This document shows, piece by piece, positions 1-63,935 of a DNA stretch of 63,935 bases. The notes below the pieces were generated by a model. The model saw nothing but the letters and a program-made list of their open reading frames with translations, was not told where the DNA came from and searched no databases. The stretch spans positions 1 through 63,935 of the forward strand of contig NZ_JAUFPN010000110.1 in NCBI RefSeq assembly GCF_030409335.1. Reading direction: 5' to 3'. The position numbers and the translations under genes were made by a program. Position 1 is the first letter of the stretch. Each line of letters starts with the position of its first letter. Source of the stretch: Paeniroseomonas aquatica. GTDB lineage: Bacteria; Pseudomonadota; Alphaproteobacteria; Acetobacterales; Acetobacteraceae.

Positions 1-213
1 GACCAGCAGCAGCAGCCGGCGCCGCCGGCCGAGCGCCGCCAGCCCCCGCAGCACCGCCGGCGCCAGGCCGCGGGCCACCACCGCGGCACCGGGCGGCAGG
101 CGGCCCGCCGCCGCCCGCGGATCCGCCAGCCGGACCGGATCGCTGAACAGATACAGCCGCGGCAGCCCATCGCGCGGCTTGAGCCGGCGCGCCGCGGCCT
201 CTAGCGTCCGCAT
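1..213 (-). CDS. Thiamine phosphate synthase-like protein (3' end outside window)
   Basis: Reading the minus strand from an ATG at 213 gives an open frame that runs off the left edge after 71 residues. It begins MRTLEAAARRLKPRDGLPRL followed by YLFSDPVRLADP, which resembles the N-terminal strand of the ThiE/TenI barrel, where 'LyLitD' and similar strings are typical. This would make it a thiamine phosphate synthase-like protein. The gene is divergent from yggS, with only 3 bp between the two start codons, so they must share a very compact promoter region. Only the N-terminus is visible, so the family call is tentative and no catalytic residue can be checked. Confidence 0.5.
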   Translation of the reverse strand, partial: MRTLEAAARRLKPRDGLPRLYLFSDPVRLADPRAAAGRLPPGAAVVARGLAPAVLRGLAALGRRRRLLLLV

Positions 214-216
214 GGC

Positions 217-903
217 ATGATGGAACGCCACTCCCCCTCCTCCGGCATCGCGGCCAACCTCGCCCGGATCAAGGCCAGGATCGCCGAAGCCGTCGCCCGC
301 GCCAACCGGCCCCCCGATGCCGTCACCCTGGTGGCGGTGTCCAAGACCAACCCGGCCGAGGCGGTCGCCGCCGCCCTGGCCGTCGGCCAGATGGTCTTCG
401 GCGAGAACCGGGTGCAGGAGGCGGCGGGGAAATTCCCGGGCCTGCGCGCCGACTGGCCGGCGCTCCGCCTGCACCTCATCGGCGGGCTGCAGACCAACAA
501 GGCGCGGGACGCGGTCCGGGTGGCGGACGTGATCGAGAGCCTGGACCGGCCGAAGCTGGCGGTGGCGATCGCCGAGGCCATCGCCCGGGAAGGCCGCACG
601 CCCGCCCTGCTGGTGCAGGTGAATACCGGGGACGAGCCGCAGAAGGCCGGGGTGCCGCAGGCCGAGGCCGAGGACTTCCTCCGCGCCTGCCGCGACGACT
701 GGGGCCTGGCGGTGCAGGGCCTGATGTGCATCCCGCCGGCCGAGGCCGACCCCCGGCCGCATTTCCTCTATCTGGCCGAGCTCGCCGCCCGCCACGCGCT
801 GCCGGTGCTGAGCATGGGCATGAGCGCCGACTTCGAGGCGGCGATCGGCTGCGGCGCCACCCATGTCCGGGTGGGCTCGGCCATCTTCGGCGCCCGCGGC
901 TAG
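217..903 (+). CDS. YggS family pyridoxal phosphate homeostasis protein
   Basis: A 228-aa cytosolic protein of the YggS/PROSC family, which binds pyridoxal 5'-phosphate and buffers the free PLP pool without a known enzymatic reaction. The PLP lysine lies in VAVSKTNP (K43), followed by the family strings FGENRVQEA, LHLIGGLQTNKA, LVQVNTGDEPQKAG, LSMGMSADFEAAI and the C-terminal VRVGSAIFGARG, covering the whole alanine-racemase-type barrel. Length is normal for the family. Two consecutive ATG codons open the frame; the first is used here. The stop codon shares the tetramer CTAG at 900-903 with the convergent small membrane protein gene. Confidence 0.93.
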   Translation: MMERHSPSSGIAANLARIKARIAEAVARANRPPDAVTLVAVSKTNPAEAVAAALAVGQMVFGENRVQEAAGKFPGLRADWPALRLHLIGGLQTNKARDAVRVADVIESLDRPKLAVAIAEAIAREGRTPALLVQVNTGDEPQKAGVPQAEAEDFLRACRDDWGLAVQGLMCIPPAEADPRPHFLYLAELAARHALPVLSMGMSADFEAAIGCGATHVRVGSAIFGARG

Positions 904-1097
904 CCCGGGTCGGTCCCGGGCTGCTGCCCGGCCGGGCCCTGCCGGCTGGAGAGGACCATGATCAGCATGCCGGCCAGCATGAAGGCCGCCGCGCCGGGCG
1001 TGCCGAGCCCGGCGAGGGCCAGCGCGACGCCGATCAGGGCGAGCACCGCCACCGTCGCCCAGGGCCGGGCCAGGATGGTGTGGAAGAATTGGGTCAT
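900..1097 (-). CDS. Small two-helix membrane protein, unknown function
   Basis: A 65-aa protein that begins MTQFFHTILARPWATVAVLA. Two hydrophobic stretches (roughly residues 12-30 and 34-50) separated by a Gly-Thr-Pro-Gly turn suggest a helical hairpin in the inner membrane, with a polar, Gln/Pro-rich tail. No family is recognised. The start is the ATG at 1097; its stop overlaps the yggS stop (both read from CTAG at 900-903). Codon use is GC-rich like that of its neighbours. It is probably real because the frame matches a plausible membrane protein, but function is unknown. Confidence 0.6.
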   Translation of the reverse strand: MTQFFHTILARPWATVAVLALIGVALALAGLGTPGAAAFMLAGMLIMVLSSRQGPAGQQPGTDPG

Positions 1098-1194
1098 CGT
1101 CCGAGTCTCCCGCGGTCCCCGGTCGGGGCCGGGGCTTCTTGCTTGCGACGCCGCGGATCTTGGTCGGGATGGACGATTTATGTCCAGCAGGAAA

Positions 1195-1719
1195 TCATTC
1201 GGCCACCTCGATGGCGGCGAGGCCGCCGGCCAGCAGCGCCCGCAGCGCGGATTCCGGCAGGGCGATGCACCCCTCGGTCGGCGCCAGCCCCGGCCGCGCC
1301 AGGTGCAGGAAGATCGCGCTGCCGCGGCCGCGGGCGATGGGCTCGCCCTCCAGCCCGTCGTTCCAGCCGAGCACGCCGATGATGTCGTAGACATGATCCT
1401 CGCGCCACAAGGCCTCGTGCCGCGCCTCATGCGGCAGGGTGACGTGGCGGTTGTAGTCGCGGTGGCCGGGGTCGTCGCACCAGCCGTCGCTGGCGGCGAT
1501 CGGCTCCACCGGGACCCGGCATGCCGGCTGGGCGAGGCGGTCGGCGCGGTAGAAGACGCGGCGCAGCGGCAGCAGGCCGACCGGCGTGGCGCCGTCGCCC
1601 TCCCGCTTGTCGCGGCGGATGCCGCCCTTGCCGAGGGCGCAGCGCCAGACCTGGCCGGCGAAGCGCAGCAGCCCGTCCGGCCGCACCAGGGCAAGGCCGG
1701 CCGCAGGGTCGCCGCTCAT
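1195..1719 (-). CDS. L,D-transpeptidase (YkuD-type) family protein
   Basis: A 174-aa protein with a YkuD catalytic domain over most of its length. The catalytic motif is at the C-terminus: IFLHLARPGLAPTEGCIAL, with H139 and nucleophile C151 in a T-E-G-C context instead of the more common S-x-G-C. Upstream strings GDGATPVGLLPLRRVFYR and HDYN-like RDYNRHVTLP are typical of the COG3786 branch. These enzymes form 3-3 peptidoglycan cross-links or attach envelope proteins, but no clear signal peptide is visible, so the site of action is uncertain. The ATG at 1719 overlaps the ribA stop by 4 bp, so the two are translationally coupled. Confidence 0.85.
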   Translation of the reverse strand: MSGDPAAGLALVRPDGLLRFAGQVWRCALGKGGIRRDKREGDGATPVGLLPLRRVFYRADRLAQPACRVPVEPIAASDGWCDDPGHRDYNRHVTLPHEARHEALWREDHVYDIIGVLGWNDGLEGEPIARGRGSAIFLHLARPGLAPTEGCIALPESALRALLAGGLAAIEVAE

Positions 1720-2903
1720 GCGAGGAGGTGGCCGAAGCGGCGCGCCTTGGTCTCGAGGTAGTGGTCGTTCACGCCGTTCGGGGCGAAGGCATGCGCCTCC
1801 CGCCCCTCGACGCCGATGCCGCAGGCGGCCAACGCCGCCAGCTTGTCCGGGTTGTTGGTCAGCAGCCGGACGCGGGGGATGCCGAGCTGCTCCAGCATGG
1901 TGGCGGCGACCAGGAAGTTGCGCTCGTCGGCGCCCCATCCCAGGGCGCGGTTGGCATCCAGCGTGTCGAGCCCGGCATCCTGCAGCGCATAGGCCCGCAG
2001 CTTGTTCACCAGGCCGATGCCGCGGCCCTCCTGGGCCAGGTAGATCAGCACGCCGGCGCCGGCCTCGCCCATGCGCAGGAGCGCCCCGCGCAGCTGCGGG
2101 CCGCAGTCGCAGCGCAGCGAGCCGAGCAGGTCGCCGGTGAAGCATTCCGAATGGATCCTGGCCAGCGGGGCGCCGCCCCCGGCCGCCAGCGCCTCCGGCT
2201 GGCCGACCAGGATGGCCAGGTGCTCGATCCCGCCATCGGCGGCGCGGAAGGCGACGATGCGGCTGTCGGGCGCCCCGTCCAGCGGCACCTGGGCCTCGGC
2301 GACCTTGCGCAGGGCGGTGGCGGCGGCGGCGGGGTAGGCTAGCACGTCGGCGGCCTCGACCGACAGCAGGCCGTCCCGCGCCAGCAGGGCATGCGGCGCG
2401 GCGATGACGGCGGGCAGCAGCCGGGCCAGCTTGGCCAGCGCCAGGGCGGCGGCGGCCAGCGGCGGGACGGGCAGCCGCTCGGCGCGGGTGCCCTCGGGCA
2501 GCCGGTCCGCCGTGGGGTCGGCCAGGCTGCGGAGCAGGGCCGGATCCAGCAGGCTGGGCGGCAGCCGCAGGGCGACCGGCGCCTCCTCCGCCCCCGGGAC
2601 GGGTCCCCCCAGGACCGGGCGCAGGGCCGGCAGCGGCGCCACCGCGGCGGCCCGGCTCGGCGCCAGCAGCAGCACCGCCGGGCCCTTGGCCAGGGCGGCG
2701 AGCTCGGCGAGGCCGGAGGCGCCCACCGACTCCGCCGCGGCGAGGACGAGCGCATGGTCTCCCCCCCGCAGCAGCACGGGGGTCCCGCGCCGCAGCTCCG
2801 AGGCGGCGCGGTGGACGGCGCGCAGGGCGAGGGTCGCCGCATCCGGAAGGCCGGCGGCGGTGCTGTCATGCGGGACGGGGGCAATCGAGAGGGGCATGGT
2901 CAT
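1716..2903 (-). CDS. ribA: GTP cyclohydrolase II with unassigned N-terminal domain
   Basis: A 395-aa protein that catalyses the first step of riboflavin synthesis, opening GTP to 2,5-diamino-6-ribosylamino-pyrimidinone phosphate. The C-terminal half carries the complete RibA signature: RIHSECFTGDLLGSLRCDCG with the zinc cysteines C254, C265 and C267 (spacing as in E. coli), LIYLAQEGRGIGLVNKLRAY, and LLTNNPDK. The first ~210 residues are Ala/Leu-rich and do not show RibB (DHBP synthase) motifs, so this is not a working RibBA fusion. Start is ATG at 2903 (MTMPLS); an upstream in-frame extension is GC-poor and unlikely coding. Followed by a coupled L,D-transpeptidase. No FMN riboswitch was seen upstream. 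Confidence 0.9.
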   Translation of the reverse strand: MTMPLSIAPVPHDSTAAGLPDAATLALRAVHRAASELRRGTPVLLRGGDHALVLAAAESVGASGLAELAALAKGPAVLLLAPSRAAAVAPLPALRPVLGGPVPGAEEAPVALRLPPSLLDPALLRSLADPTADRLPEGTRAERLPVPPLAAAALALAKLARLLPAVIAAPHALLARDGLLSVEAADVLAYPAAAATALRKVAEAQVPLDGAPDSRIVAFRAADGGIEHLAILVGQPEALAAGGGAPLARIHSECFTGDLLGSLRCDCGPQLRGALLRMGEAGAGVLIYLAQEGRGIGLVNKLRAYALQDAGLDTLDANRALGWGADERNFLVAATMLEQLGIPRVRLLTNNPDKLAALAACGIGVEGREAHAFAPNGVNDHYLETKARRFGHLLA

Positions 2904-3104
2904 CAATCTAGGTCCATCGTCGCCGCATGGCGCCCCATGAATGTGGCGCGGAAACGGCGGCGGACAGCGGGGCAACCGAATGTTGATCCGGGGCGGCACC
3001 GGTATCGCGCCGGTCGGCGGTATCGCTTGACAAGGCCGCCACAGCTTCGCCATCGACGGCGATTAATGTTAGCACGGTAAGAACGTCGACCCCTGGGAGA
3101 TGGC
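2904..3104. promoter_or_regulatory. Divergent intergenic region, ribA / response regulator
   Basis: This 201-bp gap separates the divergent ribA and response-regulator genes and must hold both promoters. A perfect -35 hexamer TTGACA lies at 3027-3032 on the plus strand, but no good -10 follows at 16-18 bp; a more AT-rich patch (GATTAATGTTAGCA) lies at 3061-3074. A clear Shine-Dalgarno GGGAG at 3095-3099 precedes the response-regulator ATG. No riboswitch fold is recognisable. Confidence 0.3.
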
Positions 3105-3821
3105 ATGGCCGGTCCGCGCCCACTGCTGATCGTGGATGACGATGTCGCCCTGCGGGCGACATTGGCGGAGCAGCTTTCGCTTGATGGCGAATTCGAACCC
3201 TCGGAAGCCGCGACGGCCGCCGAGGCCGAGGCGATGCTGGCGGCGGGAACCGCGCGGTTCGACGCGGTCCTGCTCGATATCGGCCTGCCCGACGGCGACG
3301 GGCGGGAGCTCTGCACCCGGCTGCGCCGGCAGGGCGTGAAGATTCCCATCATCATGCTGACAGGGGCGGATGCGGAGCAGGATGTCGTGCGCGGCCTCGA
3401 TGCCGGGGCGAACGACTACATCGCCAAGCCCTTCCGGCTGAACGAGCTGCTGGCCCGGCTGCGGGCGCAGCTCCGGGTCTACGACAACTCCGAGGATGCC
3501 GTCTTCCCGATCGGGCCCTACAGCTTCCGGCCGTCGTCGAAGCTGCTGCTCGAGCCGCAGCGCAACCGCAAGATCCGGCTGACCGAGAAGGAATGCGCGA
3601 TCCTGAAGTACCTCTACCGCGCCGGCAGTCGGCCGGTGGGCCGGCAGATCCTGCTGAACGAGGTCTGGGGCTACAACAGCGCCGTCACCACCCACACGCT
3701 CGAGACCCACATCTACCGGCTGCGGCAGAAGATCGAGCCCGATCCGACGAATTCGCGGCTGCTGCTGACCGAGGGCGGCGGCTACCGGCTGGACCCGGCG
3801 GCCGGCGTCGCCCAGGGCTGA
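3105..3821 (+). CDS. OmpR/PhoB-family response regulator
   Basis: A 238-aa two-component response regulator. The receiver domain (residues ~5-120) has the acidic pocket D11-D12-D13, phospho-acceptor D58 in LLDIGLPDGDG, the conserved Thr in MLTGAD and K108 in YIAKPF. The winged-helix DNA-binding domain (~135-230) has LTEKECAILKYLYRA, the recognition region VTTHTLETHIYRLRQKIE and the wing LLTEGGGYRLD. No histidine kinase is adjacent, so it is an orphan whose partner is elsewhere. A Shine-Dalgarno GGGAG is 5 nt before the ATG. It ends 4 bp from the convergent nitroreductase gene. Confidence 0.93.
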   Translation: MAGPRPLLIVDDDVALRATLAEQLSLDGEFEPSEAATAAEAEAMLAAGTARFDAVLLDIGLPDGDGRELCTRLRRQGVKIPIIMLTGADAEQDVVRGLDAGANDYIAKPFRLNELLARLRAQLRVYDNSEDAVFPIGPYSFRPSSKLLLEPQRNRKIRLTEKECAILKYLYRAGSRPVGRQILLNEVWGYNSAVTTHTLETHIYRLRQKIEPDPTNSRLLLTEGGGYRLDPAAGVAQG

Positions 3822-3825
3822 GCGG

Positions 3826-4410
3826 CTATTCCAGGCGGGCGGCCTCGTCGAAGCTCAGCCGCGGGCTGCGCGGGAACAGGCCGCTCTCGTCGCCGTAGCC
3901 GAGGTTGACCAGGAAGTTGGACTTCCAGCCGCTGCCGGCGAAGAAGGCCTCGTCGACCTTGGCATTGTCGAAGCCGCTCATCGGCCCGGTGTCGAGGCCG
4001 ACCGCGCGCGCCGCCATGATGAGATAGGCGCCCTGCAGGGTGCCGTTGCGGAAGGCCGTGACCTCGGCCAGCGCCGCGTTGCCGGCGAACCAGGAACGCG
4101 CATCCGCATGCGGGAAGAGCTTCGGCAGTTCGTCGTAGAAACGCGGGTCGTGGGCGACGATGACGATGACCGGGGCGGTCATGGTCTTGGCGATGTTGCC
4201 CTCGGAGAGCGCGTCCTTCAGCTTCGCCTTGCCTTCCGCGGTGCGGACGAAGACGAAGCGGGCAGGGGAGCTGTTGGCGCTGGTCGGGCCAAGCTTCAGC
4301 AGGTCATAGAGTTCCTGCAGCTTGGTGTCGGGGACCGTGCGGTCCTGCCAGGCATTGGCGGTGCGGGCGCTGCGGAACAGCTGGTCGAGGGCGGGGGCAT
4401 CGAGGGTCAT
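3826..4410 (-). CDS. RutE-like nitroreductase (malonic semialdehyde reductase)
   Basis: A 194-aa FMN-dependent nitroreductase-fold protein. The sequence follows the RutE/HadB-RutE subfamily: [35 protein letters not shown], and the diagnostic [20 protein letters not shown], ending with [20 protein letters not shown]. RutE reduces malonic semialdehyde to 3-hydroxypropionate in the Rut pyrimidine pathway, but no other rut gene is present here, so the substrate may differ. The ATG at 4410 (MTLDAP) is chosen over an upstream in-frame ATG at 4437 because family members start near here. Confidence 0.85.
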
Positions 4411-4518
4411 CGGGGGCTCCGGGTCGCGTTGGGCCACCGATATCGCGCCCCGGGCCGGGGCGCCAATGCCCTCCCCGGGATCGCCGCCATCACCGGTGGT
4501 GATGGCGGCGGGTCGGGT

Positions 4519-5079
4519 TCAGGCGTCGACCTGCTCGACGGCGACGACCTCGGGGACGTAGTGCTTCAGCATGTTCTCGACGCCGTGCTTGAGCGTGGCG
4601 CGCGAGGAGGGGCAGCCGGAGCAGGCGCCCTGGAGGTGCAGCTTCACCACGCCGTCGCGGAAGCCGCGGAAGACGATGTCGCCGCCATCGCCGGCGACCG
4701 CCGGGCGCACCCGCGTATCCAGCAGCTCCTTGATCTGGTCGACGATCTCGGTATCGGCGGGGTCGAATTCCTCGTCCTCCGCGTCGCCGTCGCTCTCGAG
4801 CACCGGCTGGCCGGCCATGAAGTGGTCCATGATGGCGCCGAGCACCTGCGGGCGCAGGGTGAACCATTCGGCGTCATCGGTCTGCGTCACGGTGATGAAG
4901 TCGCCGCCGAGGAAGACCCGGGCGACGCCGCCCAGGGCGAAGATGCGGGCCGCCAGCGGGCTGCGGGCGGCCGAGGTGGCGGAGGCGAAGTCGGCCGTGC
5001 CCTTCGGGCCCATGACTTCCCGCCCGGGCAGGAACTTCAGGGTCGCGGGGTTCGGGGTGCCTTCGGTTTCGATGAACAT
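4519..5079 (-). CDS. NifU-type Fe-S cluster scaffold/carrier protein
   Basis: A 186-aa protein with an N-terminal Nfu domain (MFIETEGTPNPATLKFLPGR) and a C-terminal NifU-like domain with the cluster-binding CxxC in LQGACSGCPSSRATLKHGVE (C153, C156). Proteins of this layout carry 4Fe-4S clusters to target enzymes in alphaproteobacteria. A short acidic linker (about residues 95-110) separates the domains. Its neighbour hpnH is a radical SAM enzyme and ispH is a 4Fe-4S enzyme, which fits a role in supplying clusters locally, although this is inference from position. It is transcribed on the minus strand away from a 98-bp AT-richer gap. Confidence 0.92.
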   Translation of the reverse strand: MFIETEGTPNPATLKFLPGREVMGPKGTADFASATSAARSPLAARIFALGGVARVFLGGDFITVTQTDDAEWFTLRPQVLGAIMDHFMAGQPVLESDGDAEDEEFDPADTEIVDQIKELLDTRVRPAVAGDGGDIVFRGFRDGVVKLHLQGACSGCPSSRATLKHGVENMLKHYVPEVVAVEQVDA

Positions 5080-5177
5080 GGGTCAGGATCCTGCCAAAGC
5101 CGGCTGGGTGAATATATCCGTACTAACGTGGTCGGCTTTAGCTCGGGATGCAACCCGCCCACCTCATTCCGTTGGGT
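5080..5177 (-). promoter_or_regulatory. Probable promoter region of the nifU-type gene
   Basis: A gap between the hpnH stop and the nifU-type start that is noticeably AT-richer than its surroundings, around 5110-5140. Read on the minus strand it contains ACGTTAGTACGGATATATTC, in which TATATT could serve as a -10 box, but no matching -35 at 16-18 bp is convincing. No known iron-responsive operator could be assigned. Confidence is low. Confidence 0.25.
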
Positions 5178-6353
5178 TCACTCGGCTGCGACGGCCGGGG
5201 TGCCGCCATGCTTGGCGCCGCGGGCCTTCTTGCCCTGCGGCGGCTCGTGCGCGATCTCGGCCATGGTCTGCTCGACGTGCCGGCTGAAGACGAAATCCGC
5301 CTTCCGCTGGTTCGAGAGGTCGATCTCGGGCGCCATCTCGCCGGTGGTCTTCGGCCCGCTGATCTGCCGGGCGATCGCCTTCCAGGGGTGCTTCACGCTG
5401 TCGATGACGGCGGTCGCCTCGAAGCCCGAATGGACCATGCAGTCGGCGCATTTCTCGTAGTTGCCGACGCCGTACTTGTCCCAGTCGGTCTCGTCCATCA
5501 GCTCGGCGAAGGTCTTGGCATAGCCCTCGCCCAGCAGGTAGCAGGGGCGCTGCCAGCCGAAGATGTTGCGCGTCGGGTTGCCCCAGGGCGTGCAGTGGTA
5601 GGTCTGGTTGCCGGCCAGGAAATCGACGAACAGCGGCGAGTTGCCGATCTTCCAGCCGCGGTCCTTGCCGCGGGAGAAGATGCCGCGGAACAGCTCCTTC
5701 GTCTTCTTGCGGTTGAGGAAGTGCTGCTGGTCCGGCGCCCGCTCGTAGGCGTAGCCCGGCGAGACCATGATGGCGTCGACGCCCATGGCGGTGACGTCGT
5801 CGAAGAACTTCGCCATGCGCTCGGGCTCGGCGTTGTCGAACAGCGTCGCGTTGATGGCGACGCGGAAGCCGCGGGCCTTGGCGTCCTTCAGCGCGGCGAC
5901 GGCGCGCTCATAGACGCCCTTCTGGCTGACCGCCCAGTCGTGGTGGTCCTTGTCGCCGTCCAGGTGGATGTCCCAGGTGAAGTTCGGATGCGGCTTGTAC
6001 TGCTCGATCCGCTTCTCCAGCAGCAGGGCATTGGTGCAGAGGATGACCACCTTGCCCTTGGCCAGGATGCCCTCGACGATCTGCGGCATCTCCTTGTGCA
6101 GCAGCGGCTCGCCGCCGGCGATGGCCACCACCGGCACGCCGGTCTGGTCGACCGCGTCCAGGCATTCCTCGACCGAGAGGCGCTTGTTCAGGATCGGGTC
6201 CGGATAGTCGATCTTGCCGCAGCCGGAACAGGCCAGGTTGCACTTGAACAACGGCTCCAGCATCAGCACCAGCGGGTAGCGCTTGCGCCCGGCCAGATGC
6301 TGCTTGACCACGTAGGCGCCGACCTTGATCTGCTGCCGCAGCGGGATACCCAT
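5178..6353 (-). CDS. hpnH: Hopanoid biosynthesis radical SAM protein HpnH
   Basis: A 391-aa radical SAM enzyme that joins an adenosyl radical to diploptene, giving adenosylhopane, the first step of hopanoid side-chain elongation. The cluster-binding CxxxCxxC is in LFKCNLACSGCGK (C38, C42, C45), followed by VVAIAGGEPLLHKEM and VVILCTNALLL typical of the family, and a Cys-rich C-terminal part (YEKCADCMVHSG). The start MGIPLRQQIKVGAYVVKQHL is the conserved HpnH N-terminus. It lies 14 bp downstream of ispH on the same strand, so isoprenoid precursor supply and hopanoid tailoring are likely co-transcribed. Confidence 0.97.
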   Translation of the reverse strand: MGIPLRQQIKVGAYVVKQHLAGRKRYPLVLMLEPLFKCNLACSGCGKIDYPDPILNKRLSVEECLDAVDQTGVPVVAIAGGEPLLHKEMPQIVEGILAKGKVVILCTNALLLEKRIEQYKPHPNFTWDIHLDGDKDHHDWAVSQKGVYERAVAALKDAKARGFRVAINATLFDNAEPERMAKFFDDVTAMGVDAIMVSPGYAYERAPDQQHFLNRKKTKELFRGIFSRGKDRGWKIGNSPLFVDFLAGNQTYHCTPWGNPTRNIFGWQRPCYLLGEGYAKTFAELMDETDWDKYGVGNYEKCADCMVHSGFEATAVIDSVKHPWKAIARQISGPKTTGEMAPEIDLSNQRKADFVFSRHVEQTMAEIAHEPPQGKKARGAKHGGTPAVAAE

Positions 6354-6367
6354 AGTCGCTCTGCTCC

Positions 6368-7312
6368 TCAGCTCGCCGCGCTGGCTTCGGGCTCGACCAG
6401 AGCCGCGGGCAGCTTGAACGATATATCCTCGACGATGCCGGGCAGGGCCGAGACCTCGACGGGGCCGAGCCGGCCCAGCGCCGCGATCACGTCCTGCACC
6501 AGGCTTTCCGGGGCGGAGGCCCCGGCCGTGATTCCCACCGTCTCCGCCCCCCGCAGCCACTCCGGGCGGAGCGCCGCGGCATCCGGGATCAGGTAGCAGG
6601 GCACCCCCTGCTCCGCCCCGATCTCCTGGAGGCGGTTAGAGTTGGAACTGTTGGCGGCCCCTACAACCAGCAACAGGTCGACCCGCCCGGCCAATTCGCG
6701 AACCGCGGTCTGGCGGTTCTGCGTGGCATAGCAGATGTCCCGCGTATCAGGGCCGATGAGGTCCGTGAAGCGCCGGCGCAGCGCCTCGATCACCAGGCGG
6801 GTGTCATCGACGGAAAGTGTGGTCTGGGTGACATAGGCCAGCGGCCGGTCCGCCGGCAGCGGCAGGGCGGCGACGGCGGCGGCATCGCCGACCAGATACA
6901 CCTCCCCGGCGATCTGCCCTAGGGTCCCTTCCACTTCCGGGTGTCCGGCATGGCCGATCAGGATGACGGTGCGGCCCTGGGCGACGTAGCGCCGGCCCTC
7001 GGCATGCACCTTGGACACCAGGGGGCAGGTCGCGTCCAGCACCGGCAGCCCGCGGCCGGCCGCCTCGGCCTCGACCCGGCGGGAGACGCCATGGGCGCTG
7101 AAGACGGTGACGGCGCCGGCCGGAATCTCCCCGAGCTCCTCGACGAAGCGGGCGCCCTTGGCCTGCAGCGTTTCCACCACCCGCTGGTTGTGGACGATCT
7201 CGTGCCGCACGTAGATCGGCGCCCCGTACTTCTCCAGCGCCCGCTCGACGATGTCGACCGCCCGCACGACGCCGGCACAGAAGCCCCTCGGCTGCGCCAG
7301 AATGATCCGCAT
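6368..7312 (-). CDS. ispH: 4-hydroxy-3-methylbut-2-enyl diphosphate reductase
   Basis: A 314-aa enzyme for the last MEP-pathway step, reducing HMBPP to IPP and DMAPP. All three Fe-S cysteines are present: C12 in [10 protein letters not shown]96 in [11 protein letters not shown] and C194 in [11 protein letters not shown]; substrate histidines H41 (EIVHNQ), H74 (SAHGVS) and H124 (GHAGHPEV) are intact, as is [10 protein letters not shown]. The ATG at 7312 gives the canonical [14 protein letters not shown] start. It leads an operon with hpnH and is divergent from copC. Product feeds the squalene-hopene route. Confidence 0.97.
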
Positions 7313-7470
7313 CAGCACGCCCCCTGCTCGACCAGCCGCCCCGGCGCTGGTCTCCCCCGCATCGCAGCATCTTGCGCCCTCCAGGTTTTGCTGCACTTTG
7401 CCGCCACGTTGCAACCCGGGAGTGGGACCGCGCCCTTGCCGCGCCGGCCCCGCCCCGACCGGAGGCCCGC

Positions 7471-7875
7471 TTGCGCCACGCCCTGCGCCCGACCTTGCCG
7501 CCAGCCCTGCCCCTGCGGCGATTCCTGGCGGGGCTCCTGGGCCTTGCCCTGATGGCGCTCGCCGCCGGCCCCGCCGCCGCCCATGCCGTGGTCGTCACCT
7601 CGGACCCCGCCGCCGGGGCGGCCCTGGCCGCGGCACCGGCCGGCGTGACAATTCGTTTCAACAGCCGGCTGGATCATGGCCGCAGCCGGCTGCTGCTGAT
7701 CGGCCCCGACGGGGCGCAGCAGCCGCTGCCGATCGCCGCCGACAGCGAGCCGACCGTGCTCGCGGCCCCCGTCGCCTCCGCCGGTCCGGGCCAGTGGCGG
7801 CTGCGCTGGCAGGTGCTGGCGGTCGATGGCCACATCACCCGCGGCGACATCCCCTTCAGCATCCGGGCCCGCTAG
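7471..7875 (+). CDS. copC: CopC-domain periplasmic protein
   Basis: About 134 aa, with a signal peptide ([20 protein letters not shown] then AAA) cleaved before [12 protein letters not shown], so the mature protein begins with the histidine expected to help bind Cu(II). The Ig-like CopC fold follows: [18 protein letters not shown], and the C-terminal [15 protein letters not shown] has the second conserved His (D-G-H). It would bind periplasmic copper and hand it to CopD. No ATG is available; TTG at 7471 or TTG at 7495 are the likely starts, so the N-terminus is uncertain. The copD gene begins directly at the next base after its stop. Confidence 0.85.
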
Positions 7876-9531
7876 GTGGAGCAACTCCTCGACCTCTATG
7901 GCTTCGCCAGCGTGGTCCTGCATGCGGCGGAGCTGGTGGCGCGCACCGTGCTGCTCGGCAGCGTGGTCTTCTGGGTGCTCCTGGCGGTGCCGGCGGGGCG
8001 GCTGATGCCGCCCGGCGATGCCGACCGGCTGCACGGCATCGCCCGCCGCGCCGTGCGGCTGGCGGCCGTCGCCGCCCTCGTCACCACCCTGCTCGGCGGG
8101 CTGCTCGGGCTGGCGGCGCTGGCGGCGACGCTGGAGCTGCGGGCGGGCGCGCTGATCGGCGCCGATTTCATCGCCCTGATCGGGCTGGCGCTGCTGGCGA
8201 TGCTGGCAGTGCTGGTCCTGGCCGCCCCGCCCGGGGTGCCGGGGCCGCGGCGCCGCTGGGCCTTGCTCGGCGCCGCGGCGGCGGTGCTGCTGGCGGTCAC
8301 CTTCGGCAGCCATGCCATCGCCCGGACCGAGGAGCGGCCGATGCTGCTGCTGGCGACCGGGCTGCATCAGGCCGGCGCCGCCTTCTGGCTGGGCGGGCTG
8401 CCCTGCCTGCTGGCGGCGCTGCGGCTGACGCCGGCCTCGGCCCGGCTGGTCGGGCAGCGCTATTCATGGGCGGCGGCGGGCGGCGTCGGGCTGATCCTGC
8501 TCGGCAGCGCCGGCTTCTGGCTGGGCTACATCGGTGCGGTCGAGGCTGTGTATGGCACCGCCTATGGCTCGATGGCGGCGACCAAGCTCATCATGCTCGG
8601 GCTGCTGCTGCTGCTGGGCGCCGCCAATTTCCGGGCGCTGCATGGGGTGGCCCCGATGGGCCAGGGCCTGCCCCGGCTGCGCCGCTTCATCGAGGCGGAG
8701 ATGGCGATCGGCATCGCGGTGCTGGCCGTCGCCGCCTCCCTCACCTCGGTCCCGCCAGCGGCCGACCTGCCGGACGACCGCGTCACCTGGGCCGAGATCA
8801 CCGAGCGCTTCACGCCGCAGCTGCCGCGGCTGAGCAGCCCGGACCATGCCGACCTCGCCATCCCGGCCTTGCAGGCGCAGCTCGATGCCGAGTGGCAGCA
8901 GCGCCAGGCGGCGCAGCGGCCGCAGGCCTTCACCCCGGGCGAGGGGCTGCTGCCGCCGCGCAACGCCACCGACATCGCCTGGAGCGAGTACAACCACCAC
9001 TGGGCCGGCATCATGGTGCTGCTGGTCGGGCTCGCGGCGCTGCTGGACGCGACCGGGCGGGTGCCGCTGGCGCGGCACTGGCCGCTGGTCTTCCTCGGCC
9101 TCGCCGGCTTCCTGCTGGTGCGCTCGGACCCGGAGGCCTGGCCGCTCGGCGACATCGGGCTGCTCGACAGCCTGCGGGACCCGGAGGTGGTGCAGCACAA
9201 GCTCGCCTCGCTGTTGGTGGTCGGCTTCGCGCTGTCCGAGTGGAGCGTGCGGCTGGGGCTGCTGCGGGGGCGCGTGCGCTTCGTCTTCCCGGTGGCGATG
9301 CTGGCGGGCGGCGTGCTGCTGCTGGCGCATACCCATGCCATCTCGAACATCAAGGAAGCCCAGCTCATCGAGCTGTCGCACCTGCCGCTGGCGGTCTTCG
9401 CCGTCATCGGCGGTTGCGCCCGCTGGACCGAGCTGCGCGGGCCGGAGGCGCTGGCGCGGGTGGCGCGCTGGCTCTGGCCGCTGTGCCTGGTGATGATCGG
9501 CCTCCTGCTGCTGCTCTACCGGGAATCCTGA
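7876..9531 (+). CDS. copD: CopD-family copper transport membrane protein
   Basis: A 551-aa polytopic inner-membrane protein, longer than a minimal CopD domain. Hydrophobic segments cover roughly residues 10-320 and 375-550, with a polar loop of about 60 residues around 300-370. CopD family strings include the helix with AIARTEERPMLLLATGLHQA and FWLGGLPCLLAAL. It probably takes copper from CopC and moves it to the cytoplasm. The GTG start at 7876 abuts the copC stop, and an hpnN-type gene follows after 2 bp, so the three form one transcription unit. The C-terminal half contains IMVLLVGLAALLDA and HTHAISNIKEAQ, seen in long CopD proteins of this lineage. Confidence 0.85.
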   Translation: MEQLLDLYGFASVVLHAAELVARTVLLGSVVFWVLLAVPAGRLMPPGDADRLHGIARRAVRLAAVAALVTTLLGGLLGLAALAATLELRAGALIGADFIALIGLALLAMLAVLVLAAPPGVPGPRRRWALLGAAAAVLLAVTFGSHAIARTEERPMLLLATGLHQAGAAFWLGGLPCLLAALRLTPASARLVGQRYSWAAAGGVGLILLGSAGFWLGYIGAVEAVYGTAYGSMAATKLIMLGLLLLLGAANFRALHGVAPMGQGLPRLRRFIEAEMAIGIAVLAVAASLTSVPPAADLPDDRVTWAEITERFTPQLPRLSSPDHADLAIPALQAQLDAEWQQRQAAQRPQAFTPGEGLLPPRNATDIAWSEYNHHWAGIMVLLVGLAALLDATGRVPLARHWPLVFLGLAGFLLVRSDPEAWPLGDIGLLDSLRDPEVVQHKLASLLVVGFALSEWSVRLGLLRGRVRFVFPVAMLAGGVLLLAHTHAISNIKEAQLIELSHLPLAVFAVIGGCARWTELRGPEALARVARWLWPLCLVMIGLLLLLYRES

Positions 9532-9533
9532 CC

Positions 9534-12158
9534 TTGGCCGAAGCGGCTGTCGGGGCGCTGGCGCGCGGTTGCGGCGCGCTGGCCGGGATCTGCGCCCGCT
9601 GGCCGCGGGTGGTGCTGGCGCTGGCCCTCGGCGTGGCGCTGCTGGCCGGGGCGGTGGTGTCCCAGCGCTTCGAGATGAACACCGACACCGATGCGCTGTT
9701 CCCGGCCGACCTGCCCTGGCGGCTGACCGAGGAGCGCATGGCGGCGGCCTTCCCGCAGCGCGAGCAGGTGATCGCCGTGGTGGTCGATGCCCCGACCGGC
9801 GATGCGGCGGACCGCGCGGCGGCCGGGCTGGCCGCGGCGCTGGGGCGTCGCCGCGACCTGTTCCGCAGCGTGCAGCGGCCGGATGCGCTGGAATTCTTCC
9901 GCCGCAACGGGCTGCTGTTCCTCGATGAGGCGGCGGTGCGGGAGACGACGGAGCGGGTGATCGCCGCCCAGCCGCTGCTCGGCACCCTGGCGGCGGACCC
10001 CAGCCTGCGCGGCATCGCCGCCGCCTTTGGCCTGGTGCTGACCGGGGTGGAGCGGGGCGAGGCGACGCTCGGCAGCATCGCCGCGCCGCTCGCCGCGCTG
10101 GCTGGCGCGGCGGAGGCCGCGGTGGCGGGGCAGGTGGCGCCGCCGGACTGGGGCCGGCTGTTCACCGGCCGCGCGCCGGAGCCGATGGAGCTGCGCCGCT
10201 TCGTGCTGGTGCAGCCGCATCTCGACTTCTCCGCCCTCAGCCCGGGGGCGACGGCCGCGGAGGCGATCCGCGAGGCCGCCCGCGACCTCGAGATCCCCGG
10301 CGTCCGCATCCGCATGACCGGCGAGGTGCCGATGGCGGACGAGGAATTCGCCAGCGTGGCGGATGGGGCGGTGCGGAACACGCTGCTCTCGCTCGGGCTG
10401 GTGGCGCTGCTGCTGTGGCTGGCGCTGCGGTCCTGGCGGCTGATCCTGCCGGTGCTGGCGACCCTGCTGCTCGGGCTGCTGGCGACGGCGGCCTTCGGCG
10501 CGGCGGCGATCGGCGCCTTCAACCCGCTGTCCATCGCCTTCGCGGTGCTGTTCATCGGGCTCGGGGTCGATTTCGGCATCCAGCTCGCGGTCTGCTACCG
10601 GGAGCAGCGGCAGCGCTTCGACGACCTCGCCGCCGCCATCGCCGCGGCCGGGGAGGTGGCGGGGCCGGGCATCGCCCTGGCGGCGCTGGCCATCGCCGGG
10701 GCCTTCCTCGCCTTCCTGCCGACCGAATACCGCGGCGTCTCCGAACTCGGCGCCATCGCCGGCTTCGGCATGCTGGTGGCGGCGCTGCTCTCGCTCACGG
10801 TGCTGCCGGCGCTGCTGCGGCTGACCTCCCCGCCGGCCGAGGCGGCGGAGGTGGGCTGGGCCCGGCTGGCGCCGCTCGAGGCCTGGCTGGCGCGGCGGGC
10901 CTGGCGGGTGACCGCCGGCCTCGCCCTCCTGGCGCTGGCCGCGGCGGCGGTGCTGCCGCTGCTGGTCTTCGACTTCAACCCGCTGAACCTGCGCGACCCC
11001 AGGTCCGAGGCGGTGGCGACCTTCCGCGACCTGATGGGCTCGGCCGAGACCACGCCGAACACGCTGAGCGTCCTGGCCCCCTCCCTCGAGGCGGCGCAGC
11101 CCCTGGCGGCGCGGCTGGAGGCGCTGCCCGAGGTCGCCCGGGTGATGACCCTGGCGAGCTTCGTCCCCGAGGGGCAGCCGGCGAAGCTGGCGCTGATCCA
11201 GGATGCGGCCGACCTGCTGGGCCTGACCCTGGCCCCGCCTGCGGTGGCGCCGGCACCCGACGATGCCGCGGTGGCGGCGGCGCTGGCCGGGCTCGCCGCC
11301 GCGCTGCGGCGGGAGGCGGGCGAGGCGGGGGATGCGCCCGCCGAGGATGCACGGCGGCTGGCCGCGGCACTGGCCGGCCTGGCGGCCGAGGGCCGCGGCC
11401 GCCTCGCCGAGGCGCTGCTGCCCGGGCTGGCCGGGACCCTGGCACAGCTGGCCGAGGCGCTGCAGGCCGGCCCCGTCACCCTGGCCGGGCTGCCGCCGGA
11501 GCTGGCGCGGGACTGGGTGGCGGCCGACGGCAGGGCGCGGATCGAGGCCTGGCCGTGCAACCTCTCGGACGACAACGCGGCGCTGCGGCGCTTCGCCGAT
11601 GCGGTGCAGTCGGTGGTGCCGGGGGCGAACGGGATGGCGATCTCCATCCAGGCCTCCTCCGCCACCATCCGGCAGGCCTTCATCCTGGCCGGGGCGCTCG
11701 GCCTCGGCTGGACCATGCTGCTGCTGCTGGCGGCGCTGCGCAGCCTGCGGCTGGCGCTGCTGGCGCTGGCGCCGCTAGTGCTGGCGGGGCTGGTGACGCT
11801 GGCCGCCTGCGCCCTGTTCGGGCCGGCGCTGAACCTGGCGAATGTCATCGCCCTGCCGCTGCTCTTCGGCATCGGCGTCGCCTTCGACATCTACTTCGTG
11901 GTGGCCTGGCGGGCCGGGCAGCGGGCGCTGCTGCCGACCGCGCTGACCCGGGCGGTGCTGTTCAGCGCCCTGACCACCGGCGCCGCCTTCGGCACCCTGG
12001 CGCTGTCGTCGCATCCGGGCACCGCCAGCATGGGCGTGCTGCTGGCCATGTCCCTGGTGGCGACCCTGGCGGCGGTGCTGCTGGCCCTGCCGGCGCTGCT
12101 GCATGCGCTGGCGCCGGACCATGGCCGTTGCAGGCGTGATCCCGCCATGCGCGAATAA
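9534..12158 (+). CDS. hpnN: HpnN-type hopanoid RND (MMPL) transporter
   Basis: An 874-aa RND-superfamily transporter of the MMPL type. It has one N-terminal helix, a large periplasmic domain (EMNTDTDALFPADLPWR is the conserved HpnN opening), a first block of five or six helices with the GVDFGIQLAVCYREQ motif, a second periplasmic domain and a second helix block ending near FGIGVAFDIYFVVAWR. Characterised HpnN moves hopanoids from the inner to the outer membrane. A TTG at 9534 is the best start; no ATG precedes the conserved region. It sits in an operon with copC and copD and opposite ispH-hpnH, which supports the hopanoid link. Confidence 0.88.
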   Translation: MAEAAVGALARGCGALAGICARWPRVVLALALGVALLAGAVVSQRFEMNTDTDALFPADLPWRLTEERMAAAFPQREQVIAVVVDAPTGDAADRAAAGLAAALGRRRDLFRSVQRPDALEFFRRNGLLFLDEAAVRETTERVIAAQPLLGTLAADPSLRGIAAAFGLVLTGVERGEATLGSIAAPLAALAGAAEAAVAGQVAPPDWGRLFTGRAPEPMELRRFVLVQPHLDFSALSPGATAAEAIREAARDLEIPGVRIRMTGEVPMADEEFASVADGAVRNTLLSLGLVALLLWLALRSWRLILPVLATLLLGLLATAAFGAAAIGAFNPLSIAFAVLFIGLGVDFGIQLAVCYREQRQRFDDLAAAIAAAGEVAGPGIALAALAIAGAFLAFLPTEYRGVSELGAIAGFGMLVAALLSLTVLPALLRLTSPPAEAAEVGWARLAPLEAWLARRAWRVTAGLALLALAAAAVLPLLVFDFNPLNLRDPRSEAVATFRDLMGSAETTPNTLSVLAPSLEAAQPLAARLEALPEVARVMTLASFVPEGQPAKLALIQDAADLLGLTLAPPAVAPAPDDAAVAAALAGLAAALRREAGEAGDAPAEDARRLAAALAGLAAEGRGRLAEALLPGLAGTLAQLAEALQAGPVTLAGLPPELARDWVAADGRARIEAWPCNLSDDNAALRRFADAVQSVVPGANGMAISIQASSATIRQAFILAGALGLGWTMLLLLAALRSLRLALLALAPLVLAGLVTLAACALFGPALNLANVIALPLLFGIGVAFDIYFVVAWRAGQRALLPTALTRAVLFSALTTGAAFGTLALSSHPGTASMGVLLAMSLVATLAAVLLALPALLHALAPDHGRCRRDPAMRE

Positions 12159-12185
12159 CCATGCAATCGGCTCGGAAATCCGTCA

Positions 12186-12200
12186 TGCTGCAGCGCAGCA
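12186..12200 (+). promoter_or_regulatory. PhaR-like operator palindrome upstream of the phasin gene
   Basis: The perfect inverted repeat TGCTGC-AGC-GCAGCA lies 7 bp before the phasin ATG. It contains CTGC-N3-GCAG, the pattern reported for binding by PhaR, the PHB-responsive repressor of phasin genes in Paracoccus and relatives. Position over the ribosome-binding region fits repression. PhaR itself is not in the window, so the assignment rests on motif and context. Confidence 0.5.
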
Positions 12201-12207
12201 AAACGCG

Positions 12208-12717
12208 ATGGATCAAATCCTTATGTCCAACCTCATGCCGAGCCTGACCGCCGCGACCGATGTCCTGGCCTCCGCCAACCGCAATTCCAGCCAGACCGGC
12301 GAGCTGGCCCTGGCCGCCGCCGAGGTGGTGCTGCGGCGGATGACGCTCGGCGGCATCGCCATGGTCAACCCGGCCGGGGCCGACCATGCCGAATTCGCCC
12401 GCATGGTGCCGGAGAAGACCAGGGCCTTCGCCGATGCCGGCACCGCGCTGGCCAGCCAGTCGGCCCGGATGGGCGAGGCGATGGCGCGGTTCCTGGTCGA
12501 GGAATCCGCCTTCATGGCGAAGGCGGCCGGTTCGGTGATGGCCAGCGGCCATGCCGGCGGCATGATGGCGGCCCAGGCCCAGGCCACCATGGCCTGGTTC
12601 GGGCGGATGGCGGTGCAGTCGGGCGCCATGTGCCTGCTCGCGCTGGAAGCCCAGGGCGCCGCCCTGGCCCCGATCCATCGCGCCGCCACCGGCAATGCCA
12701 CCCGCTTGCGCGCCTGA
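12208..12717 (+). CDS. Phasin-like protein
   Basis: A 169-aa, Ala/Met-rich, helical protein without cysteine-rich or catalytic motifs. The body is amphipathic (ELALAAAEVVLRRMTL, KTRAFADAGTALASQSARM, EDSAFMAKAAG-like repeats), as expected for a PhaP-type phasin that coats polyhydroxyalkanoate granules. The start could be ATG at 12208 or the ATG at 12223 (MSNLMPSLT); the first is given. A PhaR-type palindrome directly upstream supports the call. The PhaJ-like hydratase at 35.6 kb is another hint of PHA metabolism. An alternative is a general phasin-fold protein unrelated to granules. Confidence 0.6.
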   Translation: MDQILMSNLMPSLTAATDVLASANRNSSQTGELALAAAEVVLRRMTLGGIAMVNPAGADHAEFARMVPEKTRAFADAGTALASQSARMGEAMARFLVEESAFMAKAAGSVMASGHAGGMMAAQAQATMAWFGRMAVQSGAMCLLALEAQGAALAPIHRAATGNATRLRA

Positions 12718-12740
12718 GGCCCTGGGTGCCTGATGCGCCG

Positions 12741-13616
12741 ATGGAAAAGCAGCCGCCGGCGCTGAGCGGGGTGCCGGAGACCATGCTCTGGCCGCTCTAT
12801 CACCGCGCCGTCGAGACCCGGCGGCCGGACGGCGTGCTGCACGACCCGGAGAGCCTCCGGATCATGCAGGCGCTGGACTACGACTTCGCCGGGCATTTCG
12901 GCCCGCCCGGCGGTTCGCTCGCGGTGCGGGCGGCGGGCATCGACCAGGCGCTGGGCGCCTGGCTGCGCGACCACCCCGATGGCCAGGTGGTCTCGCTCGG
13001 CGAGGGTCTCGAGACCCAGTCCCGCCGGGTGGACAACGGGACGGTGCGCTGGCTCTCGGTGGACCTGCCGGAATCCATCGCGCTCCGCGAGCGTTTCCTG
13101 CCGCCGACCCGGCGCTTCCGGCACCTGGCGATGAGCGCGCTCGACCCGGGCTGGATGGCTGGGGTGGACCGCGCCGCGCCGGTCTTCGTCGTGGCCCAGG
13201 GGCTGCTGATGTACCTGCCGCCGGAGGCGGTGCAGGGCCTGCTGGCCGCGATCGCCGCCGGCCTGCCCGGGGCCTGGCTGGTCTTCGACACCGTGCCGCC
13301 CTGGCTGTCCCGCCTCACCCTGCGGGGCTTCCAGCAGACGCCCCGCTACCGGCTGCCGCCGATGCCCTGGGGCATCGCCCGCGACGCGATCGGCCCGACC
13401 CTGCGGCGCTGGTGCCCGGGCATCGGCTTGGTCGAGCTGCTGCCCTATGCCCTGCCGCGCGGCGTGCCGGGGGTGCTCGGGCAGTTCATGGCGGCGGCGC
13501 CGGTGCTGCGGAACCAGCTGCCGAGCCTGGTGCGGACCCGCTTCGGCGGGATGCCAGCCAGTCCCGGTAGCGGGCCCCGATCTCCTCGAACAGGCGGAAA
13601 TACACCGCGCGGCTGA
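12741..13616 (+). CDS. Class I SAM-dependent methyltransferase (LCMT/PF04072-like)
   Basis: A 291-aa protein resembling the leucine carboxyl methyltransferase-like family. It has the SAM-binding strand VVSLGEGLETQSRRVDN, the acidic WLSVDLPESIALRERFLP, and a post-II region VFVVAQGLLMYLPPEAV. Substrate is unknown; members act on small molecules or proteins. The last ~23 residues (Gly/Pro/Ser/Arg-rich) are read through DNA that is also the 3' end of the convergent FkbH-like gene: the two genes overlap by 131 bp. The ATG at 12741 is 24 bp after the phasin stop, so it may be read from the same transcript. Confidence 0.75.
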   Translation: MEKQPPALSGVPETMLWPLYHRAVETRRPDGVLHDPESLRIMQALDYDFAGHFGPPGGSLAVRAAGIDQALGAWLRDHPDGQVVSLGEGLETQSRRVDNGTVRWLSVDLPESIALRERFLPPTRRFRHLAMSALDPGWMAGVDRAAPVFVVAQGLLMYLPPEAVQGLLAAIAAGLPGAWLVFDTVPPWLSRLTLRGFQQTPRYRLPPMPWGIARDAIGPTLRRWCPGIGLVELLPYALPRGVPGVLGQFMAAAPVLRNQLPSLVRTRFGGMPASPGSGPRSPRTGGNTPRG

Positions 13617-15264
13617 AGTGCAGGTAGCTGCCGCTCTCGACGTCGTCGACGCTCCCGACCAGCGCCGATAGCTCCACGAAGGCCACGTTCGGATAGGGCT
13701 TCGCCGCCGCGCGGAAGACCGCGTTCAGGGTGACCTGCGGGGCATGGTCGAGGGCGACGCCGTCCAGGTTGATGGTCTTGTTCGGCAGGATGACGACGAA
13801 CAGGGCATTGGCCGGGATGCTGGCGAGGATGCGGCTGTAGAGGGCGAAGTACCGCTCGGGGTCGTCGCAGGCGACCGGCGTGTAGTCGCGCTCCAGCAGG
13901 GCCGTCACCCGCTCGTACTCGGCCGCCTGGGCGGCGGTCCGGCCGGGGTGGCTCGGCAGCATCGGCTCGCGGAACCAGTGGTGGCATTCGAAGCCGGTCG
14001 CCTTGTGGCGATAGGGCAGGCGGGAGGCATCGCCGCTCGGGCTGTAGATGATCAGGGTGTCGTCGTCGCAGGCATCGAACAGGCGGGTCTCGTAGAAGTC
14101 CCGGTCCATGCCCAGGTCGCGGATCAGGCTGGCCGTCGCCTCATCCAGCCCGGCGGCGATCTGGCCCAGGATCAGACTGGCATGCCGCGGGATATAGAGA
14201 TGCTCCCGCATGGCGATGAACTCGCCCACCACCGCCCTGGCCCGGGCGCGGAAGAAATGCTCGATCACTTCCAGCTCGCAGCCGCCGCGGATGCGCACCT
14301 CGCCGAAGGACTTGTCCGCCGCCGCGGCGGCCTGCGGCCCGGGCCCCGCCGTGATCCAGTCCACCGCGCCGGGCAGCTTCGACAGCGGCTCGCCCACCAC
14401 GGTGATGTCGGGACGGCCCAGCAGGTCGTACACCCATTGCTCCACGCCCATGCCCAGGGTGCGGCATGAGAAGGCGAAATGCACCAGCCGCGGCCTGCCC
14501 CAGGCGGTGATTCCATGCACCAGGAAGATGCCGCAGATCCCGTAATCCCCGTACCGGTCCCGGACCTGGACCAGCCCGGCCCGGGCATGAAAGGGCGCGA
14601 TCTCCTCCAGCAGCGCCGCCTTCGCCAGCGCCATGTCCTCGGGCAGCCGCCGCTTGGTGAAATTGAGCTGGTTGGTGCGGTTGACCAGCTCGACCGCGCG
14701 ATCGAGGTGGTTCTCGATGTCGTAGAGGATCGAGACCTCGATCCGGCTCTGCCGCAGGAATTCGACGCCCTGGCCGCCGACCGCCCGCATGTCCTGGTGC
14801 CGGGACTCCAGCAGCTTGTAATGCCGCAGCCGCGACAGCCCGGGGTCGGGCCTGCCGGCGAAGGCCGGGTCCTGCAGGAAGCCGGCGATGGCGGTCTCGT
14901 CCACCACGTTCAGGGCCGGCAGCAGGGCCTTGGCCTGGGCGCGGTTGCCCGGATTGTCGTCGACGAAGAGCACCGTCTCCGGCCGCAGCTGCACCGCCGC
15001 CACGATCTCGGCGAGGCGCTCCGGCTTGCTGGACCAGTTGACGCTGGGGAAGATGAAGTAGTCCCAGATGCCGTGCTGGCGCAGGATCGGCTCGACCGCG
15101 GCCAGGTCGTTCCGGGAGCACAGGGAATTCAGGATGCCGCGATGGCTCAGGGCGACGACGATGTCGTGCCGTTCGGCATTGTAGGTGATGCCACCTTCGC
15201 AGAGCGTGCCGTCCCAGAAGGTCTCGTCCAGGTCCCAGATGACCAGTCGGATGTCATGCAGCAT
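13486..15264 (-). CDS. FkbH-like HAD-IIIC family protein
   Basis: A 592-aa three-part protein. Residues ~1-150 form a HAD-IIIC domain with the aspartate pair D11/D13 in VIWDLDETFWDGTL, SKPERLAEIV and VLFVDDNPGNRAQA. Residues ~195-290 match the GNAT-like part of FkbH proteins (NRTNQLNFTKRRLPE, YGDYGICGIFLVHG, FSCRTLGMGVEQWV). The remaining ~280 residues look like an SGNH-type hydrolase tail (LIIYSPSGDASRLPY, VVILPNKTINLDG, GSYLHFSRAVYF). FkbH enzymes load glyceryl units onto carrier proteins, but no PKS or acyl carrier gene is nearby. Start is ATG at 15264; TTG at 15279 is a serious alternative because of the leader structure. The C-terminus overlaps the opposing methyltransferase. Confidence 0.8.
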   Translation of the reverse strand: MLHDIRLVIWDLDETFWDGTLCEGGITYNAERHDIVVALSHRGILNSLCSRNDLAAVEPILRQHGIWDYFIFPSVNWSSKPERLAEIVAAVQLRPETVLFVDDNPGNRAQAKALLPALNVVDETAIAGFLQDPAFAGRPDPGLSRLRHYKLLESRHQDMRAVGGQGVEFLRQSRIEVSILYDIENHLDRAVELVNRTNQLNFTKRRLPEDMALAKAALLEEIAPFHARAGLVQVRDRYGDYGICGIFLVHGITAWGRPRLVHFAFSCRTLGMGVEQWVYDLLGRPDITVVGEPLSKLPGAVDWITAGPGPQAAAAADKSFGEVRIRGGCELEVIEHFFRARARAVVGEFIAMREHLYIPRHASLILGQIAAGLDEATASLIRDLGMDRDFYETRLFDACDDDTLIIYSPSGDASRLPYRHKATGFECHHWFREPMLPSHPGRTAAQAAEYERVTALLERDYTPVACDDPERYFALYSRILASIPANALFVVILPNKTINLDGVALDHAPQVTLNAVFRAAAKPYPNVAFVELSALVGSVDDVESGSYLHFSRAVYFRLFEEIGARYRDWLASRRSGSAPGSAAGSAAPAPPP

Positions 15265-15280
15265 GGCGAACCACTTCAAT

Positions 15281-15325
15281 GCAGGGTTGTATTAAAAGGC
15301 AATTCGGCCCTGCCCGCACCTCCTT
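15281..15325 (-). promoter_or_regulatory. Leader hairpin between Shine-Dalgarno and start of the FkbH-like gene
   Basis: On the minus strand a full Shine-Dalgarno AAGGAGGT (15325-15318) is followed by 4 nt, then a 6-bp perfect stem GCAGGG/CCCTGC (15313-15308 and 15286-15281) around a 21-nt AT-rich loop, then 1 nt and a TTG codon (15279-15277) in frame with the gene. Folding would shorten the spacing between the ribosome-binding site and the TTG to about 5 nt. The function is inferred from sequence only. Confidence 0.4.
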
Positions 15326-15333
15326 ATCTGGCT

Positions 15334-15349
15334 GGCCGGCGCGCCGGCC
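15334..15349 (-). repeat. 16-bp perfect GC palindrome directly after murJ
   Basis: The sequence GGCCGGCGCGCCGGCC is a perfect palindrome that starts at the base after the murJ stop. It could fold into a short hairpin that protects the 3' end or attenuates read-through to the FkbH-like gene, but there is no T-tract and a usable loop would cost stem pairs. Confidence 0.35.
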
Positions 15350-16894
15350 TCAGGCCTTCCTGCGCCGCCGGCGGAGCATCCCCCGCACTTCCCGCAGGTC
15401 CACCGCCCGCAGCAGGTGCGCGGCGACGAAGTAGGCGGCGCTGCCGCCGGCGACCAGCAGCCCGAGCGCCACGAAGCGCAGCCCCGGCGCCGCCGGGAAG
15501 AGCAGCGCCTGCAGCAGCCAGAGCACCACGCCCATCGCCGCGGCGGCCAGCAGCAGCCGCGGCAGCCGCTGCCGCAGCCGGCGGTCCGGGACGAACTGGC
15601 CGCGCCGCAGCAGCAGCACGCCGAGCGCCAGGGCGTTGAACCAGGCCGAGAGCGCGGTCGCCAGCGCCACCCCGACGTGGCTGAGGTACCGGGTCAGGAT
15701 GAGGTTGAGCAGCAGGTTCAGCGCCACCGCGGCGAAGCCGACCTTCACCGGCGTCGCGGTGTCGCCGCGGGCGAAGAAGCCGGGGGCGAAGATCTTGACC
15801 AGCACATAGGCCGGCAGGCCGATGGCATAGGCGCCGAGCGCGGCGGCGGTGGCGGAGGCCTCGGCCGGGCCGAAGGCGCCGCGCTGGAACAGCACGCCGA
15901 CGATGGGATAGGCGACCACCGCCTGGCCGACCGCGGCCGGCAGGCAGAGCAGCAGGGAGAGCTCGGCCGCCCGGTTCATGGTCCGGTGCGCCGAGAGGCT
16001 CTCCCCGGCGCGGACCTGGCGCGAGAGCAGCGGCAGCATGGCGGTGCCGACCGCGGCGCCGATGACGCCGAGCGGCAGCTGGCCGACCCGGTCGGCGTAG
16101 TAGAGGTAGGAAACGGCGCCGGCCGGCAGGAAGCTGGCGATGATGACGTCGATTGCGAGGTTGAGCTGGGTCACCCCGGCGCCGAGGATGCCGGGGACCA
16201 TCCGCCGCAGCACCTGCCGCACCTCCGGCGCCAGGGACGGCAGCCGCAGGATCCGCAGCGCCATCCCCGCCCGGGCGCAGGCCCAGAGCACGAGGCCGAG
16301 CTGCACCGCGCCCGAGGCGACCACGCCCCAGGCCAGCGCATGCGCCGGCGTCGCCACATAGGGCGTGAGGACCAGCAGCGAGGCCATGGACAGCAGGTTG
16401 AAGAAGATCGGCGCGGCCGCGGCGGCGGCGAAGCGCTCCAGCCCGTTCAGCACGCCCGAGACCAGCGCGGTCAGGCAGATCAGCAGCAGGTAGGGGAAGG
16501 TGATCCGGGTCAGCTCGATGGCGAGCGTGAACTTGGCCGGGTCGTCGGAGAAGCCCGGCGCCAGCACCCGCATGAGCTGCGGCATGGTGATGATGCCGAT
16601 CACCACCAGCAGCGACAGCCACAAGGTCATCAGCGCCGCCATCCGCTCGGCCAGCTGCTGCGCCACCTTCGGCCCCTGCACCGCCAGCGTGCCGGCGAAG
16701 GCGGGGACGAAGGCGGCGTTGAAGGCGCCTTCCCCGAACAGCCGGCGGAACAGGTTCGGCAGCTTCAGCGCGACGAAGAAGCAATCCGCGATCGGCCCGG
16801 CGCCGAGCCGGGCGGCGATGAACATGTCCCGGGCAAAGCCGAGCACGCGGCTGGCCATGGTCCAGCCGCCAACGGTGAGGACGCCTTTGAGCAT
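15350..16894 (-). CDS. murJ: Lipid II flippase MurJ
   Basis: A 514-aa polytopic inner-membrane protein of the MOP exporter superfamily that moves lipid II across the membrane for peptidoglycan synthesis. The MurJ hallmark strings are present: MLKGVLTVGGWTMASRVLGF, FFVALKLPNLFRRLFGEGAF and AAFVPAFAGTL, followed by about 14 hydrophobic helices and a basic C-terminus (MLRRRRRKA). Length is normal. The gene is divergent from a small unknown gene with a 190-bp gap that should hold its promoter. The FkbH-like gene lies 85 bp downstream on the same strand. Confidence 0.96.
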   Translation of the reverse strand: MLKGVLTVGGWTMASRVLGFARDMFIAARLGAGPIADCFFVALKLPNLFRRLFGEGAFNAAFVPAFAGTLAVQGPKVAQQLAERMAALMTLWLSLLVVIGIITMPQLMRVLAPGFSDDPAKFTLAIELTRITFPYLLLICLTALVSGVLNGLERFAAAAAAPIFFNLLSMASLLVLTPYVATPAHALAWGVVASGAVQLGLVLWACARAGMALRILRLPSLAPEVRQVLRRMVPGILGAGVTQLNLAIDVIIASFLPAGAVSYLYYADRVGQLPLGVIGAAVGTAMLPLLSRQVRAGESLSAHRTMNRAAELSLLLCLPAAVGQAVVAYPIVGVLFQRGAFGPAEASATAAALGAYAIGLPAYVLVKIFAPGFFARGDTATPVKVGFAAVALNLLLNLILTRYLSHVGVALATALSAWFNALALGVLLLRRGQFVPDRRLRQRLPRLLLAAAAMGVVLWLLQALLFPAAPGLRFVALGLLVAGGSAAYFVAAHLLRAVDLREVRGMLRRRRRKA

Positions 16895-17084
16895 GGCGCG
16901 CCCTCTAGCCTGGAATCGCGGCGGCGGCGAGGCGCCAGGCGGATCACGGCATGTGGCCGGATGCTTCCAGCAACCGGCGGGGTTCGGGCCGGGACGATTC
17001 TTCGCACCCGTCGCCGCCGCCGCCGGCTATGCTCGGCTCCTGGCGGCTGCCGCCCGGTGGCCGGCCATGACGGAGGATCCCGGC

Positions 17085-17309
17085 ATGTCCGATGCGGTCA
17101 TCGCCCCCCTGGTCCGCGACCTGGTCGCCTGGGTGGCGGCCGGCCCCCGCCCCTACCGGGAGGTGATCGAGGCCTGGCGCACCTCCTGCCCGCGGCTCAC
17201 GGTCTGGGAGGATGCGGTGGATGGCGGCTTCGTCGCCGTCACCGGCGGCGCGGGCGGCTTGCTGGTCGAGGCGACGGAGCGCGGAAAAACGCTGCTTTCG
17301 GCCCGCTGA
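17085..17309 (+). CDS. Conserved-looking small protein, unknown function
   Basis: A 74-aa soluble protein beginning MSDAVIAPLVRDLVAWVAAG and containing YREVIEAWRTSCPRLTVWED. I do not recognise a named family; the pattern of aromatic and charged residues looks like a small folded domain. A strong Shine-Dalgarno GGAGG at 17072-17076 sits 8 nt before this ATG, which decides it over the in-frame ATG at 17067. The clc-type gene follows 52 bp downstream on the same strand. Confidence 0.65.
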   Translation: MSDAVIAPLVRDLVAWVAAGPRPYREVIEAWRTSCPRLTVWEDAVDGGFVAVTGGAGGLLVEATERGKTLLSAR

Positions 17310-17361
17310 CCGCCAGAAGTGTCTCGCCACCGCCGCGCCGCTGCGGCAATGACCATCCGGC

Positions 17362-19146
17362 ATGCATACCTCCGATCTCCGGCGCCGGGTCCTGTTGCTG
17401 CGGCGCTGGTCGCGGCTGGCCGCGCAGCTGCGCGGCTGGGTCCGCGGCAGCGAGGTGGCGGTGGTGGTGCTGGCCGTGCTGGTCGGCGGCACCGTCGGCC
17501 TGCTGGCCTGGGGCATGGGCGCCCTGGCGCATGGCCTGCAGCGCCTGCTCTACGATCTCGAGCCGCATCTGCGGCTTTCCGCCGCGACCCGGCTGCCGGC
17601 CTGGCAGCTGCTGCTGATCCCGGCGCTGGGCGGGCTGGCCCTGGCCATGCTGAACCGCGCCATCGCCCGCTGGCGGCCCAAGGCGCCGATCGACCCGATC
17701 GAGGCCAATGCCATGCACGGCGGCCGGCTGTCCCTGACCGACGGCGTCGTGGTCGGGGCGCAGACGGTGCTCTCGAACGGCGTCGGCGCCTCGGTGGGGC
17801 TGGAGGCGGGCTATACCCAGGTGGGCGGCGGCATCGCCTCCCGGCTCGGCCAGGCCTTCTCGCTGCGGCGGGGGGACCTGCGGATCCTGGTCGGGGCCGG
17901 CACCGCGGCGGCGATCGGCGCCGCCTTCGACGCGCCGCTGACCGGCGCCTTCTATGCCTTCGAGCTGGTGATCGGCACCTACAGCATCGCCGCGCTGTTT
18001 CCGGTGGTGGCGGCCGCGGTGACCGCGGTGCTGGTCGCCCGCAGCCTGCAGGCCGGCACCTACATCGTCGAGAGCGCGGCGCCGAGCGTGGTCGACCTCG
18101 GCACCTATCCGTTGGCCCTGCTGATCGGGGCGCTCTGCGGCTTGGCCGGGATCGCCATGATGCGGGGCGTCGGCCTCACCGAGGCGCTGCTGGTGCGGAG
18201 CATCCCTTCCGCGACCCTGCGGCTGATGCTGGGCGGGCTGGCGGTGGGCGGGCTGGCGCTGATCTCGCCGGTGGCGCTCTCGGCCGGGCATGGCGCGCTG
18301 CACCTGGCCTTCATGACGGAAGCCCCGGCCTGGCCGGTGCTGGCGCTGCTGCTGGTGAAGGCGGCCTCCTCGATCCTGTCGCTCGGCAGCGGCTTCCGCG
18401 GCGGGCTGTTCTTCGCCTCGCTGCTGATCGGCGCCCTCGGCGGCAAGCTCTTCGCCGGGGTGCTGGCGCTGTGGCTGCCGCCGGGGCCGGACCCGCTGCT
18501 GATGGCGATCATCGGCATGAGCGCCTTCGGCACCGCGGTCATCGGCGCGCCGCTGGCCATGACCTTCCTGGCGCTGGAGACCACCGGCAGCCTGGCGGTG
18601 GCCGGGCCGGTGCTGGCGGCCGTCGCCGTCTCCGGCCTGATCGTGCGGCGGCTGTTCGGCTATTCCTTCGCCACCTGGCGCTTCCACCTGCGCGGCGAGA
18701 CCATCCGCAGCGCGCACGACATCGGCTGGATCAACGACCTGACCGTCGGCAGCGTGATGCGGCGGGAGGTGCCGACCGCCGCCGCCACGCTGGACCTGGC
18801 GGCCTTCCGGCAGCGCTTCCCGCTCGGCGCGGCGACGCGGGTGGTGCTGCTGGACGAGGCCGGCCGCTACGCCGGGCTGGTCTCGGTCCCGGAGGCGCAT
18901 GCGGCGCCGCTGGAGGGGGGCTCGCTGTCCGGCCTGATGCACCTGGACGACCGGGTGCTGCTGCCGAGCATGAACGCCCGGGTCGCCATGGCGGCCTTCG
19001 AGGCGGCCGAGGCCGAGGCCATGGCGGTGGTCGACGGGCCCGGCCGCAAGCCCATCGGGCTGGTGACCGAGGCCCATCTGCTGCGCCGCTACGGCGAGGA
19101 GATGGAGAAGCGGCGGCGCGAGGAAAGCGGGATCGCCTCGGCCTGA
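17362..19146 (+). CDS. CLC-family chloride channel/transporter, divergent motifs
   Basis: A 594-aa membrane protein with CLC architecture (about residues 25-435) and a soluble C-terminal part with two CBS-like halves (about 450-590; VGSVMRREVPT, GLVTEAHLLRRYG). The second anion motif appears as NGVGASVGLEAGYTQ, keeping the gating glutamate but as G-L-E-A-G instead of G-R-E-G-P. The first motif GSGIPE is missing; the same place reads IDPIEANAMHGGRLS. The third region is LGSGFRGGLFFASLLIG. Ion selectivity therefore cannot be assumed. It ends 27 bp from the convergent 92-aa protein gene. Confidence 0.85.
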   Translation: MHTSDLRRRVLLLRRWSRLAAQLRGWVRGSEVAVVVLAVLVGGTVGLLAWGMGALAHGLQRLLYDLEPHLRLSAATRLPAWQLLLIPALGGLALAMLNRAIARWRPKAPIDPIEANAMHGGRLSLTDGVVVGAQTVLSNGVGASVGLEAGYTQVGGGIASRLGQAFSLRRGDLRILVGAGTAAAIGAAFDAPLTGAFYAFELVIGTYSIAALFPVVAAAVTAVLVARSLQAGTYIVESAAPSVVDLGTYPLALLIGALCGLAGIAMMRGVGLTEALLVRSIPSATLRLMLGGLAVGGLALISPVALSAGHGALHLAFMTEAPAWPVLALLLVKAASSILSLGSGFRGGLFFASLLIGALGGKLFAGVLALWLPPGPDPLLMAIIGMSAFGTAVIGAPLAMTFLALETTGSLAVAGPVLAAVAVSGLIVRRLFGYSFATWRFHLRGETIRSAHDIGWINDLTVGSVMRREVPTAAATLDLAAFRQRFPLGAATRVVLLDEAGRYAGLVSVPEAHAAPLEGGSLSGLMHLDDRVLLPSMNARVAMAAFEAAEAEAMAVVDGPGRKPIGLVTEAHLLRRYGEEMEKRRREESGIASA

Positions 19147-19173
19147 CCCGGCGGGCCGCCGAGGCCGCCTTTC

Positions 19174-19452
19174 CTATTCCTCGGCGAGGCCGGCGCTGGA
19201 GCCCTGGCTGCCCTTGCCGGTCGCCTTGTCCTCGGTCACGCCGGCCGCGGCGGCGCCGCTCTCGGCGGTCTGGCCCTTGACCTTGATGTTCACCGGCCCG
19301 CCGGGGGCCTTGGCGTCGGTCCGGTTGTTGTTGTCACCGGGGGCCGGCTGGTACTGGTGCTCCGGCGACTTGTCCCGCTCCGGGGCATGCGGGCCGCGGC
19401 TGCTGGTCAGGTTCTCGTAGGGCTCGACGTTGGTCTTGGGGTCGGCTGGCAT
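19174..19452 (-). CDS. Small disordered hydrophilic protein, unknown function
   Basis: A 92-aa protein lacking hydrophobic core segments, rich in Gly, Ala, Pro, Asn, Lys and Glu, with PERDKSPEHQYQPAPGDNNN in the middle. It is predicted by eye to be intrinsically disordered. The start is ATG at 19452. No family is recognised; such proteins in soil bacteria are sometimes stress or desiccation related, but nothing here proves that. It is convergent with the CLC gene and followed at distance by glnD's 3' end upstream on the same strand. Confidence 0.6.
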   Translation of the reverse strand: MPADPKTNVEPYENLTSSRGPHAPERDKSPEHQYQPAPGDNNNRTDAKAPGGPVNIKVKGQTAESGAAAAGVTEDKATGKGSQGSSAGLAEE

Positions 19453-19531
19453 GGCGATCACTCCCGGTTCGGGAAGCCAACGCCGCGGCGCCATCCCGGG
19501 TTTGCGCCCTATTTCAGGAAGGACGGGCCGC

Positions 19532-22366
19532 TCAGCCCGGGTCAGCCGCGGCGCGGGGGGCGGCGGGGGCGCCGCCCTCGCCGGCCGGCGGCGCCAGGGC
19601 CGCCTCCATCGCATCCCGCAGGGTATGCAGCTTGCGCTCGTTCTCGACCTTCAGCCCGAAGACGTCCTTCACGTAGAAGACGTCCACCGCCCGCACCCCG
19701 TAGGTGGTGATATGCGCGCTGGCGATCTGCAGGCCCTGGTCGCTGATGGCGGCGGTCACGTCGTGCAGCAGGCCCGGGCGGTCGCGGCCGTTCACCTCGA
19801 TGACCGTGTGGGTATTGCTGGCGTGGTTGTCGAAGACCACGCGCGGCGGCACCGTCACGGCCCGCAGCCGGGCCGGCTCGCGCCGCACCTTGCGGATCTC
19901 GTCGCGCAGCCGCAGCCGGCCCGACAGCGCCTGCTCGATCAGCACCGAAAGCCGCGCCAGCCGGTGCGGCTGCTCGAAGGCGCCGCCGGCGGCGTCCTGC
20001 ACCCAGAAGGTGTCGAGCGCCATGCCGTTGGTGAGGGTGTGGATCCGGGCATCGACGATCGAGGCCCCGGCGACCGCGAGCGCCCCGGCGATGCGGCTGA
20101 ACAGCCCCGGATGGTCGGCGGCATAGACGGTGATCTCGGTCACCGCGCGGGATTCGAGCACCCGGGTCCGCACCGTCAGCGGCGCGCCGACCGCCTCCGC
20201 GTCGAGGATCAGCGAGGCATGGCGGGCATGGGTCTCGGCATCGAAGGAGAGCCAGTAGCCGGGATAGCCCAGGGAGAGGAATTTCGCCCGGTCCGCCGCC
20301 GGCCAGGCCTCCAGCATGGCGCCGGCGGCGTCGCGGGCGCGGGCCACCCGCACGTCGCGCTCCGGCACCGAGAGCCCGCCGGCCAGCACCTCCGCCACCC
20401 GCCAGTAGACCTCGCGCAGCAGGGTCGCCTTCCAGCCGTTCCAGACCCGCGGGCCGACCGCCCGCATGTCGCAGACCGTCAGCACCAGCAGCAGCCGCAG
20501 GCGTTCCGGCGACTGCACCAGGTCGGCGATGTCGAGGATGGTCTTGGGGTCCTCGATGTCCCGCTTGAAGGCGGTCTGGCTCACCAGCAGGTGGTGCAGG
20601 ACGAGCCAGGAGACGGTCTCCGTCTCCTCCGGGTTCAGGCCGAGCCGGGGACAGAGCTCGGTGGCGATGCGGGCGCCGAGCTCGGAATGGTCGCCGCCGC
20701 GGCCCTTGGCGATGTCGTGCAGCAGCGCCGCCATGTAGAGCGCCCGGCGGGACTGCAGCTGGCCGATCAGCTCGCTGGCGACCGGGGCGACCTCGGCGAG
20801 CTCGTTCCGCTCGATCTGCTGCAGGACGCCGATCGCCTCGATCGTGTGCTCATCGACGGTGAACACGTGGTAGGTGTCGAATTGCATGAGCCCGACGATG
20901 CGGGCCCAGTCGGGGATGAAGCGGGAGAGGAAGCCCGTCTCGTTCATCAGCCGCAGCCAGAGCGCGGCGTCGCGGCCGGTCAGGATGTCGAGGAACAGCG
21001 CATTCGCTTCCGGCTGCCCGCGCAGGTCGGCCGCATGGTAGGCGTTGCGGATCAGCGCCCGGATGGCGAGGGGATGGATCTCCAGCTTGCGGTCGCGCGC
21101 CGCCTTGACGATGCGGAGCATCAGCACCGGCTCGCGGGAGAAGTCCCGGTTCGGCGGCGCCGCCACCAGCTTGCCGTCGGCCAGCGCCAGCCCGGCCTCG
21201 GCCAGCGCCGCGTCACCCTGGCGGCGGACCGCGGGGGGGCCGAGCGCCGCCCGCTCGATCGCCGGCTCCAGCACCCGGGTCAGGCGGAGCACGTCGCGCA
21301 CCGTCAGGAACAGGTGCTTCATGAAGCGCTCGACGCCATCCTGCCGGCCGCGCGGCGTATAGCCCATGCGGGCGCCGACCACCGGCTGGAAGTCGAAGGT
21401 CAGGCGTTCCTCGGCCCGGCCGGCGACGTAGTGCAGGTGGAAGCGGACGGTCCAGAGGAAGTTCCAGGCGCGGCGGATGGCGCGGGCCTCGTGCTCGGTC
21501 AGCAGGCCGCCGCCGGGGCTCTCGGCGCCGACCAGCTCCGGCATGCGCTGGGTGCCGAAGGCGTAGCGGGCCAGCCAGTAGAGGGTCTGCAGGTCGCGCA
21601 GCCCGCCGCGGCCTTCCTTGACGTTCGGCTCCACCAGGAAGGGGCTGTCGCCGTAGCGGGCGTGGCGGCCGGCCCGCTCGGTCCGCTTGGCCGAAAGGAA
21701 GGGGGCGAGGCCGCGGTCCTTCCTGGACCTGTCGAACACGACCAGGAAGCGCTCGAAGACCGGCTTCTCGCCGACCAGGAAGCGGGCATCGACCAGGGCG
21801 GTCAGCACGGTCGCGTCGCGGCCGGCCTCCTCCATGCAGTCGCGGATGCTGCGGGTCGCGTGCCCGACCTTCAGCCCGAGGTCCCAGAGCAGGTACAGGA
21901 TGAACTCGACCACCCGCTGGGTGCGCGGCCCGGCCTGCTGGTCGGTCAGGAACAGCAGGTCGATGTCGGAATAGGGCGCCAGCACGCCGCGGCCGTAGCC
22001 GCCGGTGGCGACCAGGGCGAAGGGCGCTTCCGCTTCCTCGGCCGGGCTGCGCGGCGGGACCATGGCGAGGGCATAGCTCTGGATCGCCAGCATCACCCCG
22101 TCGGTCAGCGCCGCCAGCCAGCGGGCCGCCGGCAGGCCCGGCAGTTCCTGGGTCTCGAAGGCCTCCTGGACCCGGCCCTGGATCCGGCCGAGATGGCTGC
22201 GCAGCAGGTCGAGCGCCGCCTCGCGGCGGATCGGGCCCGCCAGGAGGTCGGCGATCAGGTCGGGGATTACCCCGGGTGCATCGGCCAACGCCGTGGGGCG
22301 TGGGGCCGAGCCCCGGGCGGGATAGGTCGCCGCGGCTGTCATATCTTCAAGCCTAACGCCACTCAT
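19532..22366 (-). CDS. glnD: [Protein-PII] uridylyltransferase / uridylyl-removing enzyme
   Basis: A 944-aa bifunctional nitrogen sensor that uridylylates PII proteins at low glutamine and removes UMP at high glutamine. Domains in order: nucleotidyltransferase (GGYGRGVLAPYSDIDLLF, residues ~122-139), GlnD helical domain, HD phosphohydrolase (ALLHDIAKGRGGDHSELG, ~548-565), and two ACT domains (ITVYAADHPGLFSRIAGALA near 745 and EVNGRDRPGLLHDVTAAI near 855). All catalytic motifs are intact. Its ATG overlaps the mutS stop by 4 bp, so GlnD translation is coupled to MutS. Confidence 0.96.
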   Translation of the reverse strand: MSGVRLEDMTAAATYPARGSAPRPTALADAPGVIPDLIADLLAGPIRREAALDLLRSHLGRIQGRVQEAFETQELPGLPAARWLAALTDGVMLAIQSYALAMVPPRSPAEEAEAPFALVATGGYGRGVLAPYSDIDLLFLTDQQAGPRTQRVVEFILYLLWDLGLKVGHATRSIRDCMEEAGRDATVLTALVDARFLVGEKPVFERFLVVFDRSRKDRGLAPFLSAKRTERAGRHARYGDSPFLVEPNVKEGRGGLRDLQTLYWLARYAFGTQRMPELVGAESPGGGLLTEHEARAIRRAWNFLWTVRFHLHYVAGRAEERLTFDFQPVVGARMGYTPRGRQDGVERFMKHLFLTVRDVLRLTRVLEPAIERAALGPPAVRRQGDAALAEAGLALADGKLVAAPPNRDFSREPVLMLRIVKAARDRKLEIHPLAIRALIRNAYHAADLRGQPEANALFLDILTGRDAALWLRLMNETGFLSRFIPDWARIVGLMQFDTYHVFTVDEHTIEAIGVLQQIERNELAEVAPVASELIGQLQSRRALYMAALLHDIAKGRGGDHSELGARIATELCPRLGLNPEETETVSWLVLHHLLVSQTAFKRDIEDPKTILDIADLVQSPERLRLLLVLTVCDMRAVGPRVWNGWKATLLREVYWRVAEVLAGGLSVPERDVRVARARDAAGAMLEAWPAADRAKFLSLGYPGYWLSFDAETHARHASLILDAEAVGAPLTVRTRVLESRAVTEITVYAADHPGLFSRIAGALAVAGASIVDARIHTLTNGMALDTFWVQDAAGGAFEQPHRLARLSVLIEQALSGRLRLRDEIRKVRREPARLRAVTVPPRVVFDNHASNTHTVIEVNGRDRPGLLHDVTAAISDQGLQIASAHITTYGVRAVDVFYVKDVFGLKVENERKLHTLRDAMEAALAPPAGEGGAPAAPRAAADPG

Positions 22367-25059
22367 GCGCCGTTGACAGCGCCATCCATGAGGCTGCGGA
22401 GACGATAAATCATCTCCTGTGCCTCCCGCGGCGACAAACTGTCCGGATCGAGGGCAGCCAGCGCCTCCAGGGCCGGGTGTTGCTCAACCGGAACGGGTGC
22501 CGGAGGCGTGGCCACACCGGCGGCGGGGCGCGAGAACAGCGGCAGCTCGTCCGACAGCGGGTCGAGGCCGCGCGCCCGGGCCTCGAGCGAGGCCAGCACC
22601 TGCCCGGCGCGGTGCAGCACCGCGCGGGGCACGCCGGCCAGCCTGGCGACATGGATGCCCCAGCTCTTCTCGGCGGTGCCGGGGCCGACCGCATGCAGGA
22701 AGACCACCTCCCCCTTCCATTCCCGCACCCGCATGGTGGCCGGCACCAGCTCGGGCAGCTTGCCGGCGAGTGCCGTCAGCTCATGGAAATGGGTGGCGAA
22801 GATGGTCCGGCAGCGGGTGCGGTCGTGCAGCGCCTCCAGCACCGCCCAGGCGATCGCCAGCCCGTCCCAGGTGGCGGTGCCGCGGCCGACCTCGTCCAGC
22901 ACCACCAGCGATCGCGGGCCGGCGAGGTTCAGGATGGCGGCGGTCTCGGCCATCTCGACCATGAAGGTGGAGCGGCCGCCGGCGATGTCGTCGGCGGCGC
23001 CGACGCGGGAAAACAGCCGGTCGGTCAGCCCCAGCCGGGCCGCCTCGGCCGGGACGAAGAGCCCGGCCTGGGCCAGCACCACGAACAGCGCGTTCTGCCG
23101 CAGGAAGGTGGACTTGCCGGCCATGTTGGGGCCGGTCAGCAGGCAGATGCGGCGGCCGGGCGAGAGGTCGCAGTCGTTGGGCACGAAGGCGCCCGAGCGG
23201 TTGCGAGCCAAAGCGGCGGCGACCACGGGGTGGCGTCCGCCGGTGATGGCGAAATCCGGCCGCTCGGTCAGCTCCGGCCGGCACCAGCCGCCGCCGCTGG
23301 CCAGCTCGGCGCTGGCGGCGTGGATGTCCACCTCGGCCAGGGCCTCCGCCGCGCGGGTGATGCCGGCCGCCGCCGCCAGGCAGAGGTCGCGCAGGTGCCG
23401 GGTGACGAGCTTCTCCCGCCGGGCGGCCTGGTCGGCGGCCTCGGCCAGCCGGCGGTCGAGCCCGGCCAGCGCGGCGCAGGTGAAGCGGTGGCCGTTCGCC
23501 ATGGTCTGGCGATGGATCGGGGCGAATTCGCCGCCTGCCCCGGCCGGGGCCTCGCGCAGCAGCTTCTCCCCGGCGGCGGCGGGCAGCTCGGCGAGGTAGC
23601 CGAACTGCTGGTGGTGGCGGATCTTCAGCGCGGCGACGCCCCAGGCCTGGCAGAGATCCAGCTGAAGGGCGGCGATGGCGCCGCGGGCGTCGTCGCGCAG
23701 CCGCCGCAGCCCGTCGAGCTGGCCGTCGTAGCCGGCGGCGACGATGCCGGCATCGTCGAGCCGGGCGGGCAGGCTCTCGGCCAGGGCGCTGGCCAGCTCG
23801 GGTCCCGGGTCGGGCGCCGGGCGCAGGGCCCGCGCGGCGTCGCGCAGCAGCGGCGGGATGGCGTCGAGCCCCCCCGGATGGTCCAGCGCCTCGGCGATCA
23901 GCCCGGCGCGGGCGAGGCCGTCGCGGATCGCGGCGAGGTCGCGCGGGGCGAAGCGGTCGAGCGCCAGCCGGGCCAGGGCGCGGGCCATGTCCGGGGCGCC
24001 CTTCAGGGTGCCGCGCAGCGAGGCGCGCAGCGCCGGGGCGGCGAGCAGGGCGGCGACCGCGTCGTGCCGGGCGAGGATGGGCGCCGGATCGGCCAGCGGG
24101 CAGGCGAGGCGGGCGGCGAGCAGGCGCCCGCCGGCCGCGGTCATGCTGCGGTCCACCGCGCCGAGCAGGCAGTCCCGCGCGCCGCCGCGCTCGGCCCGCA
24201 GGATCTCGAGGCTGCGGCGGGTGGCGGCATCCATCTGCAGCACGCCCTGGGTGCCGCGCGGCACCGGCCGGGAGAGGTGGGCCAGCGCCCCGGCCTTCTG
24301 GGTGGCCTTCACGTAGTCCAGCGCCATGGCGGCGGCGGCGATCTCGGCCGGGTGGTATTCGCCGAAGCCATCGAGCGTCGCCAGCCCATAGGCCTCCGCC
24401 ACGCGGCGGGTGCCGTCGCGCGGCGGAGACGTCTCCACCGCGCCGGCAAGGCCGAGGCTGGCGGGGGCCAGAACCTCGGCGGGTTCGAGCCGGGCGATCA
24501 GGGCGTGCAGGTCGGCCAGCGCCAGGGCCTCGGTCTCGAAGGCGCCGGTCGAGAGGTCGAGCCAGGCGGCGCCCAGCTTGTCCTCCTGCGGGGCCAGGGC
24601 CAGCAGCCAGGCCGGGCGGGCGGCCTCGAGCAGGGTCTCCTCGGTGACCGTGCCGGGGGTGACGAGGCGGACCACCTGGCGATGCACCGCCGGGGCGCGG
24701 CGGCGCTTGGCCTCCTCCGGCGTCTCCATCTGCTCGCAGATGGCGACCCGGAAGCCGCGGCGGATCAGCCGGGCGAGGTAGCTCTCATGGCTATGGGCGG
24801 GGACGCCGCACATGGCGATGCGCCGGCCCTGGTGCTCGCCGCGGTGGGAGAGGGCGATGTCGAGGGCCTCCGCGGCCGCCTCGGCATCGGCGAAGAACAT
24901 CTCGAAGAAGTCGCCCATGCGGAAGAACAGCAGCGCATCGGGGTTCTCCGCCTTGGCGGCGAACCACTGGGCCATGGCCGGGGAGGCGCCCTCGGCGGTC
25001 ATGGCCCGGGGTGTGGCACCTTGGGAGGCATCTCGGGCGGGGTCGGGCAAGCTGTCCAT
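22363..25059 (-). CDS. mutS: DNA mismatch repair protein MutS
   Basis: An 898-aa mismatch sensor ATPase. The N-terminal mismatch-binding wedge has the Phe-x-Glu motif in FFRMGDFFEMFFADAEAA; connector, lever and clamp domains follow; the ATPase domain has Walker A LLTGPNMAGKSTFLRQ (about residue 640), LFSRVGAADDIAGGRSTFMV and Walker B LVVLDEVGRGTATWDG. The helix-turn-helix C-terminus is present. Three in-frame ATGs (25095, 25059, 25002) are possible; 25059 is given, while 25002 (MTAEGASPAMAQWF) resembles the usual MutS start. It is divergent from maeB and coupled to glnD. The matching mutL is 21 kb away in this window. Confidence 0.95.
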   Translation of the reverse strand: MDSLPDPARDASQGATPRAMTAEGASPAMAQWFAAKAENPDALLFFRMGDFFEMFFADAEAAAEALDIALSHRGEHQGRRIAMCGVPAHSHESYLARLIRRGFRVAICEQMETPEEAKRRRAPAVHRQVVRLVTPGTVTEETLLEAARPAWLLALAPQEDKLGAAWLDLSTGAFETEALALADLHALIARLEPAEVLAPASLGLAGAVETSPPRDGTRRVAEAYGLATLDGFGEYHPAEIAAAAMALDYVKATQKAGALAHLSRPVPRGTQGVLQMDAATRRSLEILRAERGGARDCLLGAVDRSMTAAGGRLLAARLACPLADPAPILARHDAVAALLAAPALRASLRGTLKGAPDMARALARLALDRFAPRDLAAIRDGLARAGLIAEALDHPGGLDAIPPLLRDAARALRPAPDPGPELASALAESLPARLDDAGIVAAGYDGQLDGLRRLRDDARGAIAALQLDLCQAWGVAALKIRHHQQFGYLAELPAAAGEKLLREAPAGAGGEFAPIHRQTMANGHRFTCAALAGLDRRLAEAADQAARREKLVTRHLRDLCLAAAAGITRAAEALAEVDIHAASAELASGGGWCRPELTERPDFAITGGRHPVVAAALARNRSGAFVPNDCDLSPGRRICLLTGPNMAGKSTFLRQNALFVVLAQAGLFVPAEAARLGLTDRLFSRVGAADDIAGGRSTFMVEMAETAAILNLAGPRSLVVLDEVGRGTATWDGLAIAWAVLEALHDRTRCRTIFATHFHELTALAGKLPELVPATMRVREWKGEVVFLHAVGPGTAEKSWGIHVARLAGVPRAVLHRAGQVLASLEARARGLDPLSDELPLFSRPAAGVATPPAPVPVEQHPALEALAALDPDSLSPREAQEMIYRLRSLMDGAVNGA

Positions 25060-25211
25060 CGGCCGCAAGCTAGCCCGGATCGGCCCGGCTTCCATCCGTC
25101 CTTCGCACCCGCAAACCCGCGGCCTTTCGCTATGGCCGCATGGCTGCGAGACTGAAGCCTTCCGCGAGGCGGCCGCAGCGCCGCCAGGACCGACTGAAGG
25201 GCGAGACGAGT

Positions 25212-27533
25212 ATGGACGACGCGCACAAGGGCACCATGCCCCCCATTTCGCTGGCGGATGTGCGCACCGCGCGGGTCACCCCGGAGGAGGCGCTGGCGCT
25301 GCACGCGGAAGGCCGCCCGGGCAAGCTGGAGATCCGGCTGACCAAGCCGCTGATCACCGCCCGCGACCTGTCGCTGGCCTATTCCCCCGGCGTGGCCGAG
25401 CCCTGCCTGCACATCGCCCGCGACCCGGCGCTGGCCTACGACTACACCTCGAAGGGCAATTTCGTGGCCGTCGTGTCGAACGGCACGGCGGTGCTCGGCC
25501 TCGGCAACCTCGGCGCGCTGGCGAGCAAGCCGGTGATGGAGGGCAAGGTCGCGCTGTTCAAGCGCTTCGCCGACGTCGACGGCATCGACCTCTGCATCGA
25601 CACCGAGGACGTCGATGCCTTCGTCAACGCGGTCCGCTACCTCGGCCCGAGCTTCGGCGGCATCAACCTCGAGGACATCAAGGCGCCCGAGTGCTTCGTC
25701 ATCGAGCAGCGGCTGCGCGAGCTGATGGACATCCCGGTCTTCCACGACGACCAGCACGGCACCGCCATCGTCGCCGCCGCCGGCCTGCTGAACGCGGTGC
25801 ACCTGACCGGGCGGGCCCTGAAGGACACCACCATCGTCATCAACGGCGCCGGGGCCGCGGCGGTCGCCTGCGCCGAGCTGATGAAGGCGATGGGCGTGAC
25901 GCCGCGCAACGTCATCATGTGCGACACCAAGGGCGTGGTCTACCGCGGCCGCACCGAGGGCATGAACCAGTGGAAGTCGGCCCATGCGGTCGATACCGAG
26001 GCCCGCACCCTGTCCCAGGCGATGGCCGGCGCCGACTGCTTCTTCGGCCTCTCGGTGAAGGGGGCGGTCACGCCCGAGATGCTGCGGGCGATGGCGGATA
26101 AGCCCATCATCTTCGCCATGGCCAACCCCGACCCCGAGATCACGCCCGAGGAAGCCAAGGCGGTGCGGCCGGACTGTATCATCGCGACGGGCCGGTCCGA
26201 CTACCCGAACCAGGTCAACAATGTCCTCGGCTTCCCCTTCATCTTCCGCGGGGCGCTCGACGTCCGGGCCAGCACCATCAACGACGCGATGAAGGTGGCG
26301 GCGGCCGAGGCGCTGGCCATGCTGGCCCGCGAGGACGTGCCGGAGGAGGTGAACACCGCCGGCGCCGGCGCCGGCACCTCGCTGCGCTTCGGGCCGGACT
26401 ACATCATCCCCAATGCCTTCGACCCGCGGCTGATCTCCCGCGTGCCGGTCGCCGTGGCGCGCGCGGCCATCGCCAGCGGCGTCGCCCGCAAGCCGATCGC
26501 CGACCTCGGCAAGTATGCCCGCGCCCTGGCCGGGCGGCTGGACGCGACCGCCAATGCGATGGAGCTGATCACCGAGCGGGTGCGGGCCAACCCGCGCACC
26601 GTGGTCTTCGCCGAGGGCGAGGAGGAGAAGGTCATCCGCGCCGCCATCGCCTTCCACAACTCCGGCTACGGCTCGCCGGTGCTGGTCGGGCGGGAGGACC
26701 GGATCCGGGCGACCCTGCTGACCCTCGGCGTGCCGCTGCCGGAGGGGATCACCATCCGCAACGCGCGCAACTCGGACAGCAACCGCCGCTACGCCGAGTA
26801 CCTCTATGCCCGCCGCCAGCGCGAGGGCTTCCTGCTGCGCGACTGCCAGCGGCTGGTGAACCAGGACCGCAACGTCTTCGCCGGCTGCATGCTGGCGCTC
26901 GGCGATGCCGATGCCGTCGTCACCGGCGTGACCCGCAGCTACGCGGTGGCGCTCGAGGGCATCGCCACCGCGATCGACCCGGCGCCCGGCGGGGTGATGT
27001 TCGGGCTGACGCTGCTGCTGGCCCGCGTCTCCGGCACCGTCTTCGTCGCCGATACCGCCATCCACGAGCGGCCGGACGCGGCGACCTTGGCCGAGATCGC
27101 GGTGCAGTCCGCCGCCGCCGCGCGCCGGCTGGGGCACGAGCCGCGGGTCGCCTTCCTGTCCTTCTCCACCTTCGGCGATCCCAAGGGCCATATCCCCGGC
27201 AGCCTGCGGGAGGCGGTGCGGCTGCTCGACGAGCGCAAGGTCGACTTCGAGTACGACGGCGAGATGGCGGCCGACGTGGCGCTCGACCCCGCGCTGCGGG
27301 CCCGGCTCTATCCCTTCTGCCGGCTGACCGGGCCGGCCAACGTGCTGGTGATGCCCGGGCTGCACGCGGCGCATATCCTGACCAAGGCAGTGCCGCGGCT
27401 GACCAGCGGCACGGCGATCGGGCCGCTGCTGATGGGGCTGTCGCGGCCGGTGCAGATCGTGCCGATGGATGCCAGCGTGACCCAGCTGCTCGACATGGCC
27501 TGCCTCGCCGCGCATGCCGCGATCGCGCGCTAG
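25212..27533 (+). CDS. maeB: NADP-dependent malic enzyme with phosphotransacetylase domain
   Basis: A 773-aa MaeB-type enzyme converting malate to pyruvate and CO2 with NADP+. The N-terminal malic enzyme part (~1-430) has LSLAYSPGVAEPC, the catalytic/metal region VFHDDQHGTAIVAAAGL, the Rossmann motif VINGAGAAAVACAEL and MANPDPEITPEEA. The C-terminal ~330 residues are the phosphotransacetylase-like domain (VVFAEGEEEKVIRAAI, LGDADAVVTGVTRSY), which in this group is regulatory rather than catalytic. The ATG at 25212 is chosen over one at 25140 because the family core starts soon after it. Divergent from mutS; a DUF488 gene follows after 8 bp. Confidence 0.95.
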   Translation: MDDAHKGTMPPISLADVRTARVTPEEALALHAEGRPGKLEIRLTKPLITARDLSLAYSPGVAEPCLHIARDPALAYDYTSKGNFVAVVSNGTAVLGLGNLGALASKPVMEGKVALFKRFADVDGIDLCIDTEDVDAFVNAVRYLGPSFGGINLEDIKAPECFVIEQRLRELMDIPVFHDDQHGTAIVAAAGLLNAVHLTGRALKDTTIVINGAGAAAVACAELMKAMGVTPRNVIMCDTKGVVYRGRTEGMNQWKSAHAVDTEARTLSQAMAGADCFFGLSVKGAVTPEMLRAMADKPIIFAMANPDPEITPEEAKAVRPDCIIATGRSDYPNQVNNVLGFPFIFRGALDVRASTINDAMKVAAAEALAMLAREDVPEEVNTAGAGAGTSLRFGPDYIIPNAFDPRLISRVPVAVARAAIASGVARKPIADLGKYARALAGRLDATANAMELITERVRANPRTVVFAEGEEEKVIRAAIAFHNSGYGSPVLVGREDRIRATLLTLGVPLPEGITIRNARNSDSNRRYAEYLYARRQREGFLLRDCQRLVNQDRNVFAGCMLALGDADAVVTGVTRSYAVALEGIATAIDPAPGGVMFGLTLLLARVSGTVFVADTAIHERPDAATLAEIAVQSAAAARRLGHEPRVAFLSFSTFGDPKGHIPGSLREAVRLLDERKVDFEYDGEMAADVALDPALRARLYPFCRLTGPANVLVMPGLHAAHILTKAVPRLTSGTAIGPLLMGLSRPVQIVPMDASVTQLLDMACLAAHAAIAR

Positions 27534-27541
27534 GCCCGGGG

Positions 27542-27985
27542 GTGCGGCCGATCCTGACCATCGGCTACGAGGGGGCGACGCCGGCGCGGCTGATCGGCGC
27601 GCTGCGCGAGGCCGGGGTGCGGACGCTGGTCGACGTGCGGGCGCTGGCCAACAGCCGGCGGCCGGGCTTCGCCAAGACCGCGCTCGCCGCCGCCCTGGCC
27701 GAGGCCGGCATCGGCTACGAGCACCTGCGGGCGCTGGGCACGCCGGCGGCCGGGCGGGCGGCGGTGCGGGCCGGTCGCCCGGCCGAGATGCGGCGGATCT
27801 TCGGGGCGCACCTGGCCGGGGTGGAAGCCCAGGCGGCGCTGGCCGGGCTGACCCGGCGCGCGGGGCAGGAGACGATCTGCCTGCTATGCCTCGAGGCTGA
27901 TCCGCTGCACTGTCACCGGACCCTGGTCGCCGAGGCGGTGGCGGCGGCCGGCGGCGCCACGGTGGGCCACCTGCACCCGGTCTGA
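27542..27985 (+). CDS. DUF488 domain-containing protein
   Basis: A 147-aa cytosolic protein covering one DUF488 domain. Diagnostic strings are ILTIGYEGATPARLIGAL, LVDVRALANSRRPGFAK, the EHLRALGTPA segment and the C-terminal CLLCLEADPLHCHRTLVAEA with its conserved Cys-His-Arg cluster. The biochemical role of the family is not established; the invariant Cys and His suggest metal or nucleotide-related chemistry. It starts with GTG at 27542, 8 bp after maeB, and is followed after 15 bp by a small unknown gene, so the three may share a transcript. Confidence 0.85.
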   Translation: MRPILTIGYEGATPARLIGALREAGVRTLVDVRALANSRRPGFAKTALAAALAEAGIGYEHLRALGTPAAGRAAVRAGRPAEMRRIFGAHLAGVEAQAALAGLTRRAGQETICLLCLEADPLHCHRTLVAEAVAAAGGATVGHLHPV

Positions 27986-28000
27986 GGAGCCTTTGTCGCG

Positions 28001-28294
28001 ATGTCGCTTTGCCTCGTCCTGCATGACCTCGGCGCTGCGCCGGCGGCGGCGGAGAAAGTATTCTTCGAGGCGATCTTCGAGATTGCGCCCGAGCACTGGC
28101 CCGTCACGCCTCGGGCCACCCTGGTGGCCACCGGCGTCTCCCCGGCCTATCTACGCGACCACCTGCTGCGGGCGCTGAAGAAGGAAGGGGCGGAGGACGT
28201 GGTCCTGACCATCACCCGCGTGTCGCCGGATGCCGCCTGGCACAACCTGCCGGCGGCGGGCGAGGCTTGGCTGCGCGAGGTGCTGGAGGACTGA
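28001..28294 (+). CDS. Small soluble protein, unknown function
   Basis: A 97-aa protein starting MSLCLVLHDLGAAPAAAEKV, with alternating beta and alpha-like stretches (ATLVATGVSPAYLRDHLL, EDVVLTITRVSPDAAW). The pattern suggests a ferredoxin-like or Cas2/SinR-like alpha-beta fold, but that is only a guess from the secondary-structure rhythm. No catalytic motif is visible. A weak Shine-Dalgarno (GAGG at 27985-27988 region) precedes the ATG. It sits directly behind the DUF488 gene, so the pair could act together. Confidence 0.6.
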   Translation: MSLCLVLHDLGAAPAAAEKVFFEAIFEIAPEHWPVTPRATLVATGVSPAYLRDHLLRALKKEGAEDVVLTITRVSPDAAWHNLPAAGEAWLREVLED

Positions 28295-28311
28295 GCCCGG
28301 CCGGCCCCGGG

Positions 28312-28392
28312 TCAGCCGTGGCCGCGCATGTAGCGGCGTTCCGGCCGGTAGGAGAGCCAACGGCGGAGGCGGGTGACGAGGAACTGGAGCAT
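28312..28392 (-). CDS. Possible 26-aa arginine-rich small protein
   Basis: An open frame from ATG 28392 to TGA 28312 encodes a 26-aa basic, tryptophan-containing peptide beginning MLQFLVTRLRRWLSYRPERR. GGAAG lies 8 nt before the ATG, an acceptable Shine-Dalgarno. It recalls DUF1127-like short arginine-rich proteins that bind RNA, but it is shorter and no motif proves membership. Upstream lies an AT-richer stretch with palindromes that could be its promoter. May be spurious. Confidence 0.3.
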   Translation of the reverse strand: MLQFLVTRLRRWLSYRPERRYMRGHG

Positions 28393-28442
28393 GGAACAGG
28401 CTTCCGGCGCGGAGGCTGCGGGCGGGGTGCGAGGGGGGTTAA

Positions 28443-28537
28443 CCACCTAGGTGGAAATCGCTCCCTCGCTGAAGACATCCTCGCGTAAAAGTGTTTCCTG
28501 TTCCTTGCGCCGCAGCAGTCTGAGACGTCTTGAGACG
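28443..28537. promoter_or_regulatory. Intergenic palindromes and phased direct repeat
   Basis: Between coaBC and the 26-aa frame the composition drops in GC. It contains the 12-bp perfect palindrome CCACCTAGGTGG at 28443-28454, the 8-bp palindrome AGACGTCT at 28523-28530, and a direct repeat TGAGACG at 28521-28527 and 28531-28537 with a 10-bp period, i.e. on one face of the helix. Such phasing is typical of operators, but no known regulator motif matches. Confidence 0.3.
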
Positions 28538-28544
28538 AATCAAT

Positions 28545-29747
28545 TCACGCCAGGGTTGTGGCGATGCGCTCGGCGAGCCTGGCCGCCACCGCCGCCTTCG
28601 GCATCTCCGGCCAGTCCTCGACCCCGTCCGCGGTGACCAGGTGGATGCGGTTGGCGTCGCCGCCCATGACATCGCCCGAGACGTCGTTGGCCAGGATCCA
28701 GTCGCAGCCCTTGCGCTGCCGCTTGGCGACCGCGTGCTCCACCACCCGCTCGGTCTCCGCGGCGAAGCCGATGACCAGGCCGGGGCGCCGCGCATGGCGC
28801 GACAGGGTGGCGAGGATGTCGGGGTTCAGCGCCATGGTCAGGGTCGGCGCATCGGCGCCCGGCGCCTTCTTCAGCTTCTGCGTCGCCGCCTCCGCCACCC
28901 GCCAGTCCGCCACCGCGGCGGCCATGACGGCGATGTCGGCCGGCAGCGCGGCCTCGCAGGCAGCCAGCATCTCGCGGGCCGATTCGACGCGGCGGAGGGT
29001 GACCCCCGGCGGGTCCGGCACGGCGACCGGGCCGGAGACCAGGGTGACCCGGGCCCCGAGCGCGGCGAGCGCGGCGGCGATGGCATGGCCCTGCTTGCCG
29101 CTGCTCCGGTTGGCGATGTAGCGCACCGGGTCGATCGGCTCATGCGTCGGGCCGGAGGTCACCAGCGCGTGGCGGCCGGCGAGGGCACGGGACGCGGGGG
29201 CCAGCAGCCCGGCGACGGCGGCGAGGATCTCATCCGGTTCCGCCAGCCGGCCGGGGCCGCTTTCCGGTTCGGCCATGGCGCCCACGCCGGGGCCGACGAC
29301 GCCGATGCCACGCGCGCGGAGCGTGGCGATGTTGGCCCGGGTCGCCGGATGGTCCCACATGGCGGGGTTCATCGCCGGCGCCACCAGCACCGGGGCGCGG
29401 GTCGCCAGCAGGATGGTGCTGGCCAGGTCGTCGGCCAGCCCGTTCGCCATCTTGGCCAGCAGGTCGGCCGAGGCGGGGGCGACCACCACCGCGTCCGGCG
29501 CCCGGGCCAGGCGGATATGGCCGATCTCGGCCTCGGCCGCCCAGAGGTCGTCGTGCACCCGCTGGCCGGTGATGCCGGCCAGGGCCTCCCGCGTCACGAA
29601 GCGGGCGCCGCCGGCGGTCAGCACGCCGGTGACGGCGGCGCCGGCCTTGCGCAGCAGCCGGGTCAGCTCCAGCGCCTTGTAGGCGCTGATGCTGCCGGAG
29701 ACGATCAGCAGGATGCGGCGATCCGTGAGCCCAGGCGGGGTCAGCAT
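28545..29747 (-). CDS. coaBC: Bifunctional CoaBC, coenzyme A biosynthesis
   Basis: A 400-aa bifunctional flavoprotein that joins 4'-phosphopantothenate to cysteine (CoaB, CTP-dependent) and decarboxylates the product (CoaC). The N-terminal CoaC domain has ILLIVSGSISAYKALEL, the PAMN motif in LVAPAMNPAMWDHPATRAN, and GAMAEPESGPGRLAEP. The C-terminal CoaB domain has HALVTSGPTHEPIDPVRY, the SSGKQG loop, AAAVADWRV, the lysine segment KLKKAPG, and NDVSGDVMGGDAN. Length is normal. It lies 7 bp downstream of a dioxygenase gene on the same strand. Confidence 0.96.
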   Translation of the reverse strand: MLTPPGLTDRRILLIVSGSISAYKALELTRLLRKAGAAVTGVLTAGGARFVTREALAGITGQRVHDDLWAAEAEIGHIRLARAPDAVVVAPASADLLAKMANGLADDLASTILLATRAPVLVAPAMNPAMWDHPATRANIATLRARGIGVVGPGVGAMAEPESGPGRLAEPDEILAAVAGLLAPASRALAGRHALVTSGPTHEPIDPVRYIANRSSGKQGHAIAAALAALGARVTLVSGPVAVPDPPGVTLRRVESAREMLAACEAALPADIAVMAAAVADWRVAEAATQKLKKAPGADAPTLTMALNPDILATLSRHARRPGLVIGFAAETERVVEHAVAKRQRKGCDWILANDVSGDVMGGDANRIHLVTADGVEDWPEMPKAAVAARLAERIATTLA

Positions 29748-29754
29748 AGCTGGG

Positions 29755-30633
29755 TCAGACCGGCCGGGCGCCCTTCACCGTGACGCGGTTGCCGTAGCGG
29801 CGATGCGGCCAGTAGTCCCACATCGCCCGGTGCTGGGCGCAGCGGTTGTCCCAGAAGGCCACCGAATTGGCCTGCCAGCGGAAGCGGCACTGGAACAGCG
29901 GGTTCTCCATGTGCTCGTACAGGTACCGCAGGATGCCCTCGCTCTCGTCGACCGGGATGCCGAGGATGCGGGTGGTGAAGCCCTTGTTCACGTAAAGCGC
30001 CTTCCGGCCGGTGACCGGATGGGTGCGGATCACCGGATGCTCGGCCCGCGGGTAGCGCGCCTTGTCCGCCACGCCGTCGTTGGCGAACATGCCGCGATAG
30101 ACATGCTCCCCGTCGTGGATGGCGGTGAGGCCGGCGAGGTAGGCCTTCATCCGGTCCGACAGCGCCTCGTAGGCGGCGTACATGCTGGCGAACAGCGTGT
30201 CGCCGCCGGCCGGCGGGCATTCCTTGATGTAGAGGATGGAGCCCAGCGGCGGCTCCTCGTCGCAGGAGACGTCGGAATGCCAGCCCTCGCCATTGGCGCG
30301 GACCGACTGGGCATCCGCCTTGATGATCATCAGCTCGGGATGGCCGGGCTCGCTCGGCGCGGCCGGGTGCAGGTGGAGCGGGCCGAATTGGCGGCCGAAG
30401 TCGAGGTGTTGCTCCTGGCTCATGTGCTGGTCGCGGAAGAAGATGACCAAGTTCTCGGCCAGGGCGCGGTGGATCTCGTCCATCTGCCGGTTGGAGATGG
30501 GCCCGCCGAGGTCGACGCCGCTGATCTCGGCACCGATGACCGGGGTCAGCTTGTCGAGCCGGATGGTCTCGTAGGGCGCGCCGGCATCGCCGGCCTGCTT
30601 GATGCGGGGCCCGCTGAGGGCATTGAGGGACAT
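29755..30633 (-). CDS. TauD/TfdA-family Fe(II)/2-oxoglutarate dioxygenase
   Basis: A 292-aa dioxygenase. The iron facial triad is visible: H119 and D121 in GEGWHSDVSCDEEPPLGS, and H268 in CAQHRAMWDYWPHRR, with the 2-oxoglutarate-binding arginine shortly after. VIGAEISGVDLGGPISNRQM near residue 32 is typical of the TauD/TfdA group. Substrates in this family include taurine, 2,4-D and small carboxylates; nothing here identifies which, although the TSUP-type sulfite/sulfonate exporter locus upstream makes a sulfonate substrate plausible. Start is ATG 30633. Confidence 0.9.
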   Translation of the reverse strand: MSLNALSGPRIKQAGDAGAPYETIRLDKLTPVIGAEISGVDLGGPISNRQMDEIHRALAENLVIFFRDQHMSQEQHLDFGRQFGPLHLHPAAPSEPGHPELMIIKADAQSVRANGEGWHSDVSCDEEPPLGSILYIKECPPAGGDTLFASMYAAYEALSDRMKAYLAGLTAIHDGEHVYRGMFANDGVADKARYPRAEHPVIRTHPVTGRKALYVNKGFTTRILGIPVDESEGILRYLYEHMENPLFQCRFRWQANSVAFWDNRCAQHRAMWDYWPHRRYGNRVTVKGARPV

Positions 30634-30717
30634 TGGCGGTCTTTCCTTCCCTGGGCTTTGCCGGAAGCTAGACCCGCCGCGACCCGGGCGCCAAGCCCCG
30701 CGCGGGAGGGCGGCGCC

Positions 30718-31218
30718 TCAGGTGACCCGCTCCATCTCCTTGTCGTCGAGGTTCCCCGGGACGATGGTCATCGGCACCCGGACGCGGGAGGCGTAGCGCC
30801 CGGTCAGCGCCGAGATCAGCGGACCCGGCCCGCTGCTGTCCCCGGCCGAGGCCAGCACCAGGATCGAGATCCGCGGGTCCTCCTCGAGCAGGGCGAGCAG
30901 CTCGTCGCGCGGCTGGCCCTCGCGGATCATCAATATGGGCAGGCCGCCGGTGATCTCGTTCACCTGCGCGGCCAGGCCCGAGAGCAGCTTCTCCGCCTCG
31001 TCCCGCCGTTCCTCGGCCATCATGGCGCCGACGCCGGCCCATTCGGTCATGCCCTCGAGCTCGATGACCCGCAGCAGCATCAGCCGGCCGCCGCCGTTGC
31101 GGGCGCGCAGGCAGGCGTAGCGGAGCGCCACGGCGCGTTCCGGGCTGTCGTCCACCATCACCAGGAAGACGCGGTCCCGCTTGCTTGCCGCTTCCTGCTG
31201 TTCCCTGGTCTCGCCCAT
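30718..31218 (-). CDS. Universal stress protein family protein
   Basis: A 166-aa soluble protein with a UspA-like alpha/beta fold: DRVFLVMVDDSPERAVALRY at the N-terminus, GGGRLMLLRVIELEG, GGLPILMIREGQPRDELLAL and ILVLASAG. The canonical ATP-binding loop G-x2-G-x9-G-S is not clear; the corresponding region reads AGDSSGPGPLISALTGRYAS, so nucleotide binding is uncertain. Its ATG shares one base with the stop of the TIGR02186-like gene, placing it third in the operon with the TSUP transporter. Confidence 0.82.
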   Translation of the reverse strand: MGETREQQEAASKRDRVFLVMVDDSPERAVALRYACLRARNGGGRLMLLRVIELEGMTEWAGVGAMMAEERRDEAEKLLSGLAAQVNEITGGLPILMIREGQPRDELLALLEEDPRISILVLASAGDSSGPGPLISALTGRYASRVRVPMTIVPGNLDDKEMERVT

Positions 31219-31967
31219 CAACCCCTCCGGAACAGGATGCTGCCGAGCCAGCCGGCGAGCGCCGCGAATATGATGCAGGCAAGCCCATAGATGAAAGGCT
31301 GGTCTTCGGCGACCGTCGCGATGCGGTCGGCGGTGCCGACGCGGTCCACCCGGAAGGCCAGCTCCTGCCGCGCCACGATCCGGCGGGAGCGGACCAGCAG
31401 CACCTCGACCCGGTAGTCGCCGGTCGGGACCGCGGCCGGTAGCGGCAGCCGGGCGTGGAACAGCCGGCTGCCGGCGATCTCGATGGCGGTCGTGTCCTCG
31501 ACCCACATGCCGCTGCTGCTCTCGAGCCCGAGCAGCGCGGCGCGGAAGGCCGGGGAGCGGGCGCCGGTGCTGGTCAGCGGCAGGCTGTCGAGGCCGAGGC
31601 TGTTCCGCTGCCGCTCCTCCTCCGGCAGCAGCTGCCAGGCGGGCCGGGTGCCGGCGATGAAGTAGAAGCCGGGCACCCCGGCGAAGCGGGCCGAGGGGCC
31701 GTTGACCCAGAGGATGCCGAGCGCCGGCACCTTGCGGCGGACCACCACCGGCCGGGTCGGGCCGCGGGCGACCACCAGGATCTCGTCGCCGCCCGGGCCG
31801 ATCGGCGTCTCGGTGCTGCCGAAGACCATGAGCGAGGCGCCGGTGAAGCCGGTGGTGACCTCGACCGCGGTCTGCGACAGCGCCACCACCAGCGGCGCGT
31901 CCTGCGCCGCCGCGCGGCCGGCCGGCAGCAGCAGCAGGAGCAGCAGCAGGACGGCGCGGCGGATCAA
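31218..31967 (-). CDS. TIGR02186-family membrane-anchored protein
   Basis: A 249-aa protein with a signal peptide (RRAVLLLLLLLLPAGRAAAQ), an extracytoplasmic beta-rich body (VVALSQTAVEVTTGFTGASL, GPTRPVVVRRKVPALGILWV, GDYRVEVLLVRSRRIVARQE) and one C-terminal helix (FIYGLACIIFAALAGWLGSI). This matches the alphaproteobacterial TIGR02186 family, which is repeatedly found next to TSUP exporters. A TTG at 31967 overlapping the TSUP stop (TTGA) is the evident start. It likely forms a periplasmic partner of the transporter. Confidence 0.8.
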   Translation of the reverse strand: MIRRAVLLLLLLLLPAGRAAAQDAPLVVALSQTAVEVTTGFTGASLMVFGSTETPIGPGGDEILVVARGPTRPVVVRRKVPALGILWVNGPSARFAGVPGFYFIAGTRPAWQLLPEEERQRNSLGLDSLPLTSTGARSPAFRAALLGLESSSGMWVEDTTAIEIAGSRLFHARLPLPAAVPTGDYRVEVLLVRSRRIVARQELAFRVDRVGTADRIATVAEDQPFIYGLACIIFAALAGWLGSILFRRG

Positions 31968-32872
31968 AGCGCCGGGCCGCTGCTGAACAGGTTGTCGGGC
32001 GTCCGCAGCAGCCCCCACAGCAGGCTCAGCGCGACCGAGAGCACCAGCAGGCCGAGCAGCGCCCGGGTCTCCTCGCCGCGCAGCCGGGTGCCCATGGCGG
32101 CGCCGAACTGCGCCCCGGCGACGCCGCCCAGCAGCAGCAGCATGGTCAGCAGGATGTCGACGGTGCCGAGCTGGACCGCCTGCAGCAGGGTGACGTTGGC
32201 GGCGACGAAGACGACCTGGAACAGCGAGGTGCCGATGACCACCGAGGTCGGCATGCCCAGCAGGTAGATCATCGCCGGCACCAGCATGAAGCCGCCGCCG
32301 ACGCCCATCACCGCCGAGAGCACGCCGATGGCGAAGCCGACCACGAAGGGCGGGATGACCGAGATGTAGAGCCGGGACTTGCGGAACCGCATCTTGAGCG
32401 GCAGGCCGTGCATCCAGAAGTGGTCGTGCAGCTTGCGCTTCACGGCGCTGCGGCGGCGGCGGATGGCCCGCAGGCTCTCCATGACCATCAGGGCGCCGAC
32501 GGTGCCGAGCACGACCACGTAGAACAGCGAGACCGCGAGGTCGACCTGGCCGATCCGCCGCAGCAGCGCGAAGAGCTGCACCCCCGCGAGCGAGCCGAGC
32601 ACGCCGCCGACCAGCAGCACGCCGCCCATCTTGGCGTCGACGTTGCTCCGCCGCCACTGCGCGATGAGGCCGGAGACCGAGGCGCCGAGCGTCTGGTTGG
32701 CGCCGGAGGCGACCGCCACCGGGGCGGGAATGCCGATCAGGATCAGCAGCGGCGTGAGCAGGAAGCCGCCGCCGACGCCGAACAGCCCCGAGAGCCAGCC
32801 CACGCCGAAACCGATGCCCACCAGCAGCAGGGCATCCACCGACATTTCGGCGATGGGCAGGTAGACCTGCAT
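31964..32872 (-). CDS. TSUP-family (TauE/SafE) membrane transporter
   Basis: A 302-aa inner-membrane protein of the TauE/SafE (sulfite/anion exporter) family. Two homologous halves each have the family glycine-rich motif: GFGVGWLSGLFGVGGGFLLT near the N-terminus and GVLSAVMGVGGGFMLVPAM near residue 190. A basic cytoplasmic loop (RAIRRRRSAVKRKLHD) lies between them. Exported substrate could be sulfite or an organosulfonate. First gene of a three-gene operon with TIGR02186 and USP genes. The ATG at 32872 is preferred; the upstream in-frame extension is Pro/Arg-rich and not family-like. Confidence 0.9.
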   Translation of the reverse strand: MQVYLPIAEMSVDALLLVGIGFGVGWLSGLFGVGGGFLLTPLLILIGIPAPVAVASGANQTLGASVSGLIAQWRRSNVDAKMGGVLLVGGVLGSLAGVQLFALLRRIGQVDLAVSLFYVVVLGTVGALMVMESLRAIRRRRSAVKRKLHDHFWMHGLPLKMRFRKSRLYISVIPPFVVGFAIGVLSAVMGVGGGFMLVPAMIYLLGMPTSVVIGTSLFQVVFVAANVTLLQAVQLGTVDILLTMLLLLGGVAGAQFGAAMGTRLRGEETRALLGLLVLSVALSLLWGLLRTPDNLFSSGPAL

Positions 32873-33163
32873 CGCGGGATCCGCATCAGACGAAGGGCCG
32901 GTGAAGGCCGGGAAAGGGCAAGGCGAGGGATGCGCGGACCGCGGCCGGAACCACGGCGCGAGCCGGGTTTGGCCCGGGGGTGTGGCGGGAGCAAGGCACA
33001 AACACGCCCCGCCCCGCATTGCCCGGCGCAGTGTGCCCGGCGCGCAGCAAGCGATGCCCCGGCCATGCCGGCGCCGGGCCCGCGGGCAGCCCGGCGGACG
33101 GGCACCGGGCCCGTTGCCGGACCCGCGGTGGAGGCGGCCCCGCCTGGCGGGGGCCGGCCTCGA

Positions 33164-33391
33164 TCAGTGCAGGCGGGCGCTGCGCGGCCGGGTTGGCGCC
33201 GCCGGATGCGGCGTGGCGGGGGTGGCGGCGGAGGGCATGAGCGAGGCGGCGAGCGCCGCGTGCCGCGCGGCCTCCGTGGCGCCGATGCGCAGGCACTCGG
33301 CCTCGACATAGGAGAGCATCAGGCGGAGCGCCGAATGGTCCGGAGTTTCAGGGTCAGCCTCAGCCTCGAAGGGCTCGATAGCGACGCGCAT
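33164..33391 (-). CDS. Small protein, unknown function
   Basis: A 75-aa soluble protein with an acidic N-terminal half (MRVAIEPFEAEADPETPDHS), a short helix with LSYVEAECLRIGATEAARHA and a disordered Ala/Pro/Thr-rich tail. The central helix looks like a conserved alphaproteobacterial motif but no family is recognised. GGAG lies ten bases before the ATG, and the AT-rich stretch upstream suits a promoter. The 291 bp between this gene and the TSUP start (32873-33163) is GC-rich and holds nothing recognisable. Confidence 0.55.
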   Translation of the reverse strand: MRVAIEPFEAEADPETPDHSALRLMLSYVEAECLRIGATEAARHAALAASLMPSAATPATPHPAAPTRPRSARLH

Positions 33392-33640
33392 CCTGCAGGC
33401 TCCGGCTCACGTGATTGCTCGACACACATACTATTGACAGCACCAGACAGCAACACGGGATTCGTTCGGCGGTTGCGATGGATCTAGCGCTTGCCTGCGT
33501 TTAAGCTGGGTTTTATCAAGCACACGGTTACGTGAGCTTTCATGCTTGGGTTGATATTTGAACTACTGGTTGGGCGCTAACGCTGAAACATAAGATTCTG
33601 GTTGAGGCACCGCTGCCGCTCGCCGTTATTTGAAACTTGA
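33392..33640. other. AT-rich intergenic island
   Basis: Roughly 250 bp with strikingly lower GC than any gene nearby. On the minus strand it has a candidate promoter for the 75-aa gene (-35 TTGCTG and -10 TATGTG 17 bp apart, around 33428-33455); on the plus strand TTGACA is at 33434-33439 without a good -10. A 12-codon frame (MLGLIFELLVGR, ATG at 33542) and an 8-bp direct repeat TATTTGAA (33555-33562, 33627-33634) are also seen. No known RNA fold was recognised. It may be an acquired remnant or an unrecognised small RNA. Confidence 0.45.
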
Positions 33641-33660
33641 TTAAAATCTCTCAACCCAAG
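33545..33660. repeat. 10-bp perfect inverted repeat bounding an AT-rich 116-bp segment
   Basis: CTTGGGTTGA at 33545-33554 is the exact reverse complement of TCAACCCAAG at 33651-33660. The right arm lies inside the last codons of the SDR gene, the left arm in the AT-rich island. No target-site duplication is visible on the flanks. It could be an mRNA 3' structure, an attachment-site remnant or part of a small non-autonomous element. Confidence 0.45.
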
Positions 33661-34309
33661 GGCGAAGTTCCAGCTCCGAACTCCAGGCGCTCCGCGGCTG
33701 GCGGATCAGCTGCAGGTAGCTCTCGGCGATCGCATCCGGGTCGAGCAGGCTCTGGTCGCCGCCGTCCGGCCGCCGGGCGCTGCGGATGCCGCCGTCGATG
33801 ACGACATGCGCGACATGCACGCCCTGCGGGTGCAGCTCCCGCGCCGCGGATTGCGCCAGGCCGCGCAGCGCGAATTTCCCCATGGCGAAGGGGGCGCTGA
33901 GCGGGAAGCCCTTCACCCCGGCGCTGGCGCCGGTCAGCAGGATGGTGCCGCGGCCGGCCGCCAGCATGCGCCGCGCGGCCTGCTGCACCGCCAGGAAGGC
34001 GCCGAAGGCGCAGACCTGCAGGCTCTTCTGCACCTCGGCCGGATCGAGCCCGGCGATCGGCCCGCGGGTGCGGTAGCTGGGATTGTAGACCACCACCTCG
34101 GCATCGCCCTCGGCCGCGAACAGCGCGGCCATGGCGGCAGGATCCGCCGCATCGGTCGCGTGCCGGCTGGCGCCGGTCTCGGCCGCCAGGGCGGCCAGCT
34201 TGGCGATGTCGCGCGCCGCCAGCGCCACGGCATAGCCCTCCCGCGCCAGCCGCCGCGCCAGGGCTGCGGACAGGCCGTCGCCGGCACCGATGATCAGGGC
34301 TTTCGACAT
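33641..34309 (-). CDS. SDR-family protein with Phe in place of catalytic Tyr
   Basis: A 222-aa Rossmann-fold short-chain dehydrogenase/reductase homologue. The cofactor loop is IIGAGDGLSAALARRLA. Ser129 is present in LLTGASAGVKGF, but the YxxxK motif reads F141-A-M-G-K145 (in LSAPFAMGKFALRGLAQS), so the catalytic Tyr is replaced by Phe while the Lys is kept. Other features (QGVHVAHVVIDGGI) match a known SDR subgroup that I recall sharing this string, so it is probably a subfamily trait rather than a mutation. Redox activity is doubtful; a binding or regulatory role is possible. Confidence 0.85.
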   Translation of the reverse strand: MSKALIIGAGDGLSAALARRLAREGYAVALAARDIAKLAALAAETGASRHATDAADPAAMAALFAAEGDAEVVVYNPSYRTRGPIAGLDPAEVQKSLQVCAFGAFLAVQQAARRMLAAGRGTILLTGASAGVKGFPLSAPFAMGKFALRGLAQSAARELHPQGVHVAHVVIDGGIRSARRPDGGDQSLLDPDAIAESYLQLIRQPRSAWSSELELRPWVERF

Positions 34310-34376
34310 GGGTCACCTCCGGCCCGCAGCCTGGAGCCTGGCCGCCGCCCTGGCTATGCCCCGGCGGGCTGCCGCC

Positions 34377-35507
34377 TCAGCCCAGCGTCTCCAGCAGCTC
34401 GCACAGGGTCGCGCAGCGCGGCGCCAGGTCGGCCCAGCGGATGTGCTCCTCCGGCGCATGCGCCCCGGCGCCGGTGCAGCCGAGGCCGTCCAGGGTCGGG
34501 ATGCCCATGACGGCGGTGAAATTGCCGTCCGAGCCGCCGCCGCGGTGCTGCTTCGGCAGCCGGTAGCCCTGGCGGGCGGCGATCTCCCGCGCCGTCTCGA
34601 ACAGCGCCAGGCCGGCCGGGGTCTCGGGGAAGGGGGGTCGGTTCAGGCCGCCCTCGAGGGTGATGCGGATGCCGTCCTCCTCGATGCCGAGCGCCCTGAT
34701 GGCGGTGACCACCTCCTCGGCCGCCTCCAGGCTCGGCGCCCGGAAGTCGATCCGGCAGCCGGCCTCGGGCGGGATGACATTGGGCCGGGTGCCGCCCCAG
34801 ACCGGGGCGATGTTGGTGGTGATGCCGCGGTCGAGGTCGGTCAGCGCATGCACCGCCAGCACCAGCCGGGACATGGCCACCACGGCGCTGCGGCCCTCCG
34901 ACCAATTGCCGCCGGCATGGGCGCTGCGGCCCTCGACGGAGACGCGGAAGCCGCCGGTGCCCTTGCGGCCGGTGACGCAGGCGCCCTGCGGCCCGCCCGC
35001 CGGCTCGGGGATCAGCACGGCGCAGGCGTCCCGGGCCGCGGCCTCGATCGGGGCGCGGCTGGTCGGGCTGCCGACCTCCTCGTCGGGCGTCAGCAGCAGG
35101 GTGATCGGGCGCTTCGTCCGCGTGCCCTGGCGCAGGATCTCCCGCACCGCGTGGAAGGCGAAGAAGCTGCCGGCCTTCATGTCGTAGATGCCGGGGCCAT
35201 GGGCGCGGTCGCCCTCGACCCGCCAGGGCATGGATTTAGCGAGTGTCCCATGGTCCCAGACCGTATCCACGTGCCCGGCGACGACCAGCGGCGCGCCTTC
35301 CCCCGGGGTGCGGGCGATCAGCGTGTCGCCGTAGCCGTCGCGGCCGGCCAGCCGCTCGATCGCCGCGCCGACCCCGGCCAGCTCCGCCTGGCAGCGGTCC
35401 AGCAGGCCGTTGACCGCGCCGGCATCGGTGGTCGGCGTCTCATGCTCCACCCAGCCGCGAAGCTCGGCGAGGATGCGGTCGGAGGTGCCGATATCGGTCT
35501 GGGGCAT
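34377..35507 (-). CDS. M20-family metallopeptidase (glutamate carboxypeptidase-like)
   Basis: A 376-aa di-zinc amidohydrolase of the M20/ArgE/CPG2 group. Metal and catalytic residues are intact: H79 and D81 in LVVAGHVDTVW, D109 in HGPGIYDMKAG, the E143/E144 pair in LLLTPDEEVGSPTS, and the late His in GAHAPEEHIRW. The dimerisation (lid) domain occupies about residues 185-300 (GRKGTGGFRVSVEGRSAHAG). It lacks a signal peptide, so it acts in the cytoplasm on peptides or N-acyl amino acids. Divergent from the MaoC gene. Confidence 0.9.
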   Translation of the reverse strand: MPQTDIGTSDRILAELRGWVEHETPTTDAGAVNGLLDRCQAELAGVGAAIERLAGRDGYGDTLIARTPGEGAPLVVAGHVDTVWDHGTLAKSMPWRVEGDRAHGPGIYDMKAGSFFAFHAVREILRQGTRTKRPITLLLTPDEEVGSPTSRAPIEAAARDACAVLIPEPAGGPQGACVTGRKGTGGFRVSVEGRSAHAGGNWSEGRSAVVAMSRLVLAVHALTDLDRGITTNIAPVWGGTRPNVIPPEAGCRIDFRAPSLEAAEEVVTAIRALGIEEDGIRITLEGGLNRPPFPETPAGLALFETAREIAARQGYRLPKQHRGGGSDGNFTAVMGIPTLDGLGCTGAGAHAPEEHIRWADLAPRCATLCELLETLG

Positions 35508-35612
35508 GGTCGGGTCCTGCGGATGATCTTGCACTGTGGCCCCGCAGCGGCGCTTGTCCACCCGCGGCCCGGCCATTAGACCGGCCGGCGGCGGAACGGG
35601 AGCGGCAAGCTG

Positions 35613-36056
35613 ATGTCGGACGGCATGTGTTTCGAGGACCTGACGGTCGGGCTGAAGGCCAGCTTCGGCAAGACCATCACCGAAGCCGACGTGGTGCTGT
35701 TCGCCGCGGTCACCGGGGATACCAACCCGATGCACCTCAACGCCGAATACGCCAAGACCACGGTCTTCGGCGAGCGCATCGCCCATGGGATGCTGGCGGC
35801 CGGGCTGATCACCAAGGTGCTCGGCACCCAGCTGCCCGGCCCCGGCACCATCTACATGTCGCAGACCCTGAAATTCCGCGCGCCCGTCCGCATCGGGGAG
35901 ACGGTGACGGCGACCGTCGAGGTCATGGCGCTGCACCCAGAGAAGAACCGGGCCACCTTGCGCACGGTCTGCACGGTGCGGGGCGAGCCGGTGCTGGAAG
36001 GCGAGGCCTTCGTCTCCGTCCCCAGCCGCGCCAGCCGGCCCGCGACCGCCGGATGA
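35613..36056 (+). CDS. MaoC-like (R)-specific enoyl-CoA hydratase
   Basis: A 147-aa hot-dog-fold hydratase. The catalytic Asp/His pair is D36 and H41 in AAVTGDTNPMHLNAEYAKTT, followed by FGERIAHGMLAAGLITKVLG, typical of PhaJ-type enzymes that hydrate trans-2-enoyl-CoA to (R)-3-hydroxyacyl-CoA, linking beta-oxidation to polyhydroxyalkanoate synthesis. The phasin-like gene at 12.2 kb is consistent with this, but MaoC proteins also serve other pathways. Its stop overlaps the ribF start (ATGA), coupling two functionally unrelated genes. Confidence 0.88.
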   Translation: MSDGMCFEDLTVGLKASFGKTITEADVVLFAAVTGDTNPMHLNAEYAKTTVFGERIAHGMLAAGLITKVLGTQLPGPGTIYMSQTLKFRAPVRIGETVTATVEVMALHPEKNRATLRTVCTVRGEPVLEGEAFVSVPSRASRPATAG

Positions 36057-36982
36057 CCCAGCCCGTCGTCGTCACCCACCCCGGCCAGATCCCGGCCGGG
36101 CTGCGCGGCGCCACCGTGGCGCTGGGCAACATGGACGGGGTGCACCTGGGCCACCGGGCGGTGCTGGCCGCGGCGCATGCCGCCCGGCCCGAGGCGCCGC
36201 TGGCGGTGCTGACCTTCGAGCCGCATCCGCGCGAGCATTTCCGCCCCGATGACCCGCCGTTCCGGCTGACCCTGCTGCCCGCCAAGGCGGCGGCGTTGGG
36301 CGAGCTGGGTGCGGCCCTGGTCGTCGCGCTACCCTTCGATGCGGAGCTCGCCGCGATGCCGGCGGAGCGCTTCTTCCGAGACGTGCTGCGCGAAGGGCTG
36401 GGCGCGGTGCACCTCTCCTGCGGCCAGGACTTCGCCTTCGGCCACCGCCGTGGCGGCGATGCCGGCACCCTGACCCGGCTGGCCGAGGCGGCCGGGATCG
36501 GGCTGACCGTGGTGCCGCCGCTGGTCGATGGCCAAGGTCCGATCTCCTCCACCCGCATCCGCCGCGCCCTGCAGGATGGCTACCCCGAGCGGGCCACGGC
36601 CATGCTGGGCCGGCCCTGGGAGATCCGCGGCGAGGTGGTGCATGGCGACAAGCTCGGCCGGGTGCTGGGCTGGCCGACCGCCAACCTCTGGATGGGGCGC
36701 TACCTGGAGCCGGCGCGCGGGGTCTATGCCGTGACGGTGGTGCTGCCGGATGGGCAGGAGGTGAAGGGCGTCTCCAACATCGGCCGCCGCCCGACCCTCG
36801 GCGGCGACCCGCAGACCCGGCTGGAGACCTATATCTTCGACTGGTCCGGCGACCTCTATGGCCAGGAGATCGGCATCCGGCTGCGGCACTTCCTGCGGGC
36901 CGACGCGAAGTTCGATGGGCTGGAGGCGCTGAAGGCCGCCATCGCCCGGGATGCGGCGGATGCGCGGGCGGTGCTGGGCTAG
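36053..36982 (+). CDS. ribF: Bifunctional riboflavin kinase / FAD synthetase
   Basis: A 309-aa enzyme that phosphorylates riboflavin to FMN and adenylylates FMN to FAD. The N-terminal nucleotidyltransferase domain (~1-190) has ATVALGNMDGVHLGHRAVL, LSCGQDFAFGHRRGGD and the ISSTRIRRAL motif. The C-terminal riboflavin-kinase domain has GDKLGRVLGWPTANL and GVSNIGRRPTLGG, ending with LETYIFDWSGDLYGQEI. All motifs are complete. The ATG lies in an ATGA overlap with maoC. Together with ribA at 1.7 kb it covers the ends of the flavin pathway. Confidence 0.96.
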   Translation: MTQPVVVTHPGQIPAGLRGATVALGNMDGVHLGHRAVLAAAHAARPEAPLAVLTFEPHPREHFRPDDPPFRLTLLPAKAAALGELGAALVVALPFDAELAAMPAERFFRDVLREGLGAVHLSCGQDFAFGHRRGGDAGTLTRLAEAAGIGLTVVPPLVDGQGPISSTRIRRALQDGYPERATAMLGRPWEIRGEVVHGDKLGRVLGWPTANLWMGRYLEPARGVYAVTVVLPDGQEVKGVSNIGRRPTLGGDPQTRLETYIFDWSGDLYGQEIGIRLRHFLRADAKFDGLEALKAAIARDAADARAVLG

Positions 36983-37062
36983 CCGGCGTGCTTGACCCGC
37001 CGGCCCTCTCCTCCGCATAAGCCTGCCATGTTTCTCCCGCAGGCCATGCCGCGAATTACTGG

Positions 37063-37086
37063 CCCGGCCCTCCCCTGAGGGCCGGG
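37063..37086 (+). terminator. Strong GC hairpin downstream of ribF
   Basis: A perfect 10-bp stem (CCCGGCCCTC / GAGGGCCGGG) with a CCCT loop lies between ribF and ileS, about 80 bp after the ribF stop. No T-tract follows, so it is a weak intrinsic terminator candidate or an mRNA-stabilising structure in the ileS leader. It does not resemble a T-box. Confidence 0.4.
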
Positions 37087-37158
37087 ACCCCGCGCGCCTG
37101 CCCCCCCGACTTGCCCCCGCTGACCCGCCCCGCACCGCCGGCGGCCGGAGATCACCCG

Positions 37159-39948
37159 ATGACCGACACCCCCGCAGAAGCCCCGACCCGCGACTACCGG
37201 GGCACCGTATTCCTGCCGCAGACCCCCTTCCCGATGAAAGGCGACCTGCCGAAGCGGGAGCCGCAATGGCTGGAGCGCTGGCAGAGGCTGGACCTCTGGG
37301 CGACGCTGCGGGCGCGCTCCGCCGGCCGGCCGCCCTTCATCCTGCACGACGGCCCGCCCTATGCGAACGGGCCGCTGCACATCGGCCACGCGCTCAACAA
37401 GATCCTGAAGGACGTCATCAACCGCGCCGCCCAGATGTCGGGCTTCGACGCGGACTACGTCCCGGGCTGGGACTGCCACGGCCTGCCGATCGAATGGAAG
37501 GTCGAGGAGGAGTACCGCAACCCCAAGGGCAAGTACCAGGGCGGCCGCGGCAAGGATGCGGTGCCGGTGCTGGAATTCCGCGCCGAGTGCCGCGCCTATG
37601 CGGCGCAGTGGCTCGACGTGCAGCGCGAGGAGTTCATCCGCCTCGGCGTGGCCGGCGACTGGGCGCGGCGCTACGCGACCATGGACTTTCCCTCCGAAGC
37701 GCTGATCGCCGGCGAGATCGGCAAGTTCCTGATGAACGGCTCGCTCTATCGCGGGCTGCGGCCGGTGATGTGGAGCCCGGTCGAGAAGACCGCATTGGCC
37801 GAGGCCGAGATCGAGTATCACGACCATGTCTCGCCGACGTTGTGGGCGCGGTTCCGCCTGGTCGCGGCACCTTCGGATCTGCTCGGCGCCAGCGTGGTGA
37901 TCTGGACCACCACGCCCTGGACCATCCCGGCCAACCGCGCCGTCGCCTATGGGCCGGAGATCGACTACGCGCTGGTGCATGTCGAGGCCGTCGGCGAGGG
38001 CAGCCACCTCGTGCCCGGCGAGACCCTGCTGGTCGCGCTGCCGCTGCTGCCGCAGTTCGAGAAGGACGCGAAGCTCGGCGCCCACAGCATCCGGCGCGTG
38101 GTCAAGGGCGCCGAGCTGGAAGGCGCGATCGCCGCCCATCCGCTGCGCGGCGCCGGCTACGACTTCGACGTGCCGCTGCTGCCCGGCGACTTCGTCACCA
38201 CCGAGGCCGGCACCGGCTTCGTCCATATCGCCCCCAGCCATGGCGAGGACGACTTCAACCTCGGCCGCGCGCACAACTTGCCGGTGCCGGAGACGGTGGC
38301 CGACGACGGCACCTTCACCCATTGGGCGCCGGGCTTCGAGGGGCTGCACGTCTTCAAGGCCCACGACGCCATCTACGCCGCCTGCGAGGCGGCCGGGACG
38401 CTGGTGGCGAAGGCGAAGCTGAACCACAGCTACCCCCATAGCTGGCGCTCGAAGAAGCCGGTGATCTTTCGCGCCACGCCGCAGTGGTTCATCGCCATGG
38501 ACGACGCGAACGCCATCCGCGCCAAGGCGCTGGCGGCCATCGACGCGACGCATTTCGTCCCCGACCAGGGCCGCAACCGCATCGGCAGCATGGTCGCGGC
38601 GCGGCCCGACTGGTGCATCAGCCGGCAGCGCGCCTGGGGCGTGCCGATCACGGTCTTCGTCGACCGCCAGACCGGCGAGCCGCTGCGCGACCCGGCGGTG
38701 ATGGAGCGCGTGCTCGCCGCCTTCGCCGCGGAAGGCGCCGATGCCTGGTACCAGCCCGGCGCCGCCGCGCGGTTCCTCGGCGAGGACCGCGACCCCGCGG
38801 CCTACGAGCAGGTGATGGACATCGTCGACGTGTGGTTCGAGAGCGGCTCGACCCATGCCTTCGTGCTGCGCGCCCGCGGCATGCCCTTCCCGGCCGACCT
38901 TTATCTTGAAGGCTCGGACCAGCATCGCGGCTGGTTCCATTCCTCGCTGCTCGAGAGCATCGGCGCCAATGGCGTGCCGCCCTTCAAGGCGATCCTGACG
39001 CATGGCTTCGTGCTGGACGAGGCCGGGCGGAAGATGTCGAAGTCGCTCGGCAACGTCACCGCCCCGCAGGAGGTGACGAAGCAGTACGGCGCCGACATCC
39101 TGCGGCTCTGGGTGATGAACGCCGATACCGCCGACGACCTCCGCATCGGCAAGGAGATCCTGAAGCAGCAGGCCGAGCTGTACCGGCGGCTGCGCAACAC
39201 CCTGCGCTGGCTGCTCGGCAACCTCGATGGCTTTGATGCGGCGGAGACGGTGCCCCATGCCGAGCTGCCGGAGCTGGAGCGCTGGGTGCTGCACCGGCTG
39301 ACCGAGCTGGACGCGCGGCTGCGCAAGGCGGTGCGGGACTACGACTGGACCGGCGTCTACCCGGACATCCACGGCTTCTGCAGCACCGACCTCTCGGCCT
39401 TCTACTTCGACATCCGCAAGGACGCGCTGTACTGCGACGCGGCCGACAGCCACCGCCGCCGCAGCGCCCGGACGGTGCTCGACGTGCTGCACCGCTGCCT
39501 CTGCGCCTGGCTGGCGCCGGTGCTGGCCTTCACCGCCGAGGAAGCCTGGCTGTCCCGCTTCCCGAGCGAGACCGACAGCGTGCACCTGCACGACTTCCCG
39601 GTGCTGCCGGCGGAATGGCGGGACGAGGCGCTGGCCGGGCGCTGGGCCGCGCTGCGCGCGACCCGCGCCACCGCGACCGGCATGCTGGAGGAGCTGCGCC
39701 GCTCCGGCGAGATCGGCTCCTCGCTGCAGGCCAAGGTCACGGTCGCGGCGGATGCCGGCTACGACCGGGCCTTCTGGGAGGAGATCCTCATCGTCTCCCA
39801 GGTGGAGCGGGCCGCCGCCGATGGCTTCGCGGTGGAAAAGGCCCCCGGCGCCAAATGCGACCGCTGCTGGCGCGTCCTGCCGGAGGTCGGCGCCTCCGCC
39901 GCCCACCCGACGCTCTGCCGCCGCTGCGAAGCCGTGGTCGGCGCATGA
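37159..39948 (+). CDS. ileS: Isoleucyl-tRNA synthetase
   Basis: A 929-aa class I aminoacyl-tRNA synthetase. HIGH motif at residues 74-77 (ANGPLHIGHALNK), the editing CP1 domain in the middle, the KMSKS loop K625-M-S-K-S (AGRKMSKSLGN), the anticodon-binding domain, and a C-terminal zinc finger with C900, C903, C920 and C923 (KCDRCWRVLP ... LCRRCEAVVGA). This is the bacterial short-form IleS. The ATG at 37159 follows GGAG at 37146-37149. Its stop overlaps the lspA start, which is a widely conserved ileS-lspA arrangement. Confidence 0.97.
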   Translation: MTDTPAEAPTRDYRGTVFLPQTPFPMKGDLPKREPQWLERWQRLDLWATLRARSAGRPPFILHDGPPYANGPLHIGHALNKILKDVINRAAQMSGFDADYVPGWDCHGLPIEWKVEEEYRNPKGKYQGGRGKDAVPVLEFRAECRAYAAQWLDVQREEFIRLGVAGDWARRYATMDFPSEALIAGEIGKFLMNGSLYRGLRPVMWSPVEKTALAEAEIEYHDHVSPTLWARFRLVAAPSDLLGASVVIWTTTPWTIPANRAVAYGPEIDYALVHVEAVGEGSHLVPGETLLVALPLLPQFEKDAKLGAHSIRRVVKGAELEGAIAAHPLRGAGYDFDVPLLPGDFVTTEAGTGFVHIAPSHGEDDFNLGRAHNLPVPETVADDGTFTHWAPGFEGLHVFKAHDAIYAACEAAGTLVAKAKLNHSYPHSWRSKKPVIFRATPQWFIAMDDANAIRAKALAAIDATHFVPDQGRNRIGSMVAARPDWCISRQRAWGVPITVFVDRQTGEPLRDPAVMERVLAAFAAEGADAWYQPGAAARFLGEDRDPAAYEQVMDIVDVWFESGSTHAFVLRARGMPFPADLYLEGSDQHRGWFHSSLLESIGANGVPPFKAILTHGFVLDEAGRKMSKSLGNVTAPQEVTKQYGADILRLWVMNADTADDLRIGKEILKQQAELYRRLRNTLRWLLGNLDGFDAAETVPHAELPELERWVLHRLTELDARLRKAVRDYDWTGVYPDIHGFCSTDLSAFYFDIRKDALYCDAADSHRRRSARTVLDVLHRCLCAWLAPVLAFTAEEAWLSRFPSETDSVHLHDFPVLPAEWRDEALAGRWAALRATRATATGMLEELRRSGEIGSSLQAKVTVAADAGYDRAFWEEILIVSQVERAAADGFAVEKAPGAKCDRCWRVLPEVGASAAHPTLCRRCEAVVGA

Positions 39949-40439
39949 TGCGGCTCGGCCTGCTGCTGGCCGCGCTGCTGCTGGCGGCCGACCAGGCCAG
40001 CAAGTACTGGGTGCTGGAGGTCCTCGATCTGCCCAACCTGCGCTCGGTGCCGCTGTTCGAGGCCGGGCCGGTCGGGCTCAACCTCACCATGGTCTGGAAC
40101 CGCGGGGTCACCTTCGGCCTGCTCTCGGGCGAGGGGCCGCTGAACCACATCATCCTGGCCCTGGTCGCCGCCGTCATCGCCGGCTTCCTGCTGCGCTGGC
40201 TGGCCAAGGCGGAGACCCGCGCGGTCGCCGCCGCCCTGGGCGCGGTCATCGGCGGGGCGATCGGCAACGTCATCGACCGCCTGCGCTTCGGCGCGGTGGT
40301 GGACTTCGTCGATGCCTATGGCTGGGGCTGGCACTGGTACGTGTTCAACATCGCCGATGCCGGGATCGTCTGCGGCGTCGGGGTGCTGCTGGCGGATGCC
40401 TTGTTCCGCCGCGCGCCCCCGGCTAAGGAAGCGGCATGA
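39945..40439 (+). CDS. lspA: Lipoprotein signal peptidase II
   Basis: A 164-aa inner-membrane aspartic protease with four helices that cleaves prolipoprotein signal peptides. The catalytic aspartates are D120 (FGAVVDFVDAYG) and D138 (FNIADAGI), with the conserved helix region NRGVTFGLLS and GGAIGNVIDRLRF. Two in-frame ATGs (39945, 39948) are adjacent; the first overlaps the ileS stop. The next gene encodes a lipoprotein, a natural substrate, with an ATGA overlap. Confidence 0.95.
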   Translation: MMRLGLLLAALLLAADQASKYWVLEVLDLPNLRSVPLFEAGPVGLNLTMVWNRGVTFGLLSGEGPLNHIILALVAAVIAGFLLRWLAKAETRAVAAALGAVIGGAIGNVIDRLRFGAVVDFVDAYGWGWHWYVFNIADAGIVCGVGVLLADALFRRAPPAKEAA

Positions 40440-41023
40440 GGATGCGCCGCTTCCCAGGCTTCGCCCTGGTCCTGTCCAGCCTGCTCGTCGCCACCCTGGC
40501 GGGTTGCGGGGGCGATACCGCGCGGACCTTCGGCTTCACCCGGGACGCCCCGGATGAGTTTCAGGTGACCACCCGGGCCCCGCTGTCGATGCCGCCCGCG
40601 CTCGGCGGCAGCCTGCCGGTGCCGCGCCCCGGCGCCGACCGGCCGCAGGAGGTCTCGACCCGCGCCGCGGCCGAAGCCGCGCTGGTGCCGGGCTCGGTGC
40701 TCGGCGGCCCGGCCAGCGCGCCGCGCTCCTCGGGCGAGAGCGCGCTGCTCTCCCAGGCCGGCCGGCCGGTGGGGGACGACATCCGCCGCCGGGTGGACGA
40801 GGAAAGCCTGCGGCTGGACCAGCCGGAGCGGAGCCTGGTCGACCGCCTGATGTTCTGGCGCGGCCCGGACCAGCCCGGCGTCACCCTCGACCCCCGCCGC
40901 GAATCCCAGCGGCTGCGGGAGAATTCGGCGCTCGGCCGCGACGTGACCGAGGGCGAGACCCCGATCATCCAGCGCAGCCGCAGCAGCAACCCGATCACCA
41001 GCCTGTTCGAAAGCATCTTCTGA
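40436..41023 (+). CDS. BamF-type lipoprotein (DUF3035)
   Basis: A 195-aa lipoprotein. The signal sequence ends in a lipobox (LLVATLAGCGG; lipidation on Cys24). After it comes the DUF3035 core FGFTRDAPDEFQVTTRAPLS, then a Pro/Ala-rich linker and a conserved C-terminal helix. The DUF3035 protein of Caulobacter is a subunit of the outer-membrane beta-barrel assembly machine (BamF), so this protein probably sits at the inner face of the outer membrane. It is translationally coupled to lspA, whose product would mature it. Confidence 0.85.
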   Translation: MRMRRFPGFALVLSSLLVATLAGCGGDTARTFGFTRDAPDEFQVTTRAPLSMPPALGGSLPVPRPGADRPQEVSTRAAAEAALVPGSVLGGPASAPRSSGESALLSQAGRPVGDDIRRRVDEESLRLDQPERSLVDRLMFWRGPDQPGVTLDPRRESQRLRENSALGRDVTEGETPIIQRSRSSNPITSLFESIF

Positions 41024-41157
41024 GGCGCCTGCGCCGCCGGGCCCGGTCGGGCCGGCGGCCGGCATGGCATTCCGGCGCCGAAACCGGCAGAGAGGGAATC
41101 GATCGCGGATCGCAAGCGGTGCTGGCGGGCAACCCCAGGCATCCCCACATCGGAGCA

Positions 41158-42567
41158 ATGCCCAGCGTGACCCGCCGAACCGCCCTCCGCTCCGCCGCCG
41201 CCCTGCCGGTGGCCATCGCCGCCCCGCCGGCGCTGGCCCAGGTGGCCGCCCCCACCCCCGCCCCTGCCATCGTCCCGCCGCCGGACCGTCCGGTGGACCG
41301 GCCGCTGTTCGGCGCCACCAGCTGGACCATGCCCAACGGGCTGCGGGTGGTGCTGGCGGAAAGCCGGCGGGTGCCGGTGGTCTCGCACTACCTGTTCTAT
41401 GCCGCCGGCGCCGGGGAGGATCCGGCCGGCCGGTCCGGCACCGCGCATTTCCTCGAGCACATGATGTTCAAGGGCAGCCGCAACGTGGCCCCCGGGGCGA
41501 TGTCCCTGGTGGTGGCGCGGGAGGGCGGCCAGGACAACGCCTTCACCTCCCGCGATGTCACCGCCTACCACCAGACCGTCGAGGCCTCCCGCCTGCCGCT
41601 GGTGATGCGGATGGAGGCGGACCGCTTCGCCTTCCCGCTGCTGCCGGAGGCGACCGTGGACCCGGAACGCGCCGTGGTGCTCGAGGAGCGCGGCCAGCGC
41701 ACTGGCAGCAACCCGCGCGCCCGCTTCTGGGAGGGCTTCGAGGCGGCGATGTGGGGGCCGCAGCACTGGCGCGGCCGCCCCATCATCGGCTGGGAGGAGG
41801 AGATCCGCGCCATCACCCTCGGCGACCTGCGCAGCTTCTTCGACACCCGCTACGCCCCCTCCAACGCCGTGCTGGTGGTCACCGGCGACGCCCGGGAGGC
41901 CCAGGTCAAGGCGCTGGCCGAGGAGCTCTACGGCGCCGTGCCGGCCCGCGCCGCCACCTTGCGCGACCGCGCCGCCCCCGGCCCGGTCGGCCAGCCCCGC
42001 TTCATCCAGCACGACCCGGCGGTGCGGGAGGCGAATTTCATGCGCGCCGCCCAGGCGCCCAGCCTGACCTGGGGCGAGACCCAGCACGCCTGGCCGCTCG
42101 AGGTGCTGGCGCATCTGCTCGGCAGCGGCCCGGGCAGCCGGCTGCACCATGCGCTGGTCGAGGGCGGCCTGGCCACCAGCGCCAGCGCCTCCTACGACAG
42201 CGAGACCATGGGGGTCGGCACCTTCAGCCTCTCGGCCACCTGCCGCGCCGGCGTCACCCCCGAGCAGCTCGAGGCGAAGGTGGATGCCACCATCGCCGCG
42301 CTGCTGCAGGACGGGCCGAGCGAGGCGGAATGCGCCCGCTCGATCCGCCAGCTCACCGCCGGGGCGCTGCTCTCGCTCGATGGCATCGGCGCCGCGCCGC
42401 GGATGCTGGGCGGCGTGCTGGCCATCGGCCTGCCGCTGGAGACGGTGGAATTCTGGCCACGCTACCTCCGGGCGGTGACCCGGCAGCAGATCACGGAGGC
42501 GGCCCGCGCGGTGCTCGGCAGCCCGGTGGGCACCACCGGCTGGCTGCTGCCGGGGGCGCCGGCATGA
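41158..42567 (+). CDS. M16-family zinc peptidase, active subunit
   Basis: A 469-aa secreted or periplasmic peptidase of the PqqL/M16B type. A twin-arginine-like signal (TRRTALRSAAALPVAIAAPP, then ALAQ) precedes the catalytic domain. The zinc motif HxxEH is intact: H97, E100, H101 in SGTAHFLEHMMFKGSRN, with the downstream ligand E177 (VVLEERGQR). The second M16 domain follows. ATG 41158 is used although the GGAG is very close; GTG at 41119 is an alternative. It forms a coupled pair with the next gene. Confidence 0.92.
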   Translation: MPSVTRRTALRSAAALPVAIAAPPALAQVAAPTPAPAIVPPPDRPVDRPLFGATSWTMPNGLRVVLAESRRVPVVSHYLFYAAGAGEDPAGRSGTAHFLEHMMFKGSRNVAPGAMSLVVAREGGQDNAFTSRDVTAYHQTVEASRLPLVMRMEADRFAFPLLPEATVDPERAVVLEERGQRTGSNPRARFWEGFEAAMWGPQHWRGRPIIGWEEEIRAITLGDLRSFFDTRYAPSNAVLVVTGDAREAQVKALAEELYGAVPARAATLRDRAAPGPVGQPRFIQHDPAVREANFMRAAQAPSLTWGETQHAWPLEVLAHLLGSGPGSRLHHALVEGGLATSASASYDSETMGVGTFSLSATCRAGVTPEQLEAKVDATIAALLQDGPSEAECARSIRQLTAGALLSLDGIGAAPRMLGGVLAIGLPLETVEFWPRYLRAVTRQQITEAARAVLGSPVGTTGWLLPGAPA

Positions 42568-43844
42568 CCGACCAGGCGACCGCGCCGCGGGAGGCCAAGG
42601 GCTTCTCCCTGCCGATCCAGGCCATCGAGGTCGAGGGCATCTCCGCCTGGCTGGTCGAGGACCAGTCGGTGCCGGTCGTCTCCATCGCCTGGTCCTGGGC
42701 GGGCGGGGCCGCGCTCGACCCGGAGGGCCAGGAAGGCGCCGCCGCCATGGCCGCGGCGCTGCTGACCGAGGGCGCCGGCCCGCTGCGCGCCACCGATTTC
42801 GCCGATGCCCTGCGCAACGAGGCGATCAGCCTGAATTTCTCCGCCGACCGGGACAGCCTCGAGGGCAGCTTCCGCAGCCTGGCCGATGCCCTGCCGGAGG
42901 CGCTGCGCCTCGCCCGGCTGGCCATGGTCGAGCCGCGGCTCGACGCCGATGCGATCGAGCGGGTGCGGGCCCGCGCCGTCGCCGGCGCCCGCCGCGCGCT
43001 GGAGACGCCGCGCGGCCAGGCCGGGCGCGCCTTCTGGGCCGCCGGCTTCCCCGGCCATTCCGCCGGCCGGCCCAGCGGCGGCACCGCCGACAGCCTGGCG
43101 GCGCTGCCGGCCGCGGCGATCCGCGCCGCGCTCGACCGGCAGGTCCGGCGGGACGGGCTGCTGGTCGCGGTCAGCGGCGCCATCACCGCCGATCAGTTGA
43201 AGGCGATACTGCCGCCGCTCTTCGCCGGGCTGCCGCCGGGCGCCCCGGCGGCGGTGCCGCCGCTGCCCGGCTTCCGCCATTTCGGCCAGCAGGTGCTGCC
43301 GGTGGCCTCGCCGCAATCCGCCGTGGTCTTCGGCCAGGACGGGCTGGCGGCGACCGACCCGGATTGGGAAGCCTCCCAGGTCATGCTGCGCATCCTGGCC
43401 GGCGGCGGCTTCACCTCCCGCCTCATGCAGGCGGTGCGGGAGCAGCGCGGCCTGGCCTATGGCATCGGCGCCGGGCTCGACCTGCTGTTCCACCACGGCG
43501 TCATCGTCGGCAGCGTCGCCACCGAGAATGCCCGGGTGGCGGAAACCCTCGCCGTCACCCGCGAGGAATGGGCCCGCATGGCCGCGGCCGGGCCGACCGC
43601 CGAGGAGCTGGCCGATGCGGTCGCCTTCCTCACCGGCTCCATGCCGCTCGCCTTCACCGACAGCCGCCGCGTCGCCAATACCCTGCTCACCCTGCGGCAG
43701 AACGACCGGCCGACCGACTGGCTGGCCAACCGCCCGGCCCGGCTGCAGGCGCTGACCCGGGACAAGCTGGCCCAGGTCGCGGCGCGGGTCCTGGCGCCGC
43801 GCGACCTCTCGGTGATCATCGCCGGGCAACCGGCGGGGCTCTGA
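42564..43844 (+). CDS. M16-family peptidase partner subunit, catalytically dead
   Basis: A 426-aa M16 homologue lacking the HxxEH motif: the corresponding segment reads EGQEGAAAMAAALLTEGAG. It retains the C-terminal substrate-binding pair in VREQRGLAYGIGAGLDLL. This is the standard M16B pattern in which an inactive subunit helps hold substrate for the active one next door. No signal peptide is obvious (MTDQATAPREAKGFSLPIQ), unlike its partner, which is odd for a heterodimer and may mean an incorrect start or cytoplasmic location. ATGA overlap with the active subunit gene. Confidence 0.9.
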   Translation: MTDQATAPREAKGFSLPIQAIEVEGISAWLVEDQSVPVVSIAWSWAGGAALDPEGQEGAAAMAAALLTEGAGPLRATDFADALRNEAISLNFSADRDSLEGSFRSLADALPEALRLARLAMVEPRLDADAIERVRARAVAGARRALETPRGQAGRAFWAAGFPGHSAGRPSGGTADSLAALPAAAIRAALDRQVRRDGLLVAVSGAITADQLKAILPPLFAGLPPGAPAAVPPLPGFRHFGQQVLPVASPQSAVVFGQDGLAATDPDWEASQVMLRILAGGGFTSRLMQAVREQRGLAYGIGAGLDLLFHHGVIVGSVATENARVAETLAVTREEWARMAAAGPTAEELADAVAFLTGSMPLAFTDSRRVANTLLTLRQNDRPTDWLANRPARLQALTRDKLAQVAARVLAPRDLSVIIAGQPAGL

Positions 43845-43876
43845 CCTCGTTTCGGCGGGGAACGGGAGGGCCGGTG

Positions 43877-45529
43877 ATGGCACAGCATGGAACGAGCGCC
43901 TGGTCCGCGGTGATGGCGCTGGCCCGGGCCGAGCGGCCCGACGGCAGCGCCGCCGCCTCGATCCGGCCGCTCTTCGCGGCCGACCCAGAGCGCTTCGCGC
44001 GCTTCTCCTGGGCGGCGGACGGGCTGCTGCTCGACCTCTCCAAGACCTCGCTCAGCCCGGCCGTGCTGGCGGCGCTGCTCGACCTCGCGCGCGCCATGGA
44101 CCTGCCGGGACGGCGCGACGCCATGGCGGCGGGCGCGGCGGTCAACGTCACCGAGGGGAGGGCGGCGCTGCACCTGGCGCTGCGGGCGCCGGCCAGGGCC
44201 GGCTTCCGGGTGGGGGCCGAGGACGCCTCGGCCGAGGTGCACGCGACCCTCGCCCGGATGCGCGAATTCGCCGTCGCGGTGCAGGACGGCCGCCTGCGCG
44301 GGGCGACCGGGGAGCGCTTCACCGACGTGCTGAACATCGGCATCGGCGGCTCCGACCTCGGCCCGGCCATGGTGGCGCGGGCGCTGTGGACGCCGGCGGC
44401 GCCGCTCCGGGCGCATTACCTCGGCAATGTCGACGCTCATGCCTGGGAGGAGATCCGGCCGCGGCTCGACCCCCGCCGGACCCTGGTGCTGGTGGCGAGC
44501 AAGACCTTCACCACCCAGGAGACCATGACCAATGCCGCGCTGGTGCGCGGCTGGCTGGCGGCGGCGGTGGGGGAGGCCGGGGTCGGCGGCCACCTCGCCG
44601 CGCTCTCGACCAACCTCGCTGCGACGGCCGCCTTCGGCATCGCCCCCGAGCGCGTCTTCCCCTTCCGCGACTGGGTCGGCGGGCGCTTCTCGCTCTGGTC
44701 CTCGATCGGCCTGTCACTGGCGATCGCCCTGGGCTGGGAGGCCTTCGACCGGCTGCTGGCCGGGGCGCGGGCGATGGACGCGCATTTCCTGGGGGCGCCG
44801 CTCGAGGCCAACCTGCCGGTGCTGCTGGCCCTGGCCGAGGTCTGGCACGTCGATGGCCTCGGGCTCGGCGCCCGGGCGGTGCTGCCCTACGACGAGCGGC
44901 TGGCGCGGCTGCCGGCGCATCTCCAGCAGGTGGAGATGGAGAGCCTCGGCAAGCAGGTGACGCTGGCGGGGGCGCCGGTGGCGCAGCGCACCGGCCCGGT
45001 CGTCTTCGGCGAGCCCGGGACCAATTCGCAGCACAGCTTCATGCAGCTGCTGCACCAGGGCACGACGCCGGTGCCGGCCGACATCATCCTGGTCGCCAAC
45101 CCCGCCCACCCGCATGCCGACAGCCATCGCAAGCTGCTGGCCAATGGGCTGGCGCAGGCCGCCGCGCTGATGCGCGGCAAGACCCTGGCCGAGGTCCGCG
45201 CCGAGATGGCGGCGGCCGGCACCGCCGAGGCCGAGATCGCCCGGCTCGCGCCGCACCGGGTCTTCCCCGGCGACCGGCCGACCACGACGCTGCTGCTGCC
45301 GCGGCTCGACGCCTTCACTCTGGGCCAGCTGGTGGCCCTCTACGAGAACAAGGTGGCCTGCCTCGGCATCCTCTGGGACATCAACGCCTTCGACCAATGG
45401 GGGGTCGAACTGGGCAAGCAGCTCACCGGGCCGATCCTGCGGGCGCTGGAGGGCGCGCCGCAGAAGGCGCAGGATGGCTCGACCGCCGGGCTGCTGGCAG
45501 CCATAGGTCGGGCGCAATCCGGGGGCTGA
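43877..45529 (+). CDS. pgi: Glucose-6-phosphate isomerase
   Basis: A 550-aa enzyme interconverting glucose 6-phosphate and fructose 6-phosphate. Signature segments are DVLNIGIGGSDLGPAMVARA, VASKTFTTQETMTNA, DWVGGRFSLWSSIGLS, the catalytic GPVVFGEPGTNSQHSFMQLL and ENKVACLGILWDINAFDQWG. Length is typical. A strong Shine-Dalgarno GGAGGG precedes the ATG by 6 nt. A phosphoesterase gene begins 1 bp after its stop and mutL follows, so the three are likely co-transcribed. Confidence 0.96.
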   Translation: MAQHGTSAWSAVMALARAERPDGSAAASIRPLFAADPERFARFSWAADGLLLDLSKTSLSPAVLAALLDLARAMDLPGRRDAMAAGAAVNVTEGRAALHLALRAPARAGFRVGAEDASAEVHATLARMREFAVAVQDGRLRGATGERFTDVLNIGIGGSDLGPAMVARALWTPAAPLRAHYLGNVDAHAWEEIRPRLDPRRTLVLVASKTFTTQETMTNAALVRGWLAAAVGEAGVGGHLAALSTNLAATAAFGIAPERVFPFRDWVGGRFSLWSSIGLSLAIALGWEAFDRLLAGARAMDAHFLGAPLEANLPVLLALAEVWHVDGLGLGARAVLPYDERLARLPAHLQQVEMESLGKQVTLAGAPVAQRTGPVVFGEPGTNSQHSFMQLLHQGTTPVPADIILVANPAHPHADSHRKLLANGLAQAAALMRGKTLAEVRAEMAAAGTAEAEIARLAPHRVFPGDRPTTTLLLPRLDAFTLGQLVALYENKVACLGILWDINAFDQWGVELGKQLTGPILRALEGAPQKAQDGSTAGLLAAIGRAQSGG

Positions 45530-45530
45530 C

Positions 45531-46280
45531 ATGCGCATCGCCGTGCTGGCCGATATCCACGGCAACCTGCGGGCGCTGGAGGCGGTGCTGGCCGACCTGC
45601 CGCGGCGCGGCGCCGATCTGGCGGTGAACCTCGGCGACTGCCTGTCCGGGCCGCTGCAGCCGGCCGCCGTCGCGGACCGGCTGATGGCGCTCGGCCTGCC
45701 GACGGTGCGGGGCAACCACGACCGTCAGCTGCTGGATGGGCCGGTGGCCGACATGGGCTTCTCCGATGCCTTCGCCGCCGCCCGGCTGACCGCGGCGCAG
45801 CGCGACTGGCTGGCCACGCTGCCGCCGGTGCTCACCCCGGCGGAGGGGGTCCTCGCCTGCCACGGCACCCCGGCCGACGACCTGACCTATGCCCTCGAGG
45901 TGGTCGCCGCGCCGCAGCTGCTGCGCCCCGCCACCGCCGCCGAGGCCGCCGCCCGCATCGGCCCGACGCCGGGGGCCGGGCTGGTGCTCTGCGCCCATTC
46001 GCACCTGGCGCGGATGGTGCGGCTGCCGGATGGCCGGGTGGCGGTGAACCCCGGCAGCATCGGCCAGCCCGGCTATACCGATATTCTGCCCTACCCCCAT
46101 GTGGTCTGCGCCGGCACCCCGCATGCCCGCTACGCCGTGGTCGAGCGCGGCGCCGCCGGCTGGTCGGTGGAATTCCTCGCCATCCCCTACGACTGGGACG
46201 CCGCCGCCGCCGAGGCCCTGGCGGCCGGCCGCGCCGATTGGGCGGAGGCCCTGGCGACCGGGCAATTGGGACCGGCCTGA
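45531..46280 (+). CDS. YfcE/MJ0936-like metallophosphoesterase
   Basis: A 249-aa calcineurin-like phosphoesterase. Two-metal site residues are present: D8 and H10 (IAVLADIHGNL), D36 (NLGDCLSG), N62 and H63 (VRGNHDRQLL), a His in CHGTP and the H-x-H in CAHSHLARMV, followed by VNPGSIGQP. Members cleave phosphodiesters, including 2',3'-cyclic nucleotides, but the substrate here is unknown. Directly follows pgi. Confidence 0.88.
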   Translation: MRIAVLADIHGNLRALEAVLADLPRRGADLAVNLGDCLSGPLQPAAVADRLMALGLPTVRGNHDRQLLDGPVADMGFSDAFAAARLTAAQRDWLATLPPVLTPAEGVLACHGTPADDLTYALEVVAAPQLLRPATAAEAAARIGPTPGAGLVLCAHSHLARMVRLPDGRVAVNPGSIGQPGYTDILPYPHVVCAGTPHARYAVVERGAAGWSVEFLAIPYDWDAAAAEALAAGRADWAEALATGQLGPA

Positions 46281-46282
46281 GC

Positions 46283-48088
46283 ATGGCCATCCGCCTGCTG
46301 CCGGAGACCACCGCCAACCGCATCGCCGCCGGCGAGGTGGTGGAACGGCCCGCCGCCGTGGTGAAGGAGCTGGTCGAGAACGCGCTGGATGCCGGCGCCA
46401 CCCGCATCGCGGTGACGCTGGAGGAAGGCGGCATCGGCCGGGTGGTGGTCGAGGACGACGGCTCGGGCATGGGCGCCGCCGACCTCGCGCTGGCGGTCGA
46501 GCGCCATGCCACCTCCAAGCTGCCGGAGGAGGCGATGCTCTTCCGCATCGCCACGCTGGGCTTCCGCGGCGAGGCGCTGCCCAGCATCGGCGCCGTCGCC
46601 CGGCTGAGCATCACCAGCCGCCCGGCCGGCGGCGACGCCCATGCGCTGCTGGTCGAGGGCGGCCGCAAGGGGCCGGTGGTCCCGGCCTCCGGCGCCCCCG
46701 GCACCCGGATCGAGGTGCGGGACCTCTTCTATGCCGTCCCCGCCCGGCGCAAATTCCTGAAGACCCCGCGCTCCGAGGCGGATCACGCCACCGAGGCGGT
46801 CCGCCGGCTGGCGCTGGCCTGGCCCGAGGTCGGCTTCCGGGTGACCCAGGACGGGCGGGAGGTGCTGAACCTGGCCCCCGCCGGGCGGGAGGCGCGGATC
46901 GCCGACCTGCTCGGGCCGGATTTCGCCGCCGCCGCCCTGCCGGTCGCGGCCGAGGGCGGCGGGCTGCTGCTCGCCGGCCTCGCCGCCCAGCCGGCCTTCA
47001 CCCGCGCCACCGGCACCGAGCAGCATCTGGTGGTCAACCGCCGCCCGGTGCGGGACCAGCTGCTGCGGACCGCGCTGCGGGTCGCCTACCGCGACCTGAT
47101 CGCCGCCGGCCGGCATCCGGTGGCGGCATTGTTCCTCGAGATCCCGCCCGAGGCGGTCGACGTCAACGTCCACCCGATGAAGACCGAGCTGCGCTTCCGC
47201 GACGAGGCCGGGGTGCGGGGGATGCTGATCGCGGCGTTGCGCCGGACGCTCTCGGCCGGGGCCGGCGTCGCCGCCCCGGCCCCGGCGCTGACCGCCTATG
47301 CGCCGCGCGGCGGCTGGTCGGCCGGCGGGTCGATGGGCGCCTGGCGGACGCCGGCGCCGGCGCCGCTGCCGGACCATGTCGGCCTGGCCGAGATGCAGCT
47401 CGCGCTTGCCGCGCCGCCCACCGCGCCGGCCAGCACGGGCTCATTGGCGCTCGGCTTCGCCCCGCCCCGCCATGCCGCGCCGGCCGCCGAACGGCCGCCG
47501 GAGGCGCATCCGCTCGGCCGCGCCCTGGCCCAGCTGCTCGATACCTACATCCTCGCCGAGGCCCCGGACGGGGCGCTGGTGCTGGTCGACCAGCACGCGG
47601 CGCACGAGCGGCTGACGCATGAGGCGCTGCGGACCCAGCTCATCGCCGGCGGCGTCCGCGCCCAGCCGCTGCTGCTGCCCGCGGTGGTCGACCTGCCGCC
47701 GGCCGATGCCGCCCGGCTGCTGGGCTTCGCCGCGGACCTCGCCCGGCTGGGCCTCGAGATCGAGGGCTTCGGCCCCGGCGCGGTGCTGGTCCGCGCCCTG
47801 CCGGCGCTGCTCGGCGCGGCCGACCCGGCGCCGCTGCTGCGCGACCTGGCCGAGGAGCTGGCCGCCTTCGCCGAGACCACCGCGCTGGATCGCCGGCTGG
47901 ATGCGGCGGTGGCGCGGCTGGCCTGCCACGGCTCGGTCCGCGCCGGGCGGCGGCTGCTGCCGGCCGAGATGGATGCGCTGCTGCGGCAGATGGAGGCGAC
48001 GCCGCGCGCCGCCACCTGCAGCCATGGCCGCCCGACCTTCCTGCGGCTCGGCCCGGCCGAGCTGGAGAAGCTGTTCGGCCGGCGCTAG
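46283..48088 (+). CDS. mutL: DNA mismatch repair protein MutL
   Basis: A 601-aa mismatch-repair mediator. The N-terminal GHKL ATPase has LLPETTANRIAAGEVVERPA, VENALDAGATRI, DDGSGM and GFRGEALPSIG. The C-terminal domain carries DQHAAHERLTHE near residue 436, matching the DQHA-x2-E-x4-E endonuclease motif, and SHGRPTFLRL, so this MutL is expected to nick DNA itself, as in bacteria without MutH. A Pro/Ala-rich linker (~330-420) joins the domains. Its TAG stop is within the CTAG-ended repeat at 48085-48140. Confidence 0.96.
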   Translation: MAIRLLPETTANRIAAGEVVERPAAVVKELVENALDAGATRIAVTLEEGGIGRVVVEDDGSGMGAADLALAVERHATSKLPEEAMLFRIATLGFRGEALPSIGAVARLSITSRPAGGDAHALLVEGGRKGPVVPASGAPGTRIEVRDLFYAVPARRKFLKTPRSEADHATEAVRRLALAWPEVGFRVTQDGREVLNLAPAGREARIADLLGPDFAAAALPVAAEGGGLLLAGLAAQPAFTRATGTEQHLVVNRRPVRDQLLRTALRVAYRDLIAAGRHPVAALFLEIPPEAVDVNVHPMKTELRFRDEAGVRGMLIAALRRTLSAGAGVAAPAPALTAYAPRGGWSAGGSMGAWRTPAPAPLPDHVGLAEMQLALAAPPTAPASTGSLALGFAPPRHAAPAAERPPEAHPLGRALAQLLDTYILAEAPDGALVLVDQHAAHERLTHEALRTQLIAGGVRAQPLLLPAVVDLPPADAARLLGFAADLARLGLEIEGFGPGAVLVRALPALLGAADPAPLLRDLAEELAAFAETTALDRRLDAAVARLACHGSVRAGRRLLPAEMDALLRQMEATPRAATCSHGRPTFLRLGPAELEKLFGRR

Positions 48089-48140
48089 AGCAACCGGCCA
48101 GAGCGGGCTCCGTGAACCGGTGCGAACGGAACCGTTCTAG
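48085..48140. repeat. Palindromic CTAG-ended intergenic element
   Basis: A 56-bp segment begins CTAGAGCAACCGG and ends GGAACCGTTCTAG; the ends form an imperfect inverted repeat, with an internal GAACGGAACCGTTC palindrome at 48124-48137. The left CTAG supplies the TAG of mutL, and the right CTAG supplies the TAG of the convergent large unknown gene. It resembles the CTAG-bounded short palindromic repeats common between genes in alphaproteobacteria; no second copy was noticed in this window. Confidence 0.45.
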
Positions 48141-50266
48141 GCCGCCGGCGGCCGCAGGGCCGCCGCCAGCCGCCGGGCCTCGCCCGTCCAGAGCGCCGCC
48201 CCCGCCGCCGCGTCCGGGGATTCCCGCAGCACCTGGCCGACCGCCTGGGGCAGCAGCGCGACCAGCGCCGCCAGCATCCGGCGGTCCCGCGCATCGGGCA
48301 GCTGCTGCGCCAGCCCGGCGGCGAGGTCGGCCTCGCGCAGCAGCAGGAAGGGGCCCCAGGCATCGGCCTCGGTGCCGGGCCAGGCGGCGAAGACGCCGGG
48401 CCAGTCGGGCCGGTTGCGGAACTCGATCGCCGGGCCCTCGCCGCGCAGGGCGAATTTGAAGCGCAGCCGGGGCCAGTGCTGCGCCCCGGCGCGGACGTCC
48501 TCCAGCCAGATGTCGAGGTGGCGGTAGCCGCCATCCGGCGTGGCGTAATGCTCCTGCAGCCGGGCCAGCGCCATCCGGGCCGCGGCGGCCTCCGGCGCGG
48601 GCGGCGCGGCGGGGGCCGGGGGAGATGGCGCCGGGGATGGCGGGGGCGATGGCGGGGGCGATGGTGGGGGCGATGGCGGCGGCGCCAGCGGCTGCACCGC
48701 GGCCGCCATCACCGGCGGCAGCGGCCGGCGGGCCGGCGGGCGCGGCGGCGGGCAATGGCCGCGGATCCCGACCAGCTCGGACCATTCCACCCGCAGCGGC
48801 GGGGCCGGCGCCGTCCCGGCATGGCGCAGCACCAGCACCACCGCGACGCGGCGCGGCCCGTGCAGGGGCAGCGCCAGCGGCAGCAACAGGCGGCCGCCCT
48901 CCTCCGGCCAGGGGCGGCGCCAGCCGCTCCAGCGCGCCTCGGGCGGGTCCAGCGCCGGCTCGGCCCCGGCCGCCACCGTCCCGTCGTCCGGCTGCAGCCA
49001 GAGCGCGGCCTCCAGCTGCGCCGGGTCGCCGCGGCCGACGGTCAGCGTCGCCTGCAGCAGGTCGAGCCCGTTCACCGGGATGCCCGGCAGCACCAGGGTG
49101 ACCTGGCGGCCGGCGCCGAAGCTGGCCAGCAGCCGCGGCGCCTCGGTGCCCAGCGCCACCCATTCGACCTGGCCGAGCGGGAAGCGGGCGGCCTCCCAGA
49201 GCTGGGCGGGCAGCCGCACCGGCACCACGGGCGCGGTGCCGGAGGGGGCCAGCGGCAGGTCGACCGCCTCGGCATCCCAGTGCCGGGCGATGACAAAGCG
49301 GCGGCCGAAGGGGGCGGTCCAGACCCGCAGCGCCAGGGCATGGCCCGGGGCCTCATTACCCCGGGCCTCCTCCCCGCCGCCGGGATCCTCCGCCACCGCC
49401 ACCGCCCGGTCCGGGCTGCACCGCCGCTGCTCCAGCGACAGCGCCAGGGCATCGCCGCGCTCGAGCTCGGCGGCCAGGTCGAGGCAGGCGGTCTCGCGCA
49501 GCGGCCCGATCGGGGTCGGCAGGTCGAGCGTCAGCCAGCCCGGCAGCAGCGCCTCCCCCGGCACCAGCCAAGCGCCCAGGATGCGGCCGCTCTCGGCGCC
49601 GTAGAGCCGGACCCGCAGCATGGCGGCGGGGGCGGCGGCGGCCTCGGCCAGGTGCAGCGCCAGGCCGGACAGCCCCTCCAGCGGCAGGCCGAGGCATTGC
49701 CCGGCGGCGAGCCGGCCGTCCCGGCTCCGCAGCACCGGCCCGGCGGCGGCGGGCTGCAGCGCCAGGACCTGCAGCGGCGCGGGCGGCGGGCCGGCCTGGG
49801 CGCCGTGCTGGATCAGCGAGACCATGGCCTCGCGGCTGGCCTCGGCATCCTCGCGCGCGGCGACCAGGGCGCGGTGCAGCCCGGCGGCGCTGCGGGCCTG
49901 CGCCGCCATCGCCCCGGCCAGGAGCCGGGCCAGCCCCGGCAGCGCCGCCGCCGCCGTCGCCGCTTCCCGCAGCGGCGGCAGGTCGGGGCCCGCGGCCGAC
50001 CACCAGGCGAGCAGCGGCGCGGCGGCGGCGGCGTCCGGGGTGACGATGGCGAGCACCTGGGCGGGCGGCAGCGGCAGCGGCAGGGTGGCGTCCGCGGCCG
50101 GGGTGCCCGGCCGGTGCAGCCGCAGCGCCCCGTCCTGCGCGGTGACCAGCCACAGCAGCAGGCCGGGCAGCTCGAGCGCCGCCGCGTCCTCGCCGTGCAG
50201 CAGCAGCACCATGGGCCGGCCGGCATGGAGCTCGGCCAGCTCGGCCGCGGCGACCAGCAGGGTCAT
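48137..50266 (-). CDS. Large unrecognised protein coupled to glycosyltransferases
   Basis: A 709-aa protein of no family I can assign with certainty (possibly a DUF6212-type Acetobacteraceae protein; this is from memory). It has an Ala/Leu-rich N-terminal half, beta-rich segments in the middle (LRVRLYGAESGRILGAWLVP, RWSGWRRPWPEEGGRLLLPL), a proline linker made of repeated PPPS units, and a more conserved C-terminal ~130 residues (YRHLDIWLEDVRAGAQHWPR, LRFKFALRGEGPAIEFRNRP). No signal peptide or membrane helix is evident. Its ATG overlaps the stop of the GT2-GT4 gene, so it is probably part of a glycan assembly or regulation unit. Confidence 0.75.
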   Translation of the reverse strand: MTLLVAAAELAELHAGRPMVLLLHGEDAAALELPGLLLWLVTAQDGALRLHRPGTPAADATLPLPLPPAQVLAIVTPDAAAAAPLLAWWSAAGPDLPPLREAATAAAALPGLARLLAGAMAAQARSAAGLHRALVAAREDAEASREAMVSLIQHGAQAGPPPAPLQVLALQPAAAGPVLRSRDGRLAAGQCLGLPLEGLSGLALHLAEAAAAPAAMLRVRLYGAESGRILGAWLVPGEALLPGWLTLDLPTPIGPLRETACLDLAAELERGDALALSLEQRRCSPDRAVAVAEDPGGGEEARGNEAPGHALALRVWTAPFGRRFVIARHWDAEAVDLPLAPSGTAPVVPVRLPAQLWEAARFPLGQVEWVALGTEAPRLLASFGAGRQVTLVLPGIPVNGLDLLQATLTVGRGDPAQLEAALWLQPDDGTVAAGAEPALDPPEARWSGWRRPWPEEGGRLLLPLALPLHGPRRVAVVLVLRHAGTAPAPPLRVEWSELVGIRGHCPPPRPPARRPLPPVMAAAVQPLAPPPSPPPSPPPSPPPSPAPSPPAPAAPPAPEAAAARMALARLQEHYATPDGGYRHLDIWLEDVRAGAQHWPRLRFKFALRGEGPAIEFRNRPDWPGVFAAWPGTEADAWGPFLLLREADLAAGLAQQLPDARDRRMLAALVALLPQAVGQVLRESPDAAAGAALWTGEARRLAAALRPPAA
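48624..48683 (-). repeat. 12-bp tandem repeat encoding PPPS units
   Basis: Five copies of a 12-bp unit (consensus GATGGCGGGGGC on the plus strand; the first and last are degenerate) lie within the large unknown gene and encode a PPPS-type linker. In-frame units can expand or contract without breaking the gene, so linker length may vary among strains. Confidence 0.8.
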
Positions 50267-52923
50267 GGCGGCATCCCCGGCCGCGCGGGGGGCGGCACCA
50301 GCGCGTCGAGGTGGTCGAGGAAGGGGCGCATGGCCGCGGCCCAGCCGCCGCCGGCGAGCCGCGCCGCCGCCCGGGCGCCGAGCGCGGCCATGGCGGGACG
50401 GTCGGCGGCGAGCTGCTCCAGCCGGGCGACGAAGCCGCCGATGATGCCCTCCTCCGGCTGCCGGTGCGGGACCAGGAAGCCGTCCTCGCCGTCGCGGATG
50501 ATCTCGGCGATGGCGCCGACATCGGTGGCGATCACCGCGCAGCCCATGCGCTGGGCCTCCAGCACCACCAGCGGCACGCCCTCGAAGCGGGAGGGCAGCA
50601 CCAGCACGTCCGCCCAGGCATAGGCGGCGTCCAGCTCCTCCGGCCGGAAGACCGGCGGCTCGACCGGCACCTCCAGCGCGGTCTCCGCGGCATCCGCCAG
50701 CACCGCGCGGCCGATCACCCGCCAGGCGATGCCCTCGCCGCGGGTGCGGGCGATCATGCCGGCGAGCCGGTCGAGGCCCTTCTGCCGGTCCAGCCGGCCG
50801 AGGTAGAGCACCCGCAGCGGCCGGCGCCCGGGCCGCTGCCGGGCGGCCAGCGCGGCGGCGATCCGGGCCGGCGGGCTCGGGTAGCCGGGCGCGTTGCGGA
50901 TCAGGTGGACCTTCTCCGCCGGCACCCCGGCGCCGATGCACCAGTCCTGCAGCTGCTCCGAGATCACCATGATGCCGTCATAGGCGTGCTCGTAGGCGAC
51001 CTGGACATTCGGGGTGCCGCGCGGCTCGCCGTGCGGGCCGCGCTCCAGCAGGTGCAGCCCGCCGAAGCTCCGCACGCCGAGCCGGCGCAGCGGCGCCATC
51101 AGCGCCTGGGCCGCCAGGGAATGCACGTTGACCACCACGTCCAGCGCCGCCAGCACCCCGAGCACGTCGCGCGCCGCCGCGCCCTCGCCGAATTGGGAAT
51201 GGCCGGCGCCGAAGTAGCCGCCCTCCCAGGCGATCGCCTCCTCCCCCAGCCCCTCGATCAGCATGACGGTATCGAAGGAGGCGGGGAATTCCTCGCCCCG
51301 GTCGATCGCAGCGCTGCCGAGCACGATGAGATGGGTGCGCCAGCCGTGGCCCCGCAGCACGGCGGCCTGGTTCAGCAGGACCTTCTCCAGCCCGGCGAAG
51401 GAGAACAGCGGGACCACGAAGCCGATGTCCCGGCGGCCCGGCACCGGCAGCCGCGGCAGGATCGGGCCGATGCCCAGCAGGGCCGCCGCATCGGCCGCGG
51501 CGCGGTGGCGCGGCGGCCGATACTCCTGCTTCCAGCCGGCCGGGATGGGGCTGCGCCCCGCCCGGATGCGGGCCAGGGCGCCGACCTCGAGCAGCAGCAG
51601 CCGCAGCGCGACGGGGCTGGCCCCGACTGGGCCGGCAACAGGACCGCCGAGGGGCAGGTGCAGCCGCAGCAGGGCGGTGGCCGGCTGCGGCGCGGCGGTC
51701 TGCAGGCTTTCGATCCAGCGCGGCGAGGGGTCGCCCGCGGCTTCCCAGAGCAGGCGGCCCCGGACCAGCAGCAGGGGCGCCTCGGCCACCCTGCCGCCGG
51801 CGCTGCCGGGGCGTTCCAGGGCCAGGACCGGCCGCGCCGCCGGGACGATCTGCAGCGCGACCACGGCCACCTCCCGCAGCAGCCGCTCGCCCCACCAGAG
51901 GATCATCGCCAGCACGCCGAACCGGCCCAGCAGCTCGAGGGTGGCGGCCTCGGTGAAGCAGAGGCAGTCCGGATGATGCGCCGCGCCCGGCCGCTCCATG
52001 GCCTCGGCCATCGCCGCCCGCGCGGCGCCGGGGGCGAGGCTGGCCGTGGCGGCGGCGGCGGGGTCCAGCACCAGCCGGATGGCGCCGTCGTCCGGCGTGT
52101 GCAGGGCGAAGCGCGGCGCCTCCCCGGCCTCCAGCGCCAGCAGGCGCCGGGGCGTCAGCAGCGCCGCATGCTTGCGGTGCAGCTGGCCGAGCAGCAGGGG
52201 GCGGAGCCGCTCGGAGGCCGAGAGCATGCTCTCCGGCCGGCGGCGGTAGCGGAAGCCCGCCATGGGCAGGTGCTGGCCGCGCCAGCCGCGGCCGGCGGCG
52301 GTCAGCCAGAAGTCCCAGTCCTCGAAGCCCTGGCGCAGGGATTCGTCGAAGCGCAGCCCGTGGTCCAGCATCCGCCGCCGCACGACGCTGCCGGCGTCGC
52401 AGTAGTTGGTGCCCAGCAGCTGCAGCAGGGAGAAGCCGCCGGCCGTGGTCCAGTCGCGGCGGCCGCCGAATTCGTCGATGTCCGGATAGACCCAGCCGAC
52501 CGCCTCCGGCGCCGCGTCGAGCGCGGCGAGCGCCCGCGCCAGGACATGCGGGTGCAGCCGGTTGTCGGCATCGAGGAAATGCACCGCGCGGCAGGCGGGG
52601 AAGGCCCGCAGCACGAAGTCGATGCCGGTGTTCCGGGCGGCCGAGAGCCCGCCGTTCGGCCGCCGCAGCAGGAAGACCCGGCCGGGGTGGGCGGCGGCGA
52701 AGTCGAGGGCGGTGCGGGCGCCGGATGGGAAGGGGCAGCCGTCGTCGACCACGACGACCGCCACCGGCGGCACCCCCACTTGGCCGAGCGCCGAGGCGAT
52801 CGCCTCGGCCAGCAGCCCCGGCTGCTGGAAGGAGGGGATGACGACGCAGGCCTCGATGTCGGCGGCGGCCCAGGCAGCCGGCGGGCTCCTCGCCATCTCC
52901 CGCTCGGTCGCCATCCACTGCAT
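50263..52923 (-). CDS. GT2-GT4 glycosyltransferase fusion
   Basis: An 886-aa cytosolic protein with two glycosyltransferase domains. Residues ~22-250 are GT-A fold family 2 (EACVVIPSFQQPGLLAEAIA, VVVDDGCPF, a D-x-D-like HFLDADNRL, and DFWLTAAGRG). Residues ~495-875 are GT-B family 4 (IGFVVPLFSFAGLEKVLLNQ, VLYLGRLDRQKGLDRLAG, LVLPSRFEGVPLVVLEAQRM with the EX7E motif). About 240 residues between them show no known fold. Such fusions build surface polysaccharides or glycosylate proteins; the acceptor is unknown. The start is ATG 52923, with GAGGAA about 13 nt upstream. Confidence 0.88.
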   Translation of the reverse strand: MQWMATEREMARSPPAAWAAADIEACVVIPSFQQPGLLAEAIASALGQVGVPPVAVVVVDDGCPFPSGARTALDFAAAHPGRVFLLRRPNGGLSAARNTGIDFVLRAFPACRAVHFLDADNRLHPHVLARALAALDAAPEAVGWVYPDIDEFGGRRDWTTAGGFSLLQLLGTNYCDAGSVVRRRMLDHGLRFDESLRQGFEDWDFWLTAAGRGWRGQHLPMAGFRYRRRPESMLSASERLRPLLLGQLHRKHAALLTPRRLLALEAGEAPRFALHTPDDGAIRLVLDPAAAATASLAPGAARAAMAEAMERPGAAHHPDCLCFTEAATLELLGRFGVLAMILWWGERLLREVAVVALQIVPAARPVLALERPGSAGGRVAEAPLLLVRGRLLWEAAGDPSPRWIESLQTAAPQPATALLRLHLPLGGPVAGPVGASPVALRLLLLEVGALARIRAGRSPIPAGWKQEYRPPRHRAAADAAALLGIGPILPRLPVPGRRDIGFVVPLFSFAGLEKVLLNQAAVLRGHGWRTHLIVLGSAAIDRGEEFPASFDTVMLIEGLGEEAIAWEGGYFGAGHSQFGEGAAARDVLGVLAALDVVVNVHSLAAQALMAPLRRLGVRSFGGLHLLERGPHGEPRGTPNVQVAYEHAYDGIMVISEQLQDWCIGAGVPAEKVHLIRNAPGYPSPPARIAAALAARQRPGRRPLRVLYLGRLDRQKGLDRLAGMIARTRGEGIAWRVIGRAVLADAAETALEVPVEPPVFRPEELDAAYAWADVLVLPSRFEGVPLVVLEAQRMGCAVIATDVGAIAEIIRDGEDGFLVPHRQPEEGIIGGFVARLEQLAADRPAMAALGARAAARLAGGGWAAAMRPFLDHLDALVPPPARPGMPP

Positions 52924-52953
52924 GATCGGCTTGGCTTTCCTCGGTCGAGGGGA

Positions 52954-54117
52954 TCAGGCGGCGTGGCATGCCCGAAGCAGGCTGCGGTAGCGCCCCAGCA
53001 TGGCGGCTTGGTCGAACAGCCGCTGATGGGCCTGCGCCGCGGCAACCGAAGCGCGAGCGCCACCCCTCTCCGTTAACATCACGCCGATGTGCGTTGTCAA
53101 GGCAACGACCGTCGGCGGGTCGGCGATGCGGGCGAAACCGGCGGCCTCGGCGCCGAAGCACTCGAGCGCGGCGGCGGTCGCCACGACCGGGCAGCCCAGC
53201 GCCGTGGCCTCGAGGAAGATGAGCGGGCAGCCCTCCAGCCGCGAGGGCAGCACCAGGACATCGGCCGCCAGCAGCCAGTCCGCCACATCCGCCACCTGCC
53301 CCGGCAGCCGCAGCGGCGCCTGGAGCGGGCCTGTCCCCTGGCTGGCCGGGTGCCCGGCCAGCCGCGATCGCAGCGGACCTTCCCCCAGCGCGACCAGGGT
53401 GGCGCCGCTGGCCTGCCGCAGGCGCTCGGCCAGGGCGGGCAGCAGGTCGGCGCCCTTCTTCTCCTCCAGCCGGCCGGCAAACAGCACCAGCGGCGCGTCC
53501 GGGCCGAGGCCGAGGGCGGCGCGGCGGTCCTGCCGCCGGGCGGCGCGGCGGGCCGGATCGGCGGGCGCCGCCGCCACCGCATTCGGCACCACCGCGACGC
53601 CGCCGGGCGGCAGGCCGAAGGTCGCGGCCAGCCGCCGCGCCACTGGCGCGGAGACGGCGGCCCAGGTGACGGCGGCATCGGCCAGGCCGTCGCGCTGCGC
53701 CGCCGGCACCGGCGCGGCCTCGGGCGGGGCGAGGTGGGCGATCGCCAGCTGCGGAACGCCGGCCCGCGCCAGGGCCCGCTGCAGGCCGAGGCCATGGTCC
53801 GGCCAGGGCAGCGGCACCAGCGCCGCATCCGGGCGCAGGTCCCGGATCAGCGCCTCGGCGGCCCGGGCCTGGCGGGCGGCATTGGCGCCGGGGTCCTCGG
53901 CCTCCCGCCAGTCGACCGGGGCCGGGTGCAGCGCGGCCGCCTCGCCCAGCATCCGGGCCAGCCCTGCCGCCAGCCCGGGCGCGGCGGCGACGGCGACGGC
54001 GACGCCGCTGGCGGCCAGGGCGCGGGCCAGGGTCGCGGTATGGGCTTCCGCCCCGCCCAGCCCGGCCGAGGGCAGCAGCACCAGCAGCCGCTGCAGCCGG
54101 CGGACCGGCCGGGTCAC
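52954..54117 (-). CDS. Family 4 glycosyltransferase
   Basis: A 387-aa GT-B retaining glycosyltransferase. N-terminal acceptor domain LLVLLPSAGLGGAEAHTATL, linker, and donor domain VLFAGRLEEKKGADLLPALA and LVLPSRLEGCPLIFLEATAL containing the EX7E donor motif. GTG at 54117 overlaps the rsmD stop (GTGA). The gene continues a minus-strand run from housekeeping rRNA-modification genes into the glycosyltransferase block, 30 bp upstream of the GT2-GT4 fusion. Sugar and acceptor are unknown. Confidence 0.88.
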   Translation of the reverse strand: MTRPVRRLQRLLVLLPSAGLGGAEAHTATLARALAASGVAVAVAAAPGLAAGLARMLGEAAALHPAPVDWREAEDPGANAARQARAAEALIRDLRPDAALVPLPWPDHGLGLQRALARAGVPQLAIAHLAPPEAAPVPAAQRDGLADAAVTWAAVSAPVARRLAATFGLPPGGVAVVPNAVAAAPADPARRAARRQDRRAALGLGPDAPLVLFAGRLEEKKGADLLPALAERLRQASGATLVALGEGPLRSRLAGHPASQGTGPLQAPLRLPGQVADVADWLLAADVLVLPSRLEGCPLIFLEATALGCPVVATAAALECFGAEAAGFARIADPPTVVALTTHIGVMLTERGGARASVAAAQAHQRLFDQAAMLGRYRSLLRACHAA

Positions 54118-54716
54118 CCCGGCGCGTCCCCTGGCGGGCCCCCTGGCGGGCCCCCTGGCGGCTCCCAGCGGAGGATGAGGAGATGCGCGGCGCCATGGGC
54201 GCGCTCGGCCAGCGGGGTGAAGGCGGGCGGCGGGGCGGCGGGCGCGCCGGTGGCGTATTCGGCGCAGACCAGCGCCCCGGCGGCGATCCAGCCGGCCGCG
54301 GCCAGCGCCGCCAGCGCCGCGTCCATCACCCCTTCCCGGTAGGGCGGGTCGAGGAAGACGAGGTCGCAGGGCCCCTGGGCGCGCGGCGGCTTCAGCGCAT
54401 CGGCGGCCAGCGCGTTGCAGCGCGCCTCCTCCTTGCAGCCGGCGATGTTGGCCCGCAGCGCGGCCAGGGCGGCGCGGTCGTTCTCGATGAAATTCGCCTG
54501 GGCGGCGCCGCGCGACAGCGCCTCGAGGCCCAGCGCGCCGGTGCCGGCGAAGGCGTCCAGCACCCGGGCGCCCTCGATCCGCTCGCGCCCCGCCCAGGGG
54601 GCGTGCCAGAGCATGTCGAACAGCGCCTGCCGGACGCGGTCGGCGGTGGGGCGGGTGCGGTCGCCCTCGGGGGCGATAAGCCGCCGCCCGCGGTGCAGGC
54701 CGGCGATGATCCTCAA
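54114..54716 (-). CDS. rsmD: 16S rRNA (guanine966-N2)-methyltransferase
   Basis: A 200-aa SAM-dependent enzyme that methylates G966 of 16S rRNA. Starts LRIIAGLHRGRRLIAPEGD, includes TRPTADRVRQALFDML, SAM loop VLDAFAGTGALGLEALSRG and catalytic LVFLDPPYREG. The start is TTG at 54716, overlapping the rluB-like stop (TTGA). The C-terminus has a PPGG repeat tail from a 12-bp tandem repeat, unusual for RsmD and probably disordered. Confidence 0.93.
   Translation of the reverse strand: MRIIAGLHRGRRLIAPEGDRTRPTADRVRQALFDMLWHAPWAGRERIEGARVLDAFAGTGALGLEALSRGAAQANFIENDRAALAALRANIAGCKEEARCNALAADALKPPRAQGPCDLVFLDPPYREGVMDAALAALAAAGWIAAGALVCAEYATGAPAAPPPAFTPLAERAHGAAHLLILRWEPPGGPPGGPPGDAPG
54129..54164 (-). 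repeat. 12-bp tandem repeat in the rsmD 3' end
   Basis: Three copies of CCCTGGCGGGCC (the third imperfect) encode the PPGG-type tail of RsmD. As all units are 12 bp, length change is in frame. Confidence 0.75.
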
Positions 54717-55525
54717 GCCGGCGATCCCGCCGGGGGCGCCCGGTGGCGGCCCTGGCCCGGCACGTCGTTCTTCATGCCGAGCTGCTCGCGCATCACCTTC
54801 GGATTCACCTCCTCGACCGCCCCGCGGGGCAGGGCGCCGAGCTGGAAGGGGCCGTAGGAGACGCGGATCAGCCGGTTCACCACCAGCCCGAGGAACTCCA
54901 TCACCCGGCGGATCTCCCGGTTGCGGCCTTCCTGCAGGCCGACCGTGAGCCAGGCATTGGCGCCCTTGCGGCTGTCCAGCCCGGCCTCGATCGGCGCGTA
55001 GCGGACGCCGTCGACCACCAGCCCCTGGCCCAGCTCGGCGAGGGCGAATTCATCGACGTTGCCGTTCACCCGCACCCGGTAGCGGCGGATCCAGCCGTTC
55101 GAGGGCAGCTCGAGCTTGCGGGCCAGCTCGCCGTCGTTGGTCAGCAGCAGCAGGCCTTCGGAATTCAGGTCGAGCCGGCCGATGGAGACGAGCCGGGGCA
55201 GGCCGGGGGGCAGGGCGTCGAAGACCGTCTGGCGGCCCTTCTCGTCCTTGTGGGTGGTCACCAGCCCATCCGGCTTGTGGTAGCGGAACAGCCGGGTGCG
55301 CTGGGCGCCGGCCACCACCTTGTTGTCCACCATCACGCTCATGCCCGGCAGGATGAAGGTCGCCGGCTTGCCGATGACCTTGCCGTCCACCTTCACCCGG
55401 CCCTCGGCGATCATCTTCTCCGCGTCGCGGCGGCTGGCGACGCCGGCGCGGGCGAGCCACTTGGCGATGCGCTCGCCGCGCGCGGCGTCCTCCTCGTCGT
55501 CGGGGAGGTTCGGTTCGGCGTTCAT
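54713..55525 (-). CDS. RluB/RsuA-family rRNA pseudouridine synthase
   Basis: A 270-aa enzyme that isomerises uridine in rRNA. An N-terminal S4 RNA-binding domain (IAKWLARAGVASRRDAEKMI) is followed by the catalytic domain with D119 in RLVSIGRLDLNSEGLLLLTN, RRYRVRVNG, and LQEGRNREIRRVMEFLGL. Whether the target is 23S U2605 (RluB) or 16S U516 (RsuA) cannot be told from sequence alone; the length and S4 domain favour RluB. ATG 55525 is in a 4-bp overlap with the upstream hydrolase stop. Confidence 0.9.
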   Translation of the reverse strand: MNAEPNLPDDEEDAARGERIAKWLARAGVASRRDAEKMIAEGRVKVDGKVIGKPATFILPGMSVMVDNKVVAGAQRTRLFRYHKPDGLVTTHKDEKGRQTVFDALPPGLPRLVSIGRLDLNSEGLLLLTNDGELARKLELPSNGWIRRYRVRVNGNVDEFALAELGQGLVVDGVRYAPIEAGLDSRKGANAWLTVGLQEGRNREIRRVMEFLGLVVNRLIRVSYGPFQLGALPRGAVEEVNPKVMREQLGMKNDVPGQGRHRAPPAGSPA

Positions 55526-56235
55526 CGGCAGGCCGCCACGAAGGCGGCGAAGATCAGCGGGTCGGCCGGGTCCACCGCGTATTCCGGGTGCCACTGCACG
55601 CCGAGGGCGAAGCGGTGGCTGGCGGATTCGACGCCCTCCACCACGCCGTCGGGCGCCAGGGCATTGACCAGGGCGCCGGCGCCCGGCGTCGCCACCGCCT
55701 GGTGGTGGGCGCTGTTCACCGCCATGCGCGGCTTGCCGATGATGCGGGCGAGCAGCGTGTCCGGGGCGATCGCCACCTCATGCCCGGGCTGGTCGCGCGG
55801 GTTGGGCTGCTCGTGCTCGATGTCGGTCCGGATGCTGTCCGGGATGTGCTGGATCAGCGTGCCGCCGAGCGCCACCGCCAGCAGCTGCTGGCCGCCGCAG
55901 ATGCCGAGCACCGGCATGTTCCGCGCCAGCGCGCCGCGCGTGACGGCCAGCTCGAAGTCGGTGCGGTTGGCCTTCAGGGTGACGGTCGGGTGGGTCACGC
56001 CGCCGCCGTAGAGCGAGGGGTCCACGTCGAAGGCGCCGCCGGTGATCATCAGCCCGTCGATCTCGTCGAGGTAGGCCTCGGCCAGCTCGGTCTGGTGCGG
56101 CAGGGCGACCGGCAGGGCACCGGCCTCGGCGAGGGCCGAGAAGTAGTTCTTCCGGAGCGCATACCAGGGCAGCTTGGAGTAGCCGCCGGGCTCCTCCGCA
56201 TCCAGGGTGACGCCGATGATGGGACGGGTGCGCAT
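55522..56235 (-). CDS. Gamma-glutamyl-gamma-aminobutyrate hydrolase family (C26)
   Basis: A 237-aa class I glutamine-amidotransferase-like hydrolase of the PuuD group. Nucleophile C113 is in VLGICGGQQLLAVALGG; H216 and E218 are in LGVQWHPEYAVD. Oxyanion and substrate loops DGLMITGGAFDVDPSLYGG are present. PuuD cleaves gamma-glutamyl-GABA in putrescine breakdown, but the other puu genes are missing, so substrate is uncertain. First gene of the minus-strand run leading to rluB, rsmD and the glycosyltransferases. Confidence 0.88.
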   Translation of the reverse strand: MRTRPIIGVTLDAEEPGGYSKLPWYALRKNYFSALAEAGALPVALPHQTELAEAYLDEIDGLMITGGAFDVDPSLYGGGVTHPTVTLKANRTDFELAVTRGALARNMPVLGICGGQQLLAVALGGTLIQHIPDSIRTDIEHEQPNPRDQPGHEVAIAPDTLLARIIGKPRMAVNSAHHQAVATPGAGALVNALAPDGVVEGVESASHRFALGVQWHPEYAVDPADPLIFAAFVAACR

Positions 56236-56280
56236 GGCGCGTTGCTAGAACCTAACGGCCCATTGGGGCAAGCTCGGCCC

Positions 56281-56724
56281 ATGCCCTCGCCGATCGAAAT
56301 CGCCCTCGCCGAAGCCCGCGCCGCCGCCCTGCGGGGCGAGGTGCCGGTCGGCGCGGTGGTGACGGATGCGGCCGGGGCGGTGCTGGCCCGGGCGGGGAAT
56401 GCGGTGGAGGCCGGCCACGACCCCTCCGCCCATGCCGAGATGCGGGCGCTGCGCGCGGCGGCGCAGCGGCGCGGCGGCAAGCTGCTGGCCGACTGCACCC
56501 TGACCGTGACGCTCGAGCCCTGCCCGATGTGCGCCCAGGCCATCAGCTTCTTCCGGGTGAAGCGGCTGGTCTTCGGCGCCTACGACCCGAAGGGGGGCGG
56601 CGTCGACCATGGCGCCCGGATCTTCGCGGCCTCCTCGTGCCATCATGCGCCGGAGGTGGTGGGCGGCCTGCGCGAGGCCGAATGCGGCGCCGTGCTGCGC
56701 GAGTTCTTCGCCGCCCGCCGATAG
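56281..56724 (+). CDS. tadA: tRNA adenosine(34) deaminase
   Basis: A 147-aa zinc deaminase. The zinc and catalytic residues are H51 and E53 in SAHAEMRALR and C81 and C84 in LEPCPMCAQAISF. TadA converts A34 to inosine in tRNA-Arg(ACG) and is usually essential. The C-terminal part GAYDPKGGGVDHGARIFAAS fits alphaproteobacterial TadA; a related nucleoside deaminase is the alternative. Divergent from the C26 hydrolase gene and convergent with the GST gene 2 bp away. Confidence 0.88.
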   Translation: MPSPIEIALAEARAAALRGEVPVGAVVTDAAGAVLARAGNAVEAGHDPSAHAEMRALRAAAQRRGGKLLADCTLTVTLEPCPMCAQAISFFRVKRLVFGAYDPKGGGVDHGARIFAASSCHHAPEVVGGLREAECGAVLREFFAARR

Positions 56725-56726
56725 GG

Positions 56727-57365
56727 TCAGGCCGGCACCACCTCGGTGTCCTTCTTCGGGATCAGCGCGTAGGGCAGGGCGAAGCCCGGCATCGCCGCCA
56801 GCCGGCGGGACCAGGCGTGGACGTTGGGCCAGCGCTCGATCTCGAGCCCGCCCTCGGCCATGAAGACCATGCGGCCCCAGCAGCCGATGTCGGCGATGGT
56901 CGGCCCGTCCCCCACCAGCCAGTCGCGCCCGGCCAGCGCCTCGTCCACCCGGGCGACCGCGGCTTCGGCCAGCGGCCGGAAGTAGTCCATCACCGCCGGG
57001 TCCACCGCGCGGAACCGGCTGTAGTGCCGCACCTTGGCGACGTTGGTGATATTGTCCGCCTCCCAGGAGAGCCATTCGCGCGCGGTCCATTGCTCCTGCT
57101 CGGTGGCGCCGGCGAAGTGGCCGGTGGTGCGGGCGAGGTAGTCGAGGATGACGTTGGACTGCACGATGGTGAGCCCGCGGTGCCGGAGCGCCGGGACCTG
57201 GCCGTAGCGGTTGATGGCGAGGTAGTCGGGCTGCTTCTGCACGCCGTTCTTCAGGTTCACGGTGCGGAAGGAGAAGGGCAGCCGGGCCAGGGCCAGGTAG
57301 AGCATCGGCTTGTAGCTCGAGCTCGAGGTGAAGCTGCCGTAGAGCGTCAGTTGGTCTGGTTGCAT
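56727..57365 (-). CDS. Glutathione S-transferase family protein
   Basis: A 212-aa thioredoxin-fold plus helical-domain protein. N-terminal LTLYGSFTSSSSYKPMLYLA has the Ser-rich active loop; cis-Pro is in YGQVPALRH and the glutathione-binding VQSNVILDYLA follows. The C-terminal domain has LVGDGPTIADIGCWGRMV. Likely detoxification or thiol metabolism, no specific substrate. Start ATG 57365. Confidence 0.88.
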   Translation of the reverse strand: MQPDQLTLYGSFTSSSSYKPMLYLALARLPFSFRTVNLKNGVQKQPDYLAINRYGQVPALRHRGLTIVQSNVILDYLARTTGHFAGATEQEQWTAREWLSWEADNITNVAKVRHYSRFRAVDPAVMDYFRPLAEAAVARVDEALAGRDWLVGDGPTIADIGCWGRMVFMAEGGLEIERWPNVHAWSRRLAAMPGFALPYALIPKKDTEVVPA

Positions 57366-57423
57366 GGGCCGCGGCCTTCCTGGACCACGGCATCCTGGGC
57401 GCCGGCCCCGGCGCCGGCAAGCA

Positions 57424-57588
57424 TCAGGCCTTGGTGGCGGAGGCCTCCGGCTGCGGCTCGGCCTCGGCGATCTCGGCCGGCGGGGCCTCGGTGCTGGTGG
57501 TGGTCGTCACCGCCGCCGCGCTGGCGAGGCTGGCGGTGAGCAGGATGCGGCGGAGGAAGTCGGCCCAGGGGTCGGTGCGGCGTTCCAT
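57424..57588 (-). CDS. Small membrane-anchored peptide, unknown function
   Basis: A 54-aa protein starting MERRTDPWADFLRRILLTAS, with one hydrophobic helix (about residues 12-30) and a Pro/Glu/Ala-rich acidic tail. The N-terminus is basic, so the tail would face the periplasm. An in-frame ATG at 57684 would extend it but adds Arg-rich, unlikely coding sequence. No family is recognised; it may be spurious. Confidence 0.45.
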   Translation of the reverse strand: MERRTDPWADFLRRILLTASLASAAAVTTTTSTEAPPAEIAEAEPQPEASATKA

Positions 57589-58035
57589 GCGCCTCACGCC
57601 CCGCCGGATGGGGGCTTGGCCGACCCGGTGCGGCGCGCAGCGATCCTGCGTGGCATCCTTCGTCCTCCTGCCTGCAAGCTGCATGATGCACGGTTGTTGT
57701 GGCGCGATGTGGGCAAACTAGAAACCAATTGTATCCTGAAACTTGACCGATCGGCGCTATTAGCGTCACGACGCAGTGATGTTTCGGGACAGGGCTGGTT
57801 TTCGGCCGCGAATACCCACGCCGGCAGGCATTGCTGAAATACCGGGTAATGGATCCGGAGCCGCGCCGGCCTGAAGACTTCACCGCGACCTCCCTCCGGT
57901 GGCAGCAGCCGCCCTGGCCTGCCGTCATGCCCTGCCGGTGGTTAGGATGCGGTTAAGCGCCCGGACGGCGCGGCGGTGGACCAACCGGCGGAGATGGTTC
58001 AACTGGGGCAGCCTGACCCTGCACCGAGGACGCCC
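57589..58035. other. Gene-poor intergenic region with small palindromes
   Basis: This 447-bp gap has an AT-richer core around 57700-57790. It contains TGCATGATGCA (57680-57690) and CGCTATTAGCG (57755-57765), both perfect palindromes with one central base, and TTGACC at 57743-57748 immediately upstream of the second, which looks like a promoter with operator although no good -10 follows. On the minus strand TACAAT occurs near 57730. No open frame with coding character or known RNA was found. A Shine-Dalgarno GAGG precedes the Bug gene. Confidence 0.3.
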
Positions 58036-59007
58036 ATGACCACCCGCCGCGCCCTGTTCGCCCTGCCTCTCCTGGCCAGCCCCGCGGCGCGGGCGCACGA
58101 GCCCGCCTGGCCCGCTAGGCCGGTGCGCATCGTGCTGGCCTATCCGCCCGGCGGCAGCACCGATGTCTTGGCCCGCGCCCTGGCCGACCGCCTGTCGGCG
58201 GCGATCCCCGGCGGCAGCTTCATCGTCGAGAACCGCCCCGGCGGCGCCGCGGTGGTCGGCACCCAGGCGGTCGCGACCGCGGCGCCGGACGGCTACACCC
58301 TCAGCCTCGGCAACAACCAGACCCATGCGGCCAATGCGGCGATGGTGCGCGACCTGCCCTATCGCCCGGTCGAGGATTTCGCCGCCATCGGCAAGCTGGC
58401 GGAGGTCCACCACGCCCTGGTCGTGCCGGCCAATTCCCCGGCGCGGACCCTGGCCGAACTGGCGGCGCGCGGCCGCAACGGCGGCCGGCTGACCTATGCC
58501 TCCTCCGGCGTCGGCTCGGCCAGCCACGTGATCGCCGAGAGCTTCGTCCGGCGCGAGGGGCTGGAGGCGACGCACGTGCCCTACCGCGGCGGCGCCCAGG
58601 CGGTGACGGACACGGTCGGCGGCGTGGTCGAGGCCTTCGTCTCCACCTGGCCGCAAGTGGTGGCGCTGGTGAGGGACGGCCGGCTGCGGGCGCTCGGCAT
58701 CGGCGCCCCGGCCCGGCTGGCCGAGCTGCCGGAGGTGCCGACCTTCGCCGAGGCCGGCGCCCCCTACATGGCGGTCGATGCCTGGTTCGGCCTCTGGGCG
58801 CCGGCCCGCACCCCGGCGCCCATCATCGCCCGGCTGTCGGAGGCGCTGCCCGGCATCCTGGCCGAGCCCGCGATGGCGGCGCGGCTCACCGGGCTCGGCT
58901 TCACCCCGGCACCGCTGCCGGCCGCCGCCTTCGCCGCCTTCCAGCAGGCCGAGGTGGAGCGCTGGAAGGCGCTGGTCGAGCTCACCGGCATCCGCCTGGA
59001 CGGCTGA
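58036..59007 (+). CDS. Bug-family tripartite tricarboxylate transporter substrate-binding protein
   Basis: A 323-aa periplasmic solute receptor. A signal peptide (TTRRALFALPLLASPAARAH) precedes the Bug core with RIVLAYPPGGSTDVLARAL, IVENRPGGAAVVGTQAVA, GGVVEAFVSTWPQVVALVRD and WFGLWAPARTPAPII. Bug proteins bind organic acids, amino acids or nicotinate-like ligands, often as orphans; no TctA/TctB genes are nearby. GAGG at 58025-58028 sits 7 nt before the ATG. Confidence 0.92.
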   Translation: MTTRRALFALPLLASPAARAHEPAWPARPVRIVLAYPPGGSTDVLARALADRLSAAIPGGSFIVENRPGGAAVVGTQAVATAAPDGYTLSLGNNQTHAANAAMVRDLPYRPVEDFAAIGKLAEVHHALVVPANSPARTLAELAARGRNGGRLTYASSGVGSASHVIAESFVRREGLEATHVPYRGGAQAVTDTVGGVVEAFVSTWPQVVALVRDGRLRALGIGAPARLAELPEVPTFAEAGAPYMAVDAWFGLWAPARTPAPIIARLSEALPGILAEPAMAARLTGLGFTPAPLPAAAFAAFQQAEVERWKALVELTGIRLDG

Positions 59008-59170
59008 CCCGCCGCAGGGTCCCTGGGCGCAGGTCTCCGGGCGCAGGTGTCTGGCCAATGATTGGACCTGTGCGATCTGCGATCCCGGCCGCTTCGCCCC
59101 GGTGGGAAGGCGGTGGCGCCGGTCCCATGCGGCTGCCGCCGTGCTGAGCGCCGGGCCCGGACAGGGCGCC

Positions 59171-59200
59171 TTGCGGGCATATGTTATGTTATACTATAAC
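59171..59200 (+). promoter_or_regulatory. Predicted promoter of the DUF1826-COG0523 operon
   Basis: TTGCGG at 59171-59176 and TATAAC at 59195-59200 are 18 bp apart and match the -35 and -10 consensus at four and five positions. Transcription would begin at about 59207-59208, i.e. on the ATG, predicting a leaderless mRNA. The Zur-like palindrome covers the -10. Confidence 0.5.
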
Positions 59201-59202
59201 AT
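59186..59202. promoter_or_regulatory. Zur-box palindrome
   Basis: ATGTTATACTATAACAT is a perfect 17-bp inverted repeat around a central C. It equals the core of the known Zur operator (ATGTTATA-N-TATAACAT). It covers the predicted -10 and lies 5 bp before the DUF1826 start, so zinc-loaded Zur would block RNA polymerase. Both downstream genes belong to families tied to zinc starvation, which makes this assignment strong. Confidence 0.85.
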
Positions 59203-59207
59203 TCCCC

Positions 59208-59849
59208 ATGGCCCTGTTCTGCGAAGCCTATGCCCCCGCCCATAGCCTGGGCCAGGACGCCTGGAGCGTCTTCGGAACCGGCCCCGAAGCCCTGCTCCAG
59301 ATCCTGCGGCCGGAGGTCCACCTCGCCGTCTGGCACCGGTCGCTGCCGCGCTCCATCGCCCCGGGCTGTGCCCGGCTGGCCGCCGCCGCGCCCTTCCGGG
59401 CGACCGCCATCGGCCCGCCCGATGCGGTGGTGGAGGCCATCCTTGCCGACCTGCCCTGCGCCGCGCCGCTCGACCTGCTGCTGGACCTGCAGGATCTCGC
59501 CGCCTGCTTCGCCGCCATCATCGGGCGGGACACGGTGCAGCTGCGGCTCTCGGGCGTCGACAACGACAGCTGCCGGCGCTTCCACGCCGATGCGGTCGGG
59601 CTGCGGCTGCTCTGCACCTATCGCGGCGCCGGGACCGAATGGCTGCCGCTGGCCGGGGCCGAGGCGGCGCGCGACGCGGCCGCCGCGCCGCCACGCGCGA
59701 ACCGGCTGCCGGCCGGCTCGGTCGCCCTGCTGAAGGGCGAGGCGAAAGGGGCCGGCCGCGGCTGCGTCCACCGCTCCCCGCCGCGCGGCGCGCGCGACCC
59801 GGCGCGGCTGCTGCTCACCCTCGACGAACCCGGAAGGATCCCGCTGTGA
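59208..59849 (+). CDS. DUF1826 domain-containing protein, zinc-responsive
   Basis: A 213-aa cytosolic protein of the DUF1826 family. Features include [59 protein letters not shown] and [14 protein letters not shown]. Conserved Cys and His residues in the [11 protein letters not shown] segment could bind zinc or iron. The family is known from comparative genomics to be Zur-controlled and next to COG0523 GTPases, but its chemistry is not established. ATG 59208 is preferred to the in-frame ATG at 59181 because the latter would place the Zur box inside the coding region. GTGA overlap with the next gene. Confidence 0.88.
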
Positions 59850-61048
59850 GCCATCCGCCCGCACTGCCGGTCACCGTGCTCTCCGGCTTCCTCGGCGCCG
59901 GCAAGACCACGCTGCTGAACCACATCCTGGCCAACCGCGAGGGCCGCCGCGTCGCCGTCATCGTCAACGACATGTCCGAGGTGAACATCGATGCCGCGCT
60001 GGTCGCCCAGGGCGCCGCGCTGTCGCGCACCGAGGAGAAGCTGGTCGAGCTCTCGAACGGCTGCATCTGCTGCACCCTGCGCGACGACCTGGTGCAGGAG
60101 GTGACGCGGCTGGCCGGCGAGGGCCGGTTCGATGCGCTGCTGATCGAGAGCACCGGCATCAGCGAGCCGATGCCGATCGCCGCCACCTTCGACTTCCGCA
60201 GCGAGGAGGGCTTCCGCCTCGGCGACGTCGCCCGGATCGACACCATGGTGACGGTGGTCGATGCCGCCGGCTTCCTGCGCGACTATGCCAGCGCCGCCAG
60301 CCTGCACGCGCTCGGCCGGTCGACCGGCGAGGGCGACACGCGGCTGCTGGTCGAGCTGCTGATCGAGCAGGTCGAGTTCGCCGATGTCATCGTCATCAAC
60401 AAGGCGGACCTGGTCGACGCCGAGGCGCTGGGCCGGCTCGGCGCGATCCTCGCCAGCTTCAACCCCGGCGCCGCGATCATCGCCGGCATCGAAGGACGGG
60501 TGCCGCTCTCGGCGCTGCTGGACACCGGCCGCTTCGACTTCGCCCGGGCGCAGCAGGCGGCCGGCTGGGCCCGCGCGCTGGCCGGCGAGCACCTGCCGGA
60601 AAGCGAGGAATTCGGCATCGCCAGCTTCGTCTGGCGGGCGCGGCGGCCGCTGCACCCGGCGCGCTGGAAGCGGCTGATCGAGGGCGACCTCCCCGGCGTC
60701 ATCCGCGCCAAGGGATTCTTCTGGCTGGCGACGCGGATGCCCTGGGCCGGGTCCTGGCACCTCGCCGGCGCGGTCAGCCGGCACGAGGCGGCGGGGCAAT
60801 GGTTCGCCGCGGTCGACCCCGCGCGCTGGCCCGAGGATGCCGAATGGCAGGCGCAGGTGCGCGGGTTGTGGCAGGAACCGCATGGCGACCGGCGGCAGGA
60901 GGTCGTCGTCATCGGCCTCGGCATGGATGAGGCCGCGCTGCGCCGCGACCTCGAGGCCTGCCTGCTCACCGAGGCGGAGATGCGCGGCGGCCCGCGCGCC
61001 TGGGCCACGCTGCCGGATCCCTTCCCACCCTGGCGGCTCCAGGCGTAA
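59846..61048 (+). CDS. COG0523 (CobW-like) GTPase, putative zinc metallochaperone
   Basis: A 400-aa G3E-family GTPase. Walker A is [18 protein letters not shown] (residues ~11-28), the metal motif CxCC is C73, C75, C76 in [15 protein letters not shown], followed by [15 protein letters not shown], Walker-type [11 protein letters not shown] and the guanine-specificity NKAD in [13 protein letters not shown]. The C-terminal CobW_C domain has [15 protein letters not shown] and [14 protein letters not shown]0523 proteins use GTP to hand zinc to client enzymes under zinc limitation. Starts with GTG overlapping the DUF1826 stop and shares the Zur-type promoter. Confidence 0.93.
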
Positions 61049-61068
61049 CGGACTCGCCAGCTCCCTCC

Positions 61069-61087
61069 CGGTCACTTACGCTGACCG
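61069..61087. repeat. Inverted repeat between the zinc operon and the LivJ-like gene
   Basis: A 6-bp perfect stem CGGTCA/TGACCG with a 7-nt loop (CTTACGC) lies 20 bp after the COG0523 stop. It is followed by AAAAG rather than T's, so it is not a standard terminator for the plus strand; it could be a weak terminator or an operator for the next gene. Confidence 0.35.
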
Positions 61088-61108
61088 AAAAGACCAGGGA
61101 GGACACAC

Positions 61109-62308
61109 ATGGCGACCCTCAATCGGCGGCAATTCGTCCAGGCCTCGGCAGCGGCGGGCGGTGCGCTGGCCACCGGGCTGGCGAGCCCGGCCCTGGCCCA
61201 GTCCGGGCCGATCAAGATCGGCTGGCTGCCGGCGCTGACCGGCGCCTCCTCCTCGACCGGCATCGGCATCGGCCGCGGCGTCGCCTTCGGCGTGGCCGAG
61301 CTCAACGCAGCCGGCGGCATCGGCGGCCGCAAGCTCGAGCTGATCATCCGCGACACCCAGAGCGACCCGACCAAGGCGGTGAACGCCGCCTCCGAGCTGA
61401 CCCGCAGCGAGAAGGTCGCGGTGCTGTATGGCCCCGGCAATTCCGGCGAGGCGCTGGCCTGCTCCGCAGTCATCGCCCGGTCGCGCACGCCGCAGCTCAA
61501 CCCCTGCTTCGTCGACGAGCTCATGGATGTCGAGAAATACCCGCTCGCCTTTCGTGCCGCCCCGTCGAACCAGCAGGTCGGCGCCGCGGCGAACCGCTAC
61601 GTGCTGGATATCCTGAAGATCAAGGAAGCGGCGGTCATCAGCGATACCACCGGCTATGGCACCGCCTCGGCGAAGGCCTTCGTGCCGATGCTGGCGGCGG
61701 CCGGCGGCACCGTGGTCTACCAGGGCGCCATCGACGCCAACCAGCCCGACCTGCTGCCGGACATGATGCGGATGCGCAGTGCCGGCGCCAGGGCGATCAT
61801 GCCCTGGAGCGTCAACCCCGGCCTGCTCGCCCGCATCCTCAACGTCCGCGCGGCGATGAACTGGGACGTGCCGGTGGTCGGCCAGACCACGCTGGGCTCG
61901 GGCCAGACCCGGGCGCTGCTCGACCGGCCGGAGAATTGGGAGAAGGTCTACCAGACCAATTTCCGCAGCTGCTGCTTCGGCGAGAACGGCGCCCTGCCGC
62001 AGCGGACCGCCGATTTCGTCGGCCGGCTGAAGGCGGCGAAGGTCGAGACCGGCGATACGCTGCTGTGGTGGGTGGCTGCGGGCTACGACGTGGCCGGGCT
62101 GGTCGCGGCGGCCATCAGGAGCGGCGCCGAAACCGCGGAGCAGATCGCGGCCCACTGGAATGCGGGCAAGCCGCATGCCGGCGTCTACGGCAACTACGTC
62201 TGGACGCCGCAGGACCACAATGGCTATCCCGACAATGACGTCGTGATGTCCCAGGCGAATTCCTTCCAGGACGGCGTGTTCAAGCTGGCGCCGGGTTACG
62301 CCGCCTGA
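61109..62308 (+). CDS. ABC-type LivJ/urea-like periplasmic substrate-binding protein
   Basis: A 399-aa type I periplasmic binding protein. A twin-arginine-like signal (NRRQFVQASAAAGGALATGL) precedes the mature start near SGPIKIGWLPALTGASSSTG. The receptor fold is visible in AFGVAELNAAGGIGGRKLEL, VLYGPGNSGEALACSAVIAR, AAVISDTTGYGTASAKAFVP and GYDVAGLVAAAIRSGAE. Typical ligands are branched-chain amino acids, amides or urea; no permease or ATPase is adjacent. GGGAGG lies 6 nt before the ATG. It follows the zinc operon by 60 bp. Confidence 0.92.
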   Translation: MATLNRRQFVQASAAAGGALATGLASPALAQSGPIKIGWLPALTGASSSTGIGIGRGVAFGVAELNAAGGIGGRKLELIIRDTQSDPTKAVNAASELTRSEKVAVLYGPGNSGEALACSAVIARSRTPQLNPCFVDELMDVEKYPLAFRAAPSNQQVGAAANRYVLDILKIKEAAVISDTTGYGTASAKAFVPMLAAAGGTVVYQGAIDANQPDLLPDMMRMRSAGARAIMPWSVNPGLLARILNVRAAMNWDVPVVGQTTLGSGQTRALLDRPENWEKVYQTNFRSCCFGENGALPQRTADFVGRLKAAKVETGDTLLWWVAAGYDVAGLVAAAIRSGAETAEQIAAHWNAGKPHAGVYGNYVWTPQDHNGYPDNDVVMSQANSFQDGVFKLAPGYAA

Positions 62309-62322
62309 CCACAAAACTTTGG

Positions 62323-62772
62323 CTAAGCCTTCTTCTCCCAGCCGCGGTCGCCCTGCTGCCAGTAGGACAACCCATGCCCCGCCGCCTTCGCCGCGCTCCA
62401 GCGGCGGCGGGCGGCGGCGACGGCCTCCGGGTCCTGGCCGTCGAACAGGTCCAGCACCCGGTCGTACTCCGCCAGCCGGCGGCTCTCGGCGCCATCCACC
62501 AGCACCAGGAAGCGGGCGCCGTTCGGGGCGGGTTCATCCTCGGTGGTCAGCCAGATCGGCTGCATCGCCGCGTGGCCGCTGGCCTTGGTGCCATGCGGCA
62601 GCCAGTCCGGGTCCTGGCTGACCCAGAGCGCGGCATCCAGCGCCGCGACCCGCTCCTCGCTGCCGGCCAGCAGCAGCGCCCGCCCGCCGGTCGACAGCAC
62701 CCGGTCGAGCAGCTTCGGCAGCGCCTGGTCCAGCGGCATCCGCATGAGGTGGTAGAAGGCGATATCGGCCAT
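62323..62772 (-). CDS. holC: DNA polymerase III subunit chi
   Basis: A 149-aa protein of the HolC family, which links the clamp loader to SSB. The family pattern is FYHLMRMPLDQALPKLLDRV, GGRALLLAGSEERVAALDAA, the DWLPHG and ARFLVLVDGAESRRLAEYDR core, and ARRRWSAAKAAGHGLSYWQQ. Its ATG lies 3 bp after the pepA stop, the widespread pepA-holC arrangement. Confidence 0.92.
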   Translation of the reverse strand: MADIAFYHLMRMPLDQALPKLLDRVLSTGGRALLLAGSEERVAALDAALWVSQDPDWLPHGTKASGHAAMQPIWLTTEDEPAPNGARFLVLVDGAESRRLAEYDRVLDLFDGQDPEAVAAARRRWSAAKAAGHGLSYWQQGDRGWEKKA

Positions 62773-62775
62773 CGG

Positions 62776-63935
62776 CTAATGCTCGAAATACAGCGAGACG
62801 AGGCGGTCGAGCAGCCGGGCGCCGAAGCCGCTGGGCCCGGGCGGCCCCAGCGCATCGGCCGCGGCGCGTGCCGCCACCCCGGCGATGTCGAGATGCGCCC
62901 AGGGCGCCGGGCCGGCGAATTCGCGCAGGAAGGCCGTGGCATGGCAGGCATCCGGCAGCAGGCGGCCGGTCGCGCATTGCTTCAGGTCGGCGATGGCGCT
63001 GTCGAGGTCGGCCCGGTGCCGCGCCCCGATCGGCATCGGCCAGACCGGCTCGCCCACCCTCTCCCCGGCCGCCTGCGCCTGGGCCAGCAGCGCGTCGTCG
63101 CTGCCGAACAGCCCCGCCCGGTGGCTGCCGAGGGCGGTGACGATCGCCCCGGTGAGGGTGGCGAGGTCGAGCACCGCCTGCGGCCGGAAGCGCTGGGCGT
63201 AGTGCAGCGCATCGGCCAGCACCAGCCGCCCCTCGGCATCGGTATCCACCACCTCGACCGTGTGGCCCGAGCCCATCCGCAGCACGTCGCCGGGGCGGTA
63301 GGCGGTCTCGCTGAAGGCGTTCTCGGCCAGCGCCAGCACCGCCACCGCCGGCGCCGGGGACCGCCGCAGCGCCAGCGCCAGCATCGCCCCGGCGCAGGCG
63401 GCGGCGCCGGCCATGTCGGATTTCATCGCCGCCATGCCCGCGGCGGGCTTGATGCTGATCCCGCCGGTGTCGAAGCAGATGCCCTTGCCGACGAAGACCA
63501 CCGGCGCCGCCGCGATGCTGCCGCGCCAGCGCAGCACCGCCAGCCGCGGCGGGTTGTCGCTGCCCTGGCCGACCGCCAGCAGCCCGCCCAGTCCCTCCCG
63601 CGCCAGCCGGCGGCGTCCCAGCACGTCGACGGCGATGCCGTGCTCGGCCAGCGCCTCCAGCCGGGCGGCGAAGGCGCGCGTGGTCAGCGCATTGGCCGGC
63701 TCCATCGCCAGGTCGCGGGCCAGCAGGCAGCCCCGCACCCCGGCCGAGGCCCGTGCCCAATGCGGCGCCACCGCGGCGGGGTCGTCCACCACCAGGTCCA
63801 GCGCCTGCAGCCCCGGCTTTTCCCGGCGTTGGGCGCGGGTGAAGCGCCAGGCGCGCAGGCAGGCACCGGCGGCCAGCCCGGCGGCGGCGTCCGGCGGCAG
63901 GCCCCGCGCATCGAGCGTCAGCCGCACCGCATCGC
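62776..63935 (-). CDS. pepA: Leucyl aminopeptidase (M17), 5' end outside window
   Basis: The C-terminal ~386 residues of an M17 aminopeptidase; the N-terminal domain begins beyond the right edge. Two-zinc residues are in VVFVGKGICFDTGGISIKP, GMAAMKSDMAGAAAC and VEVVDTDAEGRLVLADAL; the last usually reads N-T-D-A-E-G-R-L, so the Asn is replaced by Asp here. The catalytic Arg is kept. The enzyme removes N-terminal residues from peptides in the cytosol. An ATG at 63927 exists but is internal, not the start. Stop TAG at 62776-62778. Confidence 0.92.
   Translation of the reverse strand, partial: DAVRLTLDARGLPPDAAAGLAAGACLRAWRFTRAQRREKPGLQALDLVVDDPAAVAPHWARASAGVRGCLLARDLAMEPANALTTRAFAARLEALAEHGIAVDVLGRRRLAREGLGGLLAVGQGSDNPPRLAVLRWRGSIAAAPVVFVGKGICFDTGGISIKPAAGMAAMKSDMAGAAACAGAMLALALRRSPAPAVAVLALAENAFSETAYRPGDVLRMGSGHTVEVVDTDAEGRLVLADALHYAQRFRPQAVLDLATLTGAIVTALGSHRAGLFGSDDALLAQAQAAGERVGEPVWPMPIGARHRADLDSAIADLKQCATGRLLPDACHATAFLREFAGPAPWAHLDIAGVAARAAADALGPPGPSGFGARLLDRLVSLYFEH

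Follow-up and report, generated by a model that had tools for sequence, protein, structure and literature searches.

A predicted Zur-controlled, near-leaderless operon of Paeniroseomonas aquatica that joins a ZigA-type GTPase to a DUF1826 protein resembling Fe(II)/2-oxoglutarate oxygenases

Operons of this type are already known, and Zur control of a DUF1826 gene beside a COG0523 gene is published for Pseudomonas. The unit PA5536-PA5534 of Pseudomonas aeruginosa, composed of dksA2, zigA and a DUF1826 gene, is presented as Zur regulated in two papers (PMC11761036, PMC10393844). A table in a study of znuA gives values of 57.5 for PA5534 and 46.1 for PA5535, taken here as fold changes (PMC4542158), and a proteomics study reports enrichment of PA5534 in zinc-poor cells with p values of 0.42 by one method and 0.056 by the other (PMC11761036). 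Of two further papers, one reports that PA5534 rises together with zinc genes upon exposure to N-acetylcysteine (PMC9431628), and the other, from 2025, describes it as annotated as a metallochaperone but without a known function (PMC13083405). DUF1826 appears in a figure legend of Haas et al. 2009 on Zur-regulated COG0523 clusters (PMC2770081), and the Zur section of a Francisella paper lists a DUF1826 gene among genes selected by RNA-Seq (PMC5786701). Since 2009 or earlier, the domain has been depicted next to COG0523 genes under Zur control without being given a chemistry, and the residues named below make a putative enzyme testable. A search of open-licence papers found none that assigns DUF1826 a 2-oxoglutarate (2OG) chemistry, and the assignment proposed here from sequence and models appears to be new.

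The window, that is, the whole stretch of 63,935 nucleotides of Paeniroseomonas aquatica DNA that was analyzed, contains a locus that resembles the P. aeruginosa unit in joining DUF1826 and ZigA under predicted Zur regulation. In P. aeruginosa dksA2 is the gene that follows the Zur site and the DUF1826 gene comes last, whereas in Paeniroseomonas aquatica the DUF1826 gene comes first, dksA2 is absent, and the operator abuts the ATG. With moderate confidence, we read the locus as a Zur-repressed, near-leaderless operon encoding a ZigA-type GTPase and a DUF1826 protein that would act as an Fe(II)/2OG oxygenase. The fold is predicted, and we infer the catalysis, the metal, the use of 2OG, the RNA start and the binding of Zur. 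This reading builds on the operator, the gene order, the conserved residues and the sites shared with zinc-uptake-type genes, all of which are read directly from the DNA. The features of the locus are as follows.

59171 to 59176, forward strand: possible -35 element, TTGCGG, picked by eye, with three of six consensus bases
59186 to 59202, no strand assigned: Zur-type operator ATGTTATACTATAACAT, a perfect 17-bp palindrome, with zero expected in shuffles of the window
59195 to 59200, forward strand: possible -10 element, TATAAC, within the palindrome, picked by eye, with five of six consensus bases
59208 to 59849, forward strand: DUF1826 protein of 213 amino acids, predicted to be Fe(II)/2OG-oxygenase-like from PF08856, conserved residues and fold searches
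59571 to 59591, forward strand: codons for CRRFHAD, the predicted HxD metal motif, with C122 and H126 invariant and D128 present in at least 90% of 51 aligned members
59769 to 59780, forward strand: codons for HRSP (H188 to P191), with the predicted distal metal His, invariant in the 51 and aligned to the AlkB-like His
59805 to 59807, forward strand: codon for R200, the predicted 2OG-binding Arg, invariant in the 51 and aligned to the AlkB-like Arg
59846 to 61048, forward strand: COG0523 GTPase of the ZigA type, with a GTG start and a 4-bp GTGA overlap with the DUF1826 stop

The two-gene DUF1826-COG0523 unit proposed by the earlier sequence-only reading was confirmed by domain searches and by this 4-bp overlap. 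The first open reading frame matches PF08856 (DUF1826) with an E value of 5e-44 and 151 bits, versus a gathering score of 22 bits. The second carries CobW and CobW_C domains, with a P-loop motif from residue 14 and GCICC, a CxCC motif, from residue 72. It resembles the ZigA family NF038288 in these motifs and in passing the cut-off, but the margin is narrow (606 bits versus 600). Five more CobW-domain genes occur in this genome (G000), on C31, C94, C55, C88 and C10. A solute-binding protein gene at 61109 to 62308 (Peripla_BP_6, with a TAT-signal match) starts 60 bp past zigA; no terminator was found between the two, and it is possibly read through. A three-gene operon that includes it was rejected, as no relative of this protein occurs in the other fetched DUF1826 loci, of which only L064 to L066 are a fair test because most end soon after zigA.

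The DUF1826 homologues keep a CxxxHxD...H...R pattern in an alignment of 51 sequences, made up of the window protein and 50 proteins from 63 loci. Apart from the first Met, the invariant positions are R113, C122, H126, R133, G140, G177, H188, R189, S190, P191 and R200, and the conserved Cys, His and Asp residues expected from the sequence-only reading are indeed found (C122, H126 and, in at least 90% of sequences, D128). The alignment omits the window's own copy (L010), a duplicate of L021 (L030), proteins similar to kept ones (L023, L039, L041 and L047), a divergent one (L024), two partial ones (L026 and L028), one with an internal stop (L029) and three that have lost the triad (L027, L032 and L033). 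Because of these omitted rows, the invariance does not describe the whole family. Both His motifs are kept at 57 of the 63 loci, and the Arg lies 10 to 17 residues past the distal His at the 56 loci where the script located it. The six loci without both motifs comprise three partial or interrupted genes and three full-length copies without H/D/H (L027, L032 and L033), found in relatives. L033 adjoins an intact copy, L025, and L027 lies directly 5' of a zigA-like gene. An HxD...H arrangement followed some ten residues later by an Arg is a hallmark of Fe(II)/2OG oxygenases, among which an invariant Cys four residues before the HxD is unusual.

AlphaFold gave a model of the window protein with a pLDDT of 63.9 and a pTM of 0.68, three of the five models being poor, and a model of the L066 homologue with 69.7 and 0.74, respectively. 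Both were built from four sequences each and are weakest in the half expected to hold the active site. In Foldseek searches of the PDB, all 50 matches listed for the window model are members of the Fe(II)/2OG superfamily, with a best E value of 1.8e-3 and none at or below 1e-3. The L066 model reached an E value of 6.7e-6 (probability 1.00), with 54 matches at or below 1e-3. Superfamily members account for 48 of the 50 listed for it; the remaining matches are to the cupin lyase DddQ and to one chain of an RNA-editing complex. Membership of the superfamily was assigned in part by entry title. ACC oxidase, which is among the window-model matches, is a member that does not use 2OG. The matches lean heavily toward the superfamily, whose fold is a double-stranded beta-helix, but the TM-scores to the listed PDB entries are low for both models (0.14 to 0.43). 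A viral-structure library returned many 2OG and AlkB-type names, with three uncharacterized entries at the top (best TM-score, 0.56) and some replicases lower down; searches of viral contigs for further relatives found none.

Profile comparisons point to a weak link with the AlkB-like family PF13532. A profile of 55 DUF1826 sequences scored 26.5 against PF13532 (15 of 21 loci), versus a mean of 13.2 and a maximum of 21.3 in 100 column shuffles. The alignment spans 37 columns, reads LxxGDVxxLxGE...H...R and places the His and Arg in register with those of DUF1826. The scores against PF10014 (16.5; 16 of 16 loci) and PF13640 (12.1; 24 of 30 loci) fall within the shuffle range, and the PF13640 control is poor because one shuffle scored 129.9, an outlier without explanation. 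The loci left out of the profiles were partial, interrupted, similar to others or set aside by choice. A Pfam scan of the 51 aligned members listed 12 families, none of them a 2OG family, and a sequence-profile search of the PDB gave four weak matches, none to a 2OG enzyme. As these searches matched DUF1826 significantly to none of the known 2OG sequence families, it is not filed in them, which lowers the superfamily claim without settling it. On the basis of the conserved CxxxHxD...H...R pattern and the predicted fold, DUF1826 likely has an Fe(II)/2OG oxygenase fold, and its catalysis as an oxygenase is probable.

The same residues could instead serve a zinc-binding role, with DUF1826 as a noncatalytic partner of the GTPase (adaptor, buffer or client) in which C122, H126, D128 and H188 hold zinc on a cupin-like scaffold. 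The position of the invariant C122, four residues before the HxD, would suit a zinc ligand, and the link with ZigA, considered below, also favors such a partner. The invariant R200, 10 to 17 residues past the distal His, suits 2OG binding instead, and the fold matches are oxygenases, the 100 entries listed for the two models including a single cupin lyase and a single RNA-editing chain.

Among 147 genomes that were searched as relatives, 25 carry DUF1826, this one included, and the seven others of the genus all lack it. A sample of 398 genomes from across the phylum has it in 47, while 91 of the 398 hold a ZigA match with an E value of 1e-110 or better. If the two draws of 398 are the same genomes, as their shared labels suggest, 34 carry both proteins, 13 carry DUF1826 alone and 57 carry ZigA alone (Fisher p of 9e-15, with relatedness and shared ancestry ignored). 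A zigA-like gene is present at 44 of the 63 fetched DUF1826 loci, the window's included, and lies downstream, upstream or divergent relative to DUF1826, that is, in three gene orders. Forty of these neighbors have at least 48% identity and four are weak (28 to 32%); some lie more than 500 bp from DUF1826. The other 19 loci have no zigA-like gene; the neighbors were listed for 16 of them, and 10 hand-picked proteins from eight of these, a biased sample, were scanned. MerC-family membrane proteins adjoin DUF1826 at three of them (L048, L050 and L063), an ABC-3 permease is found at two (at one together with an SBP_bac_5 protein), GTP cyclohydrolase I and PRA-CH at one, and no family at two. The DUF1826-ZigA link is strong, without strict dependence. 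DUF1826 is not simply an adaptor of ZigA, because 13 of its 47 genomes have no ZigA match at 1e-110. For this reason the role of client or adaptor of the GTPase, which the sequence-only reading had put forward, was lowered from its place as the leading explanation, and the oxygenase-like motif and fold make the enzyme the better reading. The zinc-binding partner is unlikely overall.

Upstream of the DUF1826 gene, the perfect palindrome with a Zur-type pattern that had been noticed before lies at 59186 to 59202, where only 5 bases separate the end of ATGTTATACTATAACAT from the ATG at 59208. In the window, RTGTTATANTATAACAY with up to three mismatches has two overlapping matches, the site at 59186 with none and, at 59181, a shifted half-match of that site with three, versus a chance expectation of 0.00 in 100 shuffles of the window. 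The looser TGTTATANTATAACA with two mismatches gives as many matches as its control (three and three), so loose matching alone is uninformative and the weight rests on the exact core and its location. The possible -35 and -10 elements are separated by an 18-bp spacer, and by eye RNA would start at about 59207 to 59208. This geometry fits the earlier proposal of a promoter that sets the RNA start on the ATG; the boxes themselves are weak (three and five of six consensus bases), and a sigma-70 scan reported no promoter, its rule (9 of 12 bases, with the last T required) being unable to accept the TTGCGG/TATAAC pair.

The assembly (6.5 Mb, 98.65% complete) contains four exact copies of GTTATNNNATAAC and none of a reversed-pattern control. 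All four lie 1 to 6 bp 5' of a start codon.

Site 1: 5 bp before DUF1826-zigA
Site 2: 2 bp before a ZnuA-type binding protein gene (PF01297), AztC-like (236 bits; cut-off, 350)
Site 3: 1 bp before a 39-amino-acid open reading frame overlapping the gene of an AztA-like ATPase (203 bits; cut-off, 220)
Site 4: 6 bp before a TonB-dependent receptor gene

A Shine-Dalgarno match of at least three bases is absent from the 17 bases examined at each of the four starts. Four sites at 1 to 6 bp without a Shine-Dalgarno match indicate that near-leaderless Zur-type promoters mark a whole small regulon. The leaderless layout suggested for the DUF1826 operon is consistent with its geometry and start region and is not peculiar to it, since all four sites of the assembly share the arrangement. 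In G004, a genome of the same genus without DUF1826, three sites of the GTTATNNNATAAC type lie at -1, 1 and 6 bp, and the genes behind them look like orthologues of their G000 counterparts. The 39-amino-acid frame of site 3 (MSWPF...AMAA; L003, 1518 to 1637), which starts 1 bp past its box, has a conserved version in G004 (L148). In other genera, for which starts near sites were recorded at 49 loci (3 own, 30 taken as the best of many matches and 16 chosen), site-to-start distances vary and some sites have no evident zinc gene (for example, L082 and L088). Because of these variable distances, the statements on four of four and three of three sites are limited to G000 and G004.

The recurrence of the core 5' of zinc-uptake-type genes bears out the assignment of a Zur-type operator, and the scan places it near other genes of this type, namely the ZnuA/AztC-like and AztA-like genes (both below the Azt cut-offs) and the TonB receptor gene. 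Of the two Fur-family genes of the genome, one is best matched by Zur (NF008646) at 117 bits, below the cut-off of 167. This Zur-like gene (L075, 1436 to 3557; G000:C31) is divergent from a hisI-type gene, which is followed by a His-rich COG0523 gene; no matching Zur box was seen between the Zur-like and hisI-type genes. Taken by its anatomy, the Zur control and near-leaderless layout predicted for DUF1826-zigA are well supported.

A Zur-type box with up to two mismatches was found near DUF1826 at 28 of 63 loci, a count without a chance control, in a scan from 400 bp upstream to 40 bp inside the matched stretch. At many loci without a box, DUF1826 is not the first gene. Within the family, the gap from box to DUF1826 is 1 bp in L025, 6 bp in L005 and L007, 15 bp in L015 and 29 bp in L009. 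Where loci outside the class have a box, the gap is often longer. Gaps of 14 bp in L064, 10 bp in L065 and 19 bp in L066 (a GTG start, with a box of three mismatches) are longer in near relatives too, which suits an mRNA that is not leaderless. Here, translation would begin at ATG 59181, in frame with DUF1826, or RNA would begin farther upstream, and the palindrome would lie in coding sequence or in a leader; the poor predicted -35 and the empty promoter scan agree with this. Against it, homologues are alike from ATG 59208 onward (MALFCEAY in the window, MALTCETF in L007 and MPFLCEAF in L019, from starts picked by script), and three other promoters of the genome share the geometry. We regard an mRNA that is not leaderless as quite unlikely. 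A zinc hydrolase of the succinylglutamate desuccinylase type, metallated by ZigA, is very improbable, for although the Francisella paper places the domain in predicted succinylglutamate desuccinylases (PMC5786701), 51 of 51 aligned members match DUF1826 and the 12 listed Pfam families include neither a peptidase nor a desuccinylase.

In the oxygenase reading that we prefer, Zur would leave the operator covering the -10 region when zinc is short, and transcription would start at or beside the DUF1826 ATG, giving an mRNA almost without a leader. The ribosome would translate DUF1826 and then, through the stop-start overlap, the GTPase, and the ZigA-type GTPase would handle scarce zinc for its clients. 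DUF1826 would be a cytosolic Fe(II)/2OG-dependent oxygenase, an iron enzyme deployed once zinc fails, with H126, D128 and H188 holding the metal, R200 binding 2OG and C122 beside the metal motif in sequence. Its substrate, at a guess, would most likely be a zinc-binding ligand, or else a metabolite or protein tied to zinc supply, which it would oxidize. The predicted active site suggests that part of the response to zinc starvation depends on iron. A bolder version, possible but on balance doubtful, makes DUF1826 a new branch of Fe(II)/2OG oxygenases with a CxxxHxD signature, repressed by Zur and devoted to zinc starvation, that frees or reroutes zinc by oxidizing a zinc ligand or a protein that holds zinc, the released zinc being delivered by ZigA.

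Three known systems are close to parts of this reading. The AlkB-like family PF13532 is among the fold matches of DUF1826, and its distal His and subsequent Arg align with those of DUF1826, which differs in having no family-level Pfam match to it, an extra invariant Cys and no link seen to nucleic acids. For Corynebacterium glutamicum, one paper describes transcripts under Zur control that were mapped as leaderless by 5' RACE, with a motif overlapping the core promoter (PMC2823685). Those promoters resemble the layout predicted here but belong to a different phylum. The four similar promoter layouts found here suggest that a whole Zur regulon of leaderless or near-leaderless genes is possible in a proteobacterium. 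For Caulobacter, another paper describes CciO (PiuC/YbiX), a Fur-regulated 2OG-Fe(II) dioxygenase encoded beside a TonB transporter (PMC11870441). If the oxygenase reading is right, DUF1826 would be similar to it as a metal-starvation oxygenase of unknown substrate that is tied to metal supply. The resemblance would be one of function, with iron, Fur and a TonB receptor partner on one side, and zinc, Zur and a GTPase partner on the other. In the bolder version, DUF1826 would do for zinc what the CciO/PiuC enzymes under Fur control do for iron.
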